Part shown: piece after piece, positions 1 through 64,000 of the stretch
Layout: each line of letters begins with the position of its first letter
How positions within the stretch are numbered: position 1 is the first letter of the stretch
NCBI RefSeq assembly: GCF_900167125.1
Contig: NZ_FUYC01000003.1
Span: forward strand, 248,001 to 312,000
DNA length: 64,000 nucleotides
Source of the DNA: Paucidesulfovibrio gracilis DSM 16080
Lineage (GTDB): Bacteria; Desulfobacterota; Desulfovibrionia; Desulfovibrionales; Desulfovibrionaceae
Direction: 5' to 3'
The notes under the pieces: generated by a model
What the model was told of the DNA's origin: nothing
Seen by the model: the letters and a program-made list of their open reading frames with translations, nothing else
Databases searched by the model: none
Program-made: the position numbers and the translations under genes

Positions 1-488
1 ATTCCCTGTTCGATGGCGGTGGCGGCCTCCGCCAACGAGATTTCGTCTGACTGCAATTCAATACATTGTGCTTGAACAATTTTTCCTAACACAGGCTGTT
101 TGGCCTGAATTGCTGAGAAATTGTTCCAATATTCCAGTGCCGTTTTTTGTTCCCCCTGGTGCGCAAAGGCTAAGCCCGCCCAAGGGTACGCCGCAAAAAG
201 AACATTTTGCCGTTGAATTGCTTCGCGAAGCAGTGGCGCCGCATCTTGGGCATTGCCCGTTCTCAGCAGCGTAATTCCCGCAGCGGCAAGACGCGCAGGG
301 AAGGTTCGTTTGCCGTTTGTTTTGTCGTGATCCAGCATGGAGAGAAACGCTTGCGCTGCCGCGTTGTTATATTCTCTTGCCTTGTCCATGTCTCCGCGAA
401 TCTGGGCCCGCCATGCGCGTTCAAGATTGCGTTTACCCACTTGGCTTGATGGCGGAGTGGATAGTTTTTTCCATAGTTTTCCGAGCAT
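1..488 (-). CDS. TPR-like hypothetical protein (3' end outside window)
   Basis: An open frame runs leftward from ATG at 488 to the window edge without a stop, giving 162 residues of an unfinished protein. A clear ribosome site (GGAGGG) lies seven bases before the ATG. The N-terminus is basic and hydrophilic, with no signal peptide. Residues about 20-150 form alanine-rich helical pairs with TPR character (segments such as LLRTGNAQDAAPLLREAI and AGLAFAHQGEQKTALEYW), so a protein-protein scaffold is likely. The specific function is unknown. It is divergent from the ACT-domain gene at 671 and probably shares the intergenic control region with it. Confidence 0.7.
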   Translation of the reverse strand, partial: MLGKLWKKLSTPPSSQVGKRNLERAWRAQIRGDMDKAREYNNAAAQAFLSMLDHDKTNGKRTFPARLAAAGITLLRTGNAQDAAPLLREAIQRQNVLFAAYPWAGLAFAHQGEQKTALEYWNNFSAIQAKQPVLGKIVQAQCIELQSDEISLAEAATAIEQG

Positions 489-610
489 CGTTATCCCTCC
501 TCGTTTGATAATAGCCGGGTTGCTCGCTTTCGGTCAATTCCTGCAAAGAGACTTTGCCGATTGTCTGAAACGAAATGCATTTTTCCGGTTTCAGATGGCA
601 TTGGAACCTC

Positions 611-639
611 TTGTGCCTTTTTCGACCCTCGGGTAAATT
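611..639 (+). promoter_or_regulatory. Candidate sigma-70 promoter for the ACT/ptb/buk cluster
   Basis: TTGTGC (611-616) and TAAATT (634-639) are separated by 17 bases and lie about 30 bases before the ATG at 671. Upstream, TCTGAAAC (564-571) and GTTTCAGA (588-595) form an inverted repeat that could be an operator for one or both divergent genes. This is a sequence-pattern call only. Confidence 0.4.
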
Positions 640-670
640 AGTTTGAAAATGTAAAGAATTGGAGGGAATT

Positions 671-1150
671 ATGAAGCATACCCTTTCCGCCCTTGTGCGC
701 AACGAGCCTGGCGTCCTCGCCCATATGGCACGCCATTTTGGTGAAGCAAAGTTAAATATCAACTCCATTGCCTGCGGGGAAACAGAAAATCCTGATATTT
801 CGCGGATGGTTATTCGTATTGAGGCAAACCCGGAACGAATCAGCCGGATTACAGAACGAATGCAAGCATTGGATGTCGTCATTCAGGTGGATGATCTGTC
901 CAGGAAAGAATTTGTGGATCGCGAGCTGGCCCTTATCAAGGTGGCATTGACACCAGAGGACACGGCTCAAATTATGCAAATTTTTGAGGTGTTTCGGGCA
1001 GACGTGGTGGGCATGGGGCAGCGAAGCGTTACCGTAGAATTGACCGGGGATGAAGCGCGGGTGGATGGGCTGATCAAGATGTTGAAACCCTATGGGATTT
1101 TGAGCATGTGCCGTACCGGCACCATCGCCTTGAAGCGCGGGGACGAATAA
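671..1150 (+). CDS. Acetolactate synthase small subunit-like ACT protein
   Basis: This 159-residue protein has the IlvN/IlvH layout: an N-terminal ACT domain (residues 1-75; opening MKHTLSALVRNEPGVLAHMA, the effector-binding turn) and a second alpha/beta half (about 80-157). The start at 671 is chosen from GGAGGG six bases upstream; an in-frame ATG at 659 has no such site. In the family, such subunits bind valine and regulate the catalytic IlvB subunit of branched-chain amino-acid synthesis. No ilvB or ilvC is beside it. Instead it is followed after two bases by ptb and buk, so it may regulate, or be expressed with, acyl-phosphate metabolism of branched-chain acids. That role is inference. 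Confidence 0.8.
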   Translation: MKHTLSALVRNEPGVLAHMARHFGEAKLNINSIACGETENPDISRMVIRIEANPERISRITERMQALDVVIQVDDLSRKEFVDRELALIKVALTPEDTAQIMQIFEVFRADVVGMGQRSVTVELTGDEARVDGLIKMLKPYGILSMCRTGTIALKRGDE

Positions 1151-1152
1151 GT

Positions 1153-2094
1153 ATGACCATTCGTTCCTTGGACGAGTTGGTAAAGGGCGAATTGAACCGG
1201 GGTGGGATGCCGCGGGTGGCTGTGGCGCCTTGCGCCGATGCCTTCGTGCTTGAGGGAGCGTTGAATGCCTATGCCAAGGGCGTGGCCGAGCCGGTACTCA
1301 TCGGCGATATGCAGCGAACCACCGGTCTGGCCAGTGAGCTGGGGGTGGACATAGGACCACTTTGGGCCGAGCACGAACCGAACCCTGAAGCTGCTGTTCA
1401 GCGGGCCGTGACGTTGTATCGCGAGGGGGAAGTGGCCATCCTCATGAAGGGGCTGGTGGGTACGGCAGTGGTGCTCAAAGCTATTTTGAACAAGGAAACC
1501 GGTGTGCCGCCGAAGCAGGGCATCTTGAGCCATGTTACGGTGTTTGCCGCCCCTGAAGAACGCCGACTTATGTTGCTCACGGATGCAGGAGTGAATATCC
1601 GGCCTAATTTGCAACGCAAGGCGGACATTTTGCGCAATGCGTTGGGGGTGGCACGGGTGCTGGGGATTGAGAAACCAAAGGCAGCCATGCTTGCAGCAAC
1701 GGAAAAGGTGAACTACCCGGCAATGCCAGCGACGTTGGACGCGGATGTAATCAGTAAAATGGCTGTGCAGGGGCAATTCGGCGATTGTTTGGTTTATGGA
1801 CCATTGGCATTGGATTTGGCTATTTCCCGGCAATCCGCAATGACCAAGGGCATTGATCATCCAGTGGCAGGCCGGGCCGATATCCTTTGCGCGCCGGATA
1901 TCGAGAGCGGAAACATTTTGTATAAGGCCTTGGGGTCGCTTCTGCGTACGCCGCTGGCCAGTGTGGTCGTGGGCAGCGCCGTCCCCGTGGTCGTTCCGTC
2001 ACGAAGTGACTCGGGGGTTTCCAAGTTTTATTCCATTGCCTTGGCTGCGCTTTTGGCTCGTTATTCTTTGCATGCGCAGGGGGAAGACGTATGA
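1153..2094 (+). CDS. ptb: Phosphate butyryltransferase (phosphate acyltransferase family)
   Basis: The 313-residue protein matches the PTA/PTB fold: N-terminal 'PRVAVAPCADAFVLEGA', central 'ILMKGLVGTAVVLKAIL' and C-terminal 'GPLALDLAISRQSA', close to the family's usual 300 residues. It should convert butyryl-CoA (or isobutyryl/isovaleryl-CoA) plus phosphate to acyl-phosphate and CoA in the cytoplasm. It begins two bases after the ACT gene stop and overlaps the butyrate kinase start by four bases (ATGA), so the three genes form one operon. The pair would make ATP from branched-chain or butyryl thioesters. Exact substrate length cannot be told from sequence; a phosphate acetyltransferase role is less likely given the kinase partner. 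Confidence 0.85.
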   Translation: MTIRSLDELVKGELNRGGMPRVAVAPCADAFVLEGALNAYAKGVAEPVLIGDMQRTTGLASELGVDIGPLWAEHEPNPEAAVQRAVTLYREGEVAILMKGLVGTAVVLKAILNKETGVPPKQGILSHVTVFAAPEERRLMLLTDAGVNIRPNLQRKADILRNALGVARVLGIEKPKAAMLAATEKVNYPAMPATLDADVISKMAVQGQFGDCLVYGPLALDLAISRQSAMTKGIDHPVAGRADILCAPDIESGNILYKALGSLLRTPLASVVVGSAVPVVVPSRSDSGVSKFYSIALAALLARYSLHAQGEDV

Positions 2095-3179
2095 CGCTTC
2101 GTGTCCTGACCGTAAACCCTGGATCCACTTCGACGAAGGTCTCCCTGTTTGAAGAGGAAGAATCTGTTTTGTCTTTGGAGGTTCGGCACGATAAAGAGAC
2201 TCTGGCAAAGTATGAGCACGTTTTGGATCAATTGCCGTTGCGGCGTGATACCGTTCGTACTGCCTTGCATAAGGCGGCACATGGTGGCCGGGTGCCTCGA
2301 CTGAGTGCTGTTGTGGGACGTGGCGGATTGTTGCGCCCCATGTCGGGCGGCATTTACTCCGTTAACGATGCCATGATTGCGGATTTGCGTTCGGCCCGTT
2401 TTGGGGAGCATGCCAGCAATTTAGGCGCACTTCTCGCCAGGGAGTATTCCCTGCGGGACAACGTGCCAGCCTTGGTGGTCGATCCTGTTGTAACGGATGA
2501 GATGCGTTCCGTTGCCCGGGTGACGGGACTACCCTGGGTGCAGCGGCGAAGCGTTTTTCACGCATTGAGCCAAAGGGGGGCGGCCCGTGCCGTGGCGCGT
2601 GAAATGGGCTTGGAATATGAGCGAAGCCGTTTCATCGTGGCGCATATGGGCGGAGGAATCTCCATTGGCGCGCATGATCGGGGCCGGGTTGTGGATGTAA
2701 TCAACGCCTTGGACGGCGAGGGACCGTTCAGCCCGGAAAGGGTGGGCAGCTTGCCGTTGATAACGGCTCTTGGACTTGTATTGCAGCAGAAGCACAGTGT
2801 TCGTGAATTGCAGGAATTGGCTCTGACCAAGGGCGGGCTCTGGGCGCATATGGGGACCAATGATTTGCGCGAAGTGCTTGAAGCATGTGATACCGGTGAC
2901 GAAAAAGCTGCCTTGGTTTTTGATGCGCTCTCCTACAATATTGCCAAACATGTTTCGTCCCTTGCCCCGGCCTTGCTTGCTGGACCTGACTCGCGGTTGG
3001 ACGGGGTGGTGCTTACGGGTGGTCTTTCGCGATCTTCCCGGCTTGTGGCATCGTTGCGCGACCGACTGGAGTTCCTTGCTCCCGTCTCAGCATTGGAAAC
3101 GGACGAAATGCGCGTCATGGCAGAAGGAGCCTGGCGTGTTTTGCGTGACGGGGTGAAACCGGTGCAATATACGTCCTGA
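2091..3179 (+). CDS. buk: Butyrate kinase
   Basis: The 362-residue protein of the acetate/butyrate kinase (ASKHA) superfamily opens with 'LTVNPGSTSTKVSLF', the phosphate-1 loop. It has 'VVGRGGLLRPMSGGIYSV' at about residues 72-90, 'IVAHMGGGISIGAH' near 185, and 'GVVLTGGLSRSS' (adenosine motif) near 305. It would transfer phosphate from acyl-phosphate to ADP. The start overlaps ptb by four bases, implying translational coupling. Length is typical for Buk (355-360), which separates it from AckA (about 400). Together with ptb it forms a substrate-level phosphorylation module. Confidence 0.88.
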   Translation: MTLRVLTVNPGSTSTKVSLFEEEESVLSLEVRHDKETLAKYEHVLDQLPLRRDTVRTALHKAAHGGRVPRLSAVVGRGGLLRPMSGGIYSVNDAMIADLRSARFGEHASNLGALLAREYSLRDNVPALVVDPVVTDEMRSVARVTGLPWVQRRSVFHALSQRGAARAVAREMGLEYERSRFIVAHMGGGISIGAHDRGRVVDVINALDGEGPFSPERVGSLPLITALGLVLQQKHSVRELQELALTKGGLWAHMGTNDLREVLEACDTGDEKAALVFDALSYNIAKHVSSLAPALLAGPDSRLDGVVLTGGLSRSSRLVASLRDRLEFLAPVSALETDEMRVMAEGAWRVLRDGVKPVQYTS

Positions 3180-3297
3180 CCAGCACTATTCCCTGTTATT
3201 GTATGTTGTAAGGCTAGTCCTCTTTGCAATCGGGGTTCCTTGCTCCAATCACGGCTTGCTCCTTGGAGCTGACACGGATAAGGGGAGAGGGCGAATC

Positions 3298-4542
3298 ATG
3301 GTGTTGCCTCTTCCCAGGCCTTCCCCGTGCATGAAGGGGTTCCTGGGGCAACGGAAAAAGTGGAGTGATGTAGAGCGAATGGCGTGGTATAATGAGGCAT
3401 CTGGACATTATCCGAACGCTCCCGCCGGGGGGGCAAAAGTGCTTTTTTTTAGTGGAGGCAGTGCGTTACACGATGCTTGTTCCGAACTGACGCGCCATAC
3501 GCATCGCTCCATGCATGTGATCACTCCTTTCGATTCCGGCGGAAGTTCCGCGGAGTTACGTAAGGCGTTTGCCATGCCCGCAGTGGGAGATCTGCGAAAT
3601 CGGCTGTTGGCCCTGGCTGATACGACATGTCCGGCGGTTTCCGCGTTACTACCGCTGCTTGAATATCGATTGGAGCGGGATGTCCCGTTGGAACTGCTGC
3701 GCGAGGTTTTTCAGTCAATGCTTCAGGGCCGGCACCCCTTGTTGCAGCCGGTGCCGGAAGCAATTCGGCAAAATGTGCGCTCGCATCTGACCGTTGTTGC
3801 CGATCGCATGCCGCAGTGGTTTGACCTGCGTGGAGCCAGCATAGGGAATCTGGCCTTGGCCGGTGCTTATTTATCAAATGGTCGACGGCTGAATCGTGTC
3901 CTTGCGACATACTCCCACTGGCTCCGTGTGCGCGGTATAGTTCTTCCTGTGACGGAACAATGCCGTCATCTTGCGGTCCGTCTTGCGGATGGAACCTGTG
4001 TGGTTGGACAACACCGCATTACGGGAAAAGAAACCCCTCCCTTGAAACAGCCGATCACGGACCTTTGGTTGGTGAATGGTCCCACTCTCGGCCCGGTGTC
4101 CGAAGCCTCGGCATGCGACGAAGCTCTTCGTTGTATCGAACAGGCCGATTTGGTTTGCTATTCTTTCGGGAGTTTTCACTCCAGCCTCGCCGCCAATTTG
4201 TTGGTTTCCGGCGTAGGCAAGGCTTTGGCCCGGAACCCCTGTCCCAAAGTATTCGTTCCGAATACCTTGCCGGATTCCGAAAGCCTGGGGCTTGATGTTG
4301 TTCAGCAGGTGGAACGGTTGGTAGCGATTTTGCGGAGGGACGCCGGTCGACAGGTGCGGGTAACGCAACTTGTGGACACGGTATTGATCGATTCTTCAGA
4401 AAAAAACTATCCCAATGGTGTTGGTGCCGGATCGATGCGCCGTATGGGGCTTGATGTGGTTCCCTGTCCGCTGGTGGAAGATGCTGCCCGAGGGCAGATA
4501 GATCCCGAACGGTTTGTCAGAATGTTGCTTTCCCGACTGTAA
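3298..4542 (+). CDS. CofD-like protein, GAK-system type
   Basis: This protein of about 414 residues resembles the CofD/YvcK superfamily, and specifically the GAK-associated branch known from Desulfovibrio. Visible marks are 'VLFFSGGSALHDACSEL', 'HVITPFDSGGSSAELR', 'MPAVGDLRNRLLALAD', 'FDLRGASIGNLALAGAYL' and 'VGQHRITGKE', then a Rossmann-like 'ADLVCYSFGSFHSSLAANL'. YvcK proteins bind nucleotide-sugars and affect envelope growth; the GAK branch is predicted to take part in peptide or small-molecule modification, but its reaction is not established. Start 3298 is preferred because GGGGAGAGGG precedes it; starts at 3199 or 3379 cannot be excluded. The usual ATP-grasp partner is not in this window. 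Confidence 0.75.
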   Translation: MVLPLPRPSPCMKGFLGQRKKWSDVERMAWYNEASGHYPNAPAGGAKVLFFSGGSALHDACSELTRHTHRSMHVITPFDSGGSSAELRKAFAMPAVGDLRNRLLALADTTCPAVSALLPLLEYRLERDVPLELLREVFQSMLQGRHPLLQPVPEAIRQNVRSHLTVVADRMPQWFDLRGASIGNLALAGAYLSNGRRLNRVLATYSHWLRVRGIVLPVTEQCRHLAVRLADGTCVVGQHRITGKETPPLKQPITDLWLVNGPTLGPVSEASACDEALRCIEQADLVCYSFGSFHSSLAANLLVSGVGKALARNPCPKVFVPNTLPDSESLGLDVVQQVERLVAILRRDAGRQVRVTQLVDTVLIDSSEKNYPNGVGAGSMRRMGLDVVPCPLVEDAARGQIDPERFVRMLLSRL

Positions 4543-4702
4543 CTATTCGGTAACTCCTTTCTTGTGGTGGTTTATACTTATCCTGCCGTGTTGATTTTGG
4601 ACCTGGTGCCTTTCTCACTCTGCGGCAGTCCATGCGCTGTGCCATTTTTCCCCCATCGTAGCTGCTTGGCCTAGTTGGAGATTTGTGCCATGCTCCCTGG
4701 TC

Positions 4703-6382
4703 ATGAAGATCCTTCTTGCCTATCCCTATTTTCAGCAGGACCGCGCTGAGGATGAAAATGTCGTGGCAATCCCCATCGGGGTGTACTATGTGGCAGCAAC
4801 CCTGGTGGAAGCGGGCCATGACGTGACCGTGGCCAACTGGCACGGCCTGCGCGACAAACCCGAGGTAATGGAAAAAGAACTACGTGAAATTGCCCCCGAC
4901 ATCCTGGGGGTAACCGTGTTTACGGCCAATCGTTGGGGGGCGGTGCAGGCGGCCCGGATGGCCAAAAAGGTCAATCCGAAAACTACCGTGGTGTTTGGCG
5001 GAATAGGCGCAACATTTTTGGCGCATTTTTTCCTGGACCGGTTTCAGGTTGTGGACTGTGTGTTGCGTGGCGAAGGAGAACTTGCATTTCCTGCATTGTT
5101 ACAGGCGATCAAAGACGGAACCTCGTTGGCTCACGTCCCGAATTTGTCTTGGCGGGACGGCAAACAGGTTTGCGATAATCCCTGTGCACCTTTTGTGAGT
5201 GATTTAGACTCCCTGCCGGATCCGGCAAAATATTTTACTTTTAAGCATGTGATTCTCTCGCGAGGCTGTCCGGGAAAGTGTATTTTTTGCGGGTCGCCTC
5301 GTTTTTGGGAGGGAAGGGTCCGCTTTCATTCCCCTGCCTATCTGGTGCGCCAGATAGAGCGCTTATCGTCAAGGGGGATACGATTTTTTTACGTCTCCGA
5401 TGATACATTTACGCTCCGCCGGGAAATGGTGCTGGAATTTTGCCGTTTATTACAGGAACGGGGTTTGAAAGTACAATGGCAGGCAATATCCAGGGTTGAT
5501 AGAGTGGATGAAGAAACGCTGGCAGCCATGCGTGCGGCTGGGTGCGTTCAGATCAGTTACGGGGTGGAGAGCGGGTCGCCGGAAATTCGAAAGACGTTGC
5601 GGAAAAACACCACGGATAAGCAGATCCGGCGGGCGTTTGATCTCACCACTCGCTACGGAATGGTGGCCCGAGCCTATATCATTTATGGCAATCCAGGAGA
5701 GTGTGAAGCAACGATTGAGCAGAGTCGGAGGTTTTTGCATTCCATTCGGCCACTGGTGGCGTTATTCCATGTGCTCACTGTCTTACCGGGAACGGAATTG
5801 TATGATCGTGCCTGCCGGGAATTTGGCGTTACGGATGACGTGTGGAACATGGACGAAGAGGATTTGCTCTGGTTTGATCTGGATCCTGCCCTGGAATTCA
5901 AACAGGTTCATGACTGGGGTACTCGTCTGAAGCGTGCGCAGCATGAAGCCTTGCCGGAGTATGTTGAACAGTTGGAAGTGGCTGAGGAACCTCGTCTATA
6001 TCCTGCATTTGCCGATTTTTTTTCCAGGCTTGGGATGACGTTTGATCAAGGTGACTACGCGGAGAACTACCCGCAGGGTACCAGGGACCACCTCGCGGAA
6101 CGCCTGTTTCGTCGGGCATTGCAGTATGGGGCTGATCCCAAGGCCAGTCTTGGACTAGGGATGTTGCTTCACCGTCATGGACATCACTCCGAAGCCGTCT
6201 CCGAGTTAGAGGAGGGGCTAAGACAGTTTCCCAATGAGCCGAATTTGCGCCTTTGTCTTGGAATTGCGCTCATGAATGTCGGACGGTTTAAGGCGGCGTT
6301 GTCGCATTTAGAAAAGCTGCGCGCCTTCCCACAGGCCCAGCCCTATATACAACAGTGCCGAGAAGCTGTAACTCACCATTGA
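4703..6382 (+). CDS. B12-binding domain radical SAM protein with TPR tail
   Basis: The protein has about 559 residues. Residues 1-140 form a cobalamin-binding (Rossmann-like) domain starting MKILLAYPYFQQDRA. The radical SAM core follows, with the cluster motif CPGKCIFC (CxxxCxxC) near residue 190, then 'YGVESGSPEIRKTLRKNT' typical of the Elp3/MiaB barrel. Residues from about 460 on are helical repeats ('LGLGMLLHRHGHHSEAV', 'LCLGIALMNVGRFKAAL') of TPR type. Substrate is unknown; relatives do methylations or C-C bond chemistry on lipids, antibiotics and cofactors. A GTG at 4685 is a possible alternative start four bases after GGAG. It stands alone between the CofD-like gene and greA. Confidence 0.82.
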   Translation: MKILLAYPYFQQDRAEDENVVAIPIGVYYVAATLVEAGHDVTVANWHGLRDKPEVMEKELREIAPDILGVTVFTANRWGAVQAARMAKKVNPKTTVVFGGIGATFLAHFFLDRFQVVDCVLRGEGELAFPALLQAIKDGTSLAHVPNLSWRDGKQVCDNPCAPFVSDLDSLPDPAKYFTFKHVILSRGCPGKCIFCGSPRFWEGRVRFHSPAYLVRQIERLSSRGIRFFYVSDDTFTLRREMVLEFCRLLQERGLKVQWQAISRVDRVDEETLAAMRAAGCVQISYGVESGSPEIRKTLRKNTTDKQIRRAFDLTTRYGMVARAYIIYGNPGECEATIEQSRRFLHSIRPLVALFHVLTVLPGTELYDRACREFGVTDDVWNMDEEDLLWFDLDPALEFKQVHDWGTRLKRAQHEALPEYVEQLEVAEEPRLYPAFADFFSRLGMTFDQGDYAENYPQGTRDHLAERLFRRALQYGADPKASLGLGMLLHRHGHHSEAVSELEEGLRQFPNEPNLRLCLGIALMNVGRFKAALSHLEKLRAFPQAQPYIQQCREAVTHH

Positions 6383-6579
6383 TCAAGACTTTTTTCTAGA
6401 TGCATTGGATATTCCCCCGGCATTCCAGGGGGAAACGCCTGTGGCAGAGTCTTGACCACAATCGGACTATGTTCTACGCAGAATGTTCATCCGATGCGGC
6501 TCTGGGTCCAGTGTCAGAAAGCGAAGACTCCTTCGCGGACCAGGGCGAAATCACGATAAAATCGAGGAACGACAAGACA

Positions 6580-7068
6580 ATGGAAAGCATTCCTATTTCT
6601 GTTGAAGGCTATGAAATGGTCAAGCGCGAGTTGGCGAATCTCAAAAAAGAACGCCCGGCAGTTATTCAGGCGATCAAAGAGGCCCGTGAAGAGGGTGATT
6701 TGAGCGAGAATGCGGGATATGATGCGGCCCGAGAACGCCAGGGGATGCTCGAAGCAAAGATTACGTACATTGAGTCGAGAATCCCCCGGTTCAATATCAT
6801 TGATATGAATACACTGGGTGGAGAGCGCGTGTCCTTCGGTGCCACTGTGGAGATCGAAGATGTGGATACCGGCGATGTGAAGCGTTACCTGCTGCTTGGT
6901 CCCGATGAAACCGCCTACTGCAAAGGCAGTATTTCCATCCTGTCGCCAGTGGGCCGTGCGCTGCTGGGCAAGGAAATCGGTGACGAGGCCGTGGTGGATG
7001 CTCCGCGGGGTAAGATTCATTATGAAGTGTTGTCCATTGAATTCCACGGCCCTGCCATTGAACTGTAG
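6580..7068 (+). CDS. greA: Transcription elongation factor GreA
   Basis: The 162-residue protein has the two-domain Gre layout: an N-terminal coiled-coil finger (about residues 8-75) with the acidic tip 'AREEGDLSENAGYDAAR' and a C-terminal FKBP-like domain (80-160, 'YLLLGPDETAYCKGSISI' and 'SPVGRALLGKEIGDEA'). It binds the secondary channel of RNA polymerase and stimulates cleavage of backtracked transcripts. The ATG at 6580 is preceded by CGAGGAA and gives the standard family length; the longer open frame from 6400 adds a tail without family resemblance. It is followed closely by yajQ. Confidence 0.93.
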   Translation: MESIPISVEGYEMVKRELANLKKERPAVIQAIKEAREEGDLSENAGYDAARERQGMLEAKITYIESRIPRFNIIDMNTLGGERVSFGATVEIEDVDTGDVKRYLLLGPDETAYCKGSISILSPVGRALLGKEIGDEAVVDAPRGKIHYEVLSIEFHGPAIEL

Positions 7069-7100
7069 CCCCTATACGTCGGGGCTGAGAGGACGAGATA

Positions 7101-7592
7101 ATGCCCTCATTTGATATTGTTAGTCAGATTGATCTGCAGGAAGTGGACAACGCCGTGAACAACGTGAAAAAAGAACTGCGCACGCGGTTTGATTTCCGTA
7201 ATGTTCCCACGGAATTGTCCCTAAACAAAAAGGATAAGCGTATTGAGCTTGTCACCGGCGATGAGATGAAGGTCAAAGCGTTGCATGATTTACTGATTGC
7301 CCATTTTACCCGGCGCAAGGTGGATCATCGGGCTTTGATTTTTCAGGAGCCGGAAGCCACTTCCAAAGGCCAACTCAAAGAGTCGGTCCGTTTGATGGAA
7401 GGGATTGATAAAGATACCGCGAAAAGAATCGTCAAGATCATCAAGGACAAGAAGTTGAAGGTCCAAGCGTCCATCCAGGACGACCAGGTTCGTGTCGCAG
7501 GAAAGAAAATCGATGACCTACAAGCGGTTATTCGTGTCTTGCAGGATGCAGATTTTGAGCTTCCTCTGCAATATGTGAATATGAAGAAATAA
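7101..7592 (+). CDS. YajQ family cyclic di-GMP / nucleotide-binding protein
   Basis: This 163-residue protein is typical of YajQ: N-terminal '[20 protein letters not shown]', central '[19 protein letters not shown]' and C-terminal '[19 protein letters not shown]'. Members fold as two ferredoxin-like domains and bind nucleotides or RNA; some bind cyclic di-GMP and act as transcription co-regulators. The gene lies 32 bases after greA and is closed by a strong terminator at 7613-7650, so greA-yajQ is likely one transcript. Confidence 0.9.
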
Positions 7593-7612
7593 ATTCTGAT
7601 TCGATACGACAC

Positions 7613-7650
7613 GAAGAAAGGGACCGTCGTAGCAGGCGGTCCCTTTCTTC
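7613..7650. terminator. Bidirectional terminator between yajQ and the potassium channel gene
   Basis: A perfect 14-bp stem (GAAGAAAGGGACCG, 7613-7626, with CGGTCCCTTTCTTC, 7637-7650) surrounds a ten-base loop. A-rich and T-rich ends on both arms suit rho-independent termination in both directions between these convergent genes. Confidence 0.85.
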
Positions 7651-7690
7651 ATATGCCGTGGTCGTTCCGGCGTTCCCAAAAACGACGAGT

Positions 7691-8743
7691 TCAGAAAACT
7701 CCTTCCGAAGTGCCGAAAAGCCGCTCCAGATCTGTTACCACCTTACCTGAGGTGATGAGTACGACAAAGTCATCCGGCTCTACAAGCATACCGTTACTTG
7801 GCAATTTGTGAAGAACCCGCCCACCTTCCTGTTTCTTGCTGAGTCCGATCGCTATGGCGTTGCATTCGTCGCGAAGCGACTGGAAAACATCCCCAAACGA
7901 TTTACCGGCAAAACAACATTTCGGCAAAATGCGATATTGCTGGACGTCGAAATCATCCTGTCCAGAAGCGGACGCAAGTAGATCCTCATTGAATCTGGCA
8001 ACATCAGGTTCAAAGATATAGCTCGCCAACATTTTGGACGAAACGTCGCTTTTGGAAATGGTATAATTGACGCCAGCATTTTCAAAAGTTTGCTGCAGGT
8101 CGTAATTGTCCAACGTCATAACGATTTGGAGTGTTGGATGTTTTTTTCGCAGGTTGATTACGTAGACCAGGTTGCGTGCATCATCCTTGAGATTTGGGAA
8201 TAAGACTTTTGCCCCGGCAATATTTACTTTGTCCAGAACCTCTTGATTGTGTAGATCGGCAAAGAGAACAAAGACCCACTCTTTGGGGAACTGTTCATAA
8301 ATCAGCTCGACGTTTTCTTTGTGCTCAGTGATGATGCACACTTTGTTGTGTGCGGTGACGAGTTGGGCCGTAACTTTTTCGGCAAATCGGTCCCATCCTA
8401 CAATGATGACATGTTGGGAAAATTTCGTACCGCCATACCCCATACGTCGACTCTCCCGCAGAGTGATAATGTTTTCTGTCAATGTGCCGATCAATAAGCT
8501 CAGCACTCCAAGGCTGCCAAGGATAAGAAATAACCCGGCAATGCGTCCCAAGGGCGTTACCGGGTAATAGTCACCATACCCCACGGTTGTGAGAGTAACG
8601 ACAGAATACCAGAGGGCATCTGAAAAAGAATTGATATTTGCCGAATCAGAAGATGACTCCGTAAGAAAAAGGAGGAGTACTACAGCGAAATAGCACCCTA
8701 AAGCCAGAACAGTAAATCGAATGTTGCAACGTTTCGATGGCAC
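7691..8743 (-). CDS. Potassium channel protein with RCK (TrkA-N/TrkA-C) domains
   Basis: The 350-residue protein has a first membrane helix (about 10-27), a pore loop with the K+ selectivity filter TVGYGD (about 53-58), and a second helix ('GLFLILGSLGVLSLLIGTL', about 70-88). A Rossmann RCK-N domain ('HVIIVGWDRFAEKVTAQLV', from about 111) and a C-terminal TrkA-C-like domain follow. This is the two-TM MthK/Kch-type plan: a tetrameric inner-membrane K+ channel gated by nucleotide or ion binding to RCK. The glycine pattern of the RCK site is atypical (GWDRFAEK instead of GxGxxG), so the ligand may not be NAD. The gene is monocistronic and convergent with yajQ. Confidence 0.85.
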   Translation of the reverse strand: MPSKRCNIRFTVLALGCYFAVVLLLFLTESSSDSANINSFSDALWYSVVTLTTVGYGDYYPVTPLGRIAGLFLILGSLGVLSLLIGTLTENIITLRESRRMGYGGTKFSQHVIIVGWDRFAEKVTAQLVTAHNKVCIITEHKENVELIYEQFPKEWVFVLFADLHNQEVLDKVNIAGAKVLFPNLKDDARNLVYVINLRKKHPTLQIVMTLDNYDLQQTFENAGVNYTISKSDVSSKMLASYIFEPDVARFNEDLLASASGQDDFDVQQYRILPKCCFAGKSFGDVFQSLRDECNAIAIGLSKKQEGGRVLHKLPSNGMLVEPDDFVVLITSGKVVTDLERLFGTSEGVF

Positions 8744-8812
8744 TCACTATCTCCGAATATTTTTTTTCTGTGTACAACGATGGTTGCACAGTATCGAAGA
8801 TATATCCAGAAA

Positions 8813-8848
8813 AAAGGCTGATATGGTTAGATAACCCTGTCAGCCTTT
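8813..8848 (-). terminator. Terminator downstream of the tRNA-Asn-like gene
   Basis: AAAGGCTGA (8813-8821) pairs with TCAGCCTTT (8840-8848). On the minus strand the stem is followed by TTTTTTCTGG, the pattern of a rho-independent terminator. It lies just past the 3' end of the tRNA-like sequence and shows that this locus was organised as a transcribed tRNA gene. Confidence 0.75.
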
Positions 8849-8856
8849 GATTTCAT

Positions 8857-8932
8857 TGGCTCCCCAGCACGGACTTGAACCGCGAACCTAGTGATTAACA
8901 GTCGCCCGCTCTGTCTATCAAGCTACCGTGGA
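8857..8932 (-). tRNA. Degenerate tRNA-Asn (GTT), possible pseudogene
   Basis: A 76-base cloverleaf with encoded CCA can be drawn: acceptor TCCACGG/CTGGGGA, D stem GCTT/GAGC, anticodon loop CTGTTAA (GTT, Asn), five-base variable loop, T arm CGCGG-TTCAAGT-CCGTG. Defects are visible. There is an A-G mismatch in the acceptor stem (position 4-69) and a C-A mismatch in the anticodon stem (29-41). The D loop GATAGACA lacks the conserved A14 and the G18-G19 pair. The 3' half and T arm are canonical. It has its own terminator at 8813-8848. It could be a decaying duplicate of a normal tRNA-Asn elsewhere, or a divergent but processed RNA. Confidence 0.6.
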
Positions 8933-9065
8933 GCGGTATGCACCATCAAGTCCGAGGAGTGGGGCAGCGGGTTGTGGCGTTGCCGGAAAGTTACGCCGAA
9001 TAGGACTCCTTTTTCGAAAGGATCGCATATGAAATTGCATATTGTGCTTGTTCGAGGACATCAAA

Positions 9066-9095
9066 AAAGGGTTACGTCATGTGTCGTAACCCTTT
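9066..9095 (-). terminator. Native terminator of tRNA-Ser, now displaced by the island
   Basis: An 11-bp perfect stem (AAAGGGTTACG, 9066-9076; CGTAACCCTTT, 9085-9095) is followed on the minus strand by a T run (complement of the A run 9063-9068). It lies seven bases beyond the left 17-bp att repeat. If the island were excised, this hairpin would directly follow the 3' end of tRNA-Ser(CGA). It is therefore best read as the original tRNA-Ser terminator, now 21 kb away from the tRNA. Confidence 0.75.
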
Positions 9096-9101
9096 GAAAT
9101 A

Positions 9102-9118
9102 TGGCGGAGAGGGTGGGA
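9102..9118. repeat. Left attachment repeat (attL core)
   Basis: TGGCGGAGAGGGTGGGA is identical to 30114-30130, the last 17 bases of tRNA-Ser(CGA) including the CCA complement. It is the core of the integration site left behind on the far side of the island. Confidence 0.9.
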
Positions 9119-9196
9119 GTATGTTTTTACTACTCGCTTAAACGCCTGATTATATATGACATTCTTCGTTTAATTCGTGAGCATATACTCTCAGTT

Positions 9197-9205
9197 TGTG
9201 TACCC
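9197..9205. repeat. Integrase arm-type repeat, left end
   Basis: TGTGTACCC lies about 80 bases inside the left att core and recurs twice near the right end (30042-30050, 30055-30063). The placement fits arm-type sites for the island integrase. The function is inferred. Confidence 0.4.
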
Positions 9206-9269
9206 GGTCTGTGATGACTTGGTCAAGTAGACAATGTTATGAGAAATTTATCCAATTTGCAGAATGGTG

Positions 9270-9698
9270 TTATTGGGGGCTACTCATTCTTTTTAGCTGT
9301 TCAATGAATTTTGATAATTTTTCAAAATATTCGGTCTCAATTTTTTCGATTTCATTTTTGTAGTTAGTAATGTTGACACTTAATTCTACTTGTTCTGAAA
9401 AACCTTGTGGACCATGCACTTTATCCTTTCTGGACTGAATGAGCTCATTTTGAAGAATATCTCTTTGTTTCTCGAAGTAGAGTCTTGTGCTCTTGACTTC
9501 TTGGATCAACTCATCTTCTGCGGTCATTTCCTTTTTAGTTGCAACGATTTTACCAAAAGTTACTGGGCCGATGTTTATTTCTCTGCCTTGGCCAAGAGCG
9601 GTAAACAATATTATACAGCTGGCCACGACAACTAAAGTACAAAAAATAAATCCAGCTTTTGTAGCTTTTGCCTCTAGCAACTCCTTAAATCCGTACAT
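9270..9698 (-). CDS. Hypothetical membrane-anchored coiled-coil protein
   Basis: This 142-residue protein of unknown function has one membrane helix near the N-terminus (about 14-36, 'AGFIFCTLVVVASCIILF'). A charged, helical C-terminal part (about 55-140) follows, with heptad-like stretches such as 'EDELIQEVKSTRLYFEKQ' and 'NEIEKIETEYFEKLSKFI'. Most of the protein is probably outside or inside one face of the membrane as a coiled coil. It is the last gene at the left end of the island, and one of the T7-type promoter-like sites (9726-9748) lies 28 bases before its start. It could be a superinfection or lysis-related factor; nothing in the sequence proves this. Confidence 0.65.
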   Translation of the reverse strand: MYGFKELLEAKATKAGFIFCTLVVVASCIILFTALGQGREINIGPVTFGKIVATKKEMTAEDELIQEVKSTRLYFEKQRDILQNELIQSRKDKVHGPQGFSEQVELSVNITNYKNEIEKIETEYFEKLSKFIEQLKRMSSPQ

Positions 9699-9725
9699 AA
9701 TATTCCTTTTACAGTTTTTTCTGCG

Positions 9726-9748
9726 CCCATTTTTAGTGGTGTTTAATA
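9726..9748 (-). promoter_or_regulatory. T7/T3-type phage promoter-like site (copy 1)
   Basis: On the minus strand the site reads TATTAAACAC then CACTAAAAATGGG. It shares the ATT-N6-CACT frame with the six other island copies and the -17 to -1 part of the T3 promoter, including the CACTAAA block. It lies 28 bases upstream of the membrane protein start at 9698, the right place for a promoter. Confidence 0.5.
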
Positions 9749-9834
9749 TTAATCGCCTGATATCTCTACAGGAATGCTTCAGTCAAGCACGGGTCGTCCT
9801 TGGATAGACGCGTGAAAAAAAGCGGAAATGCTGT

Positions 9835-10512
9835 TTAAGTTAACTCCAAACGCTTCATCAATCGTTGCACACTAGCCGCATACCATTGGCCTCCACGAGG
9901 TGTTCTGATGCTGTTTCGATTCAGCTCAGTCGCAATCCCATTGGCACTGGTGATTCCTTGTTTGAGAAGCTTGGTAATCTGACCACGAAGCCGTTCCGCA
10001 CGATGATTAGCATTGGCCTTGATCTTTTTGACAGCAGGATCATTTCCAATACCTCGGAGGTGTTCAGCTCCCTTCGGATTACCTAGCTTAACACCTCGGG
10101 CTTTTGCAGCAGCCAGAGCAGCCTTTGTTCGCTCAGAGATCCGCTTGCGCTCTTCCTGTGCCATTAAAGCCATAATACCTACTGTAAGCTCGTTGGCTTC
10201 AGGCATATCGGCACATACAAAGCGGACGCCAGAACGTTGAAGACCGAGCAAAAAGTATGCGTCACGAGACAGGCGGTCGAGCTTTGCGATGAGGAGTGTA
10301 GCTCCAGTCAAATCACAATGCTCAAGGGCTTGCTTCAGTTCAGGACGGTCATCATTCTTTCCGCTTTCAACTTCGACGTACTCTTCAAGAAGTTCCCATT
10401 GACCACCATTCAAATAGTCTTCAACAGCCTTACGCTGGGCTTCAATGCCAAGACCACTTCTCCCTTGTCTTTCTGTGCTGACACGCAGGTACGATACGAA
10501 CTTGCCTTCCAC
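9835..10512 (-). CDS. Serine recombinase / resolvase family protein
   Basis: The 225-residue protein has a resolvase catalytic domain at residues 1-145: 'SYLRVSTERQGRSGLG' with the nucleophilic serine of 'YLRVSTERQ', 'GKNDDRPELKQALEHC', 'LIAKLDRLSRDA' and 'GIMALMAQEERKRISERT' (E helix). The C-terminal part (about 175-222, 'ITSANGIATELNRNSIRT') is a helix-turn-helix-like recombinase region. The length fits small resolvases, not large serine integrases. It likely resolves multimers or inverts DNA within the element. Start 10512 follows AAGGAGTAAGTC. It is flanked by a strong terminator upstream (10751-10782) and so is transcribed separately. Confidence 0.88.
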   Translation of the reverse strand: MEGKFVSYLRVSTERQGRSGLGIEAQRKAVEDYLNGGQWELLEEYVEVESGKNDDRPELKQALEHCDLTGATLLIAKLDRLSRDAYFLLGLQRSGVRFVCADMPEANELTVGIMALMAQEERKRISERTKAALAAAKARGVKLGNPKGAEHLRGIGNDPAVKKIKANANHRAERLRGQITKLLKQGITSANGIATELNRNSIRTPRGGQWYAASVQRLMKRLELT

Positions 10513-10750
10513 GACTTACTCCTTTTCAATCTGCATAACGTTCGTTTGGCAATTTGATAAACGAAAAATAATGCAGCTTGTCAAGTGGCTAGAAGTAAAG
10601 ATTGATAAGAGGGATCATCGGGAAAAGCAGCTGGTTGAGATGTCTCGGGAACGTATAGAAGCGAAGGCGGGGTATGGGGGGAAACGCGTATATTGATATA
10701 TCGTAAAGGCGCTCAGATTTTTGTGGCAAAATATGCTGGGGATAGAAAAC

Positions 10751-10782
10751 GAGGGGGGAGGACGCAACGGCCCTCGCCCCTC
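10751..10782 (-). terminator. Terminator after the hypothetical gene at 10798
   Basis: GAGGGGGGAGG (10751-10761) pairs with the CCCTCGCCCCTC arm ending at 10782, with one G-G mismatch. On the minus strand the stem is followed by GTTTTCTA. It lies 15 bases past the stop codon at 10798. The remaining DNA between it and 10512 shows no gene. Confidence 0.6.
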
Positions 10783-10797
10783 TGATGTTATTAAATG

Positions 10798-11409
10798 TTA
10801 GACAGCAGCTTTCAACTCCGTTTCGACTTGGATCTTGAGAAGCATTTCGACTAGACTGGCTGGGTCCATACCCATTTCCATAAGAGCATCATCAAGCGGA
10901 TACTCTATTTCGTCTTGTGACGCCTGAGCTTTGCAGGCTTCAGAGAACCTTATGAATCCCTTCGACACATTCTCCATGACGTCTCTAGGTGCATGCTCAA
11001 TGAATCCAAGAAATGCTGCTTCATACAACATCGAACCGTAGTCGTTGATAAACGACAAGGCGACAAGAACTCTCGCAGCTTCAACATGAGTCTCAAATTC
11101 AATTGGTTTACTGATGCCATCAAAAACATTGTCCAGAGTGTATTGGATACAGTCTCTGACAATGATCTTTTTAGCGACTCCTCTCAGATAGGCTGCTATG
11201 AATTCCCTTGCATATACTCCTGCATTACCAGGTGCTTTCAGGTGATCATCTGCTCGATTAGAGTCGATCCCTGTGATTGTTTTAGCCCTTTTGGGGAAGG
11301 ACTCATAATCTTCTTCAATGCTTGCCGTGGTAGCGTCGAATGCAGCAATCAACTCTTCGTAGGTGTTTACTTCGTGATTTTCAGAGGTGGATTCGAACAG
11401 CTTAATCAT
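10798..11409 (-). CDS. Hypothetical protein of the island
   Basis: This 203-residue protein is of unknown function. It is acidic and helical, without membrane segments or recognisable catalytic motifs. The start at 11409 is set by AAGGAGATATTCC directly upstream; the longer frame to 11499 runs into the preceding gene. The stretch 'GSMLYEAAFLGFIEHAPRDV' is typical of a compact helical domain. It is 19 bases after the zinc-finger-like gene, in the same direction, so the two are likely co-transcribed with the RepA-like gene further upstream. Confidence 0.6.
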   Translation of the reverse strand: MIKLFESTSENHEVNTYEELIAAFDATTASIEEDYESFPKRAKTITGIDSNRADDHLKAPGNAGVYAREFIAAYLRGVAKKIIVRDCIQYTLDNVFDGISKPIEFETHVEAARVLVALSFINDYGSMLYEAAFLGFIEHAPRDVMENVSKGFIRFSEACKAQASQDEIEYPLDDALMEMGMDPASLVEMLLKIQVETELKAAV

Positions 11410-11428
11410 GGAATATCTCCTTGTGTTT

Positions 11429-12118
11429 TTAGTTGTGGTTAAACGGGACGTGGTATCCGTCGATATCGCAGCGCAGAAAGTCGTTCTTCTGGTTTTCATC
11501 CTGCGCGATATGTTTAGCGATCCTCAGCGCCAGTGCGCCGAGCTTAGAATGACAGAGGCGCTCGGAAAGAAAATCCCGAACGCCTACCGTGATGCGATCC
11601 TTTCTGCGGTGTGTGAATGGATCTCGTCGTATTGGTGCTAGACGTAACAGCCTGACCACCATTTGATGCCTGAAGTGCTTGTCGCTCCTGAATGCCTCTG
11701 GAGACAGCTCCTGGTAAAGGAACATGGCGACAAGGGTTGCCATCATGTCCTTCGGCTCGACATGGCTTTCCCGAAGGTGAACTAGCCAGTTGTTCGTGCG
11801 TTCCCAGGGTGACTTGCTGCCAGACCAGACACGTCGAGGCTTAGCAGATTGGAGCAGACGATCCAGTACGTCATACGCTCCCATAATTGCCGGGTGGTCT
11901 CCGTTCTCATCAAGGAAACGGTAAACCGAGGACAGATATGGAGCGAGTTCACCTTTGGTCACTGTGTGGCCTCTGGGATCGCCCGTACGCTGACAACGGT
12001 CATCGTGTGCATCACAATAGCGTCCCCACTTCTGTACAGTTCTGAAACAGCCGGGGACGTCGCAAGTGCGCCTTGCAGATTTGCATTGAGCAAGACGCAG
12101 CCATGAGGGTGTCGACAT
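11429..12118 (-). CDS. Phage/plasmid-type protein with Cys/His zinc site
   Basis: This 229-residue protein starts at 12118 after an almost perfect ribosome site (ACAAGGAGGTCGC). Residues 14-40 hold a probable zinc-binding cluster, 'CDVPGCFRTVQKWGRYC' followed by 'DAHDDRC', as seen in small phage DNA-binding or HNH-like proteins. The HNH catalytic residues are not evident. The rest is helical and basic ('RLLRLAPIRRDPFTHRRK'). It sits downstream of the RepA-like ATPase, suggesting a role in replication or its control. It could also be a truncated homing-type protein. Function unproven. Confidence 0.6.
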   Translation of the reverse strand: MSTPSWLRLAQCKSARRTCDVPGCFRTVQKWGRYCDAHDDRCQRTGDPRGHTVTKGELAPYLSSVYRFLDENGDHPAIMGAYDVLDRLLQSAKPRRVWSGSKSPWERTNNWLVHLRESHVEPKDMMATLVAMFLYQELSPEAFRSDKHFRHQMVVRLLRLAPIRRDPFTHRRKDRITVGVRDFLSERLCHSKLGALALRIAKHIAQDENQKNDFLRCDIDGYHVPFNHN

Positions 12119-12187
12119 GCGACCTCCTTGTAGTTTGTGCCTAGCCAACCAGGCGTTGATGGGATGGGTAAGGGACAAGGAATGAGT

Positions 12188-12230
12188 AGTTTCCAGTTTC
12201 CGGTCTATAAGGGTAAAGAAACTGGAAACT
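12188..12230. repeat. Perfect 13-bp inverted repeat between repA-like and zinc-site genes
   Basis: AGTTTCCAGTTTC (12188-12200) and GAAACTGGAAACT (12218-12230) flank a 17-base spacer. The arm contains the tandem AGTTTC. A second smaller hairpin (AGCGAGT/ACTCGCT, 12260-12280) lies between it and the end of the ATPase gene. No T run follows, so an operator, processing site or origin element is more likely than a terminator. Confidence 0.6.
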
Positions 12231-12289
12231 GAATGAAGGTGGGGAAGATAGGTGCGGTCAGCGAGTTACTCTTACTCGCTGAGTCGCAA

Positions 12290-13324
12290 CTAATAGTCTT
12301 CCTCCTCGTCTACCTGCTTCTGACTCTCTGCAGCCATAGACAGCAATTCACTCCATTCTTTCTTGCTGATGAAGCCATTGGCAATGGCTTGGCTCTTCAG
12401 CTTGGACATCTTCGACTTGCTGCATTCGAACGGTAATGCTTCACAGAGTGCATCCTGAGTCGGATACTCTAATGTCTTGAGCATATTGATGATGGTCTGG
12501 ATCTGGTCGTCCTTTGACTGTCGTGAGTTCCAAAGAGCGCCCAAGTCTTCGTTGGGTTCCAGCCACACTTCCCGTTCTTGAATTGTTTCGTCTCTCGGAC
12601 ACCGGAATTTGTCCCAGCACAGTCTGAAAGACGTCCCATTCGATTGGATCGACTCAACCGCCTTGAGCCCGAGGATAACCTCGAAGGTCGTGGCAAGCTT
12701 CGAAGATCCACGGTAGTTGTTTGCGTTCTTGTTCGAATGATGGACGAGTATACAAGCCACCTTTGCCTGCTTGAGCTTCATCAGGAACTGAAGAACCTCG
12801 TTGAAGTCTCCTGCGTCGTTCTCATCCTTGATTGATGCCAAGGTCGATAGGTTGTCGAGGATCACAAGGTCATAGTTCCCAATGTGATATGGGTTTGTCT
12901 TTTCATCCATCGTTGCAAGATCAAGCATCAACTCACGTCCTTCCTCCAACGCAAGGTCTGGGAAGTCAGCGTCTGGTCTTTGATACTGCCGGGCAAGAAC
13001 GGTGATGTTTTGGCCAGTCAGTTCCTCATCGAGATTTAATCCTGGCAGAAGGATCTTGGCTCGCTCGATGATGTCCTGAATGTGCATTTCTCCGTCTACG
13101 AATAATACCCGGCGTGGCTTGATGGCTTTCCAGCCCATGAACTCACCACCTCCAGCGATGACCAAAGCCAACGTCAGTGTCAGCATGGACTTGCCGACAC
13201 CAGGAGGGGCGTAGATCATGGCGCTTTCTCCGTCTCGAAGCCACGGTTTGAGCAAGTGCTCTCGTGGCGGGAACTCTGTCTTCAACAACGTGTCCAGTGA
13301 AGGGGCTCTCAGCTTGCTATTCAT
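12290..13324 (-). CDS. RepA-like RecA-fold ATPase (replicative helicase type)
   Basis: This 344-residue P-loop ATPase is like plasmid RSF1010 RepA and related phage or island helicases (AAA_25 type). The Walker A loop is 'APPGVGKSML' near residue 45, 'VLFVDGEMHIQDII' near 80, Walker B 'YDLVILDNLSTLAS' near 160, and 'ACILVHHSNKNANNYRGSSK' near 200. The C-terminal 80 residues form a helix-turn-helix-like tail ('YPTQDALCEALPFECSKSKM'). It would unwind DNA for replication of the element. The ATG at 13324 is preferred (GGAGGGCAGC upstream) and overlaps the stop of the 85-residue gene by four bases. Five T7-type promoter-like sites lie upstream of this pair. Confidence 0.8.
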   Translation of the reverse strand: MNSKLRAPSLDTLLKTEFPPREHLLKPWLRDGESAMIYAPPGVGKSMLTLTLALVIAGGGEFMGWKAIKPRRVLFVDGEMHIQDIIERAKILLPGLNLDEELTGQNITVLARQYQRPDADFPDLALEEGRELMLDLATMDEKTNPYHIGNYDLVILDNLSTLASIKDENDAGDFNEVLQFLMKLKQAKVACILVHHSNKNANNYRGSSKLATTFEVILGLKAVESIQSNGTSFRLCWDKFRCPRDETIQEREVWLEPNEDLGALWNSRQSKDDQIQTIINMLKTLEYPTQDALCEALPFECSKSKMSKLKSQAIANGFISKKEWSELLSMAAESQKQVDEEEDY

Positions 13325-13578
13325 GCTGCCCTCCAAGCTGTACGTTTGGGGATGAGGAATGCCCAGGAGACCCGAAGCGCTTTCCTGCCTTTCTGTCCAA
13401 GATCCTGCTTCCAGTCGTGGAGTGTTATCTTGGTTTCTTCATGAAAGTCGCTACAAAGGGTCCTAAACTGCTGAAGCCATCTTTGTAGTGTCTTGGATCG
13501 TTTCTTCATGGAAAGCCCGTTTGAGCAGGCTTTCAGCCACTTGCCGAACCTGAAAGAGGTTTTTGTATGAACTCGCAT
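13321..13578 (-). CDS. Small basic hypothetical protein upstream of repA-like gene
   Basis: The 85-residue, strongly basic protein (many K and R; 'RVHTKTSFRFGKWLKACSN', 'KKRSKTLQRWLQQFRTL') starts at 13578 after GGAGGACTCAC. Its stop overlaps the ATPase start by four bases (ATGA), indicating translational coupling. A small nucleic-acid-binding replication accessory factor is plausible, but no family is recognised. It is the first gene after the tandem promoter-like sites. Confidence 0.6.
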   Translation of the reverse strand: MRVHTKTSFRFGKWLKACSNGLSMKKRSKTLQRWLQQFRTLCSDFHEETKITLHDWKQDLGQKGRKALRVSWAFLIPKRTAWRAA

Positions 13579-13736
13579 GTGAGTCCTCCGTTTGTTTGTG
13601 GCCGAATTTGGCCGTGCATAGGAAAAGGCGGGACGCGCTATGGCTATCCCGCCTGACCAAAAGGAATGTATGTGAACTGAGCATGGATCTGACTGGTGTG
13701 CAGACAGTCGAGCTCAGGTGTCACCGGAAGTGTTCT

Positions 13737-13759
13737 TCTCTTTTAGGTGAGGGTTAATT
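13737..13759 (-). promoter_or_regulatory. T3-type phage promoter-like site (copy 2, best match)
   Basis: Read on the minus strand, the first 13 bases, AATTAACCCTCAC, are identical to the classical T3 promoter; the remainder is CTAAAAGAGA against TAAAGGGAGA, 19 of 23 overall. It lies 159 bases before the small basic gene at 13578. The DNA between 13579 and 14180 carries five such sites and no gene. Confidence 0.6.
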
Positions 13760-13856
13760 CCAATGATCTGAAATTATTTCTTTTTCGGAAAAAGTGTAGA
13801 TTGATTCGCAGCCAACAGAGGTTGTCTTTGCAGGGCATCAGGATGAAATGCGTTCT

Positions 13857-13879
13857 CTACTTCGTAGTGGGCCCCAATC
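13857..13879 (-). promoter_or_regulatory. T7-type phage promoter-like site (copy 3)
   Basis: The minus strand reads GATTGGGGCC then CACTACGAAGTAG, keeping the ATT-N6-CACT spacing of the family. Confidence 0.5.
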
Positions 13880-13980
13880 TGAACATGCTGATTTAAATGA
13901 ATTTTATTGAATCTTCTTTTGTGAATAAAATGAAATCTAACGAATGACCTGACATGGTTATTTTCCTAACCCCTCGTCAT

Positions 13981-14003
13981 TGGCTACGTAGTGCAACTTA
14001 AAT
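13981..14003 (-). promoter_or_regulatory. T7-type phage promoter-like site (copy 4)
   Basis: The minus strand reads ATTTAAGTTG then CACTACGTAGCCA. It shares a perfect 17-bp segment (13985-14001) with copy 7 at 15534-15550. Confidence 0.5.
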
Positions 14004-14016
14004 CTGGAGCCTATCT

Positions 14017-14039
14017 TATCTTCTAAGTGGGGGGTAATT
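14017..14039 (-). promoter_or_regulatory. T7-type phage promoter-like site (copy 5)
   Basis: The minus strand reads AATTACCCCC then CACTTAGAAGATA, close to copy 2 and to the T3 pattern. It lies 36 bases from copy 4. Confidence 0.5.
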
Positions 14040-14130
14040 TTAAAAGGATGAAATATTTAAAAATTGAAAAAGCGGTCTGACTAGAGTCTTGCTTCAAAGA
14101 AGTGACCACATAAACGATATGATGTCCTAC

Positions 14131-14153
14131 TGCTTATTAAGTGGGCCTTAATC
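14131..14153 (-). promoter_or_regulatory. T7-type phage promoter-like site (copy 6)
   Basis: The minus strand reads GATTAAGGCC then CACTTAATAAGCA. It lies 28 bases past the end of the truncated exonuclease gene and is the first of the tandem group as read by a polymerase moving left. Confidence 0.5.
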
Positions 14154-14180
14154 TCATCCTGCTGTTTTTTTGCTTATTAA

Positions 14181-14615
14181 TTAATTCTTCATATCCTTAT
14201 CCAGCGAAGCGATGATCCGCTCCTTCGCCTTCACGATCACCTTGGATGTCGCCAGGATTCCCTGCACGTCGTCACCCTCCAGCGTCGGACGCCGGAAGGT
14301 ATCGAAGGTTTCCACCAGGAACTCCTTCAAGACAGGCAGGATCATGGGCTTCCGCTTACCTTTGCGGTTGGACTTGTAGTTCGGGTAGATGTCCTTGCGG
14401 AAGTTATGGTCGTCGTCGGACAGGGCGATGATTACCTTGTCTGCTTCGACAGCATCCTGGAGATTGAGGACGCGCTCCTCCAGGGCGACTTCGGCTGGCC
14501 CTTGCTCGACGTGAAGGGTCCAGAAGCCGTCGCCCCAGTGGGTTGCTTTCTCTTCTCGGGCAGCGATCTGGTAGGCGAGGATGTCACCGTCGATGATGAC
14601 TACTCGGTCCAGCAT
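14181..14615 (-). pseudogene. Truncated T7 gp6-like 5'-3' exonuclease (N-terminal half)
   Basis: The 144 residues match the N-terminal half of T7 gp6-type FEN exonucleases: 'VVIIDGDILAYQ', 'IYPNYKSNRKGKRKPM' (gp6 has DPNYKANRK), 'RPTLEGDDVQGILA' (gp6 MLEGDDVMGVIA) and 'ASLDKDMK' (gp6 SCDKDFK). It ends with a stop right after DKDMKN, whereas the phage enzyme continues for about 150 more residues including further metal ligands. The start at 14615 (TAATG overlap with the antirepressor stop) has a good upstream GGAGG. It is probably inactive as a nuclease, although the metal-site core and start signals are intact and it may still be translated. Confidence 0.75.
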
Positions 14616-15451
14616 TACGCTGCCTCCTCGACGAGCCATGCAGGTTCTTCTTCGATCAATCCTTCGGAGAGAAGCAGCTGGCAGATCAGCCACATACCCT
14701 TCGGAGTGATGTAGTATGCCGCACGGTTCACGCCACCTTTCTTGAATGTACGCCACATGAAGTAACCTTCTTCTATGAACTGCTCACGAGGGACATAGCG
14801 AGTCTGTACGCCGTCCTTCATGGAAGGGTTCGGGAAGATGTCCTTGCGGAAGACACCACGTTTGAGCAGCGTCATACGCAGATCAGTGGAGGAAACCTCG
14901 AAGCCCTTGTAGGCGTCGTTGAAGAGGTAACGCTTCCCGTTGTCAGTCTGGAGATCGTTGAAGATGGCCTTGGGAGTAAGGTATTTGTTCTCGGACTCCA
15001 GAGCGCGGTTTCGTTCCTGCTCCAGCTTGAGGTTCTTCGCCAGATGGATCACCGTGTCAGGATTCAAGAGAACCTGTTCGATGACCTCGGGAGTCATGTA
15101 GGCTCCATGCTTGCGGATCGAAGGGAGGACTTCCTCGAACACCCACTCCTCGAACTGCTCGGCAGTCGGCAGCTTAGAGCGAATGATGAGACGGTAAACG
15201 TCTGCTTCGGGAATAATGGTGAGGAACTGCGCCCCACCTCTTTGACCATCACGTTTCGTTATAGTCATCTTCTCTGCCCGTCGGCAGTGATCGCCGACGG
15301 CCTTGGGCGGATTGCTATAACCCAACGCTGTTGCAACGTCCTTGGCGATGAACCAGATTTCACCATCGTCACCTTTAAGAACACGGATGATTCCAAAGAG
15401 TTCATTGGTGAACTGTGCCGGGGTCATTTTGTCAAATTTGTTGTTACTCAT
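14615..15451 (-). CDS. Bro-N domain phage antirepressor
   Basis: The 278-residue protein has a Bro-N domain at residues 15-120 ('GEIWFIAKDVATALGYSNP', 'AVGDHCRRAEK', 'EADVYRLIIRSKLPTAEQF', 'WVFEEVLPSIRKHGAYM'). A helical linker (130-165) and a C-terminal KilAC/ANT-like DNA-binding region with 'AAYYITPKGMWLICQLL' follow. Such proteins counter phage repressors or regulate lysogeny. The start at 15451 follows AAAGGAGAAAAGAA. Its stop overlaps the truncated exonuclease start by one base. A promoter-like site (15530-15552) and a hairpin (15489-15526) lie upstream. Confidence 0.85.
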   Translation of the reverse strand: MSNNKFDKMTPAQFTNELFGIIRVLKGDDGEIWFIAKDVATALGYSNPPKAVGDHCRRAEKMTITKRDGQRGGAQFLTIIPEADVYRLIIRSKLPTAEQFEEWVFEEVLPSIRKHGAYMTPEVIEQVLLNPDTVIHLAKNLKLEQERNRALESENKYLTPKAIFNDLQTDNGKRYLFNDAYKGFEVSSTDLRMTLLKRGVFRKDIFPNPSMKDGVQTRYVPREQFIEEGYFMWRTFKKGGVNRAAYYITPKGMWLICQLLLSEGLIEEEPAWLVEEAA

Positions 15452-15488
15452 TTCTTTTCTCCTTTGAGTTTCAAATGTTTTCAGAAAC

Positions 15489-15526
15489 GAGAAAAGGACA
15501 GGCCAACCTAATGACCTGTCCCTCTC
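15489..15526 (-). terminator. Hairpin between polymerase remnant and antirepressor gene
   Basis: GGACAGG (15496-15502) pairs with CCTGTCC (15515-15521). Flanking GAGAAAA and CTCTC extend the stem. On the minus strand it is followed by TTTTCTCGTTTC. It could terminate the upstream transcript, or act as a processing hairpin for RNA started at the promoter-like site 15530-15552 directly in front of it. Confidence 0.6.
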
Positions 15527-15529
15527 GTA

Positions 15530-15552
15530 TGCTTACGTAGTGCAACTTAATT
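15530..15552 (-). promoter_or_regulatory. T7-type phage promoter-like site (copy 7)
   Basis: The minus strand reads AATTAAGTTG then CACTACGTAAGCA. It is placed 79 bases ahead of the antirepressor start and shares 17 perfect bases (15534-15550) with copy 4. Confidence 0.5.
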
Positions 15553-15566
15553 GCAACTCGCTGTTA

Positions 15567-15821
15567 TCAGTGGGTTTCTGCCCAGTTCGCTCCGATCTTG
15601 TACTCGCCGTCCAGAGGACACCGAAAGTTGAACGACTCGCCAGCCTGACGGATCGCATTAACTGCGATGTCGCCAACCTCGTGAGCCAGATGCTCCCGAG
15701 AGATCATCTGAAACTCGTCGTGAACGTGGGCGGCTTGCCACACGTCAACCTCGTAGGGATTCAGGGCAGGATACTTCGGAAGCACGTATGGTTGTGCCTC
15801 CAGGTCACGCCACAGGATCAC
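15567..15821 (-). pseudogene. C-terminal remnant of a T7-type (family A) DNA polymerase
   Basis: The 84 codons encode the end of a T7 gp5-like polymerase: 'AAHVHDEFQMIS' holds palm motif C (VHDE) and the final 'FNFRCPLDGEYKIGANWAETH' region parallels the T7 end NFRCLLDTEGKMGPNWAICH. Everything upstream (exonuclease, thumb, fingers and most of the palm) is missing. The frame can be followed only to about 15890 before a stop, without a ribosome site. Located before the exonuclease fragment in the same direction, it keeps the T7 gene order pol-exo. Confidence 0.75.
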
Positions 15822-16099
15822 CGTGGAATTCGTGAAGATAATATCTTTATGAGAATACCAAAATCGAACAAGCTGGTATTATGCTTCTCTCTCTGGCTTC
15901 TAACCAAAACACTTGCGATTTCTTCGTACACAGTGAAGCGCTTCCACACATAACAAAACGAGCCTAGGGCATGTATTACCACGGCAATTGGGCGAGCTTT
16001 TTTATGAACCTCAGCATGTTTCAAGTCATTCCATGCGCATGGTTTATCTGCGTGCGATTGAGCTCGGAATCAATAATATGTAATTTTATTGTGTTCGAA

Positions 16100-16454
16100 A
16101 TGGTCAAGTATCAAGAGAGAATTGGTGAGCCCGAACCCGATGGTTTGGACCGAAATCAGCAAATGAATCCAAAGAGAGATCAAAAGATAGTAACTAGATG
16201 TACCTCCGCCTCCGAAGGCTTTGATATTTGGTGGCTGGGCGGGGTCTTCTGATATTGAGAAGAAGTCAAGATGGGAGGATACTCTTTCATGGGCTAAAGA
16301 GTACGGTCTTAGACAGTTGATCCCAGAGCTAAAACCTTAAGAAAAATATGAGGTTGAAGAAATCGATTTCAAATCTCCACTAGATTACCAGGTCGAGCTT
16401 TGGGAAGCTGAGAATGATGAGGATGACGAAATCGACATGTATATCAAGTCATGA
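16100..16454 (+). pseudogene. Broken plus-strand gene of unknown (phage-like) function
   Basis: Two overlapping frames join into one protein-like reading: MVKYQERIGEPEPDGLDRNQ... in one frame up to about 16195, then 'VPPPPKALIFGGWAGSSDIE' and 'RWEDTLSWAKEYGLRQLIPE' in another, an in-frame TAA at 16338-16340, and a tail 'SPLDYQVELWEAENDEDDE' ending at 16454. It thus carries one frameshift and one nonsense codon. It is the only rightward gene trace in the island. The rest of 15822-16596 shows no other gene; 16548-16571 is only a short GC-rich alternating stretch. Confidence 0.5.
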
Positions 16455-16596
16455 AAAGCGGGTTGATCCTTGTCGGATCATCTTGTTTATGGTGTTGGGT
16501 TTTTCGACTACTCGTCACACCATTTTCTACATTTTTTAGGGTTCTACACGGGCGCACACGCGCACGCGGCTTTGTCCGGAAATTTAGTCAGTTTGA

Positions 16597-16959
16597 TCAT
16601 GAAATGTAATAGTTGCCACCAGCACTGGCGACCCATCCTTCTAGTTCATGGGCAAGCTCAGGGTCTTTTGACTGCAGTGCCTTGATGATTTTGTAGGTAG
16701 GACTTGGTGAACCAAAGCCAAAATCGTTAGAGCTTGCCTTTTTGTATTCTTCTTCGATGAAATGTAGACCTTTGACAAGCAAGGCTACGTCACGGTCTAT
16801 GTATTTTTTGGCGTTAGCCAGACTAATCCTAAAAAGAGTCTCGTTTCCCTTAAGAAGTGGATAGTTAGGCAAGAAATGAGAAAGCTCTTCGTTGGAGCAA
16901 GACTCATTTGCTCCAATTATTTTAATACGTTCTATTTCTGATTTTGGAATCGATGTCAT
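16597..16959 (-). CDS. Small hypothetical protein, fifth gene of the defence operon
   Basis: This 120-residue protein has no recognised domain. It is mostly helical and moderately acidic ('CSNEELSHFLPNYPLLKGNE', 'ANAKKYIDRDVALLVKGLHF'). The start at 16959 follows TAGGAAAAC and lies only six bases after the helicase stop, so it belongs to the same transcript. Its conserved position would be worth testing: a small partner, inhibitor or immunity protein for the toxin-domain helicase is possible, but that is inference. Confidence 0.6.
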   Translation of the reverse strand: MTSIPKSEIERIKIIGANESCSNEELSHFLPNYPLLKGNETLFRISLANAKKYIDRDVALLVKGLHFIEEEYKKASSNDFGFGSPSPTYKIIKALQSKDPELAHELEGWVASAGGNYYIS

Positions 16960-16965
16960 GTTTTC

Positions 16966-19053
16966 CTACCTTACTGGCAGAGCATCCAGCAGATCATCCA
17001 GAAACTCCGAGCATGGATCAGTGCTCGTGACGAGTAAGTGGTCTCGAGCCCTTGTGCAAGCAACGTACAGCAGGTGTCTTTCCGTGTTGTACACCTCTTC
17101 AAGATCGGCGTTGTCGGATATGGACTCGATCCGCTCTTGCAGGGGAATGACCTCATCATCGCAGGCCATGACAACGACAACCCTGAACTCCAGCCCCTTG
17201 GCCAGATGCATGGTGCAGAGAGAAGCATGCTCAGGAGACACGTCAAGCCGCTCGTCAAGCACTCGGTAGGGTATTCCCGTCTGGCTGATGGCCGCCTCGG
17301 CACGTGAGAGCTGTTCGTCGGAGCGGACGAAGACACCGATCTCGTTCGGCACGATACCCTCGTCATATCGCTCTTGGAGCCAAGCTGAGACGGCCTCGAC
17401 CTCATCCGCTTCGCTGTCGAAGGACTTGATGACAGGGGCCGGGCCATTGAACACCGAAGTCGTACCACGCCGGTCATCCACGTTGCCATCAACATCAGCA
17501 ACGGTCGGTCCCAGAAGGCGATCTGCCTGGGTGCGAATCTGATGCGAAGTCCTGTAGTTGACGCGAAGAGTCTGACAGCGCCCACGGATTTCAACTCCGA
17601 GCGAAGTCCACGAGAAGGGCGTCTGGAATATCCGCTGCCCAAGGTCACCGGCAAAGAACAACCCGTTTTGCCTGTTGGCCGCGAGGGCTGCCAGGAAGCG
17701 AAGTTGAGGAATGCTGACATCCTGCGCCTCGTCAACGATGGCGTAGTCGTAAATAGGATGGGCAAGGGTCGAAACCTTTTCCGCCAGCGCAGAGAACAGG
17801 TCCGCAAGGGTCATCAGACCTTCCTGAGAAAGCCTTTCCCGGACCTGGCTGAAAACCTCCCAGAGTTGGCTGCGTTGCTTCTCAGGGAGGCGGGTCTTTC
17901 GTCCCAGACGAAGGACATCCCGGTAATCCTCCCATGTCCGGAGCTGCCATGCATCCACCACATCGGTCCACTCCGACATCAGAAAACGTTGGTGAAAACG
18001 GGGTCCGTCCAAGTCTGCAGAGGCTTCGCGGATGAACTGTGAAATGATCTCGTCAGGTGCGATTTTCGGAGGAGAGAGCAGGCGCTCGTGAAGCCTGAGT
18101 CCCAGGGTATTGATCGAGTGTACCTCAAGCCGTTCACCGATCTTTGGCTCGTTACTGACAAGCCTCTTCAGTTTGATCTGCAAGGCCTTGGCCAGCACAT
18201 CCGAGAAGGTGGTGAGAAGCACTCGGGAATCTGGGTCTTTCCTGGCCAGATGGACGGCACGGTGAAGAGCAACGATGGTTTTGCCGGTGCCTGCCGAGCC
18301 TGAGACCCTGGCAGGGCCGTTGTAATCCCTCTCGACGACCTCACGCTGTGAGGGGTGCAGGAAGACGGTCCATTTTTCCCAAGGGTAGTCCAGAGCACGT
18401 TTGAGTTCCTCGACGTTGGACATGACACGGAAACGGCGCAGTGCGTCGGGATGCTCGAAGGGGTCTTCGTCCTCGGTGATTACAGGAGCGACCTTCGGAG
18501 TGCCTCCTGTGGCCAGTACGAGGAGTGCTTCTGCAGCTTCCCCTGGGAGATGCTCTGCAAGGTCCAGAATCGTGTCCTCAGTGGCTTTGAGGACGTCTTC
18601 AAGCCATTCTTCCGGCACACCGTAGCCGAGAAGGTCTTCTTCTGAGATCGAAGCGAAAAAGGGAGGTTTTTCTGCCAGGGAGATTTCCTCGACCACATGC
18701 ACCATGGTCGGGACTTCGACCACTGTTTCCCTGATCTCGACGAACTGAGCCGCGCCGGTCTTCGGATGTCGTTCGAGTTTCCTCGTTTCGGCCCAGCGGT
18801 AGGCGGCATCATGGTGATCCACGTAGCAGAGAAGCAGGCTGGACTTGGTTTTGTGGACGATGAGCCTGATGTCGCTGCTTACCCGTATGGACCAGAAGTT
18901 CTTGTCCTTAGCGCGGGTAAGCTTGTGAAAGCTCATGCCGGGTGAGGCCGGGTCGAGCTGGAGGTCGAACGCCGTGGTCTTCACGGCCTTTTGCTCGTCG
19001 CCGGTCAGTCGCGAGAGGCTGTCCGTGAAGGTGTCTGAGATTCTGAATTCCAT
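16966..19053 (-). CDS. UvrD/PcrA-type helicase with N-terminal RelE/ParE-like domain
   Basis: The 695-residue protein has two parts. Residues 1-90 resemble RelE/ParE toxins ('FWSIRVSSDIRLIVHKTKSS' and 'LLLCYVDHHDAAYRWAE'). From about 235 on it is a superfamily 1 helicase: 'GSAGTGKTIVALHRAV' (motif I), 'YAIVDEAQDVSIPQL' (II), 'FFAGDLGQRIFQ' (III), 'LRVNYRTSHQIRTQADRLL' (IV), 'LCTMHLAKGLEFRVVVVMAC' (V) and 'LLYVACTRARDHLLV' (VI). Its ATG abuts the stop of the ATPase gene. SF1 helicases next to a Toprim-bearing ATPase recall GajB of Gabija, but the toxin-like extension is not part of standard GajB. Confidence 0.85.
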   Translation of the reverse strand: MEFRISDTFTDSLSRLTGDEQKAVKTTAFDLQLDPASPGMSFHKLTRAKDKNFWSIRVSSDIRLIVHKTKSSLLLCYVDHHDAAYRWAETRKLERHPKTGAAQFVEIRETVVEVPTMVHVVEEISLAEKPPFFASISEEDLLGYGVPEEWLEDVLKATEDTILDLAEHLPGEAAEALLVLATGGTPKVAPVITEDEDPFEHPDALRRFRVMSNVEELKRALDYPWEKWTVFLHPSQREVVERDYNGPARVSGSAGTGKTIVALHRAVHLARKDPDSRVLLTTFSDVLAKALQIKLKRLVSNEPKIGERLEVHSINTLGLRLHERLLSPPKIAPDEIISQFIREASADLDGPRFHQRFLMSEWTDVVDAWQLRTWEDYRDVLRLGRKTRLPEKQRSQLWEVFSQVRERLSQEGLMTLADLFSALAEKVSTLAHPIYDYAIVDEAQDVSIPQLRFLAALAANRQNGLFFAGDLGQRIFQTPFSWTSLGVEIRGRCQTLRVNYRTSHQIRTQADRLLGPTVADVDGNVDDRRGTTSVFNGPAPVIKSFDSEADEVEAVSAWLQERYDEGIVPNEIGVFVRSDEQLSRAEAAISQTGIPYRVLDERLDVSPEHASLCTMHLAKGLEFRVVVVMACDDEVIPLQERIESISDNADLEEVYNTERHLLYVACTRARDHLLVTSTDPCSEFLDDLLDALPVR

Positions 19054-20709
19054 CTACGCCCTCAGTAGTTCTTCAAGAGTATCTTTCAGGCTTTGAGCAA
19101 CTGTCGTACGGAAACCTGTCGGGATGACCCTTGCTTCTGAAAAACCATTTCCGACCGAGTTGACTAGTTGCTTAAAAACGAATTTTCCTTTGGCTCCATT
19201 AAGTGCTCTACCTTGGAACCCAGCCCAAACTGCTGCATTCTCCGGACTCCCTCCCTCCGCGTAAAGTTCCTTATTGTGAGCCCGTCTTTGACTCTGAAAT
19301 TGTTCTTGAATTGGTTGAGCTTGTCTCACCAGGATTGTATCAATGTGCTGCTCGGCTTCTGGGAGGGAACATCCAACGATTTCTTGGATTATTTCAGGAG
19401 AACAAAAGTAGGCTTCCAAATCGGAAAGATCGGTGAACCAACAGGTAGCACCTTTGTCATGGTAACTTCGTTGAATCGATGCTACCTCGTCATCCGTTAA
19501 GGAGTCCCTGTCTCTGTGGATGAGTATTTTGAATTTGTTTCCAAGCGAAGCCGACAGTTCTGCGGCTTCATCTGGATTTGGAACGTTTTGATAACCTCGC
19601 CCAGGTAGTAGAGTAACCGCCCTCTCAATCTCAGGCCACTGGGCTATGACTTTTCGAAGCCATTTCAGTTCCTTGTCCTCTGAAGCGATGATAATCTTTT
19701 TCCCAAACGCTCCCCAACCAAGTGCCAGTTCAACCGCAGAGCGGTTTTCAGACTCGACTCTTCCTCCGTTGATCCAAATAACTTTCGCGTTAAGTGGGGC
19801 TCCTCGAACGATAAATGGAGAATGTGTTGTCAAGATGATCTTGATATTCTGCTGCTCTGCAACTTCACCAAGAACCTGAACCGTTCGCTCTTGAATGGTT
19901 GGATGGAGATGAATATCAGGTTCGTCCACAAGAAGAACACCTGGAGAAAAAAGAAGGACGTACGAGAAAATTTGTATAAGTTGAATATACCCAGTTCCAA
20001 GCAGTTCTATTGGCCGAGTGTCGCCGTTGACTATTACATCGCATGAAATGAAAAGGTCTTTTTCCTCATCATGGCGAACATCAATTGAGACAGGGCCGAT
20101 AATGTTTTCTATCCAGGTTTCTATCTGTCGAATATTGTCTTGTGATTTCTCTTTAAGCAGGAGGAGGACGTTTCGGAGTATGACGTTAGCATCGCCGAAG
20201 GAGCAAGCTTTCAAGACCACTTTTTTAGAGCGTTTCTCCTCTTTGTTTGGAATGCCAGATATGCCGGGTATGTATGCGGAAAAGAAGCTTTTTTTCTTTC
20301 TAAGTTTAAGCGTCAGCTCCATGGGAACGGAGCCTTTTACCGACAAGCCCGCGTTACGTGCTGACCGTATTGTGCAACGTGCTTGATGTGTATCGCCAGC
20401 GTCATCTTTAAAAGAAAAAGAAACTCTGGAGGAAGGTGTTCCTGCCTTGTTTCCCCAAAGGGAATTGTGCCCAAGGGTCTTGTAATTATCTGTAGGCAGG
20501 TAATCCAATTCCTCGATGCCGACAGTTGAAGTGTTATTCTCGTCAACACGTTGTGCTTGGCGCATCGCACAAGTCGCAAGATGGACAGCCTGAACTATCG
20601 AGGACTTGCCGCAAGCATTGGTCCCGACGAGAATGTTGACGGGAGCAAGGTCAAGCTCAACATGGCTTACGCACTTGAAATCATTTACTTCAATCTTGGT
20701 TAATTCCAT
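19054..20709 (-). CDS. AAA ATPase with C-terminal Toprim/DUF4435-like region (OLD/GajA-like)
   Basis: The 551-residue ABC-type ATPase has 'INILVGTNACGKSSIVQAV'-like Walker A (residues 26-40; sequence V-NILVGTNACGKSS), Walker B 'GVLLVDEPDIHLHP' near 260 and 'IILTTHSPFIVRG' near 290. The second glycine of the usual GxNGxGKS is replaced (NACGKS). Residues about 338-450 look like a Toprim fold: 'KIIIASEDKELKWLRKV', 'ILIHRDRDSLTDDE' (acidic DxD-like pair) and 'CWFTDLSDLEAYF', as in DUF4435/OLD nucleases. It is fused tightly between mod (three-base gap) and the helicase (zero gap). GajA-like or PARIS-like effector activity is plausible. Confidence 0.82.
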   Translation of the reverse strand: MELTKIEVNDFKCVSHVELDLAPVNILVGTNACGKSSIVQAVHLATCAMRQAQRVDENNTSTVGIEELDYLPTDNYKTLGHNSLWGNKAGTPSSRVSFSFKDDAGDTHQARCTIRSARNAGLSVKGSVPMELTLKLRKKKSFFSAYIPGISGIPNKEEKRSKKVVLKACSFGDANVILRNVLLLLKEKSQDNIRQIETWIENIIGPVSIDVRHDEEKDLFISCDVIVNGDTRPIELLGTGYIQLIQIFSYVLLFSPGVLLVDEPDIHLHPTIQERTVQVLGEVAEQQNIKIILTTHSPFIVRGAPLNAKVIWINGGRVESENRSAVELALGWGAFGKKIIIASEDKELKWLRKVIAQWPEIERAVTLLPGRGYQNVPNPDEAAELSASLGNKFKILIHRDRDSLTDDEVASIQRSYHDKGATCWFTDLSDLEAYFCSPEIIQEIVGCSLPEAEQHIDTILVRQAQPIQEQFQSQRRAHNKELYAEGGSPENAAVWAGFQGRALNGAKGKFVFKQLVNSVGNGFSEARVIPTGFRTTVAQSLKDTLEELLRA

Positions 20710-20712
20710 CGG

Positions 20713-23493
20713 CTACACCCGAAACACTTTCATGACCTCGTCGCCGAGGTGGTTGATGACCTTGACCGCGATGCGACCATTTTGGGGCTTGTCGAAGGGG
20801 CGGGAGGTGTCGCTGTTCAGGGTCTCCCAGGCCTCCTCGTCGATCTCGGCCTTGAGGGTCGTTTTGAGGGCCTTGTAGGGATCGTTCGCACCCAGGAAGT
20901 AGGCATGGCGAACGAAGAAGCTCTCCTCGTTGTAGTCTGTGTCGATGAACCAGCAGGCGATGCCGTCAGGGCCATCGCTTCGGACTTCTCCGGTGTTGGG
21001 GTGGAACACGTCCACGCCTTTGACCTTGACCATGATCTGGTCGTCGTCGGCATCCAGAATGTCGATGTCGGGTTCGCCGAAAATAACGAAGAGGTTGCCC
21101 TTGCCGGTGTTTTTTAGGTCGTCCGCCATGTGCAGGTCCGCGTTCATGCGGGCTTTGAGCACTGGGATGCGTCCAAGCTTGTTGAATTCGGTCGAGTGGG
21201 CGTCGAAGTTGAAGGCGCAGGCGATGAGGACATCGAACCCGGCGTCCGCGGCCTCACGAGCGGCCTCGACGAGGTCTGGACGGGATACCGTGCCGAATTC
21301 AGGACCGATGAAGATAGCTGCTCTACGCTCAGTACCCTTGTCGTCTCCGCCCTCAAAGAACTTCCCTTCGGCGCTGACCAGTGCTCCAGGCCAGGGCACC
21401 AGGGAGGTGAAGTTGATCTTGTCCTCCTTGTGCGCCTGCTGGACGCCGGAGGTCTTCAAGGTCTCCAGGATCATCTGGTTGAAGTCCTGTTCTCCAAGTC
21501 CGTCAACGACAGGATTGATCTTGGGTTTGATCAGCTCGTCATTCTCGTCCACGCCCAGAACCCGGTGCGGGGAGAGGCTTTCTACGGTGAAGGGGCCAGC
21601 CACGCGGACTTTCTTGTTGTCCTCGTAGGGCTTGTCGTAGAGATACTCGAAATCGGCCTTGGCAGCGATGGAGGCGTCGATTTCCTTCTGTCTGGCTATG
21701 CGAAGTCCCCACCATTTTCGGTGAGTTTCTTTTGAATATTGTGACCAGGAGTCATCGGGCTCTCGCGGAATCTCCCATTCTTCCCAAGATTCACCAAGGG
21801 CTTTGTTCAGTTCTTCGCGGAGAGGTTCGAGGCGCTTCTGGAATTCATCCCAGATGACGTCGATCTCGACGTTATTGGCGATGGCCTTCAGAGTGATGTG
21901 AGGCACCCGTTCGTAGACAAACCCGTGCCGGATGTCCTCATAGGTTGGGGTTGAAGAGGGAGGAGTCCTGCTTAACTCTGACTCTTTGATCTGGCCTTCC
22001 TTGCTGTCCGAGAGGAGGTAGTAGGGGTAGCGAGCACCCATGATCCGGGAACGGGCAAGGGCAAGGGCAACACGAGAGGTGTCGATGGTGATCCAGCGAC
22101 GGCCCCACTGTTCAGCGACATAGGCCGATGTTCCTGAACCACAGGTTGGATCAAGGACGAGGTCACCAGGATCAGAGGCACTGAGGATGCAGCGTTGGAC
22201 TATTTTTTCTGTTGTTTGGACCACATATATTTTTTGTTCCAAAAAGCCGCCGGTTGCTGTGTCCGCCCATAGATTGTTTAAGGGTTGAACAACATAATCC
22301 TGCCAAGACCTGAAGAAAGAAACAGTCTTCCCACTAGATGCTAGACGGTTGGCTTTTATGACACGACTCATCCCGAGTTCAGTAGTCCCCCACCATCGAG
22401 CACCAGGGGTGTACTTATTTCCTTGAAAAAGGATTGTGTACTTACTGCCCGGACCTGGTTTTGTAATATTGTCGAGGCGATAGGCAAGTTGCGGGTCAGG
22501 TTGTTCAGAACCAGAGATTCTTTTAGGCATCCCAAACTCGTCCCTGATATATCGATACATTGCCCCGGATTTTGAGCTTATGTCTTTTTCAATCAGTAGT
22601 TGTCTGTATTTGATCCTGCTTTTGTCTTTTGCAAACCAAAGAATATAGTCAACGGATGAATTCATCCTGTCAGCAGCAGAAAGCCCAGATGTTTTGACAA
22701 CATTTATTTGTGATACAAAGTTGTCATCACCGAATACTTCTTCAGCTAACGCCCGTACTCGATGAACGTTTTCATCTCCGATTTGAATAAACACTGATCC
22801 AGACACAGATAGGAGTTCTCTTGCAACAGTTAGTCTGTCACGAAGATATGTGAGATAACTATGTATTCCGTCTCTCCAAGTATCACGGAAGGCTTTCACT
22901 TGCTCAGGTTCACGAGTGATGTGGTCAAATTTTCCATCTTTTACATCTCTACTAGTAGTTGACCACTGGAAATTACTATTAAATTTAATGCCATACGGTG
23001 GATCAAAGTAGATACACTGGACTTTCCCCCTAAGACCCTCTCGTTCGGCAAGACTCGCCATAACCTGCAGCGAGTCCCCCAAGATCATTCGGTTCGACCA
23101 GTTGGCATCATGCTGGTAGAACTCGGTCTTGGCTTCTTCGCTGGGCAGGCCGTTGAATCGTTCGAGGAACTCGAACATGCTGTTTTCATACTGATCCGTG
23201 GTTGACTCCTCAGACTGTCGACGAAGGTCGTCGATCAGCACCTTGGGGTGGACCTTCTCCTGGATGTAGAGCGGAGGAGCGTTGACCACGAGGTCGGACC
23301 AGTCCTGCTCGTCCTTGCCTCGCCAGACGAGCTGAGGATCAAGGTCTCGGTTCCGGCGTTCATACTCAACCCGAACCGGAGCCTTGTCCGTGTCCGTCAT
23401 GATGGACTGGTATTCTGCCGTGGGGATATTCTTGCGGCTGGCCTCGCCGTGCGTGATGGTCTCAACAGATTTGGGGGCTTTCTTCTTGGCCAT
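20713..23493 (-). CDS. Type III-like adenine-specific DNA methyltransferase (Mod)
   Basis: This 926-residue N6-adenine methyltransferase is of the beta class: catalytic 'YFDPPYGIKFNSN' near residue 163 precedes the SAM motif 'DLVLDPTCGSGTSAYVAEQW' near 440. Between them a long target-recognition region is found. The C-terminal 400 residues add a further domain ending with 'AVKVINHLGDEVMKVFRV'. It is longer than classical Mod of type III systems (600-700). It directly follows the Res gene (TAAATG junction) and precedes the ATPase by three bases. Host DNA would be modified and unmodified DNA left for cleavage by Res. The target sequence cannot be told. Confidence 0.88.
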   Translation of the reverse strand: MAKKKAPKSVETITHGEASRKNIPTAEYQSIMTDTDKAPVRVEYERRNRDLDPQLVWRGKDEQDWSDLVVNAPPLYIQEKVHPKVLIDDLRRQSEESTTDQYENSMFEFLERFNGLPSEEAKTEFYQHDANWSNRMILGDSLQVMASLAEREGLRGKVQCIYFDPPYGIKFNSNFQWSTTSRDVKDGKFDHITREPEQVKAFRDTWRDGIHSYLTYLRDRLTVARELLSVSGSVFIQIGDENVHRVRALAEEVFGDDNFVSQINVVKTSGLSAADRMNSSVDYILWFAKDKSRIKYRQLLIEKDISSKSGAMYRYIRDEFGMPKRISGSEQPDPQLAYRLDNITKPGPGSKYTILFQGNKYTPGARWWGTTELGMSRVIKANRLASSGKTVSFFRSWQDYVVQPLNNLWADTATGGFLEQKIYVVQTTEKIVQRCILSASDPGDLVLDPTCGSGTSAYVAEQWGRRWITIDTSRVALALARSRIMGARYPYYLLSDSKEGQIKESELSRTPPSSTPTYEDIRHGFVYERVPHITLKAIANNVEIDVIWDEFQKRLEPLREELNKALGESWEEWEIPREPDDSWSQYSKETHRKWWGLRIARQKEIDASIAAKADFEYLYDKPYEDNKKVRVAGPFTVESLSPHRVLGVDENDELIKPKINPVVDGLGEQDFNQMILETLKTSGVQQAHKEDKINFTSLVPWPGALVSAEGKFFEGGDDKGTERRAAIFIGPEFGTVSRPDLVEAAREAADAGFDVLIACAFNFDAHSTEFNKLGRIPVLKARMNADLHMADDLKNTGKGNLFVIFGEPDIDILDADDDQIMVKVKGVDVFHPNTGEVRSDGPDGIACWFIDTDYNEESFFVRHAYFLGANDPYKALKTTLKAEIDEEAWETLNSDTSRPFDKPQNGRIAVKVINHLGDEVMKVFRV

Positions 23494-26400
23494 TTATGCT
23501 TCTCCTTCGTCGCTCTGAAGGGCTTGTTCAATCATGGTGTTGAATTCGGATTTGATCTTCTCATCGAAGTCGGACTCGAGCTTGTAGACCTCTCGCAGTT
23601 CGGCGAAGTCCCAGCGGCCATAGCTGCCCAGGTTGTTCACGCCCGGCACCCAGAGGGTTTCCATGGTAGCTTTCTTGTCCTTGGCGTTCTCAGGCCGGTA
23701 GCCTTTGATCTCCACCACGAGGTTGAGCAGGTCTTGGTGTCCGTCATCGACCTTGACGATGAAGTCTGGGATATAGCGCTTGGTCTCGGAGCCATAGCGG
23801 TAGGGGACTTCGAAACCGAGGTTATGGTTCTTGACGTATGCCTTGACCTTGGGGTGCCCCTCCAGCACACGGCAAAACTCGCCTTCCCAGTCGCTGTCGA
23901 GGATCGCCCAGTTCACATGGCAAAGCTCGGAAGAGGTCTCCCATCGGAGCATTTTCGAAGTGTTGAAGCTCACATGGCGTGTCGAACCCGTAGGGTTGTA
24001 GGGGTCGAGAACGGCCTTGATGTCCCGTTTGTCCTGGTGGGCACGAGTGATGCCCGCCGTGATCCGTTCGCAAGCTAGATCAGCCAGTTCCTGATACATG
24101 AGCTGTGCTGGGTAGGTGCCGCTCCTGCAGTTTAGGCAGCTATCCAGCCACTGTTTGGTGATGCGTTTGAGCTGCCCAAAGAGGTGCAGCTTCGGCTCCT
24201 CATTCGGGTCACGCCACTTGGTGTAGAGCAACCGCTGCGTCAGGTGGAACAGGAGCGTGGAGCGCCTGAGGTCTCCGGTGTGGACGAGATTTAGGTCCAC
24301 GCCTTCGCCGATAATGCCTTGATTTTGAGTGCTAGTTGGCCCGACAGTCTCGGGTGTCAGCTCAAGCACTGAGTCATCGTTGAACTCGGCGGTCAGACGT
24401 TCGTCCGGCAGTTCCACTCGGTAACCGGCCACACGGGGGAACTCGATCTCGAGATGATCCCGCTCGGGCCGCATGGCCTTGACGTGGACGGTGATGCGAG
24501 GCTTGATCGGGCTCGTGGGAACTGGCTTGGCTGTGAAGTCGAAGGGAATGCCCAGAACATCGGCGTACTCGACGTTGAAGAGACCTTCCTCGTTGACATC
24601 GTAGGACTGACGGCGAAGGGCTCGACCGATGACCTGTTCGCAGAGGAGCTGGGTGCCGAAGGCTCGGACACCCAAGACGTGAGTGACTGTGTTCGCATCC
24701 CATCCCTCGGTCAGCATGGACACTGAGACCACGCAACGAATGGACTCACCAAGCCGACCGGCCTTGCCGACCGTGTTCATGACCTCACGGAGGAGATCGG
24801 CGTCGGTGAGATTTTCGGCCTGCTGGCGATCTCCTGTCCGCTCGATGATTTCTCGGCGATAACGCTCGATCTCGTCAGCCGCCATCTTTCTAAAGTTGTT
24901 ATCAAGGGCATCGCCAGACTCAAGCTGCTCGCTGTCGATCAGCAGGGTACGAGGTCTTGCGATAGGGTTGCCGTGTTCATCGAAGTTACGGAACAGTGCG
25001 AGGCGACCATTTTCAAGTTCCGTGGAGCCGTCATCGTTTTCTCTGAAAAAGCCCGAGATATAGTCGTAGACGAGCTTCGAAGTCGCTGTGTTGTTGCAGA
25101 CCACTATGAAGCAGGGAGGAACATCGATCCCTTCTTCCTGCCAGAGGTTGTAGGTCTTCTCGTAGTGGCCATAGAGGGACTCGAGTGCGGTTTTCAGCTT
25201 GGTCGGGATGCTGAGTGGGTCAAGACCTTTTGCCTTGCCTCTGCCCTTTTTGGGCATGTCCTTTCGGATGTGTTCCCATAGGTTCCGGAACATCGGCATT
25301 TCGTTTCCAGGAATGTCGTCGGACACCGGGACTCGCGGAAGCTTCACGATGCCACACTCGATGGCATCCATGAGAGAAAAGTCGCTCATGGTCCAGGGGA
25401 AGAGGGTGCCTTCGGCATACCCAGAACCCTTGAGGAAAAAAGGTGTTGCAGAAAGGTCGATGACCCTGGTGATTCCGAGTTTGCGCTTCACCGCCTCGAG
25501 ACCGGAAATCCACAGGCGGGCCGCCTCCTTGTTCTGTGCTGCTTCCTGCTTGTCTTCCTTGGTGATGTCCTCCTCGGACTCCTCCTCGGGCTTTTCGCGG
25601 TAGCAGTGATGCGCCTCATCGTTGATGGCCATGATGTTCTTGAGCCCCATGAGGCTGGGCATAACCCGCTGGATCATTTGGCCTTCAGTCTCGAGGGTAT
25701 TCAGAGGGTCTCCACGACCCTGCAGAAGAGATCGTCCGCCCTTGGAGATATCGAGCCTCTCACGAAGCTTGAAGGCATGGTAGTTGGTGATGACGATCTT
25801 GGCCCGTTCCAACTCTCCCATCATATCAGAGGGGATCAACTCCCTGCTCTGGTAGTAGCTGTCAGGATCGCTGGGCTGGAGGACGCGGAGTCGGTCCTTG
25901 ATGGTGATACCGGGGGCCACGATGAGAAAGCCCCTCGTGAATTTCTTGCTGCCAGGGTGGCGGACGGCGTTGATAGTCTGCCACGCGATGATCATGGCCA
26001 TGACCGTCGTCTTTCCTGCTCCGGTCGCCAACTTCAAGGCGAGCCGCATGAGTTCCGGGTTGGCGTCCTTATTGGCGTTGGTGAGATGCTTGAGTATCTT
26101 TTTCCCATCGGGGGTGTGCGGTGCCACCTCGGTGAGCCATATGGCGGTCTCCACGGCCTCTACTTGGCAGAAGAAGGGGCGGATGCCGCTGAAGTTGTGA
26201 TGTCGCCAGTGCTGGAGGAGTCGAGCCGTCTCCGGAGTGACCTGCCATTGGTTGACGCTTGGCAATGCCCTCCAGGAGTCTACGTGCCGTCGGACCTCGT
26301 TGATGACCGAGGTGATGTCGTACTTCTGGTCAGTGGTAGACAGCCCCTTGCCTTCATCAAGGAGAAGTTCTGCCTGTTGTTGCTTGGATTTCTTCCGTTT

Positions 26401-26553
26401 TTTGGGCTTGGGGATAGGGGTAACGAATTCAGCCGGTCGCCTGCAAGGCTTGACCTGCTGCGTGGGCTGACCGCTCTCGTCCAGCTCCCAGTGTTTGTTC
26501 GGATAGTCGTAGGGAGAGTTGAGAATAGGGTGCTCAAAAAACGGATTGGACAT
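23494..26553 (-). CDS. Type III-like restriction helicase-nuclease (Res)
   Basis: The 1019-residue protein has SF2 helicase motifs 'LALKLATGAGKTTVMAMII' (motif I, near 170), 'IMAINDEAHHCY' (DEAH-type, near 290), 'VIDLSATPFF' (III), and 'SMLTEGWDANTVTHVLGVRA' with 'EQVIGRALRRQSY' (V/VI). Near the C-terminus, 'RYIPDFIVKVDD' followed by 'VVEIKGYR' gives a PD-(D/E)xK nuclease core. It would translocate on DNA and cut unmodified sites together with Mod. ATG 26553 follows AAGGGAAC. The gene leads the operon; in most type III loci mod comes first, so the res-mod order here is less usual. Confidence 0.9.
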   Translation of the reverse strand: MSNPFFEHPILNSPYDYPNKHWELDESGQPTQQVKPCRRPAEFVTPIPKPKKRKKSKQQQAELLLDEGKGLSTTDQKYDITSVINEVRRHVDSWRALPSVNQWQVTPETARLLQHWRHHNFSGIRPFFCQVEAVETAIWLTEVAPHTPDGKKILKHLTNANKDANPELMRLALKLATGAGKTTVMAMIIAWQTINAVRHPGSKKFTRGFLIVAPGITIKDRLRVLQPSDPDSYYQSRELIPSDMMGELERAKIVITNYHAFKLRERLDISKGGRSLLQGRGDPLNTLETEGQMIQRVMPSLMGLKNIMAINDEAHHCYREKPEEESEEDITKEDKQEAAQNKEAARLWISGLEAVKRKLGITRVIDLSATPFFLKGSGYAEGTLFPWTMSDFSLMDAIECGIVKLPRVPVSDDIPGNEMPMFRNLWEHIRKDMPKKGRGKAKGLDPLSIPTKLKTALESLYGHYEKTYNLWQEEGIDVPPCFIVVCNNTATSKLVYDYISGFFRENDDGSTELENGRLALFRNFDEHGNPIARPRTLLIDSEQLESGDALDNNFRKMAADEIERYRREIIERTGDRQQAENLTDADLLREVMNTVGKAGRLGESIRCVVSVSMLTEGWDANTVTHVLGVRAFGTQLLCEQVIGRALRRQSYDVNEEGLFNVEYADVLGIPFDFTAKPVPTSPIKPRITVHVKAMRPERDHLEIEFPRVAGYRVELPDERLTAEFNDDSVLELTPETVGPTSTQNQGIIGEGVDLNLVHTGDLRRSTLLFHLTQRLLYTKWRDPNEEPKLHLFGQLKRITKQWLDSCLNCRSGTYPAQLMYQELADLACERITAGITRAHQDKRDIKAVLDPYNPTGSTRHVSFNTSKMLRWETSSELCHVNWAILDSDWEGEFCRVLEGHPKVKAYVKNHNLGFEVPYRYGSETKRYIPDFIVKVDDGHQDLLNLVVEIKGYRPENAKDKKATMETLWVPGVNNLGSYGRWDFAELREVYKLESDFDEKIKSEFNTMIEQALQSDEGEA

Positions 26554-26564
26554 ATTTATTGTTC

Positions 26565-26619
26565 CCTTGTGTTCAGATGGCAGAAAAAAGGGTTGTCTTC
26601 AGTGTATTAAAACACAAGG
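26565..26619. promoter_or_regulatory. Inverted repeat in the leader of the defence operon
   Basis: CCTTGTGTT (26565-26573) and AACACAAGG (26611-26619) form a 9-bp inverted repeat extended outward by GTTCC/GGAAC with one bulge. It lies 12-66 bases before the Res start and overlaps its ribosome site, so it could be an operator or an RNA hairpin limiting Res translation. The rest of 26554-26732 shows nothing else. Confidence 0.45.
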
Positions 26620-26732
26620 AACTTATAAATATTAGAGATTAAGGTCAATAAGATAACCTGTTTTTTGGAATAGGTACGAAAGTGGTAATTGTCCCCTATA
26701 TCGATTGCTTAAAATTTATAGTGTCGTCAAGA

Positions 26733-28169
26733 TCAATAAATTTTAGTTATATTGTTAGGTGTGTCTATGGGGCTATTGGCTTTTGTCGTCACCACCACAG
26801 TTTGGCTGTAGTTGTGATAAGATTCTAAGGTTCTTGCAAGTTCATGCAAGTCGTCCGGACCAAGGTGAGCATACCTGAGAGTTGTTGCGATACATTTGTG
26901 CCCCATCCATTCTTTTACGTGAACCAAAGATGTTTTGCTTTGTATTAATCGAGAACAACATGTGTGACGAAGCGTGTATGGAATAAGTTCTTTTTCGTTT
27001 TCAAGGCCAATAAGCTTTTTCGCTTTATTCCAAGTTTGGTGGAACCAAGTGTTGTCGGTGTAGGGGAAAAGTAGCTCCCTACAAGCTGGTTGGTAGCCTG
27101 AAAGTCCTGTTATCTCCTTTATCCGTTTGTGAAAGATGGACTTGACTCTCATGGTCATGGGTATCGATCTTGGGTGATCTGTCTTGTTCAACCAAATCGT
27201 TACAATTTTATTGGATAAATCAACATCTCTGACTTCAAGATTCCATAATTCAGAAGGGCGCATCCCTGTGTCTAGCAGGATGCAAAAAGCGTCTTTATGG
27301 TCTGAGCGTTTCATTATCTCAAAAGCCTGGATGAAGGACTGCTCCTCTTCTGGAGATAGAAATCGAACTCTATTGGGTCGCTCCCTGAATTTTCTAATTG
27401 CAGGTTTTCTTTGGATTTTCCCGATAGATAATGAGGTGTTCAATATTTTTGAAAGTGTAGCCAGCTTGCGATTGACTGTCGAAGGAGCATTGTTGAAACG
27501 CTCCTTGAGGTGAAACTTGAACTCTTCAATATGAGGCTCTGTAATGTCTGAGAGCTCTGTTTCTCTACCAAAGAAATCCAATGCGTATTGCGAATTGCGA
27601 ATAACATGGCCGAGACTTCGATTGCCCGACCAATGATATTTGAGTGTATACTCGTAGGCTTCTTGAAGCGTCCATTTTGTTGTTTTCTTAATCTTACCCG
27701 ATATTCTGGTGTGTTTCTTATTTTTAATATGCGAAAGGTTCAAATCTAACTCTGGCTGGCCGAATGAATCGCAGATGACCTTAAAGCGCCATTTGATTGC
27801 ATCTATTAGGTCAGCAAACGTCGCCCAGTGGCGATGTTGATCGATATTAATGTTTGCTTGGAATTTTCCGTTTTTTATTCGTATGCCTTTGGGGAGTGCC
27901 CCCTCATCAAGTCGTGTTAGATTTTTTTGTTCACGCTCGACCAGTCTTATAAATTGGGGATCCATTAGGATTTTAGCGTGTTGATTTTTAGAACATTCTT
28001 TTCGATCATCAACTTCATTTTTTTGGAGTATTTCGCGTGTGAATTCCCTTGAAGAAATCGCATCTTCCAAGGTCGCACATGTGCAATTAACCCGCTTCCC
28101 ATTGACCATTATTCTATATTGGTAGCCTTTGCCCCATTTTCTGATTCCTAGTGGAAGTTTTTTTGTCAT
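26733..28169 (-). CDS. Tyrosine recombinase / integrase (second integrase)
   Basis: This 478-residue phage-type integrase has an N-terminal arm-binding region (1-110), a SAM-like core-binding domain (about 165-265) and a catalytic domain (270-450). Visible catalytic elements are 'DTGMRPSELWNLEVRDV' (Arg), 'YTLRHTCCSRLIQ' (HxxR region), 'VKEWMGHKCIATTLRYAHL' (His and the tyrosine nucleophile). The gene is AT-rich compared with the neighbouring res-mod genes. An inverted repeat (28171-28192, ATACTC/GAGTAT) covers its ribosome site and may be an autoregulatory operator. It is the inner integrase, suggesting that a second element with the defence operon was nested or that the island is composite. 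Confidence 0.88.
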   Translation of the reverse strand: MTKKLPLGIRKWGKGYQYRIMVNGKRVNCTCATLEDAISSREFTREILQKNEVDDRKECSKNQHAKILMDPQFIRLVEREQKNLTRLDEGALPKGIRIKNGKFQANINIDQHRHWATFADLIDAIKWRFKVICDSFGQPELDLNLSHIKNKKHTRISGKIKKTTKWTLQEAYEYTLKYHWSGNRSLGHVIRNSQYALDFFGRETELSDITEPHIEEFKFHLKERFNNAPSTVNRKLATLSKILNTSLSIGKIQRKPAIRKFRERPNRVRFLSPEEEQSFIQAFEIMKRSDHKDAFCILLDTGMRPSELWNLEVRDVDLSNKIVTIWLNKTDHPRSIPMTMRVKSIFHKRIKEITGLSGYQPACRELLFPYTDNTWFHQTWNKAKKLIGLENEKELIPYTLRHTCCSRLIQSKTSLVHVKEWMGHKCIATTLRYAHLGPDDLHELARTLESYHNYSQTVVVTTKANSPIDTPNNITKIY

Positions 28170-28315
28170 GATACTCTCCTGATTTGGAGTATAGTATCAC
28201 AAAAATATTCTTTTTTTAAAGCATGTTATCATATCCATTCGTGGTTGTATTTTGAACGAGTTACAGTTGCAAAATCTTTAAGCAATAAACGAAATTGATG
28301 CCAAGAATGGATGCG

Positions 28316-30025
28316 TTAATCTATCCAACATGGATTATGCAGATGCTCTAGATCGAGCATTTCATGGAAATCGATCTTGGCGACGACTTCATTCAGTAGC
28401 GTATCAACGGGGTAGTTCCCTTCATATCCTGCCGTTACATCGTCAAACTCGCCTTGCTCATGCCCGACGACCTCTTTGACTTTGTACCTTGCCAGATCAA
28501 GTAGCTTTGCCCTGGTAATGAAGGTATGCCGGAAAGAGTGGAAGGTGACATCGCTTACGCCTTCCTGAGCTCCAACATTCTGCTTGCGCCTGAATCGAGT
28601 GAACCATTTTGACGCCGCATGGGAATACTTGCCTTTCACGTCTGGCGGTAGATCGTTGAAAAGACGTTTGGTTGTTCTTCTTCGTTTCGAGTCGACAAAA
28701 GCCAAGAATCCAAGATCATGGGCAAGATATGGATGGATCGGAACCAGGCGTTTACCTGCTTCCGTCTTTACGTGCTTATCCCTGCCTTGATCGTTTATGT
28801 CCAAGATCCAGACACCGGACTCCTCACGAATATCAGCCATTGAGAGCTGGCAGAGCTCTTCTAAACGAGCGCCAGTAAAAAGGCCGAGAAGAGGAAGCCA
28901 GTACTGCCAGTCCTTTCGGAGATTACGGCGTTTGTATGTGTCGGGGCTGAAAAGTCGTTTCAGCTCATCTTCGTTGAAAGCCCTGCGTTGGGATTTTGCT
29001 GCAGCCTTGCCTCCAGGGACTTCGAGAACCTTGTTCAGAGGTTTGGCCTTGTCGATGAATCCTTCAAGCTCACACCAGTTAAGGAATGAGCGTATGGCAG
29101 TGAAGCGTGTTTCGAGAGACTTCGGCTTGTAAAGATCCTTTTCTGGGATACTCATCCGTAGCAATTCATGCAGAGTTTTATCCTTGTACCGTTTAATCCT
29201 TGCTCCAGGCAGTTTCTGGATCTTTTTCCAGTAGCCTTTCATGTGGTCGCGTGACAATTCACTCATGGTCAATTGGGCATTACCCATTTTGACCAGCTCA
29301 GCGAATTGCTTCAATTGTGGCGGTATATCCTTGCGACTTGCAGCACCCCACGGATTGGGACCTTCCGTCTTGAATTCGATGTACTTGTCGATTGCTTCGA
29401 GGATTGTTGGGGATGGTGGAGGCGTTGGAGCAGTCGGTTGCATGATTTGAGACTGCTCTTGCCCTTGGAGGATTCCTACAAAGCCTGTTTTACGAGCTGC
29501 ATTCAGAAATCTTGCTTCGACTTCAAGCAGGGCAGCGCAGAATTCACGGTATTCTTTGGAGTCCTTTTCAATATCTATTTCTTCACGATCCAGTAGCGCT
29601 GAGGCTCTACCTTCAACCTTCTTGAGGTTGCTACATTCAAGAGCTTCTTGGGCGTCTGTGGCAAGGATTGTGAGCTGTTCATTGCGCTTGTCCAGCTCGT
29701 CTAACTCCCATGAACGGGAGAGGCGGTATTCACGTTCTTCTTCGAGCGCCTCATCGAGCCATTGCTGAGCGATGCGGCGTATGGTTTCACGACTCAATCT
29801 ACCAGACATGACATCATCCCTCCTTTTACGAAATTCATCAAATATCGCATGCGAGGTAGTGACCAGTCTTATAACCTTAGGCCGCGCTTCTCTCAAGTAT
29901 CTGGTTTTGAGCGACTTCTTGAATTCTTGCATGCCCATGACCGGGCGCAAATCGCTTGGAATTCGAAGTCGAAAATAGAGGCCATTTCGATGGCTGGTGA
30001 GGTAGGATGGGGCAGAAAAAGACAT
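28316..30025 (-). CDS. Tyrosine recombinase / island integrase next to tRNA-Ser
   Basis: The 569-residue integrase has a DUF6538-like N-terminus ('YLTSHRNGLYFRLRIPSDLR'), a long helical middle, a core-binding domain (about 215-320) and a catalytic domain: 'GLFTGARLEELCQLSMADI' (Arg), 'HVKTEAGKRLVPIH' (Lys), 'FHSFRHTFITRA' (HxxR), 'VVGHEQG' (His) and a tyrosine in 'TAGYEGNYP'. It begins 89 bases from the tRNA-Ser 3' end, the usual arrangement for the enzyme that made the insertion. ATG 30025 has a very good ribosome site (AAGGAGG), but the start codon can be covered by a leader pairing (30022-30102). Confidence 0.9.
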   Translation of the reverse strand: MSFSAPSYLTSHRNGLYFRLRIPSDLRPVMGMQEFKKSLKTRYLREARPKVIRLVTTSHAIFDEFRKRRDDVMSGRLSRETIRRIAQQWLDEALEEEREYRLSRSWELDELDKRNEQLTILATDAQEALECSNLKKVEGRASALLDREEIDIEKDSKEYREFCAALLEVEARFLNAARKTGFVGILQGQEQSQIMQPTAPTPPPSPTILEAIDKYIEFKTEGPNPWGAASRKDIPPQLKQFAELVKMGNAQLTMSELSRDHMKGYWKKIQKLPGARIKRYKDKTLHELLRMSIPEKDLYKPKSLETRFTAIRSFLNWCELEGFIDKAKPLNKVLEVPGGKAAAKSQRRAFNEDELKRLFSPDTYKRRNLRKDWQYWLPLLGLFTGARLEELCQLSMADIREESGVWILDINDQGRDKHVKTEAGKRLVPIHPYLAHDLGFLAFVDSKRRRTTKRLFNDLPPDVKGKYSHAASKWFTRFRRKQNVGAQEGVSDVTFHSFRHTFITRAKLLDLARYKVKEVVGHEQGEFDDVTAGYEGNYPVDTLLNEVVAKIDFHEMLDLEHLHNPCWID

Positions 30026-30102
30026 TGGACAATCCTCCTTGTGTGTACCCGTTTTGTGTACCCACGGCTCTGACGAGCGCTTTTTGGAAGAATGTCCAAT
30101 GT
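30022..30102 (-). promoter_or_regulatory. Leader inverted repeat covering the integrase start codon
   Basis: ACATTGGACA in the leader (complement of 30093-30102) is perfectly complementary to TGTCCAATGT (complement of 30022-30031), which contains the integrase ATG (30023-30025). Pairing would mask the start codon in transcripts that read through from tRNA-Ser, whereas shorter transcripts lacking the first arm would stay open. Confidence 0.45.
30042..30063. repeat. Integrase arm-type repeats, right end
   Basis: TGTGTACCC occurs at 30042-30050 and 30055-30063, thirteen bases apart, and once near the left end (9197-9205). The positions between integrase gene and att core fit arm binding sites. 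Confidence 0.45.
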
Positions 30103-30113
30103 TTTTAAATGCT

Positions 30114-30130
30114 TGGCGGAGAGGGTGGGA
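30114..30130. repeat. Right attachment repeat (attR core, in tRNA-Ser 3' end)
   Basis: This 17-bp copy of TGGCGGAGAGGGTGGGA is the natural 3' end of tRNA-Ser, identical to 9102-9118. Confidence 0.9.
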
Positions 30131-30209
30131 TTCGAACCCACGTACGGGCTATTAACCCGTAACTCGATTTCGAGTCGAGCGCGTTACGGCCGGACTTCGC
30201 TACCTCTCC
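30114..30209 (-). tRNA. tRNA-Ser (CGA)
   Basis: This is a complete 96-base class II tRNA: acceptor GGAGAGG/CCTCTCC, G discriminator and encoded CCA, anticodon loop CTCGAAA (CGA, reads UCG), long variable arm (TACGGGTTAATAGCCCGTA), T loop TTCGAAT. Its 3' end is the target of the island. The 30210-30343 stretch upstream carries no gene and presumably its promoter. Confidence 0.96.
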
Positions 30210-30343
30210 GCATTGAGTTGGTGATTATGTCACCAACGAAACAGGATGTATAATCATTCATTTCGTAAGGTGCAACCATTTTTCGCGGTGATTCCGAGAT
30301 TGATGAGGAACAAGGAAGAGGGGGGACTCGGTGAAATGTCAGC

Positions 30344-30697
30344 TCAGTGGTTGCCGCAATTGTGATGATCGCACAAGATCGGCTGATCCTCAACCTTTCC
30401 GGCAAGGTATGCCGATGCAAGTTCAAAAACGGGGCCACGGCAGCCGCGGATAACCTGGATGCCGTTTTGCGAAAGCACGTTTACCGCACCTTGGCCGATA
30501 TTGCCGGCCAGCATTACGGTTACACCCATGTCGGCAAGTACGCTGGCTATGTTGGACTTACAGCCGCATCCTTGGGGAGAATCCAAACGGCTCGCTTGGC
30601 CCAGGGAATCACCTTCGATTTCGTAGATCGTGTAGTGATCACAATGTCCAAAATGTTCATCCACGACGCCTTCTCGGGTCGGTACGGCAAGTTTCAT
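30344..30697 (-). CDS. NifB/NifX family dinitrogenase iron-molybdenum cofactor-like protein
   Basis: The 117-residue protein is of the NifX/NafY-like fold: 'MKLAVPTREGVVDEHFGHCD', 'DSPQGCGCKSNIASVLADM', 'VTVMLAGNIGQGAVNVLSQN', and a C-terminal metal-like tail 'CDHHNCGNH'. Members bind iron-molybdenum cluster precursors or other metals; in non-nif context the job is often unknown. The start at 30697 follows GAGGAGGACAACGA. Two CGC and CxxxxC-type sites and the His/Cys tail suggest metal handling. It is a single gene between tRNA-Ser and tadA. Confidence 0.8.
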   Translation of the reverse strand: MKLAVPTREGVVDEHFGHCDHYTIYEIEGDSLGQASRLDSPQGCGCKSNIASVLADMGVTVMLAGNIGQGAVNVLSQNGIQVIRGCRGPVFELASAYLAGKVEDQPILCDHHNCGNH

Positions 30698-30808
30698 TCG
30701 TTGTCCTCCTCTTTTGGTCCACAATGGTAGGAACAGGTCTGATGCGCGATTGATATCCCGTTGTCAAGGAAAAATAAGAAGGAGAGGCAATGGGGGAGGG
30801 CGTGTGTC

Positions 30809-31306
30809 TCAGCGGCGCGAACGGAAGAACTCGCGTAGTATATTGGAACAATGGGAAGAAAGGATGTCGCGCACGACCCACATTTTATGATTTCCCCAGG
30901 GGAGGCGTGCGCCGTCAAGGTTGGTGAACAAGGCACCGGTTCGTGGATCGGGAGTGCCTACTACCACTCCGGCAACCCGTGCATGCACCAACGCGCCAAC
31001 GCACATGGTACATGGTTCCAAGGTAACAGCCATAATTGTTCCTGGAACACGGTAGTTGCCCATGCGTTTTGCTGCATTGCGAAGGCAGAGGATTTCCGCA
31101 TGGGCCGTGGGATCATTGCGGGCAATGGGGGCGTTGTGGGCCTGGGCCAGCATGGTTCCGGTGGACGGATCCAATAAAACCGCACCTACCGGGGCTTCTC
31201 CGGAAGCCCCGGCAAGAAAAGCCTGGTGAAGAGCCAAGTCCATCATTTCGACCCACGTCAAGGGCAGCGAGGACTGGTCCGGCACACAAGGATCCGGTCG
31301 CGCCAT
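30809..31306 (-). CDS. tadA: tRNA-specific adenosine deaminase / nucleoside deaminase
   Basis: The 165-residue CDA-fold deaminase has zinc ligands and catalytic Glu in 'HAEILCLRNAA' (about residue 72) and 'LEPCTMCVGALVHARVAGVV' (PCxxC, about 102). It should convert A34 to inosine in tRNA-Arg(ACG). The C-terminus is typical of TadA ('ILREFFRSRR'). It begins three bases after the purQ-like gene stop, with GGGAGCG as ribosome site, so the two are co-transcribed. Confidence 0.88.
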   Translation of the reverse strand: MARPDPCVPDQSSLPLTWVEMMDLALHQAFLAGASGEAPVGAVLLDPSTGTMLAQAHNAPIARNDPTAHAEILCLRNAAKRMGNYRVPGTIMAVTLEPCTMCVGALVHARVAGVVVGTPDPRTGALFTNLDGARLPWGNHKMWVVRDILSSHCSNILREFFRSRR

Positions 31307-31309
31307 GGA

Positions 31310-33907
<2,598 letters not shown>

Positions 33908-33910
33908 TAC

Positions 33911-34717
33911 ATGGCGAATGCCTTGTTTGAACGTTGCCGGGGCCAGTTTTTCGTCATGACGGGGCCATGCGCCCTGGAAAGCCGTGAATTGGCCCTGGCA
34001 ACGGCTCGCGAACTCGCCAGAATCGCCGAAGAGCTGGATATCCCACTGATATTCAAAAGCTCCTTTGACAAAGCCAACCGCACGTCCCTGACCAGCTTCC
34101 GCGGGCCAGGGCTGCGGCGCGGCTTGGATTGGCTGGCGGAAATCAAGGACGCCACTGGACTGCCTGTTGTCACGGACATCCACCTTCCAGAACAGGCGGA
34201 ACGTGTGGCTGAAGTGGCGGACGTGCTGCAAATTCCGGCTTTTTTATGCCGTCAGACGGATTTGCTGGTGGCCGCGGCCAAAACAAACCGGATTATCAAT
34301 GTGAAGAAGGGCCAGTTCTTGGCTCCGTGGGATATGCGGCACGCTCTGGACAAGCTTCGGGACTCCGGCAATACCGATGTCTGGCTCACGGAACGTGGTG
34401 CCAGTTTTGGCTATAATAATCTCGTGGTGGACATGCGTTCCATTCCGGAGATGCAGAACCTTGGCGTTCCCGTTGTGATGGACGCTACGCACTCCGTTCA
34501 ATTGCCCGGCGGCCAGGGCGGTTGTTCCGGAGGACAACGTCAATATGTTCCTGTTCTGGCCCGTGCCGCTGTAGCGGCTGGTGCCGATGGTGTGTTCCTG
34601 GAGGTGCATCCGGATCCGGATTCGGCTCTGTGCGATGGTCCAAACAGTTGGCCTTTGGGACAAACCCGTGAATTGCTCGCAACGCTTCGTTCTCTCTGGA
34701 GTCTGACGCATGACTGA
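33911..34717 (+). CDS. kdsA: 3-deoxy-8-phosphooctulonate synthase
   Basis: The 268-residue aldolase-type synthase condenses arabinose-5-phosphate with PEP to Kdo-8-phosphate. Marks are '[18 protein letters not shown]', '[20 protein letters not shown]', '[17 protein letters not shown]' and '[20 protein letters not shown]'. Whether it is the metal-dependent class cannot be settled from these motifs alone. It follows pyrG by three bases and overlaps kdsC by eight. Confidence 0.94.
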
Positions 34718-35237
34718 TCTTCGCGCTCGTGCTGCCGCTGTCCGTCTTCTGGTCCTTGATGTGGACGGGGTGCTTACGGATGGCGGGCTGTATTACGACG
34801 CCCAAGGGCGGGTAACCAAGCGTTTTGATGTTCAGGATGGTCTGGGCATCAAGTTGGCCCAACAAGTCGGTTTGGACGTGGCCGTGATTACAGGGTTGAA
34901 TCATGGCGCGGTTGAGTCTCGGATTCGGGAACTCGGCATCGTTGAATATCACGCGGGCCATCTGGATAAGATTCCTCTGATGCAGGGAATTTTGGATCGC
35001 CTTGGTCTTGATTGGAATCAAGCTGCTTATTTAGGCGACGATTGGGTCGATGCAGGCGTCTTGCGCCGTGTCGGAATTCCCATGGCCGTACCCAATGCCA
35101 GAAATGTGGTCCGTGAGTTGGCCGCCTGGATAGCGTCCAGCTCTGGGGGGCATGGCGCCGTTCGCGAGGCGATCGAATTTTTGCTGGATTGCCGGGGTGA
35201 ATTGGATTCGCTATGGCAGAAATGGAGCGGTGAATGA
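34710..35237 (+). CDS. kdsC: 3-deoxy-8-phosphooctulonate phosphatase (KdsC, HAD family)
   Basis: The 175-residue HAD phosphatase without cap has motif I '[17 protein letters not shown]' (Asp nucleophile and acid), '[20 protein letters not shown]' (motif II) and '[20 protein letters not shown]' (motif IV). It dephosphorylates Kdo-8-phosphate, the step after KdsA. It overlaps kdsA by eight bases and lptC by four, so the Kdo and LPS export genes form one operon. Confidence 0.92.
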
Positions 35238-35851
35238 AGTTTCGGATCCTGCTGGCGTGGATGTTGGTCCTTGGGCTTGGTATACTAATCGGGACCACGT
35301 TTTTCCCCGGTGGGGAAGAGCCGTTGCAGCAGATCAAGGAAGCGCCGCTGGATGAGGAAGTGACACCGGAGCGGGTGGAGAGCGCTGATCTGGACGCCCT
35401 GGGTGCCGATATTTTTGCCGAGGATATCGAGCTGGTTCAGGGAGTGGATGGTCGTATCGACTGGAAGCTCAAGGCCAAGGGTGCCGAGTATGACCAGGGA
35501 GACAACACGGTTCGTATTCTCGCACCGCAACTTTCGGCCTATGTTGGCGAGGAACGAGACGAGGTCTATGTTCGTGCAGATATGGGGCAGGTTGACCAGC
35601 GTGCGGACAATTTCAGGCTTTGGGATAATGTTTCGGGCCGTTACGGTCTTTTTGCTATCAAGGCTGATGAATTCGACTATATTGGTGCCATGGACAAGGT
35701 TTACCTCAAAGGGCGGGTCGTCATCCGTCACGGTGACGTGACCATAAGTGCCTCGGCCATTGAGATCGACACCAAGACCAGACTCCTTGTCGCCGCTGGT
35801 GGTGTTGAGGCCGTGTTTACGCTTCGTGATTTGGAGAAAGGCGCACCATAG
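35234..35851 (+). CDS. lptC: LPS export ABC transporter periplasmic protein LptC
   Basis: The 205-residue single-pass protein has an N-terminal membrane helix (about 5-20, 'LLAWMLVLGLGILIGTTF'). A periplasmic beta-jellyroll follows: 'VDGRIDWKLKAKGAEYDQG', 'VRILAPQLSAYV', 'LWDNVSGRYGLFAIKADEFD' and 'KGRVVIRHGDVTISASAIEI'. LptC bridges LptBFG to LptA in the periplasm. Position between kdsC (ATGA overlap) and lptA supports the call. Confidence 0.85.
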   Translation: MKFRILLAWMLVLGLGILIGTTFFPGGEEPLQQIKEAPLDEEVTPERVESADLDALGADIFAEDIELVQGVDGRIDWKLKAKGAEYDQGDNTVRILAPQLSAYVGEERDEVYVRADMGQVDQRADNFRLWDNVSGRYGLFAIKADEFDYIGAMDKVYLKGRVVIRHGDVTISASAIEIDTKTRLLVAAGGVEAVFTLRDLEKGAP

Positions 35852-35914
35852 CGGCGGGGAAGACGGTTTGGGGCAAGGTTGTGAACTTTTGTTGTCAAAA
35901 ATGGTGGAGTTGTA

Positions 35915-36823
35915 ATGCGAAAAGGGTTTTGTCGCCATGCATTGTGTTTCGTCTTGCTGGGGCTGATGTGTTGCTTGGCTGGGACTGATGCTCTGGCGCA
36001 GACCACTTCGGATTCATCATGGGGGGAAATCCGTTCGGCTTCGCAAAATCTTAATGTCCGCCAGAAGAGGGATCATCGATCTGAGCATGTGCTGACCTTG
36101 AAAAAAGGAGAGCGCGTGAAAGTCGATTTTCTGGAAAACGGGTGGTATGCAGTGTTCCCTGAGGAGGCGGTCCATCGCGATCTTTCTCTGGCCCTCGGTT
36201 TTGCCAAAGCCAAATATTTGCACCGTGTCGCAGCGGAACCCGCTCCATTGATGGAATCTGAACATGGCGACACTGCTCCATCGACTGCCGTTACTGCCGT
36301 AGATGCTGGCTCTGCCCAGGTGGCGGATGAGCCCTTCCGAAGTCCCAAAGTGGTGGCCGAGGTCCAGGAACGGCCTGAGGATGTTCCGGACGCTGGTCCG
36401 GCAGGAAAGGAGCCGGTTCGAATTACGGCGGATAGGCTGACATACAATGATGCGGAGCGCACGGTAACGTTTTCCGGAAATGTGGAGGCTGTTCACGAGG
36501 GGATGAAACTTTGGTCGGAACGATTGACCGCCCATTTCAGCAAGCAGGGCGAACCAGGTGAAGAGATCGATCGAATTGTGGCATCTGGCGGCGTAACGAT
36601 GCGCAAGGATGAGATTGAAGGGAAGAGTGATACCGTGACGTACCACGTCAAGGAAGCTTTGTTGCTGATGCAGGGAAATCCGGTGATTACTGAAGGGAAG
36701 AACAAGGTTACGGGAAAGGTGATCAAATTCTACGTCCGCGAGAAGCGGAGTGAAGTCGTGGGCGGCAGCGGCAAGCGTGTGGAGGCGATTTTGTTTGCCC
36801 CGGAAGGCATGGAGGCACCGTAG
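35915..36823 (+). CDS. lptA: LptA with N-terminal SH3-type domain
   Basis: The 302-residue protein has a signal peptide (1-29, cleavage after DALAQ). A bacterial SH3-like domain (about 38-108; 'SASQNLNVRQKRDHRSEHVL', 'GERVKVDFLENGWYAVF') is joined by a Pro/Ala/Glu-rich linker (110-165) to a C-terminal LptA/OstA domain ('VRITADRLTYNDAERTVTFS', 'GKVIKFYVREKRSEVVGGSG'). LptA forms the periplasmic bridge that carries LPS. The SH3 domain might tie the bridge to peptidoglycan or to a partner. It is followed after two bases by lptB. Confidence 0.85.
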   Translation: MRKGFCRHALCFVLLGLMCCLAGTDALAQTTSDSSWGEIRSASQNLNVRQKRDHRSEHVLTLKKGERVKVDFLENGWYAVFPEEAVHRDLSLALGFAKAKYLHRVAAEPAPLMESEHGDTAPSTAVTAVDAGSAQVADEPFRSPKVVAEVQERPEDVPDAGPAGKEPVRITADRLTYNDAERTVTFSGNVEAVHEGMKLWSERLTAHFSKQGEPGEEIDRIVASGGVTMRKDEIEGKSDTVTYHVKEALLLMQGNPVITEGKNKVTGKVIKFYVREKRSEVVGGSGKRVEAILFAPEGMEAP

Positions 36824-36825
36824 AG

Positions 36826-37551
36826 ATGCCCGACCAGCTTTCGGCCACCGGGCTTTCCAAACGGTACGGCAAGCGTGAAGTGGTTCACGGGGTGGATGTG
36901 GCTTTGACCCGTAAAGAAGTCGTGGGCTTGCTTGGTCCCAACGGAGCGGGTAAAACAACCACTTTTTATATGCTTGCCGGCATCATCAAACCCAACTCCG
37001 GGTCCGTTTCCCTCGGTTCTCGTGCAATCACCAGACTTCCTTTGCATGAACGAGCTCGCATGGGGCTGTCCTATCTTCCGCAGGAGAGTTCGGTTTTTCG
37101 TAAGCTCACTGTGTTGGAAAACCTTATGATCATTTTGGAGCAGACCTCCCTGAAGCGGGCCCAGCGCCGCAAGCGGGCCGCCGAACTGCTTCGCATGTTC
37201 AACATAACCAAGCTGGCGCATCAAAAAGCCATGTTTCTGTCCGGTGGGGAGCGTCGCCGCCTGGAAATCGCTCGTGCTCTGATTATGAATCCGAAGTTTA
37301 TTCTTCTCGATGAGCCGTTTGCTGGGATTGACCCCATTGCGGTCATTGATATTCAGGAGATCATTTCGATTTTAAAGAAGATGGGGATCGGGATTTTAAT
37401 TTCAGATCATAATGTGCGAGAAACTTTGAATATTTGCGATAGGGCATATTTGGTGTACGAGGGGACGATTATTCTGGAAGGCACCCCTGACGAGATTGTT
37501 CAGGACTCCAAGGCCCGAAAGGTGTACCTCGGCGAAAATTTTTGCCTTTGA
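36826..37551 (+). CDS. lptB: LPS export ABC transporter ATPase LptB
   Basis: The 241-residue ABC ATPase has Walker A 'LLGPNGAGKTTTFYMLAG', Q-loop 'YLPQESSVFRKLTVLENL', signature 'LSGGERRRLEIARALI', Walker B 'ILLDEPFAGIDPIAV' and H-loop 'ILISDHNVRETLNI'. It powers LPS extraction with LptF and LptG, which are not in this window. It closes the pyrG-kdsA-kdsC-lptCAB operon; a weak hairpin and an intergenic gap of about 260 bases follow. Confidence 0.94.
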   Translation: MPDQLSATGLSKRYGKREVVHGVDVALTRKEVVGLLGPNGAGKTTTFYMLAGIIKPNSGSVSLGSRAITRLPLHERARMGLSYLPQESSVFRKLTVLENLMIILEQTSLKRAQRRKRAAELLRMFNITKLAHQKAMFLSGGERRRLEIARALIMNPKFILLDEPFAGIDPIAVIDIQEIISILKKMGIGILISDHNVRETLNICDRAYLVYEGTIILEGTPDEIVQDSKARKVYLGENFCL

Positions 37552-37652
37552 TACTTTTACCTCCCTGATCTCCGCATTACCTCCTTTTTTCGTCCGGCTT
37601 TTTGGTCGTTGTGGATTTACAGCCTGCATGAAGGTTGGTACAGTTCTTTCAT

Positions 37653-37687
37653 GTCGCTCTCTCAAAGCGACGTATTTCTATTTTTTC
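37653..37687 (+). terminator. Weak terminator candidate after lptB
   Basis: GTCGCT (37653-37658) pairs with AGCGAC (37666-37671), followed by GTATTTCTATTTTTTC. The stem is short, so partial read-through into rpoN is likely. Confidence 0.4.
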
Positions 37688-37809
37688 AGTATGTTAAGAT
37701 GTATTCCTTGCGCGAGTAGCTAATCTGTGAGATAGTAGAGGCAAGGATATCATTTCTAACCGACGGCCCCGTGTTGATTCTTTTGAGTTTCATGCGGCGC
37801 GCCGTGGCG

Positions 37810-39234
37810 ATGGGTAGTATGGGACTGGAATTACGACAACAACTCAAGCTCAGTCAGCAACTTGTCATGACGCCGCAACTGCAGCAGGCCATCAAGTTGC
37901 TGCAACTTTCCCGCCTGGAATTGCTTGAATCCGTACAGCAGGAATTGTTGGAAAATCCGTTTCTTGATGAAAAGGAAGCCGACGACCCGCAACCAGAAGA
38001 TACGCAATCCAAGGAGAGCGAGGAGGGGGATGCCCAGGCGGAGTTGATGCGTGACGCTGATTGGGAAAATTACATTGGTGAGTTCTCCAGCTCATCCAAG
38101 CAGTCCCAGGTCCGTGAAGCAGAGATCCCCGAAGAGGGGTTGTCGTTTGAAGCACGGCTTGCCTCAAAACCCTCCCTGCATGGTCATCTAAATTGGCAGA
38201 TGCGGCTTTCCAACTTTACCGACGAAGAGTTGGCCGTTGGTGATGTCGTTCTGGGGAATCTGGATGATCGGGGATATTTGCAGGCAGATGTTCAGGACTT
38301 GCTAGCGCTTGTGGAGTCTGATCCCGAAACCGTGGAAAGCGTTATCCAGCGGATTCAGCGGCTGGACCCGGTGGGCGTGGCGGCCAGATCACCGCGTGAG
38401 TGCCTGAAGGTCCAGCTTGAGTTTTTTGATTATACGGATCCCATCCTGTTGGACTTGGTTGATCAGCATTTGGAAGATTTGGAGAAGCGTCGCTATAAGC
38501 CGTTAGCCAGAAAGTTTAAGATCAGTCTTGATAAACTGAAGAAATATATTGAAGTTATTCAAAAACTAGATCCAATGCCCGGGGCGAGTTTTTCCAGCAC
38601 GGAGCCGCATTATGTCAGCCCGGATGTCTTCGTGTATAAATATGGTGATGATTTTGTTATCGTGCTGAATGAGGATGGACTGCCCCGCTTGACGCTCAAC
38701 TCGTTCTACATGGACGATATTGGGAATTGTACCGGCAAGGATAAGGAATATTTTCAGGACAAAATGCGATCCGCGGCCTGGCTGCTCAAAAGTTTATATC
38801 AACGGCAGCGAACATTGTATAAGGTGATGGAGAGTATTGTCCGTTTTCAGCGTGATTTTTTCGAACAGGGCGTGGCCAAGCTCAAACCGCTGATCCTTAA
38901 AGACGTGGCGGAAGACATTAATATGCATGAATCCACGGTCAGCCGGATTACGACGAGCAAGTATGTCTCCACACCGCATGGGATATTTGAACTGAAGTTT
39001 TTCTTTAACAGCGCTCTGGATCTGGGAGACGGCACTCAGGTTGGTTCGGAATCGGTCAAGGCGCTGATTAAGCAACTCATCAGTGGTGAAAATCCGAAGA
39101 AACCGCTGAGCGACGAAACGATCGGCGAGATGCTCAAAGCTGAACTGGACGTAAATATTGCGCGGCGTACCGTTGCGAAATACCGTTCGGCTATGGATAT
39201 CCCCTCGTCTTCGAAGCGCAAGCAGATTTTATAA
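37810..39234 (+). CDS. rpoN: RNA polymerase sigma-54 factor
   Basis: The protein of about 474 residues has region I 'LELRQQLKLSQQLVMTPQLQ' (glutamine/leucine-rich, enhancer-responsive), an acidic region II (about 50-100) and a core-binding region. The helix-turn-helix is 'VAEDINMHESTVSRITTSKY' and the RpoN box is 'ARRTVAKYR' near the end. It directs transcription from -24/-12 promoters with AAA activators. Start choices 37771 (GTG), 37792 and 37819 are also in frame; no clear ribosome site decides. The neighbouring hpf-ptsN-rapZ genes are the classical rpoN cluster. Confidence 0.94.
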   Translation: MGSMGLELRQQLKLSQQLVMTPQLQQAIKLLQLSRLELLESVQQELLENPFLDEKEADDPQPEDTQSKESEEGDAQAELMRDADWENYIGEFSSSSKQSQVREAEIPEEGLSFEARLASKPSLHGHLNWQMRLSNFTDEELAVGDVVLGNLDDRGYLQADVQDLLALVESDPETVESVIQRIQRLDPVGVAARSPRECLKVQLEFFDYTDPILLDLVDQHLEDLEKRRYKPLARKFKISLDKLKKYIEVIQKLDPMPGASFSSTEPHYVSPDVFVYKYGDDFVIVLNEDGLPRLTLNSFYMDDIGNCTGKDKEYFQDKMRSAAWLLKSLYQRQRTLYKVMESIVRFQRDFFEQGVAKLKPLILKDVAEDINMHESTVSRITTSKYVSTPHGIFELKFFFNSALDLGDGTQVGSESVKALIKQLISGENPKKPLSDETIGEMLKAELDVNIARRTVAKYRSAMDIPSSSKRKQIL

Positions 39235-39272
39235 CATTGCCCACTCAACCTCTACTCCAAGGAGGATTGTGC

Positions 39273-39806
39273 ATGAACATCAGTTTCAACTTTAAGAATT
39301 TCGACCCCTCTCCCCACCTCAAGGAGTATGCTGCCAAGCGGTTCGACAAGGTTTCCAAGTTCATTCAAGATTCGGACGAGTCCGATCTTCAGGTCAACTT
39401 GGCCGTGGAAAAAACCCGCCAGCAGGCTGATGTGGTCTTGAACGCGGACAGCATCCATATCTCGGCTTTTGAGCAGTCTCCGGATATGTATGCCACCATT
39501 GATTGCGTGGTTGACAAGCTGGAGGCCCAGCTGCGTAAAGTGCGCGAGAAGATGAAGGATAAGCGCCGCAAGGCAGCGCGGGATGTGCGAACCGAGTACT
39601 TTACTTTGGCCGATGGCGGCGCCGCTCCGACCATCACCGGTACGGATAATTATGAGCCAAAGCCCATGTCCGTTGAGGAAGCGGCGATGCAGCTCGATTC
39701 GCTCAAGTTCGAGTTCCTCGTGTTTCGCAATGCTGAAACCGAGGGAATTAACGTCATTTACCGTCGCAAAGGCGGCGATTACGGATTGATTGATCCTGGT
39801 AACTAA
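39273..39806 (+). CDS. hpf: Ribosome hibernation promoting factor, long form
   Basis: The 177-residue protein has an N-terminal S30AE domain (1-100, 'MNISFNFKNFDPSPHLKEYA', 'DKLEAQLRKVREKMKDKRRK') and a C-terminal dimerisation domain (118-177, 'MSVEEAAMQLDSLKFEFLVF', 'EGINVIYRRKGGDYGLIDP'). It is therefore the long Hpf that makes 100S ribosomes in stationary phase. The ATG follows AAGGAGGATTGTGC. It belongs to the rpoN cluster. Confidence 0.94.
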   Translation: MNISFNFKNFDPSPHLKEYAAKRFDKVSKFIQDSDESDLQVNLAVEKTRQQADVVLNADSIHISAFEQSPDMYATIDCVVDKLEAQLRKVREKMKDKRRKAARDVRTEYFTLADGGAAPTITGTDNYEPKPMSVEEAAMQLDSLKFEFLVFRNAETEGINVIYRRKGGDYGLIDPGN

Positions 39807-39808
39807 CA

Positions 39809-40258
39809 ATGAGACTCGGCGAATATCTTAACAAACAACTGATTATACCGGAGCTGACCTCCGCCTCAAAGGCGGAGGTGCTCCGTGAAATTGTAGAGTG
39901 CATCTCCAGCACCATGCCGGAGTTGGATACTGAACAAGCCGTCCAGGTTCTTATGGACCGGGAGAGCCTCGGTTCCACAGGCATTGGGGATGGTATCGCT
40001 ATACCTCACGGCAAGCTTGAAGCCCTGGATCGAATAGTGGTGGCCGTGGCCAGGAGTCCCCAGGGGGTCGAATTTGAATCCCTGGACCACGCCCCCTGCC
40101 ATATCGTTTTTCTTGTAATGGCCCCGGAACAGGTGGCCGGATTGCATCTTCGTATCCTCGCCCACATATCACGGCTGCTCAAGGACCAGACTTTCCGAGC
40201 CAACCTTATGGCTGCGGACGGCAAGGATGGCCTTTGGCAACTGCTTCAGGCCACTTGA
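39809..40258 (+). CDS. ptsN: PTS nitrogen-type EIIA protein
   Basis: The 149-residue PTS EIIA-2 domain has its phospho-acceptor histidine in 'GDGIAIPHGKLEALDRIVVA' (about residue 67). Typical flanks 'LGEYLNKQLIIPELTSASKA' and 'LHLRILAHISRLLKDQTFRA' agree. EIIA-Ntr proteins have regulatory rather than transport roles. It lies two bases after hpf. Confidence 0.9.
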   Translation: MRLGEYLNKQLIIPELTSASKAEVLREIVECISSTMPELDTEQAVQVLMDRESLGSTGIGDGIAIPHGKLEALDRIVVAVARSPQGVEFESLDHAPCHIVFLVMAPEQVAGLHLRILAHISRLLKDQTFRANLMAADGKDGLWQLLQAT

Positions 40259-40271
40259 GCAAGGGGTTGGC

Positions 40272-41153
40272 GTGAAAAAAAGTGGATCTTTCCCTCTGAT
40301 CGTTGTTACGGGGCTTTCCGGTGCAGGAAAGAGTACGGCTCTCAACGTTTTTGAGGATTTACACTTTTTTTGTGTGGACGGTCTTCCCGCTTCCATGCTG
40401 CCGCGTATGGTGGAACTGTTTCAGGGAATGGACAAGGCTCATCGAGGTCTTGCCTTGGGCATGGATCTTCGGCAGCTGGACTTTGTCGAAGAGTGGGACA
40501 GCGCAACCGCGCAGCTTGCGGACATGGGTATGAAACCCCAGGTGGTGTTTTTGGAAACACGACAAGATACGCTGTTGACCCGCTACGCCACCACCAGAAG
40601 ACTGCATCCTTTGGAAACCAATGCCCTTGGGCTGGAGCAGGCTTTAGATACGGAACGCCAGCTCATGGCTCCGATTCGCGAGAGTGCTGATCTGGTTGTG
40701 GATACCACGGGGTACTCCATTCATGACTTGCGGAGGATCATACAGGAAAAGTGGACCGATCTTGAGGCTCCCAGTTCCTGTATGCGGGTCCATCTGTTGA
40801 CTTTTGGATTCAAATATGGGGTTCCCATTGATGCGGATTTAGTCTTTGACCTTCGCTTTTTGCCGAATCCTTATTTTGATCCTGCGTTGCGGAACCTTTC
40901 AGGTAAGGATACACAGGTTTCGCACTACGTTTTAGAGAGTGAGGTTGGAAGAGCATTTCAAAAGCGGTTTGTAGATTTTTTTTGTTATCTTTTGCCGCTC
41001 TATGCCACTGAAGGGCGCTATAGGGTTACTGTAGCGCTCGGTTGCACGGGCGGTCGCCACCGTTCCGTGGCCACAGGAGAGCTGCTCTACAAAGTGCTGA
41101 AGGACAGTGGCTACGCAGTAACGATGGAACATCGGCATTGTGAGTTAGGGTAA
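40272..41153 (+). CDS. rapZ: RNase adapter protein RapZ
   Basis: The 293-residue P-loop protein has Walker A 'VVTGLSGAGKSTALNVFED', 'FLETRQDTLLTRYATTRRLH' and the C-terminal 'VALGCTGGRHRSVATGELL' with the conserved Cys/His-rich pocket region. RapZ links amino-sugar status to GlmS in enteric bacteria; the deltaproteobacterial role is open. The GTG at 40272 (AAGGGG upstream) gives the family start; the longer frame overlaps ptsN. Confidence 0.9.
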   Translation: MKKSGSFPLIVVTGLSGAGKSTALNVFEDLHFFCVDGLPASMLPRMVELFQGMDKAHRGLALGMDLRQLDFVEEWDSATAQLADMGMKPQVVFLETRQDTLLTRYATTRRLHPLETNALGLEQALDTERQLMAPIRESADLVVDTTGYSIHDLRRIIQEKWTDLEAPSSCMRVHLLTFGFKYGVPIDADLVFDLRFLPNPYFDPALRNLSGKDTQVSHYVLESEVGRAFQKRFVDFFCYLLPLYATEGRYRVTVALGCTGGRHRSVATGELLYKVLKDSGYAVTMEHRHCELG

Positions 41154-41155
41154 TC

Positions 41156-41608
41156 ATGTCAGATTCGAAGATGTCTCGTCAGGTGGGCGTGGTCTTGGTC
41201 ACGCACGGCACTTTTGGAACCGGACTGCTGGAGGCCGCCGAAATCGTTTCCGGATCCCAGGATAATGTGCGGGCCATTGGCGTACCTCCTGGATCGGCGG
41301 TGGATTCTGTGGTCGATGCTATTCGTGAAGCCGTTGAACAATGTGGCGCGACGCGTGACGGTGTGCTCGTGCTCACGGATTTATTTGGCGGCACCCCGAC
41401 AACGCTGAGTCTTTCACTATTGAAATCATATCAGCTTGAGGTGATAACGGGGGTGAACCTGCCGATGGTGGTCAAGGCGTTTCAGGTCCGCAATTTGCCG
41501 CTGAAGGAGATGGCCGGGCAGGTGAAAAGCGCTGGACGGCAGGGCATCGTGGTTGCGGGTGAAATGCTTTCACGACGTTCTGGTTCCCGCCAGGGAGGCG
41601 GAGCGTGA
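41156..41608 (+). CDS. PTS mannose-family EIIA component
   Basis: The 150-residue EIIA-Man domain has its phospho-histidine in 'VLVTHGTFGTGLLEAAEIV' (about residue 16). Also seen are 'GVLVLTDLFGGTPTTLSLSL' and 'EVITGVNLPMVVKAF'. It accepts phosphate from HPr and passes it to EIIB. It overlaps EIIB by four bases. Confidence 0.9.
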   Translation: MSDSKMSRQVGVVLVTHGTFGTGLLEAAEIVSGSQDNVRAIGVPPGSAVDSVVDAIREAVEQCGATRDGVLVLTDLFGGTPTTLSLSLLKSYQLEVITGVNLPMVVKAFQVRNLPLKEMAGQVKSAGRQGIVVAGEMLSRRSGSRQGGGA

Positions 41609-42069
41609 ACTGGGTTCGAGTGGATAACCGACTGGTTCACGGCCAAGTCGTGGAAACGTGGCTTCCTTATGTCGGGGCAAAGGGGATTATTGTCGCAAAC
41701 GATGACGTTTCGGACGACCCTTTGACACAGGAAATTATGTCTCTTGCCATTCCCCAGTCCATGTCGACCTCTTTTGTGTCGATTAATGACCTGCTGCATT
41801 TGCAGGAAATTGCGCTATGGTCATCTGCCCAGGGCGCGGCCCTTGTGCTTTTTTCCAATTGTGAGGACGCACGCCGTGCCTATGAAATCGGATTCAGATT
41901 TCAATCCATCAATATCGGCAATATTCACTATGCTCCTGGAAAACGGCAACTTTCTCCCAGTGTCGCTGTGAACGACAGTGAGGAGGAATGTCTGCGCTTT
42001 TTTGCTGACAGAGAAGTCAAACTTGATTTTCGTTGTGTCCCCAATGATCCCGTACAGGTGAGGTTCTGA
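41605..42069 (+). CDS. PTS mannose/fructose/sorbose-family EIIB component
   Basis: This 154-residue EIIB of the mannose family has its active-site histidine in 'RVDNRLVHGQVVETWLPYVG' (about residue 12). 'IIVANDDVSDDPLTQEIM' and 'INIGNIHYAPGKRQLSPSVA' are family-like. It is followed two bases later by the frameshifted EIIC. The sugar specificity is unknown. Confidence 0.9.
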   Translation: MNWVRVDNRLVHGQVVETWLPYVGAKGIIVANDDVSDDPLTQEIMSLAIPQSMSTSFVSINDLLHLQEIALWSSAQGAALVLFSNCEDARRAYEIGFRFQSINIGNIHYAPGKRQLSPSVAVNDSEEECLRFFADREVKLDFRCVPNDPVQVRF

Positions 42070-42071
42070 TC

Positions 42072-42766
42072 ATGACACTGTCGGCGCCTGTCTGGTTTGC
42101 GTTCATCGGTTTTTTTTTGCGCTCTTTTCTCTCTTTCGTTTTTCCTTCAGTATAGGCCTGCTTGAGCGTCCTCTTTGCATTGGCTTGTTCTGGGCGGTCT
42201 GTAGCGGGGAATACGCGGTCAGCCTTTCCGTTGCCATCTTTTTTGAGCTGGCTTGGTTGGATATGATCCCTGCCGGAACATACCTTCCGCCACACGTGGG
42301 GGCTGCCGTGTTTACGGCATTATCACTCAGCACATGGCATGGGTTGAACCAGCCGGAACAGGTGGTGTTGGCTTTGGCGGCAGGCATTCCCATGGCCTGG
42401 CTGGGAAAAAAAGTCGAGACCTTGTTACGCTCGGCACAAGGTCGATGCCATGAAAAAGCCCAGGCCTGGGCTGGTGGCCCTTCGAACACACCTTTTCCGG
42501 AACGACTCATCTATCACACCATGCTGCGCTCCTTTCTGGTGTCATGGATCTTTTTTCTTGGAACTCTCTTGTTGGTAAACCCTGTTTTTGAACAATGTCT
42601 GCATGTTGCGAGGTCAATTCCTCCTGGAATCCACCTCAGCTGGCCACAACTCTGGCTCGCAGCGAGTCTTGGGGGACTGCTTGCGTTGCGGGTGCAGCGG
42701 GCTTATGCCTTGTTCTTTACCGGCACTGCCGTCGTTGCTCTTGCAATATTCTCTCAATCTCTGTGA
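42072..42766 (+). CDS. PTS mannose-family EIIC membrane component, frameshifted at a T9 tract
   Basis: ATG 42072 starts 'MTLSAPVWFAFIGFF' but hits a stop at about 42153. The continuation, 'ALFSLFRFSFSIGLLERPLC' and onward to 'AYALFFTGTAVVALAIFSQ', is in the next frame. One extra T in the T9 run at 42110-42118 would restore a 231-residue EIIC with six or so membrane helices and the family element 'GLLERPL...ELAWLDMIPAGT'. It may be a sequencing slip, a recent mutation, or slippage-controlled expression. A shorter start at 42185 would lack the first helix. No EIID gene follows. Confidence 0.7.
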
Positions 42767-42849
42767 CTTGGCAGACGGGTGACTTTGTGATATTTGGGAC
42801 AACCTAAGTTTTTGGATGGAATTGAACCACTCATAGGAGGATTATTATT

Positions 42850-43770
42850 ATGGCTATTCTCGTTTGTGGGCACAAAAACCCGGACACCGATACCGTTGCT
42901 TCCGCTATTGCCGCTGCTGACTTGTATTCCAAGCGTGGCATGGAAGCCAAGGCCGTGACGCAGGGCGAGATCGCTCCTGAGAGCGTCTTTGTTCTGGAAA
43001 AGTTTGGCTTCAAGGCTCCGGAGATTGTGAGCGATGCCACCGATCAGAAAGTGATCCTGGTTGACCACACCGACATTTCTCAGACCATGGACAACCTGGA
43101 CAAGGGCGAACTGCTGGCCGTTGTTGACCACCACAAGCTCGGCGATGTGACCACTCCCAATCCTCTTGAGATGTGGGTCTGGCCTGTGGGTTGCACCGGC
43201 ACCGTGCTGAAGTCCATGTACGATTTCTACGGCATTGAGATTCCCTCCAATATCGCCGGTATCCTGCTGTGTGCCATTTTGTCTGACACGGTTATGTTCA
43301 AGTCCGTGACCTGCACGGAACAGGACAAGAAGGCCGTGGAAGCCCTGGCCAAGATTGCCGGTGTGGACGATGTTCAGGCTCTGGGTATGGAGATGTTCAA
43401 GGTCAAGTCCGCTGTTGACGGCGCTTCCGCCAACGAGCTGGTTTTCCGTGACTACAAGGATTTCGACATGTCCGGCAACAAGGTCGGCATCGGCCAGCTG
43501 GAAGTCGTGGATCTTTCCATGCTCGACGCGCACAAGGAAGGCTTGCAGGCCGAGATCGAAAAGGTCAAGGCTGACGGTCGTCATTCCGTGTTCCTGCTGC
43601 TTACGGATATCATGAAGGAAGGCTCCGAGATGCTCATCGCTTCCGATGACATCTCCGTGGTCGAAAAGGCCTTCGGCGTGAAGCCCGATGGTTCCTCCGT
43701 GTGGCTGGAAGGCGTGATGAGCCGTAAAAAGCAGGTCGCCCCGAACTTTATTAAGGCGTTCGAAGGTTAA
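42850..43770 (+). CDS. ppaC: Manganese-dependent inorganic pyrophosphatase
   Basis: This 306-residue family II pyrophosphatase is a DHH/DHHA2 protein. Metal ligands are 'LVCGHKNPDTDTVASAIAA', 'ILVDHTDISQTMD' and 'LLAVVDHHKLGDV'; the C-terminal DHHA2 part has 'VWLEGVMSRKKQVAPNF'. It hydrolyses PPi, needed in sulfate reducers to pull sulfate activation (APS formation). GGAGG precedes the ATG, and codon use is visibly biased to C-ending codons as in highly expressed genes. A strong terminator closes the gene. Confidence 0.95.
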   Translation: MAILVCGHKNPDTDTVASAIAAADLYSKRGMEAKAVTQGEIAPESVFVLEKFGFKAPEIVSDATDQKVILVDHTDISQTMDNLDKGELLAVVDHHKLGDVTTPNPLEMWVWPVGCTGTVLKSMYDFYGIEIPSNIAGILLCAILSDTVMFKSVTCTEQDKKAVEALAKIAGVDDVQALGMEMFKVKSAVDGASANELVFRDYKDFDMSGNKVGIGQLEVVDLSMLDAHKEGLQAEIEKVKADGRHSVFLLLTDIMKEGSEMLIASDDISVVEKAFGVKPDGSSVWLEGVMSRKKQVAPNFIKAFEG

Positions 43771-43793
43771 TTCCCGACGAATCCTGCACTGTC

Positions 43794-43831
43794 GGCGTCC
43801 CGATCGCTTTTTGCGGTCGGGACGCCTTTTT
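43794..43831 (+). terminator. Rho-independent terminator of ppaC
   Basis: GGCGTCCCGATCGC (43794-43807) pairs with GCGGTCGGGACGCC (43813-43826) with one wobble, loop TTTTT, followed by TTTTTG. Confidence 0.9.
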
Positions 43832-43886
43832 GTTGTTTCAGCGGACGAGTAGCGATAAGACACCAAACAAAACCCAAGATTTTGTT

Positions 43887-43915
43887 TTGACAGATTGTAG
43901 TAAAGGCTTCAAAAT
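43887..43915 (+). promoter_or_regulatory. Candidate promoter of the HD-GYP response regulator
   Basis: TTGACA (43887-43892), 17-base spacer, CAAAAT (43910-43915), about 60 bases before the start codon. Confidence 0.5.
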
Positions 43916-43974
43916 ACGCCGTGTTGTCAATCGGGTCGGACTAATCAAAACTTGAGAAGGTCAGCAGGTGGCAA

Positions 43975-45021
43975 TTGGTTAACTGGGATCTGGAAAAAGC
44001 CAATACGGTCCTCGTTGTTGAGGATTCGCGCTTTCAGCGAAAGACCTTGGTTCGCCAACTCAAGGGGTGGGATTTCGACATCCTTGAAGCTTCCAACGGT
44101 AAAGAAGGATTGGAGCAGTTTGAGCGTCATTCGCCTAAACTGGTTATTACCGATCTGGAAATGCCGGTGATGGATGGCTTTGACGTGATCCGGTCCATTC
44201 GGAAATATGAGCTGAATTATACCTACATAATTGTTTTGACTGCCCTTGCCGACAAGGAAAATCTCGTGAAGGCCTTGGAGGTCGGCGCGGATGACTTTAT
44301 CATCAAGCCTGTCAACCTTGAGGAATTAAAGGTACGGCTTGGGGCGGCAGAACGAATCTTTCGTTTACAAAGCCAGGATAAATTGATTTTTGCTTTGGCG
44401 CAGCTTGCGGACTGCCGAAGTGAGGAAACCGGGAACCACCTGCGTCGCGTCAAAATTTGTACGCGTCTCTTGTGTGAGGATCTGGCGCACAATGGTTTCG
44501 ATGTTCTCACCTCCGCCAGGATCGGAACTATCGAATCCATGTCTGTTCTGCATGATATTGGCAAAGTTGCCATTCCTGACAGTGTGCTGAATAAGCCGGG
44601 CAAGTACACGAAGCTCGAATTCAGAATCATGAAAAAGCACACGGAGGTCGGGGGCCAGCTTCTGGAGGACATTTACCAGGAGACAGGTTCAGAGCAATTG
44701 CGTGTGGCCAAAGACATCGTGATGCACCATCATGAAAAATGGGATGGAACCGGCTATCCGCATCAGCTGAAAGGGGAGGAGATTCCTCTTTCCGCACGGA
44801 TTGTAAGCCTGGCTGATGTATTCGATGCGCTGGGCAGTGAACGTTGCTATAAGCCGTCTTTTTCTCGAGAAAAATGCCACGACATCATCGTTAGCGAGCG
44901 TGGTCGCCATTTTGACCCAGATGTGGTTGACGCCTTTTTACGCCAAGAGGATGAGCTGTGGGTTGTGCTGCAACAACTGCGTGACTCGTTTGACGGGTGC
45001 GAATCTGAAGAAATCGCGTAA
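43975..45021 (+). CDS. Response regulator with HD-GYP phosphodiesterase domain
   Basis: The 348-residue protein has a receiver domain (about 8-125) with phospho-acceptor Asp in 'LVITDLEMPVMDGFDV' and Lys in 'DDFIIKPVNLEELKVRL'. The HD-GYP domain (about 140-330) has 'LHDIGKVAIPDSVLNKPGKY' (HD) and 'HHHEKWDGTGYPHQLKGEEI' (GYP). It should hydrolyse cyclic di-GMP under control of a histidine kinase not in the window. TTG at 43975 is the first usable start in frame. It is followed by a bidirectional terminator. Confidence 0.92.
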   Translation: MVNWDLEKANTVLVVEDSRFQRKTLVRQLKGWDFDILEASNGKEGLEQFERHSPKLVITDLEMPVMDGFDVIRSIRKYELNYTYIIVLTALADKENLVKALEVGADDFIIKPVNLEELKVRLGAAERIFRLQSQDKLIFALAQLADCRSEETGNHLRRVKICTRLLCEDLAHNGFDVLTSARIGTIESMSVLHDIGKVAIPDSVLNKPGKYTKLEFRIMKKHTEVGGQLLEDIYQETGSEQLRVAKDIVMHHHEKWDGTGYPHQLKGEEIPLSARIVSLADVFDALGSERCYKPSFSREKCHDIIVSERGRHFDPDVVDAFLRQEDELWVVLQQLRDSFDGCESEEIA

Positions 45022-45076
45022 TTTTTTTTGGGGCATTTCAGTAACTATCCGAATATTCTTACCATTTGTGCAAGCG

Positions 45077-45112
45077 CACAAAAAAAACGCCGGTTAAGGC
45101 GGTTTTTTTGTG
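45077..45112. terminator. Bidirectional terminator between convergent genes
   Basis: CACAAAAAAAACGCC (45077-45091) pairs with GGCGGTTTTTTTGTG (45098-45112), loop of six. T and A runs on both arms serve the response regulator (+) and dapA (-). Confidence 0.85.
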
Positions 45113-45139
45113 ATGTCTGGTAAAGACCCCTGTGGCCGC

Positions 45140-46024
45140 TTAGGACATCAAACCGGCATCCTTCAAGACGCGTTGCAAGGGTTCACGGTTTTCCGCCAAC
45201 AGGGGAACCAGGGGTAACCGAAATTCCGTCCGTTCCGTAACTCCCATGTAGGTGAGCGACGTTTTGACCGGGATCGGGTTGGTTTCCAGGAACATGGCTC
45301 GGTTCAAGGGGGCCAGTTTGAGGCTCAGCTCAAGAGCCTTGGCCGTATCCTGTTCACGGTATGCCCGGCACATATCGCTCATAAGCTTTGGCGCAATATT
45401 GGAAACGACCGAGATGACACCATTGCCCCCCACGGAAAGCAAAGGGAGTACCGTAAAGTCGTCGCCGGAAAGCAAGGCGAAATCAGGACCGCACAGTTCC
45501 CGGACTTCCGCTCCCTGGCGGAGATTGCCTGTGGCTTCTTTGACGGCCTTCACCTCAGGTACTTCCTTGGCGACTGCTGCAACCGTGGCAGGCAGGCAGT
45601 TCAGGCCCGTGCGCCCTGGCACATTATAAAGCACCATGGGAATGGAGCATTCCGCAGCAATGGCTTTGAAATGAGCAACGATACCGCCGGGGGTCGGTTT
45701 ATTGTAATAGGGCGTAATCTGCAGCGTTGCGTCCGCACCTGCATCTTTGGCGAGCTGGGTCAGCTGGATGGCTTCTTTGGTGTTGTTGGAACCGGCACCG
45801 GCAATCACGGGAATACGGCCTTTGACCTGTTCCACACAAATGCGGATGACCCGGCCCTGTTCTTCGTGAGTCATGGTTGCGGCTTCTCCGGTTGTTCCGC
45901 AAGGGACAACGCCGTCAATGCCTTGTTCGATTTGCCATTCGATGAGGTTCCGGTAGGCGTCTTCGTCAATGGCTCCGTCTCTGAAAGGCGTAACCAAAGC
46001 GGTGAACGCGCCGTTGAAATTCAT
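45140..46024 (-). CDS. dapA: 4-hydroxy-tetrahydrodipicolinate synthase
   Basis: The 294-residue TIM-barrel lyase has 'FNGAFTALVTPFRDGAID', 'GIDGVVPCGTTGEAATMTHE', catalytic Tyr in 'TLQITPYYNKPTPGGI', 'PMVLYNVPGRTGLNCL' and the Schiff-base Lys in 'VKAVKEATGNLRQG'. It condenses pyruvate with aspartate semialdehyde in lysine/diaminopimelate synthesis. It is probably a single gene. Confidence 0.95.
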   Translation of the reverse strand: MNFNGAFTALVTPFRDGAIDEDAYRNLIEWQIEQGIDGVVPCGTTGEAATMTHEEQGRVIRICVEQVKGRIPVIAGAGSNNTKEAIQLTQLAKDAGADATLQITPYYNKPTPGGIVAHFKAIAAECSIPMVLYNVPGRTGLNCLPATVAAVAKEVPEVKAVKEATGNLRQGAEVRELCGPDFALLSGDDFTVLPLLSVGGNGVISVVSNIAPKLMSDMCRAYREQDTAKALELSLKLAPLNRAMFLETNPIPVKTSLTYMGVTERTEFRLPLVPLLAENREPLQRVLKDAGLMS

Positions 46025-46177
46025 GAAGTCCTCCTTTGAGTCTTCGGGGTGCGTGGCAGTCGGAAAAGATTTTGATTGGTCGGGAACGAACAGGTTACAA
46101 GGTGCTCGTCCCTCTTGGAAGCGTCAATAATTTTAATGTATTGCAGCGCTTCATCGATCCGCCGTTCGCACAGCCGA

Positions 46178-47059
46178 TTATTCGGCTCCGGCTCCCATGA
46201 GCACGGAAAGAATATTGGTATCCTCAATATAACTGTCAGTCAATGCGGGCGTTTCAAAGCGAATATTACCGTTTTCCGTCCACGTGAAATCCTCTTCTCC
46301 CGAAGGGAGTTGCAGGATATCAATTCGGGCTACGGTTTTTCCTTTTGCATATGGACGAAGCCAGAAGGTTTTCCCCTGAGCAACAATTACTCCAGGTACT
46401 TCCACGCCAGGTCCGCTCCCGAGCAACAGGTCCGGGGTGTCTGCGCCGGATTCCAGGTACGCACGTTCCACCCAAAGCCCCCATGGAGAGAGAGCCACTA
46501 TTATGTCAGCTTGTTCACGCTCTTTGGAGAGAACGGTCTCGATTTGCCGTACAAGCCGTTCTGGTGGGGTCTGTGTTCCCGAAGGAAGCTCGGGCAGCAG
46601 CAACACCGCCACGTTGACGCCATTGGCGGTAAGCGGCACAACACTTACGCTTCCGGGGTGCCGCCAGGCTGTGGGAGGTTCAAGACCGTTGTCGCCAAAT
46701 TCCTTGAGTTCAAATCCTGTAAGCAACCCCAGATCGTAACCGAGAAGGGCATAGGATTCCTGCAAGTTTTTAAGCGTTTCATAATCCTTGCTGCCGAGAG
46801 CCTGGCGACCGAATTCATAGCCGCCGCCAAGAACAAGGAACGGTTGTTTCGAGGGCAGGGACTCTCGCACACGGGAAAAAAAGGTGGCCCGCCGGGCCAC
46901 ACCACCAACAGTGCGTCCTCCTCACGTAGGACAGGGACGAACCGCCCCGTAGGTGTTCGCGGTGTAGAGCAGCGTGAGTCGGCTGTTGTCAGCGGCGAAA
47001 GAAGAATTGCTGGCTGCGAACAGCAACGCAACCAGCAACCAGAAGAATCGTACGCGCAT
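46178..47059 (-). CDS. UshA-like selenoprotein (in-frame UGA = Sec46)
   Basis: The frame from ATG 47059 encodes a signal peptide (1-23, FWLLVALLFAASNSSFA) and 'LTLLYTANTYGAVRPCPT', a 5'-nucleotidase/UshA-like opening. A TGA follows at 46924-46922, and the frame then continues without interruption 'GGRTVGGVARRATFFSRVRE' to the end at 46178. Reading UGA as selenocysteine gives the redox-like motif CPTU where a Cys would be expected. A G/C hairpin (46884-46900) starts 21 bases after the UGA, as in bacterial SECIS elements. The product would be a 293-residue secreted metallophosphoesterase-like protein. A nonsense mutation is the alternative. It begins two bases after the HU gene. Confidence 0.75.
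46884..46924 (-). promoter_or_regulatory. Candidate bacterial SECIS element with UGA codon
   Basis: On the minus strand GTGGCCC-GGC-GGGCCAC (46900-46884) forms a 7-bp stem with a GGC loop, 21 bases after the UGA at 46924-46922. Outer GGTGG/CCACC can alternatively pair. Confidence 0.5.
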
Positions 47060-47061
47060 AA

Positions 47062-47337
47062 TTAGCTGTTGATAAATTCCTTGAGTTCCTTACCCGGCCT
47101 GAAAAAGGGCAACTTTTTGGGCTGAACGTGGACGACATCGCCGGTCTTGGGATTGCGGCCCACGTACCCTTCATAGTCCTTGATTTTGAAGCTGCCGAAT
47201 CCGCGGATTTCCACCCGATCGCCTCGCACCAGGGCTTCCTTGATGGAATCAACGAATGCGCTGACGATTTTGGTGGATTCGTCCACGTGGAGCTTTTTTT
47301 GCTCGGCCAGGGCCTTAATAAGTTCGCTTTTGTTCAT
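47062..47337 (-). CDS. HU/IHF family DNA-binding protein
   Basis: The 91-residue protein begins 'MNKSELIKALAEQKKLHVDE' and contains 'EIRGFGSFKIKDYEGYVGRN' and 'PFFRPGKELKEFINS', the beta-arm with the DNA-intercalating proline region (VGRNPKTG). It resembles IHF-beta/HU. ATG 47337 follows TTGGAGCG. It is followed two bases later by the UshA-like selenoprotein, so both share a transcript. It differs clearly from the second HU gene at 58968. Confidence 0.92.
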   Translation of the reverse strand: MNKSELIKALAEQKKLHVDESTKIVSAFVDSIKEALVRGDRVEIRGFGSFKIKDYEGYVGRNPKTGDVVHVQPKKLPFFRPGKELKEFINS

Positions 47338-47443
47338 GGGGGGCGCTCCAAATGGTTTGCCGGTTACGGGCAAGACATGGCTGCCCGATGCACAAAAAAA
47401 CCTACTTTGTTATGTATGTCTAAAAACAGGCACTTTCGTCAAG

Positions 47444-48271
47444 TCAAAAGTCGGAGTTCAGCGTGGAAAATTGTCTTAATACGGGGCGGCGCGAAATGGC
47501 GTCTGCATTATCGGATCGATATCGTTTCAGACGGTTGCTGAGCGTGACAATGTCCTGTGCTGAAGGGGAAGAAGGAGACAAGGCCAACAGTGCCTTTTGC
47601 CGTCGAACGGCTTCGCCGACCTGGCGATCTTCCCGAATGTGGCCTAATTTTTGAATTTCAATATTCAAGAATGCCCGGCAGGCCTCTGCCAGGCGGTTGA
47701 AGGTTTTGTCACCTTCGCTTTTGGATTCCACTCTGTTCACGAGCACCAGGAAGTCTTTAACCTTGTGTTCCGTGGCCAGCACCTTGATGACGGCGTAACC
47801 GTCTGTAAGCGAGGTAGGCTCCGGAGTCACAACGATGACCCGCAACTGGGACATGGCCGCAAATGTCATTACTGTGCGGCTGATGCCCGCACCCAGGTCG
47901 AGAATCAAAGCATGGTATTTCCCGGCAAGCTGCACAATTTTTTCCAGCAGCACGTTTTGCATGTCCTCGTCCATGTCCACCAATTCCGGTACACCGCTGG
48001 CTGCGGGGAGAACGTCCAGACCGTTTTGTTCCACGGCAACAGCGACATCGGCGGTCTTTGTGTCCTGCTTGAGTAGATCCTGAAGATTTTTTTCAGGCGC
48101 CAAGCCCAGCAGTACGTCAAGGTTGGCCAAGCCCAGATCGCAGTCCATGAGCAACGTTTTCAGGCCCGCTTGGTATAATGCGTATCCGAGATTCAGCGAA
48201 ATACTGGTCTTGCCGACTCCGCCTTTGCCGCTCATGATGGCTAGGCTCAATGTTTTGTTTGGATTGATCAT
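47444..48271 (-). CDS. MinD/ParA (FleN-like) P-loop ATPase
   Basis: The 275-residue deviant Walker A ATPase has 'LAIMSGKGGVGKTSISLNLG', 'LLMDCDLGLANLDVLLGLAP', 'YHALILDLGAGISRTVMTFA' and 'VIVVTPEPTSLTDGYAVIKV'. This is the FleN/FlhG type (DCDLGLANLD) that sets flagellar number or location, although no flagellar gene is here. No amphipathic MinD membrane helix is seen at the C-terminus. It follows the GGDEF gene by eleven bases. Confidence 0.85.
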   Translation of the reverse strand: MINPNKTLSLAIMSGKGGVGKTSISLNLGYALYQAGLKTLLMDCDLGLANLDVLLGLAPEKNLQDLLKQDTKTADVAVAVEQNGLDVLPAASGVPELVDMDEDMQNVLLEKIVQLAGKYHALILDLGAGISRTVMTFAAMSQLRVIVVTPEPTSLTDGYAVIKVLATEHKVKDFLVLVNRVESKSEGDKTFNRLAEACRAFLNIEIQKLGHIREDRQVGEAVRRQKALLALSPSSPSAQDIVTLSNRLKRYRSDNADAISRRPVLRQFSTLNSDF

Positions 48272-48282
48272 ACGCCATTGTC

Positions 48283-49179
48283 CTATGGTTTGCCGGTGAA
48301 GAGAAAACGTTTTTCGCTAGCGCGAACTAGCGACGGCCGAGCGGCCCGCTCGACATCGGGCATGGGAGCCAGATCGGTTCGATTTTTTCCAAGGGATTTT
48401 GCCTGATACAGTGCCTTGTCTGCCAGAGAATAAAAATCCGTGGGGCTGATTTCGGTTGTTCCACGAAAACTGGCGACACCGGCCGAACAGGTTACACGGA
48501 AGGAGTCCCCATCTTTGGATTGGAATGGGTGGGCTGCCAGGTTCTCCCGAATGCGGTCCACGACACGGGCGCTTTTGACCTGCCCAATCCCGGGAAGAAG
48601 AAGGGCGAACTCTTCCCCGCCGATGCGTGCCGCTAGGTCATAGCGGCGTTTGTTGTTGGCCAGAATGCGTGCCAAATGAACAAGCACGGCATCCCCGGCG
48701 GCATGACCGTGTCTGTCGTTGATCTGTTTGAAATCATCAAGATCAAGCACCGCCAGGCTGATGGTCGATTCTGCCCGTTGCGCCCGTTCCAATTCCAGAT
48801 CGAGTACACGGTCAAAAGCACGTCGGTTGGCAATCCCGGTGAGAGGATCGTGTTCGGTCTGGTATGTAAGTTCCTCCAGACTTTCCTGAAGAATGGTCAA
48901 GTGAGGATAAACGTCACGATCCATGGGCAGGGAAAGCCATCCTCGGGCTTCCAGTCGTTGAGCAACGGATCGCCATTGCTGGAGACTGATGCCGTTGAAC
49001 AGACGGAAGACTCCGAGGTTGGTTCTTGGGTCCATGCGTTCACACGGTACATGTGAGAGGGCACAAATCTCGTCCCGTAAGCGCGAAAGTTCGCTGATCA
49101 GCTCTTGTTCCAGGGCTGTTTCGGTCACATTCGGACGCTCTGAAGACAATGGTTCAGGATGCTTTTTGTTTTCCGGCAT
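48283..49179 (-). CDS. GGDEF-domain diguanylate cyclase
   Basis: The protein of about 298 residues has an N-terminal helical part (1-110) of unknown type. The GGDEF domain (about 125-280) has 'HDPLTGIANRRAFDRVLDLE', active site 'RIGGEEFALLLPG', and the inhibitory I-site RRYD five residues before it. It should make cyclic di-GMP with product inhibition. No receiver or membrane domain is seen. The start at 49179 overlaps the prfB 3' end by 26 bases; an ATG at 49185 is also possible. It is co-transcribed with prfB and the MinD-like gene. Confidence 0.85.
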   Translation of the reverse strand: MPENKKHPEPLSSERPNVTETALEQELISELSRLRDEICALSHVPCERMDPRTNLGVFRLFNGISLQQWRSVAQRLEARGWLSLPMDRDVYPHLTILQESLEELTYQTEHDPLTGIANRRAFDRVLDLELERAQRAESTISLAVLDLDDFKQINDRHGHAAGDAVLVHLARILANNKRRYDLAARIGGEEFALLLPGIGQVKSARVVDRIRENLAAHPFQSKDGDSFRVTCSAGVASFRGTTEISPTDFYSLADKALYQAKSLGKNRTDLAPMPDVERAARPSLVRASEKRFLFTGKP

Positions 49180-50270
49180 GGGCATACAGCAGATAGCTCC
49201 GCATGAGACGATCCAGGGCACCATCCAGCACGGCATCGACGTTGCCGTCTTCGGTGTTGCTGCGGTGGTCTTTGACCAATCGATAGGGCTGCAAGGTATA
49301 GGTACGGATTTGGCTCCCGAAGTTGATGGCCTCCTTGCTTGCATAGTCCACGCGTTGCGATTCTTCCCGGATTTTCATTTCCCGTTCGTACAGCCGGGCC
49401 TTGAGCAGCTTCATGGCTGTCTGCCGGTTGCGCAGTTGAGATTTTTCATTCTGACATTGCACCACGATATTTGTGGGCAGGTGCGTGATGCGTACCGCCG
49501 AGTTGGTCTTGTTCACATGCTGGCCCCCGGGACCGCTGGCGCGATAGACGTCCACCCGGAGATCTTCCTCGCGAACTTCAATCTCGATATCCTCGTCTAC
49601 GTCGGGATAAACATCCACGGACGCAAAGGACGTGTGTCGTCTGCCGGAGGCGTCAAAGGGCGAAATGCGGATCAGGCGGTGGATGCCCGCTTCGCCGTGA
49701 AGATACCCGTAGGCATACGGTCCCTCGATCTGAAGTGTCGCGCTTTTAATGCCAGCTTCATCCGCATGCTGCATATCCAGCAGCTTGAGTGAAAAACCGC
49801 GATCCTCAGCCCATCGGGAGTACATGCGGACCAACATCTCTGCCCAATCCTGAGATTCGACTCCCCCGGCACCTGGATGAATCTCCAGAATGGCGTTGCT
49901 GCCGTCCTGCTCCCCGGATAGCAACGTAGCCATTTCCGTGGACTCCAGATTTTTTTCGAAGGTTGTCAGGCTACGGAACAAATCGTCCAGGGAGTCTTCG
50001 TCTTCGCCGGCGAGTTCCAACCAAACTTCCACGTCTTCTTTATCGGCAAAAAGCTTGTCATAGATGGCGATGCGATGTTCAAGCTGGCTTTTTTCACGAA
50101 GCACCGGGGTGAGTTTCTCGGGTTGGTCCCAGGCATCCGGTGCGGAAAGCTGTTGTTCTATGGCCGCCAGGCGGTCCCTAAGGTCAGAATAGTCAAAGAC
50201 GCCCCCAAAGGGAATTAAATTGCTTCAGGAGGTCAAGAGCCTTGCTTTTGAGTTCGGAAAATTGGTGCAT
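49154..50270 (-). CDS. prfB: Peptide chain release factor 2, programmed +1 frameshift
   Basis: ATG 50270 opens 'MHQFSELKSKALDLLKQFNS', reaching CTT-TGA-C at 50198-50192 (UGA at 50195-50193). The classical internal Shine-Dalgarno-like GGGGG sits three bases before CTT. After a +1 shift the frame continues 'DYSDLRDRLAAIEQQLSAPD' into the main body with 'GAGGVESQDWAEMLVRMYSR' and the GGQ loop 'RASGPGGQHVNKTNSAVRI'. RF2 ends translation at UGA and UAA; low RF2 promotes the shift. The total is about 371 residues. In a genome with UGA-Sec this control matters directly. Confidence 0.95.
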
Positions 50271-50297
50271 GATGGATTGGTTTCATTGGGTTGAAGG

Positions 50298-51824
50298 TTA
50301 AGAACGGCGGATGGCCGGGCTGAGGGCGATCCAGACCAACAGGAGTCCGGAAAACGCATAGATGCCCCAATACAGCCAAGCATAGATCTTATGGTACATT
50401 GTTGTCACCTGAACAGGTTTGACCGTCCAGGTCAAGATTTGATCCGAAAAGAGTGAAGTACGAGCAGGAATTCGTCCCAGAGGATCAATAAAGGCTGTGA
50501 TGCCGGTGTTTGTCCCACGTGCGATCCAACGGCCCTGTTCCACGGCGCGCATTTGAGTCTGGGCAAGATGCTGCCAAGGGGCGGAAGATCTTCCAAACCA
50601 TGCGTCGTTACTGATGTTTATCAGTATGTCAGCGCCATGGGAAACGCGGTCTTGCGCTAGGCCGGGGAAGATGGCTTCATAACAGATCAAAACGCCCAGA
50701 TGCATTCCGTCAGTCTTCAGGGGGGCCAGCCGTGTACCCGGTTGATAGTCTCCGGCTTCTTGGGTCAGCTTGTCGAATGGGAGCCAGTCCTTAAGAGGGA
50801 CATATTCTCCAAAGGGGACCAAATGGACTTTATCGTACCATTGCATGGTGGAAGCGTTGGGCGTCAGTAGAAAAGCCCGGTTGAAAAAAGTATAGGATCC
50901 ATCGGTATTGGATCGGTAGGCCGGGCTGCCAAGAAGCAATGGAACGTTTTTATGATTCACAAATTCGACAACTTGTGACCCGTATACCCCTGCATCTTGA
51001 AAGTAGAACGGCATGGCGGTTTCCGGCCAGACCACCAGATCCGCGGATTTTGTGGTCCCCTCAGAGGAGGAGCTTTCGAGCAACGCCTTTTGGCTCAGGT
51101 CGAGATATTTTTTAACGGTGCTTATCTGGTAGGGAGCTTGCCACTTATGGCCTTGATCAATGTTGCCCTGGATCAAGGCGATGGTTTTGCCTGTGCCGGA
51201 TTGGGTGAATCCGGCCATACGGTACGCTCCGAACCCCACGACAAAGATTGCAACAAAAAGCAACAGAATCCTGGGGGAGCGAGCTGTATTCCAAAGAGCC
51301 AGAGCCAGCCCAGTGGCGGCAAACAGGCCGGAAAGTCCATATGCACCGATCAGGGCGGCCGGTTGAATCAGCAGGGGCCAGTCCGCAAAAGCCGTGGAAA
51401 GCGTGACCCACGGAAACCCGCTGAGGAACCAGGCTCCGGTTTGTTCCAGGGCGGCCCAGAGGCTCCCCCCGAACAAACAAAGAAATATCGGCGAAAGCCG
51501 TCTGGCTCCGCGATGCATGGCCCAGCCGAACACACCGTTATATAATCCCATAACCAGGGAAACGCCGATGGGGCAGGGCAGGGCCAGCCACCAAGGGAGT
51601 CCGCCGTATTCGGCCACGGGACCGGCTACCCAGTAAAGACAAGCGCAATGTGCCAGCACGCCTGTCAGATATGTCCAACCAAAAGCCCGAATCGGACTTC
51701 CTGCCCGAAAGGCGATCAGCCCGAGGGAAAGTGGAAATAACAAAATTGCCGGAGGAAAGTGGAACCAGGGATTGGGGTATCCCAGCAGAGCGCCCACAAC
51801 GGCGAGAAGACAAAGAAGCGGCAC
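50298..51824 (-). CDS. lnt: Apolipoprotein N-acyltransferase
   Basis: The 508-residue inner-membrane enzyme has six or more hydrophobic segments in residues 1-190 and a periplasmic nitrilase domain (210-450): Glu in 'DLVVWPETAMPFYFQ', Lys in 'MQWYDKVHLVPFGEYVPLK', and Cys in 'MHLGVLICYEAIFPGLAQ'. A C-terminal membrane helix ('IYAWLYWGIYAFSGLLLVW') follows. It adds the third acyl chain to lipoproteins. It starts two bases after the CBS-domain gene, a common corC-lnt pair. Confidence 0.93.
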   Translation of the reverse strand: MPLLCLLAVVGALLGYPNPWFHFPPAILLFPLSLGLIAFRAGSPIRAFGWTYLTGVLAHCACLYWVAGPVAEYGGLPWWLALPCPIGVSLVMGLYNGVFGWAMHRGARRLSPIFLCLFGGSLWAALEQTGAWFLSGFPWVTLSTAFADWPLLIQPAALIGAYGLSGLFAATGLALALWNTARSPRILLLFVAIFVVGFGAYRMAGFTQSGTGKTIALIQGNIDQGHKWQAPYQISTVKKYLDLSQKALLESSSSEGTTKSADLVVWPETAMPFYFQDAGVYGSQVVEFVNHKNVPLLLGSPAYRSNTDGSYTFFNRAFLLTPNASTMQWYDKVHLVPFGEYVPLKDWLPFDKLTQEAGDYQPGTRLAPLKTDGMHLGVLICYEAIFPGLAQDRVSHGADILINISNDAWFGRSSAPWQHLAQTQMRAVEQGRWIARGTNTGITAFIDPLGRIPARTSLFSDQILTWTVKPVQVTTMYHKIYAWLYWGIYAFSGLLLVWIALSPAIRRS

Positions 51825-51826
51825 GA

Positions 51827-52666
51827 TTATCCTTGTTGTTCTTCTTCCTGCGGGGCCAACGGCTCGACAAGAATGGTCTTGATCTGTTTGGCGTCGGCGT
51901 CTTTTACCGTGTAGCGACGCTCACCAAGTGTGAAAAAATCGCCTGGTGTAGGGATTCGACCTGCAATTTCACTGAGATAACCACCCAAAGTGTCAACCTG
52001 TTCGGAGGTGACGTCAAGCTGGAATCGTTCATTAAGTTCCTCCAGCGTGCTTCGACCGGATACCAGCAGAATGTCGTTTTCCATTACCTGAATATCGTCC
52101 GGGCGCAACACATCATACTCGTCTTCAATGTCGCCGACGATTTCTTCAAGAACATCTTCCAGGGTAACAAGACCGGCCGTGCCGCCATATTCATCCACTA
52201 CGATGGCCATGTGCGTCCGCCGGGAACGCATGGTGGCAAGGAGGTATTTTACGTTGGTCATTTCCGGCACGAACAACAGGTCGCGAAGCAAGTTGCGAAC
52301 CGGCGTGTCCTCTTTGTCGTGCTGAAGTAGGGAGCTGAGCAGATCCTTGGCATGAATCACACCAAGCATCCTGTCCCGGGTTTCCTCATAGATGGGAATG
52401 CGGGAATGTCCGCTATCCACGATAGACTTCGCAATGTGCCGAAGAGAACAGTCCGCATCCGCACAGATGATATCGGTTCGCGGCACCATGATGTCGGAAG
52501 CCGTGGTATCGTTGAGGTCCAAGACATTCAGAAGCATGGAAGCGTCTTCGCGTTTCAGCGAGCCGCCATCCTGCGCGTCGAGAATTTGTTCTTCCAAGTC
52601 GTGGCCGTTGCTTCTGAATAAACTACGCATTTTCGACCAGAATCGACTGTCCGATCCTTCGTCCAA
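51827..52666 (-). CDS. CorC/HlyC family CBS-domain protein
   Basis: The 279-residue cytoplasmic protein has two CBS domains (about 60-185: 'DIMVPRTDIICADADCSLRH', 'SRIPIYEETRDRMLGVIHAK', 'HMAIVVDEYGGTAGLVTLED') and the CorC transporter-associated domain (200-272). It has no membrane part, hence the CorC type rather than YtfL/TlyC. Suggested roles are ion homeostasis. A TTG start at 52666 is decided by AAGGAGG seven bases before. It is coupled with lnt. Confidence 0.88.
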   Translation of the reverse strand: MDEGSDSRFWSKMRSLFRSNGHDLEEQILDAQDGGSLKREDASMLLNVLDLNDTTASDIMVPRTDIICADADCSLRHIAKSIVDSGHSRIPIYEETRDRMLGVIHAKDLLSSLLQHDKEDTPVRNLLRDLLFVPEMTNVKYLLATMRSRRTHMAIVVDEYGGTAGLVTLEDVLEEIVGDIEDEYDVLRPDDIQVMENDILLVSGRSTLEELNERFQLDVTSEQVDTLGGYLSEIAGRIPTPGDFFTLGERRYTVKDADAKQIKTILVEPLAPQEEEQQG

Positions 52667-52714
52667 GCGGAGTCCTCCTTATGAATCCCTGGGAGTGGAT
52701 GCACACAGGGTCTG

Positions 52715-52742
52715 AGTATATGACAAATCAGTAAGGTGGCAA
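52715..52742 (-). promoter_or_regulatory. Candidate promoter of the corC-lnt-prfB operon
   Basis: On the minus strand TTGCCA (complement of 52737-52742), 16-base spacer, TATACT (complement of 52715-52720). It lies about 50 bases before the TTG start. Confidence 0.5.
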
Positions 52743-52783
52743 AAGATTGCTGTCAACCGTCAATACTGCTGGTTGCAATTTTT

Positions 52784-54667
52784 TTACAACAGATTCAGCT
52801 TTTTCAGATGAATTTCTATGCAGGATAAGGCCGCAGGGGTAATGCCGGAAATACGACCCGCCTGACCAAGCGTACGCGGCTGGATCGCAGATAATTTTTC
52901 AACCGCCTCCCGCGTGAGTCCAGAAATTGTTAAATAGTCCATATCCAACGGAAGTTCAACGGATTCCAGCTCCCGAGAGTGAAGAACCAGTTCTTCCTGT
53001 CGGGCGATATATCCTTCGTACCTGGTTTGGATTTCCGCTTCAGCCAGGACGTCGTCCGGGTACTGCCCCAGGTCAGCCAAAAAGTATCCCAGATCATGGA
53101 TGCGAAGTTCAGGCTGCCGAAGCAGGGCCGCCAGGGGAACTGCCTTCCCTGGGGCTGTGCCTCCCAGCGAAACGATATGTTCTCTGGTTTCCGCATTGGG
53201 GCGCACACGTGTTTCCCGCAAAGCTGTCAGCAAGGTTTCCAGTTGTTGGTGTTTTTGCTGGAATGCGTTCCAGCGATTCTCGGTCACCAATCCCAGATCA
53301 TGGCCTACCCCGGTGAGTCGAAGATCAGCGTTGCCTTCCCTGAGCAACAGCCGGTGTTCGGCCCGGGACGTGAACATTCGGTATGGTTCTTGGGTTCCTT
53401 TGGTCACAAGGTCGTCAACCAGCACGGCCATGTAGGCCTGATCCCGTCGTAGAAGGAACGAGGGGCGACCGGACAGGGAACAACAGGCGTTGAGAGCGGC
53501 CCAGAGTCCTTGTGCCGCAGCTTCCTCATATCCCGAGGTGCCGTTGATTTGACCTGCCAAATACAAGCCCGGAAGTGTCTTTGTTTCCAACGTAGGGTGC
53601 AACTGTGTCGGTGGGACGTAATCGTATTCAATAGCATATCCTGGGCGGACGATCTGCGCATTCTCCAAGCCTTCGACCGAATGAATCATGCGCAACTGTA
53701 CATCCAAAGGCAGGCTGGTCGGGATGCCGTTGGGGTAGACTTCCGGACTGTCAAGCCCCTCCGGCTCTACAAATATTTGATGTCTTCTTTTTTCTGGAAA
53801 ACGGGCGACCTTGTCTTCAATGGAGGGACAGTATCGTGCTCCCGTACCGGTAATGACTCCCGTAAACATGGGGGAACGGTCGAACCCGGAGCGAATCGCC
53901 TCGTGAGTGGCCTCGTTGGTCCATGTCAGGTGGCAGGGAACCTGGGGAAGGCGAGCCGCTGTGGATTGAAAACTGAACAGGGGGGGCGGCATGTCCCCGG
54001 GCTGAACTTCCATGCGGGAAAAGTCTACACTGTCTTTCAGCAGGCGGGGCGTGGTTCCCGTCTTCAAGCGTCCCAATTCCAACCCGACAGAGCGAAGCGA
54101 ATCGCTCAACGTGTTGGACGCGGCCTCCCCGAGCCGTCCCCCTGAGAAATTTTCCAAACCGATGTGGATTTTGCCCTGCAGGAATGTGCCGGTTGTCAGA
54201 AGAACTTTTTGCGCGCGGAGATGTTCTCCAAGAGAAGATCGGACGCCCGCAACACATCCATTTTCCACCAAAAGCGAATGGACCGTGTCCTGGCGTATCC
54301 AGAGATTGCGCTGACGAAAGACATCTCGCTGCACAACACGCATGTAGGCGGTGCGGTCGATCTGGGCGCGAGTGGCCTGCACCGCCGGTCCTTTGCGAGT
54401 GTTCAGCGTGCGAAATTGGATGCCGGCCTGATCTGCCCAGCGTCCCATTACACCACCCAAGGCATCGATTTCACGAACCATATGACCTTTGGCCAAACCA
54501 CCGATGGCGGGATTACAGGACAGTTGGCCGATATGGTCCACATTGATGGTCAGCAGCAGCGTGGTGAACCCCAGACGCGAAGCGGCCATGGCCGCTTCGC
54601 ATCCAGCGTGTCCGGCCCCGACCACGATCAGGTCGAAGACGTCAGGAAATCCCGGTTTGATGGTCAT
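52784..54667 (-). CDS. mnmG: tRNA uridine-5-carboxymethylaminomethyl modification enzyme MnmG
   Basis: The 627-residue FAD protein has '[20 protein letters not shown]' (dinucleotide fold), '[20 protein letters not shown]', '[14 protein letters not shown]', '[20 protein letters not shown]' and a C-terminal helical domain binding MnmE. It installs cmnm5 at the wobble uridine of several tRNAs. It overlaps the downstream end of the M20 gene by four bases (ATGA). Confidence 0.95.
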
Positions 54668-55899
54668 GACGCTTCATCGCTCAACAGGGCAACCGCCATA
54701 ACTTTGGCGTCGCCCAGAGTGCTGGAAATGGAACTGGTCTCGTTGGGCTGGTGGGCGTTGTGCTCCAATCGGGACCAAACCACTGCCGAATGACCGGCAC
54801 GCCGTAAAAAAGCAGCAACGGTTCCACCACCGATCCCCACAGGGTAGGGAGAAACCTGGTAGATGCTTTTCACTCCGGCCATTATTCTCCGTACAATGGG
54901 GCTGTCCACGGGAGTCGGTGTTGCTGCCTGCTCTTTTTGTATCTCGGTAAGATGGATCGTGACGCCTTGAGCCTTTTCCACCTCGTCGGCCAGTTCACGC
55001 AGGGCGTCGAATACTTCCTGAATGTCGTATTGAGGCAATACCCGGCAATCGAAATAGAAAACATCACGGCCGGGCAAGGTGTTGATGTTTTCCACGTTAG
55101 CGTCTTTTTTGGTCGCTTCGAACGTGGAATGCGAAGGTTCAAAGAGCTTGTCGGTGGCATTGAAGCGGTCGTAAAGTGAGCGGGAGCGTAGAATCAAGTC
55201 CGCGGCACCTACCAACGAGTTGATGCCCTGGTCCGGGCTGGAAGCATGGCATTGCTTGCCCAGCACTTCCGCCTTGATCCAAAATTGTCCCTTTTCCGCC
55301 ACTTCTACGGCCGCTCCATCCGAGGAACCGGAGTCCGGAACCAGGATAAGATCATTGGGACCGAAAATGTCGCCATGTTCGCGCAAAACATAGTCCAAAC
55401 CAAAAGCGCTGCCTGTTTCTTCGTCTGCGACTAAAAGCAATCCGAGATTGATGGGCGGGATCACGTCCAGATCTTTAAACGATTTGGCAAGCAGTAAAGA
55501 ACTGACCATGCCCTGTTGATTGTCCTCCACGCCTCGGCCCATAATGAGATCCCCATCCTGAACCAGCGTATACGGGTCAGACTCCCACAGGCTGGGATCC
55601 CCAGGAGGTACGATGTCGATATGGGAAATAATCCAGAAAGTGCGGGAAGTGTCTTTCCCCGGGAGGATGGCGGCAACGTTCGGGCGGTAGCCGCAGGAGA
55701 CGTCATCTGCCGGAGCGTTGAGGTCGCGGACATCTGTGATGCCCATGGCGGCTAACCGTTGCTTGAGCCAATCGGCCTTGTCTTTTTCGCCGTCGCCACC
55801 ATTCTTGGGACTCATGGCTGGTATGGCAACGAGATTTCGTTGCAGCTCCAAAAGTTCGGGCGTCAGCGTATCAATGTATTCAAGGATCCGATTAAGCAT
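54664..55899 (-). CDS. M20 family metallopeptidase (diaminopimelate/peptidase type)
   Basis: The 411-residue protein has a di-zinc catalytic domain with '[13 protein letters not shown]' (His/Asp), '[20 protein letters not shown]' (bridging Asp), '[17 protein letters not shown]' (Glu pair) and '[20 protein letters not shown]' (Asp). A lid domain is at about 200-310, and the final ligand is in '[16 protein letters not shown]'. Relatives are DapE, carboxypeptidase and PepT/PepV-type enzymes; it is commonly annotated as M20 family metallo-hydrolase. The substrate is unknown. It is coupled to mnmG. Confidence 0.85.
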
Positions 55900-56010
55900 G
55901 AGGTTTCGTCTCCATTGGAAAAATGTATTTGGTTGCGTTTGCCATCGTTAAACTAGCGGCTGTCCCGCTCTTTTACCGATGGCATTGTAGAGAAAAGACA
56001 GTGCAAGGGC

Positions 56011-56040
56011 AAAAAAAAAGCGGGAGCCTGAGGCTCCCGC
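56011..56040 (-). terminator. Terminator of the PxxKW protein gene
   Basis: GCGGGAGCC (56020-56028) and GGCTCCCGC (56032-56040) form a strong stem with a three-base loop. On the minus strand nine Ts follow. Confidence 0.93.
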
Positions 56041-56060
56041 AAAACGACTCGGCACTGCTC

Positions 56061-56378
56061 CTAGCGACCGCGGGCGGCACGCTTGGAAGCCTTCAGCGGG
56101 TTAATCTTGACCTTGCCTTCATTATCCACGGAAGCGCGGACATGGGTGGCAAAGTTGCAGACACCGGCGGCCCATTTTTTGGAAGGCTGGGCATAAGAGG
56201 GGCAGTACTTGCCGCCTTCAGCCTCGACGATACGTTCGCAGCCTTCACATTTCTCCACAACAGGCTCCATAATCATGCCTTTGTACTGGAGACCGGCATC
56301 GGTCATAACAGCTTCGGCCAGGGAACCCTTCTGAATTTTCTTGTTCTTCTTGCCGTTGGACTTTGCGTTGCTCGCCAC
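56061..56378 (-). CDS. PxxKW family cysteine-rich protein
   Basis: The 105-residue small protein has a lysine-rich N-terminus (residues 4-17) and cysteines in 'VEKCEGCERIV', 'GGKYCPSYAQPSKKWAAGVC'. PSKKW is the name-giving motif. This family is found chiefly in Desulfovibrio relatives and presumably binds metal; function is unknown. GTG 56378 is the start (AAGGAGCGCTACC upstream). A strong terminator follows, suggesting a highly expressed single gene. Confidence 0.85.
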   Translation of the reverse strand: MASNAKSNGKKNKKIQKGSLAEAVMTDAGLQYKGMIMEPVVEKCEGCERIVEAEGGKYCPSYAQPSKKWAAGVCNFATHVRASVDNEGKVKINPLKASKRAARGR

Positions 56379-56531
56379 GGTAGCGCTCCTTAAAATCGTA
56401 GTATCGGTCTTTGGTGTCGACCGCTGGTCGACGTTGAATCAAAAAATAAAGAGGCGGCATTAATATGCGCCCCAGCCCCGCTTTGTCAAGAGGCGGAGAC
56501 CGTTTTTTCGATGCCGGATCGTCTTTGTCCG

Positions 56532-57278
56532 CTACAAAGCGCGAACCGATTCCAGCAGTACTTTGGTAACCTTGGTCACGTTCTCCTGAAACGTTCGCAG
56601 CACTTCTTCCCAGGTTACGGCGGCCTCATCGGTTTTCCAGCAGTCGTAATCTGTGCTCATGGCTACAGCCGCATAAGGAATGCCCAACTCGTTGGCAAGG
56701 ATACATTCAGGGGCCGTGCTCATGTTGATTACGTCCGCCCCCCAGGCTCGGAACATGTTGGATTCCGCTCTTGTGGAAAAGCGTGGTCCTTCGATGGTGA
56801 CTACGGTTCCCGTGGTGTGGTGCTGGATGTTTGCGGCGCTGCATGCGAAGCAAAGCGTTTCCCGCAAGGCTGCGTCAAACGGTTCGGCCATGGGGGTGTG
56901 GGATGGAGCATGCGGTTCAAATTCTTCAAAGAACGTCAACGCGCGCAACCGAGTAAAGTCAATGAATTGATCCAGCACGACCAAATCACCACGTTCGATA
57001 TCTTCACGCAGCGAACCAACGGCCGTTGTGGCTAAAATTGCATCACACCCGAAATCGCGCAACGCCCACAGGTTAGCACGGTTGTTGACTTTTGTCGGAG
57101 AGTCCGTGTGTTGGCGGCCATGCCGGGCCACGAGAGCCACCTTTCGTCCGGCGATGGTTCCCGTTTTGAGTGGCGAGGCAGGGGGGCCAAAAGGCGTCTG
57201 CACCACCATGTCCTGAGCGTTTTCCAGAATATCCGGATCATCAAGTCCGCTTCCACCAATGATGCCAATGGTCCGCAT
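56532..57278 (-). CDS. mtnP: S-methyl-5'-thioadenosine phosphorylase
   Basis: The 248-residue nucleoside phosphorylase has 'IGIIGGSGLDDPDILENAQD', 'VALVARHGRQHTDSPTKVNN', 'TTGTVVTIEGPRFSTRAESN' and 'VINMSTAPECILANELGIPY' ending 'AVAMSTDYDCWKTDE', the MTAP-type base pocket. It splits MTA to adenine and methylthioribose-1-phosphate. The start at 57278 follows TAGGAGTTGGCC. Adenine is salvaged by the adjacent apt, nine bases upstream. Confidence 0.9.
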   Translation of the reverse strand: MRTIGIIGGSGLDDPDILENAQDMVVQTPFGPPASPLKTGTIAGRKVALVARHGRQHTDSPTKVNNRANLWALRDFGCDAILATTAVGSLREDIERGDLVVLDQFIDFTRLRALTFFEEFEPHAPSHTPMAEPFDAALRETLCFACSAANIQHHTTGTVVTIEGPRFSTRAESNMFRAWGADVINMSTAPECILANELGIPYAAVAMSTDYDCWKTDEAAVTWEEVLRTFQENVTKVTKVLLESVRAL

Positions 57279-57287
57279 GGCCAACTC

Positions 57288-57800
57288 CTACAACTTGAGT
57301 AAATATTCATGGGGCAGACCATTGAGCTTGGACGGTCCGTCGAGGAAACCGAGTTCCACGACAAAACCGATGCCCACCACCTCGCCGCCTCCTTGGGTGA
57401 TCAAATTGAGCATGCCGCCGACCGTACCGCCCGTGGCCAGCAAGTCGTCGATTACAAGCACCTTGTCTCCGTCGTTTACAGCATCTTCATGCATGCAAAG
57501 GGTGTCTTGCCCGTATTCCAGGTCATAACTCACCTGCCGTGTTTTGTAGGGCAATTTTCCTGGCTTGCGGACGGGGACAAAGCCGAGGCCCATTTTATAG
57601 GCCAGGGGAGCGCCGAACAAGAAACCGCGAGCTTCGGCAGCAGCGATTTTGCTTGCACCGCAGTCAGCAAATCGTTCCGCCAATGCGTCAACGGTATATT
57701 GAAAGGCTTCCGGCTTTTGCAGGAGGGGGGTAATGTCAAAAAAGACAATGCCTTCCTTGGGATAGTCGGGAATGTCGCGAATACAGGCGCGCAGGTCCAT
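57288..57800 (-). CDS. apt: Adenine phosphoribosyltransferase
   Basis: The 170-residue enzyme has 'DIPDYPKEGIVFFDITPLLQ', 'AAAEARGFLFGAPLAYKMGL' and the PRPP loop 'KVLVIDDLLATGGTVGGML'. It makes AMP from adenine and PRPP. The start at 57800 follows AAGGAGTACCCA; a longer in-frame start at 57827 lacks such a site. It is in operon with mtnP, a purine/methionine salvage pair. Confidence 0.94.
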   Translation of the reverse strand: MDLRACIRDIPDYPKEGIVFFDITPLLQKPEAFQYTVDALAERFADCGASKIAAAEARGFLFGAPLAYKMGLGFVPVRKPGKLPYKTRQVSYDLEYGQDTLCMHEDAVNDGDKVLVIDDLLATGGTVGGMLNLITQGGGEVVGIGFVVELGFLDGPSKLNGLPHEYLLKL

Positions 57801-57944
57801 TGGGTACTCCTTCTTGAATCTCGTCACAGACGGAATATGTAAAGGTTGCCCTTTGTTGTGTCAACGCGGCTTTGGCCTTGCGCAGAGCTGGTCGGTCCTG
57901 TACACCCTGCCGAGGGCGGCTGGCCCGAGAGAGCGAGGAACGGC

Positions 57945-58730
57945 ATGGAACATCGCGCCAAGCGAAGTCTGGGACAGAATTTTTTGATAGACGACAATAT
58001 TTGTCGGAGAATCGTCGATGCCCTAGATGTGGGTGACGACAGTCTCATTGTGGAGATTGGGCCGGGGAAGGGGGCGCTTTCACGTTTTTTGTTGCAGGCG
58101 TCCCCTCGGAAATATATCGCGCTGGAAAAGGATGCGGCGTTGGCGGAGGCTCTTTCGGATCGCTATCCCCAAGCCCGTGTCCGTTGCATGGACGCCTTGC
58201 AGTTCCCCTGGGAAGATTTAACCGGTCGTGTGCAGATCGTTGGCAATCTTCCCTATAATATAGGATCTCGTTTGATCTGGGACATCGTCAGCCGAGTGCA
58301 AAGTTATGATCGGGCTATATTTATGGTTCAACTGGAAGTGGCGCAACGGCTTACGGCCAAAGCTGGCGAAAAGGCTTATGGGGCGCTGGGGGCGTGGGTC
58401 CAAAGTTTTGCGGAGACGCAATTGCTGTTCCGGGTTCCCCCTACTGTGTTCCGGCCGCAACCCAAAGTCATGTCCGGCGTGGTACGCTTTACTCCCCTTG
58501 GAGTGGAGTGCCGGCCTGCCGATCCAGTGGCGCTCTCCGAGGTTCTGCGGCTTTGCTTTCAAAAACGCCGCAAACAGTTGGGCAATATTTTAAGAACACG
58601 CTGGAACGATGAGCTTTCACAATGGTTTGCAGAGGAGGGGCTTTCTCCTACTCTTCGGCCGGAAGCACTCACTCCGCGCCAGTTTCAGGGCTTGGCAGCC
58701 AGAATTGTTATGAATAATGCGGAGTCGTAG
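57945..58730 (+). CDS. rsmA: 16S rRNA dimethyladenosine transferase (RsmA/KsgA)
   Basis: The 261-residue SAM methyltransferase has 'RAKRSLGQNFLIDDNICRRI', 'LIVEIGPGKGALSRFLLQ' (motif I), 'VQIVGNLPYNIGSRLIWDI' (NLPY catalytic motif) and a C-terminal helical domain ('LCFQKRRKQLGNILRTRWND'). It dimethylates A1518 and A1519. ATG 57945 gives the family start; the longer frame from 57846 is not supported. Confidence 0.94.
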   Translation: MEHRAKRSLGQNFLIDDNICRRIVDALDVGDDSLIVEIGPGKGALSRFLLQASPRKYIALEKDAALAEALSDRYPQARVRCMDALQFPWEDLTGRVQIVGNLPYNIGSRLIWDIVSRVQSYDRAIFMVQLEVAQRLTAKAGEKAYGALGAWVQSFAETQLLFRVPPTVFRPQPKVMSGVVRFTPLGVECRPADPVALSEVLRLCFQKRRKQLGNILRTRWNDELSQWFAEEGLSPTLRPEALTPRQFQGLAARIVMNNAES

Positions 58731-58741
58731 GGCTTTTCCTA

Positions 58742-58770
58742 TTGACTTGAACCTGAAAAATCTGTTTTAG
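58742..58770 (+). promoter_or_regulatory. Candidate promoter of the HU gene at 58968
   Basis: TTGACT (58742-58747), 17-base spacer, TTTTAG (58765-58770), also readable as TTAGAT two bases on. A leader of about 190 bases before the HU start carries no other gene. Confidence 0.4.
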
Positions 58771-58967
58771 ATTCTCAATCGTTTCTAGGAAAACGCCCAG
58801 GGCGCCATGTTTGTAGAGCAATTTGCCTGTTGTGCCCTGGACAGAATAATGAGTTTGCATTAAGTGAATTTTGGAGTGTCCGGGCATTGCCGCAGGACGA
58901 TCCCGCCGACGGCGGTCGAATAATGTCCATCGTTGGTCGATTAACCATCTATGAGGAGGAAGGACAG

Positions 58968-59240
58968 ATGACGAAGGCTGAGTTGGTAGTCAAGATCGCA
59001 GAGAAGGCCAATCTTACGAAAGCCAACGCTGAACGAGCGCTGAATGCTTTTTTGGAGACCGTTGAAGGTACTCTGGTGAGTGAAGGCAAGCTGACGCTGA
59101 CCGGCTTCGGCACCTTCATGGTCGAGGAACGCAAAGAGCGTATCGGTCGCAATCCTCGCACCGGTGACGAAATCAAAATTCCCGCCACCAAGGTCGTCAA
59201 GTTCCGTCCCGGCAAACTGCTCAAGGAAGCGGTCAAATAG
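58968..59240 (+). CDS. HU family DNA-binding protein
   Basis: The 90-residue protein starts '[20 protein letters not shown]' and has '[20 protein letters not shown]' and '[16 protein letters not shown]'. The beta-arm is RNPRTGDEI, the HU signature. It is a nucleoid protein that bends DNA. ATG 58968 follows GAGGAAGGACAG. A small membrane protein gene follows by 15 bases. It is the second HU-type gene of the window. Confidence 0.94.
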
Positions 59241-59255
59241 CAGGGGGAGATGCAT

Positions 59256-59429
59256 ATGCTTCACGGCGAAACCGTCCACAGTCCGCTTCCCCAGGATATC
59301 CCCTGGTGGATGCCCGATCATGCCATCTTTTTTGGCGTTTTGTACATCGTCATCGCCATTCTCGGCATCGGTATGGGCTATGTTGTCGTCAAGTCCTGGT
59401 GGGAAGCCCGCAACAGCGAATCCCACTAA
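59256..59429 (+). CDS. Small single-span membrane protein (57 residues)
   Basis: ATG 59256 follows GGGGGAG at six bases and encodes a 57-residue protein: a short polar N-terminus, 'DIPWWMPDHAIFFGVLYIVI', the hydrophobic helix (about 24-46) ending 'AILGIGMGYVVVK', and a tail 'SWWEARNSESH'. It lies between HU and the terminator at 59451, in the HU transcript. Tryptophan pairs at both membrane borders suggest a well-defined anchor. No family is recognised. An ATG at 59250 is too near the ribosome site. Confidence 0.7.
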   Translation: MLHGETVHSPLPQDIPWWMPDHAIFFGVLYIVIAILGIGMGYVVVKSWWEARNSESH

Positions 59430-59450
59430 GCCCACTCCAGAAATTTGAAG

Positions 59451-59487
59451 GGACGGTTGGCCGCTTGGCTGACCGTCCTTTCTGTTT
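59451..59487 (+). terminator. Terminator after HU and small membrane protein
   Basis: GGACGGT (59451-59457) pairs with ACCGTCC (59472-59478), with inner partial pairing, followed by TTTCTGTTT. Confidence 0.7.
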
Positions 59488-59500
59488 GGTAAAATTTTTC

Positions 59501-59555
59501 TTGCTTTTTGTGTTTTGTGGGGGTATCAAATTTTGTTCTACAGACTTCGGTCTGT
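59501..59555 (+). promoter_or_regulatory. Candidate promoter and UUCG hairpin before rpsU
   Basis: TTGCTT (59501-59506), 17-base spacer, TATCAA (59524-59529). Close behind lies ACAGAC-TTCG-GTCTGT (59540-59555), a 6-bp stem with the very stable UUCG tetraloop at or near the transcript start. It could protect the 5' end or take part in control of S21. Confidence 0.45.
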
Positions 59556-59590
59556 TGAATTAATTCCCCCTCGTGAGGAGGTGATTTCCT

Positions 59591-59791
59591 TTGCCCGGAG
59601 TGTATCTTGACGATAACGACAGCTACGATGTCGCGCTTCGCCGGTTTAAAAAGCAGGTGGAGAAGGCTGGCATTCTGTCTGAGCTGAAGAAACGGCAGCA
59701 TTACGAAAAGCCGTCTGTCCAGCGAAAGAAGAAGAAGGCTGCCGCCAAAAAGCGTCTTGCTAAAAAGATGCGGAAAATGAAGTCGAACTAA
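59591..59791 (+). CDS. rpsU: 30S ribosomal protein S21
   Basis: The 66-residue basic protein '[20 protein letters not shown]' with a lysine-rich end is typical of bS21. TTG 59591 is the start, with GAGGAGGTG eight bases before. It leads the rpsU-yqeY-mutS2-dnaG cluster, a variant of the macromolecular synthesis operon (rpsU-dnaG-rpoD); rpoD may follow outside the window. Confidence 0.95.
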
Positions 59792-60238
59792 ATGACACTA
59801 TTGTCTACAATAGAAAATGATTATCTCACGGCCTTCAAGGCCAGGGATGACGTTCGGGTGGCCGTCTTGAGAATGCTCAAGGCGGCCATCAAGAATGCTG
59901 CTGTTGAATTGCGTCGTGAGCCGACCGACGACGAGGTGTTCGACATCCTGTCCAAGCAGGTAAAGCAGCGACAGGACTCCATCGAACAATACACCAAGGG
60001 GAACCGCCCCGACCTGGCCGATCAAGAGCGCCGGGAAATGGATATTCTTCAGGAGTATATGCCGTCCCAGCTCGACGAGGCAGAGCTGGAACGCGCCGTT
60101 GACACGGTGATCGCTGAGTTAGGGGCTTCCGGCATGGCCGACATGGGTCGGGTCATGCAGGCCTTGCTCGGCCGGCATAAGGGCCAGGTTGACGGAAAAG
60201 CCGCCAGCACTTTGGTTCGTACCCGCCTCGCACAATAA
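59792..60238 (+). CDS. GatB/YqeY domain protein
   Basis: The 148-residue helical protein resembles the C-terminal tRNA-binding domain of GatB: 'LLSTIENDYLTAFKARDDVR', 'VKQRQDSIEQYTKGNRPDLA', 'EMDILQEYMPSQLDEAELER' and 'MGRVMQALLGRHKGQVDGKA'. It may aid tRNA amidation or other tRNA contacts; exact function unknown. It starts at the base after the rpsU stop. Confidence 0.9.
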   Translation: MTLLSTIENDYLTAFKARDDVRVAVLRMLKAAIKNAAVELRREPTDDEVFDILSKQVKQRQDSIEQYTKGNRPDLADQERREMDILQEYMPSQLDEAELERAVDTVIAELGASGMADMGRVMQALLGRHKGQVDGKAASTLVRTRLAQ

Positions 60239-60250
60239 TTTCTGCACCCT

Positions 60251-62548
60251 ATGGATTCCAGAACCGCACAGTTGCTGGAGTTTCCCAAAATTCTCGACGC
60301 CTTGGCCGGATTTGCCGTTTCCGAGCCTGGTGCCGAGGCTTGCCGGGAACTTACGCCCTATGACTCTTTGTCCGAAATTCGTAATCAAAACGACCTTGTT
60401 GCATTGGCCCGTGAATGGGTCGGGGTAACTGGGTTCCGCTTGACGTGGTTTCCTGCTCTGGATGGGCTTTTTGCCTTTGCTGAAGCACGCAAACAACGAA
60501 GTCTGGATATTGATGATTTTACTGCGTTGGGTCAGGTTCTGCGCACGGCACGCGAGGCGTGGCGAGCCTTTTCCGAAGGCGACGAGCGTTATCTGAGACT
60601 TCGTGAGGCGCTTGGCAGTGGCTCCTGGCCTGTAAAGCTTGTCTCCGCTGTGACGCGCTGCATTGATGCCGAAGGGCGGATCCGCGACGAAGCCTCTCCC
60701 GAGCTGTCGGTTGTTCGTTCGGAAATTCGTAGCATCCATCAGCGATGCACCAAAAAAGTCAAAGATTTTATATTAGGACGCGATCTTTCGCATTTTTTGC
60801 AAGACGAGTTCATGACATTGGCTTCAGATCGGTACGTGCTGCCGCTGAAGGCGAATTTTAAGGGACGGTTTCAGGGCATCATACATGATTACTCCCAAAC
60901 GGGTGAAACATGTTATTTTGAACCCATGTTTCTTGTGGAGCTGAACAATCAGCTCCAGGAATACAAAAAGGAAGAGGCTGTCGAGGAACAGCGCGTTCTG
61001 GAATACCTTACCGGGTTGTTCCGTCAGGAACGACAAAGCGTCGAGAATTGTTACACTTTTCTTGTGCAGTTGGATGTAATACTTGCCAAGGTGGCTTTGG
61101 GCCATCGGCTGGATGCTCGCCCATTGGAGGTGGATGAATCCGCGAATCTGCATCTGCCCGAAGCCCGGCATCCTTTGCTGGTGCTGGCTGGACATTCCGT
61201 GCAGGCGGTAGACGTGTCTTTGCGACCTGGAGACCGGACGCTGGTCATCAGCGGCGGCAATGCGGGCGGCAAAACCGTGACGCTCAAGGCCGTGGGGCTT
61301 TGTGCGCTTATGGCCTACGCCGGTTTACCTGTTCCCGTGGCTGCGGGAGGAACACTGGCCTATTTGCCGCGAGTGTTTGTCATAATGGGGGATGAACAGA
61401 GCCTTGAAGGGCATGTGAGCACTTTTACCGCGCAGATTCAATATTTCAGCCGGGCCTGGGAACAGGTTGATCAAAAATCATTGTTTCTTCTCGATGAATT
61501 TGGAGCTGGTACCGATCCCACGCAAGGCGCTGCACTGGCCCAGGCCGTCATCGACAAGCTGACAGAACGGGGCGGCGTAAGCCTTGCCGCCACCCACTTT
61601 CCGGCTCTCAAAGCGTACGCCTTGGCCACGGAAGGCGTGCGTGCCGCCAGCGTCCTCTTTGATCCAAAAACAAAAAAGCCGTTGTATCGGCTTGCGTACG
61701 ATCAAGTGGGGGCGAGTATTGCTCTTGACGTGGCGCGTGAGCACGGTTTCCCCGCGGAAATTTTACAAAAAGCAGAGCAATACCTGCTGCTGGAGGGATC
61801 GGAAACCGGCAGCGTATTGGGACGTCTCAATTCCTTGGCCGTCAAACGGCAACAGGAACTGGATGAACTGGCGGAACAAAAACAACGGGTTGCGTCCCGT
61901 CGTCATCGATTGGAAGAAGATTTCGATAAGAAAAAAAATCAGTTGCTTGAAGAAGTGCGTTGCGTTTCCCAAACGGTCCTTCGGGAGTGGAAGGAGGGGC
62001 GTGCAGGACGGAAACAAGCCTTGAAAAAGTTGGCCGAAGTACGCGAACGTGTTACCCCCGACGAACCCAAGAATGCGCCAGCTCAAACCGTACCCTTTGG
62101 TTGGGATGATGTTCACGTTGATGGTCAAGTGCTTTATCTCCCGTGGGATAAGCGTGGCCGCGTCGTGGAAAAAGATGAAAAAAAACGACGTGTCAAGGTT
62201 GATTTGGACGGGGTGGCCATGTGGGTCAACGGCTCCGATCTGGGACCAGCCTCCACCCGCGAGCAGAAAACACGTGTGGTGACGCCGAGCGCTCCCGCCG
62301 CCGGTCCCACATTGACCCTTGATCTCCGGGGGATGCGTGCGGATGTAGCCATCAGTGAATTGGAGCGTTTTTTGGATGCAGCCTTGTTGCGCGGCGCCAC
62401 AACGTTGGAAATCGTTCATGGACGCGGCACAGGCGCTTTACGTCGTGAGGTGCACCAGTTTTTGAAACAATTTCCTGCTGTTGAACAGTTCTCCCTGGCT
62501 CCGGAGGATCGGGGCGGGGATGGTATGACCGAAGTGACCCTCAAATAG
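60251..62548 (+). CDS. mutS2: Endonuclease MutS2
   Basis: The 765-residue protein has MutS core and ATPase domains: Walker A 'VISGGNAGGKTVTLKAVGL' near residue 335, 'LLDEFGAGTDPTQGAALAQA' near 415, 'LAATHFPALKAYALA', then a long coiled coil (about 510-600). A C-terminal Smr nuclease domain follows ('LTLDLRGMRADVAISELERF', 'TTLEIVHGRGTGALRREVHQ'). It suppresses recombination or rescues collided ribosomes in other bacteria. It is twelve bases after the yqeY-like gene. Confidence 0.93.
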   Translation: MDSRTAQLLEFPKILDALAGFAVSEPGAEACRELTPYDSLSEIRNQNDLVALAREWVGVTGFRLTWFPALDGLFAFAEARKQRSLDIDDFTALGQVLRTAREAWRAFSEGDERYLRLREALGSGSWPVKLVSAVTRCIDAEGRIRDEASPELSVVRSEIRSIHQRCTKKVKDFILGRDLSHFLQDEFMTLASDRYVLPLKANFKGRFQGIIHDYSQTGETCYFEPMFLVELNNQLQEYKKEEAVEEQRVLEYLTGLFRQERQSVENCYTFLVQLDVILAKVALGHRLDARPLEVDESANLHLPEARHPLLVLAGHSVQAVDVSLRPGDRTLVISGGNAGGKTVTLKAVGLCALMAYAGLPVPVAAGGTLAYLPRVFVIMGDEQSLEGHVSTFTAQIQYFSRAWEQVDQKSLFLLDEFGAGTDPTQGAALAQAVIDKLTERGGVSLAATHFPALKAYALATEGVRAASVLFDPKTKKPLYRLAYDQVGASIALDVAREHGFPAEILQKAEQYLLLEGSETGSVLGRLNSLAVKRQQELDELAEQKQRVASRRHRLEEDFDKKKNQLLEEVRCVSQTVLREWKEGRAGRKQALKKLAEVRERVTPDEPKNAPAQTVPFGWDDVHVDGQVLYLPWDKRGRVVEKDEKKRRVKVDLDGVAMWVNGSDLGPASTREQKTRVVTPSAPAAGPTLTLDLRGMRADVAISELERFLDAALLRGATTLEIVHGRGTGALRREVHQFLKQFPAVEQFSLAPEDRGGDGMTEVTLK

Positions 62549-62573
62549 GGCAGACAGCCCGGAGGAGAGGGGA

Positions 62574-64000
62574 ATGCAGTCGGACGCCATACAACTTGTC
62601 AAAAGTCGGCTGAACATCGCTGATGTGGTACGGCGCTATGTTGACCTGAAACCCGTTTCAGGTCGGTGGATGGGGGTATGTCCTTTCCACCAGGAAACCA
62701 AGCCCTCCATGTCCGTCAATGAGCAGGAAGGTTTTTTCTATTGCTTTGGATGTCAGGCGTCCGGGGACGTTATTGATTTTTTTCAGCGCATCAATGGCTT
62801 GGAATTTCGGGAGGCCTTGGAGCAACTGGCTGCCGAGGCCGGGGTTGATTTGCAGAATACCAAGCCGGATCCCCACGCGGATGAGCGCCGTAAAGCCAAG
62901 CGTCTTTTTCTCGATATGCACACCTGGGCCGCAAAACATTACCAGGACAACCTTGGTCGGGCCGCCGGTCGCGTTGCGCGGGATTATTTGAAAAAGAGAG
63001 GCATGGTCGGAGCGGTGGCCCGGGATTTCGGCCTGGGATACAGCCTTGACGGTTGGCATGATCTTGATCAATTTTTGCAGTCCAAGGGGTTTACCCAACA
63101 ACAGGGGGTTGAATCCGGTCTCTTGTCAACCAATGCGAAAGGGTCTATATATGATCGTTTCCGCGGTCGTCTGATTTTTCCCATCCAAAATTTATCCGGT
63201 CAGGTTATTGCTTTTGGCGGAAGAATAATTACTGATGGAGAACCAAAGTACCTCAACAGCAGTGATTCGCCGATCTATAAGAAAGGGGAACATCTCTACG
63301 GGTTGTATCAGGCTCGCAGACATATGACCCGTTCCCGGCGGGCGTTGCTCACCGAAGGGTATGTGGACGTGCTTTCGCTGCAGCAGTTCGGTTACAAGGA
63401 CTCTTGCGGCGTGCTTGGAACCGCGCTCACTTCGGAGCAGGTTCGCCGATTGGCTGGATTTTGCAACAGGGTGGATTTGGTCTTTGACGGTGACGCCCCG
63501 GGGAGAAAAGCCGCGCTTCGCAGTGCGGAAATGATTTTGCTGCAGGGACTCAAGGTCAAGGTGGTGCTCCTTCCTGAGGGAGAGGATGTGGACAGTTTGT
63601 TGCAGCAACACGGCACCGATGGATTTGACGCTTGCCAGACAGATGCCCAGGACGGCCTCGGGTTTGCCATGCACACACTGCGTACCGAACATTCGCCCAA
63701 GGAAATTATGACCTGGGCACAGGATTTTTTACAAAAGCTCCAGGACGCCTCGCTCAAGGCCTACTACCTCCCGCGCATAGCGCAGGGGTTGGGACTTGCC
63801 GAGGCTGAATTGCGTTCCAGCGCCGGATTTTCTCCGCGTCGCGGACGTACACCAAGACCCCGGGCCACGACGAGCATGGGCCGGGAGGACAAGGACGATC
63901 GGTATTTTCTGAGTTTTCCCATTCAATATCCGGACTACGTGCCAAACCTAACGCAAAAGGGTTTTGGAACCATCCTTAAGACCTCCTGGGGCCAAGGGCT
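62574..64000 (+). CDS. dnaG: DNA primase (3' end outside window)
   Basis: The first 475 residues of DnaG are present: zinc domain 'VCPFHQETKPSMSV' with 'GFFYCFGCQASGDVIDFF' (CHC2), the RNAP-basic core 'YDRFRGRLIFPIQNLSGQVI', and Toprim 'LLTEGYVDVLSLQQFG' with 'LVFDGDAPGRKAA'. The C-terminal helicase-binding domain lies beyond the edge. ATG 62574 follows GGAGGAGAGGGGA. It synthesises RNA primers at the fork and belongs to the rpsU cluster. Confidence 0.95.
   Translation, partial: MQSDAIQLVKSRLNIADVVRRYVDLKPVSGRWMGVCPFHQETKPSMSVNEQEGFFYCFGCQASGDVIDFFQRINGLEFREALEQLAAEAGVDLQNTKPDPHADERRKAKRLFLDMHTWAAKHYQDNLGRAAGRVARDYLKKRGMVGAVARDFGLGYSLDGWHDLDQFLQSKGFTQQQGVESGLLSTNAKGSIYDRFRGRLIFPIQNLSGQVIAFGGRIITDGEPKYLNSSDSPIYKKGEHLYGLYQARRHMTRSRRALLTEGYVDVLSLQQFGYKDSCGVLGTALTSEQVRRLAGFCNRVDLVFDGDAPGRKAALRSAEMILLQGLKVKVVLLPEGEDVDSLLQQHGTDGFDACQTDAQDGLGFAMHTLRTEHSPKEIMTWAQDFLQKLQDASLKAYYLPRIAQGLGLAEAELRSSAGFSPRRGRTPRPRATTSMGREDKDDRYFLSFPIQYPDYVPNLTQKGFGTILKTSWGQG

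Follow-up and report, generated by a model that had tools for sequence, protein, structure and literature searches.

A mixed-specificity array of T7-like promoters beside repA in an integrated, satellite-like island of Paucidesulfovibrio gracilis

Why would an integrated island that encodes no T7-type RNA polymerase carry a cluster of T7-like promoters next to its replication gene? The question is raised by a 64,000-nucleotide stretch of the Paucidesulfovibrio gracilis DSM 16080 genome (hereafter the window), in which a first-pass annotation had placed five promoter-like sites directly upstream of a RepA operon and proposed that they either answer to a T7-like phage, as in a phage satellite, or titrate its polymerase. 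The cluster near the replication gene and the want of an own T7-type RNA polymerase in the integrated island stand; the sites are not simply upstream, since a terminator-like hairpin (13654-13626) separates them from repA. The answer that we consider first, and to which the sequence lends about even chances, is that the array would serve the RNA polymerases of several T7-like phages and thereby activate, in a satellite-like island, the genes for the antirepressor and for replication.

An att-bounded island with a phage fragment

The island, ~21 kb in length, is inserted in a tRNA-Ser gene between attachment repeats at 9103 and 30115, with tyrosine integrase genes adjoining the tRNA (Table 1). 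Its build is that of a satellite: it is integrated, bounded by att repeats and equipped with an integrase, and the scan of its proteins in the window found no structural or packaging gene families. The features of a T7-like prophage, an RNA polymerase of its own and structural/packaging genes, are both absent. A search for T7-type RNA polymerase genes found none in the four island genomes; the same search matched six other genomes of the family, which makes the absence from the window genome meaningful. "Satellite" serves here as a working hypothesis. The cargo includes defence genes, namely type III restriction-modification in the window genome (G000) and a type I restriction-modification subunit in a sister island (G231). 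The conserved 229-aa protein had no family match in our searches. The serine recombinase region is 91% DNA-identical in another genome of the same genus (G001), where it also adjoins an att copy; there (L123 514-1948), the recombinase stands by the attachment repeat and is followed by an apparent transposase gene at the contig end, the contig being devoid of the remainder of its island.

Table 1. Features of the island, in window coordinates (promoter entries give the bases at -11 to -8)
Feature	Position	Strand	Remarks
Attachment repeat, GGCGGAGAGGGTGGGA core	9103..9119	+	far island end
Serine recombinase, 225 aa	9835..10512	-	Pfam Resolvase 2.2e-29
Variable ORF, 233 aa	10798..11499	-	other gene (209-233 aa) in this slot in G266, G250, G231
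Conserved protein, 229 aa	11429..12118	-	equivalent position in G266, G250, G231
RepA-like AAA_25 ATPase, 348 aa	12290..13336	-	Pfam AAA_25 4.6e-30; 99% identical in G266, G250
Small basic protein, 85 aa	13321..13578	-	overlaps repA start; conserved in G266, G250
Terminator-like hairpin + short U run, between array and repA	13626..13654	-	-18.7 kcal/mol including small upstream helix
Promoter a, AATTAACCCTCACCTAAAAG	13740..13759	-	start 13759, ATT 13758; CCCT, as phage T3; matrix 13.9; identical in G266
Promoter b, GATTGGGGCCCACTACGAAG	13860..13879	-	start 13879, ATT 13878; GGCC; motif match; 12.8 in G266
Promoter c, ATTTAAGTTGCACTACGTAG	13984..14003	-	start 14003, ATT 14002; GTTG; matrix 12.3; identical in G266
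Promoter d, AATTACCCCCCACTTAGAAG	14020..14039	-	start 14039, ATT 14038; CCCC; matrix 10.1; CCCA class in G266
Promoter e, GATTAAGGCCCACTTAATAAG	14133..14153	-	start 14153, ATT 14152; GGCC; matrix 17.8; 1/21 changed in G266
T7-like 5'-3' exonuclease, N-terminal part only	14181..14615	-	87.5% DNA-identical to G039 over 14186-14618
Phage antirepressor, Bro-N + KilAC	14615..15451	-	
Terminator-like hairpin, promoter f to antirepressor	15491..15526	-	common to G039; -24.3 and -24.6 kcal/mol
Promoter f, AATTAAGTTGCACTACGTAAG	15532..15552	-	ATT 15551; GTTG; matrix 14.9
T7-like DNA polymerase, C-terminal fragment	15567..15829	-	phrog DNA polymerase 2.9e-12; 76% DNA-identical to G039
Variable cargo: UvrD-like helicase, OLD-like ATPase, type III methyltransferase + restriction subunit	16966..26553	-	
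Tyrosine integrase, first	26733..28169	-	
Tyrosine integrase, second, with DUF6538	28316..30025	-	90% DNA-identical in G266
Attachment repeat	30115..30131	+	inside 3' end of tRNA-Ser
tRNA-Ser gene	30114..30209	-	

Conservation of the cluster in related islands, which the first-pass annotation had raised, is borne out: the cluster or an equivalent recurs in the sister islands. That of G266 (20.2 kb) has different cargo and a Rha-type antirepressor, and retains the array DNA over its full length at 90% identity. The G250 island (23.5 kb), whose cargo is BREX-like as recognised by eye, has lost most of the G000-type array and bears six further promoters ahead of a P22-type antirepressor; that of G231 (20.1 kb) combines the same repA core with type I restriction cargo, five promoters and a P22-type antirepressor. 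The core stays constant while cargo and antirepressor vary, in islands of 20.1 to 23.5 kb, and these similar sizes (~20 to 23 kb) are at most suggestive with regard to packaging. G000, G266 and G250 span two genera but share RepA at 99% identity, which speaks for recent transfer. Of the eight loci with a close RepA in the order, five have arrays, one more (G012) has a single candidate promoter and the other two (G044 and G193) have none; distant RepA loci, used as negative control, have no arrays to speak of. At the fifth array locus, G183 (identical with contig L145), an independent SP6-like array precedes a RepA that is 43% identical; two 150-base units there, 85% alike, differ at -11. In phages and plasmids, none but distant relatives of RepA turned up, and neither RepA nor the 229-aa protein matched any viral contig in IMG/VR.

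Between the cargo and repA lies a fragment of a temperate T7-like phage, composed of the polymerase C-terminus, promoter f, a hairpin, the antirepressor and the exonuclease N-terminus. It aligns to G039, a 37.9-kb IMG/VR contig with a tyrosine integrase, an RNA polymerase and five dispersed promoters; the polymerase-exonuclease region is the only part of the island with DNA similarity to G039. A search for phage records containing the array stretch gave similarity to the exonuclease and antirepressor only. The recognition of the exonuclease and polymerase genes as phage fragments, and of the antirepressor-bearing fragment as part of the module, corrects and extends the first-pass annotation. 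The exonuclease truncation is identical in G266, and the gene is full length (263 aa) in G231. The antirepressor slot between the polymerase and exonuclease pieces varies among Bro-N/KilAC, Rha and P22_AR (window 14615-15451; L133 13842-14888; L135 14592-15212, minus strand; L249 9017-10222), as if swapped between conserved flanks. A further observation concerns L145 (11273-12409), where the gene adjoining the SP6-like array and repA encodes an integrase with 46% identity to the G039 integrase.

Promoter framework and specificity bases

The region 13579-14180 contains five T7-like promoter sites, all on the minus strand, and the steps of 114, 36, 124 and 120 bases reported in the first pass are exact at the level of motif positions; a sixth site (f) lies beyond this region. 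We scored the sites with a position weight matrix trained on the promoters of T7, T3, SP6, K11 and virus contig G039, island sequence being left out. Four of the five array sites match the T7-family promoter consensus (-17 to +3) above chance: shuffles of the stretch gave a mean of 0.12 matches at score >=10, and 0 of 5000 attained the observed four. Site b, which scores <8 in the window, exceeds chance in G266 only (12.8). Across 288 genomes of the family, matches to the pattern TTAANNCNCACTANGTAAGC (<=1 mismatch allowed) were confined to three repA islands. Three other identities were rejected: RepA iterons, because the sole direct repeat consists of two 14-base copies outside the array and every site fits the phage promoter framework; host sigma-70 promoters, the count of which is no higher than in shuffled sequence; and structured RNA in the spacers, for which there was no signal, just the terminator-bearing ends folding better than shuffles.

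The four islands, from three genera, hold 24 such promoters in total, and each island mixes classes. The framework AATTA....CACT...AA is constant across the 24, and positions -17 to -13, -9 and -7 to -4 are near-invariant. By contrast, entropy reaches 1.4 to 1.9 bits at -12, -10 and -8, and position -11 is C (T3-like) in 11 promoters and G (T7-like) in 13. The bases by which T7-type polymerases distinguish promoters (-11, -10 and -8) are thus variable within every island. Orthologues of promoter f illustrate this pattern, with GTTG in G000, CACC in G266 and GACG in G039 in a retained frame. In intact T7-like phages, matters are different: -11, -9 and -8 are invariant in the promoters of G039, those of G039 and the G247 prophage belong to the GACG/GGCG class, and those of the G130 prophage are GTTG throughout, the class of promoter c. 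None of the intact T7-like phages examined has a mixed-specificity array, their -11 and -8 being fixed, nor do G039 and the G247 prophage, the two best examined and each with five dispersed promoters, contain the cluster, an occurrence that would have made it an ordinary phage feature. Clustering by itself is unremarkable, because the G130 prophage has three promoters of one class close together.

Residue 748 of the polymerase specificity loop and the base at -11 are established discriminators between T7 and T3. The polymerases examined follow this rule, with Asp at residue 748 in T3 and LUZ100 (C at -11) and Asn, Arg or Lys in T7, SP6, G039, G247 and G130 (G at -11). Specificity loops are known to yield orthogonal polymerase-promoter pairs (PMC4299498). 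The sequences make a strong case for the identity of these sites as T7-like promoters and for the mixed specificity of the array, and the differences in specificity bases suggest that more than one phage, not a single helper, is concerned. The first-pass idea of a satellite switched on by a T7-like phage is accordingly supported in part: the promoter cluster beside repA stands, and several phages are probably involved. Phages with promoters of the GGCC, CCCC or CCCA classes were not found, a GGCC-class pattern had no match in IMG/VR, and remoter phages with related polymerases had no clear promoter sets on this framework. IMG/VR matches to a GTAAGC pattern were rejected as arrays: most of the 19 contigs concerned (L180-L198) have one near-identical site, CCATTAATACCCACTATGTAAGCCACC, present once each.

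A rather unlikely reading, in our estimate, is that the promoters are now functionless remains of recombination with serial T7-like phages, left once polymerase-exonuclease DNA had been taken up by a prophage or island. The truncation of polymerase and exonuclease, the alignment of the segment to G039 and the decay of site d (5 of 20 bases changed in G266) agree with it. Nevertheless, sites e and c differ between G000 and G266 at 1 of 41 bases, whereas the spacer next to them differs at 35 of 144 (p 7e-4 for sites picked post hoc), a CCCT-class promoter persists in G250 at the position matching promoter a despite different flanks, and separate arrays exist in G250, G231 and L145. The remains of a single phage, moreover, would carry one class.

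Terminators and possible uses of the array

The terminator-like hairpin that separates the last promoter from the small gene preceding repA has equivalents in G266, G250, G231, G012 and L145, that is, at 6 of the 6 repA loci examined. T7 RNA polymerase passes the early terminator that halts the host enzyme. For this reason, and because the ~45 bases from hairpin to start codon in the window leave little space for a host promoter, we favour the view that the hairpin acts as a gate, silent to the host polymerase and opened by a phage polymerase. Alternatively, a short terminated RNA would be produced, suiting an origin or a decoy, and the hairpin might halt the phage polymerase as well, which counts against a role of the array in sensing phages.

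If the array does turn on island genes, an infecting T7-like phage would make its polymerase, which at least one array promoter should fit, and this enzyme would transcribe the antirepressor gene as well as the operon of the small gene and repA. Host transcription of both would be low because terminator hairpins precede them. The island would consequently be derepressed, excised and replicated, either to ride in phage particles, as a satellite, or to harm the infection. That a phage polymerase transcribes these genes and reads through the terminator, and that the later steps follow, including replication and packaging, is what we infer from the arrangement of these elements. A broader proposal, to which we give somewhat less than even chances, is that mobile islands of one family, which either parasitise T7-like phages or protect against them, sense multiple phages through a terminator-gated promoter panel, retuned by the -11 to -8 bases alone. 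Several facts weigh against sensing: exonuclease and polymerase are present as broken pieces, much as they would be in a decaying prophage; the RepA loci of G044 and G193 lack such promoters and that of G012 has one candidate; and our searches retrieved neither phages for the GGCC, CCCC and CCCA classes nor viral contigs with RepA or the 229-aa protein.

Primary origins of T7 and T3 consist of one or two promoters and an AT-rich stretch, and polymerase transcripts prime the phage DNA polymerase. The tandem (T7, phi1.1A/B) or single (T3, phi1.05) promoters by AT-rich DNA resemble the array, although each phage has one specificity and its origin lies within the phage genome. The array might likewise be a T7-type replication origin whose multiple promoters would allow different phages to replicate the island, whether or not repA takes part, an alternative that we regard as unlikely. 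The array stretch is AT-rich (63%, against 50% for the island; 60-64% in the G250 and G231 arrays), in the T3 record the primary origin follows immediately on promoter phi1.05, and brief terminated transcripts would fit priming. By the title of Chung and Hinkle 1990, cited in PMC7697293, T7 packages plasmids that carry its origin together with its concatemer junction. However, the island possesses its own repA, the antirepressor genes right behind the G250 array would be left unexplained, and the similarity to G039 is limited to the polymerase-exonuclease region and therefore gives no sign of a common packaging sequence.

Much less probable is the titration proposed in the first pass, by which the sites, as one component of the island defence set, would sequester the polymerase of the phage and so slow it. 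Clusters of sites followed by terminators would yield short futile transcripts, and the islands do contain restriction systems; yet five to seven sites in a single chromosomal copy would hardly rival many phage genomes unless amplified, and a decoy would not need a fixed place ahead of antirepressor and repA.

Comparison with known phage satellites and T7-like phages

The proposed activation of the island by phage polymerases has its nearest parallels in SaPIs and other PICIs, whose promiscuous repressor is Stl (PMC5779228, PMC6695447), which are also att-bounded, lack structural genes, carry a replication gene and respond to several unrelated phages, as proposed here. In SaPIs, phage proteins are sensed by a repressor able to bind partners of unrelated structure, whereas the island sensor would be DNA promoters. 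PICMI (PMC10803314) and StCIs (PMC13376191) are likewise att-bounded, linked to virulent phages and protective of the host; the accessible parts of these accounts describe AlpA or Stl switches, make no mention of T7-like polymerase promoters, and give a size of 6.1 kb for the PICMI described, against ~21 kb for the island.

Our literature search, whose coverage excluded most subscription papers, retrieved no satellite of T7-like phages and no such promoter array, although few phages are better known than T7; phage sensing by a promoter panel seems undescribed. If the proposal is true, no satellite-like element of T7-like phages would have been known before, nor any that reads the identity of a phage polymerase. 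The island would track several phages of differing polymerase specificity via few base changes and tie its defence cargo to phage-triggered mobility, and its promoters would offer natural polymerase-promoter pairs for synthetic biology.

LUZ100 and other temperate T7-like phages (PMC10134795) belong to the same group as the island fragment, with polymerase, exonuclease and integrase of the same type. In contrast with the island, they are complete phages with an RNA polymerase and one promoter motif genome-wide. In G039, the polymerase gene (L018 7716-8330) appears by eye to be split by an intron-like stretch with an HNH-like frame.
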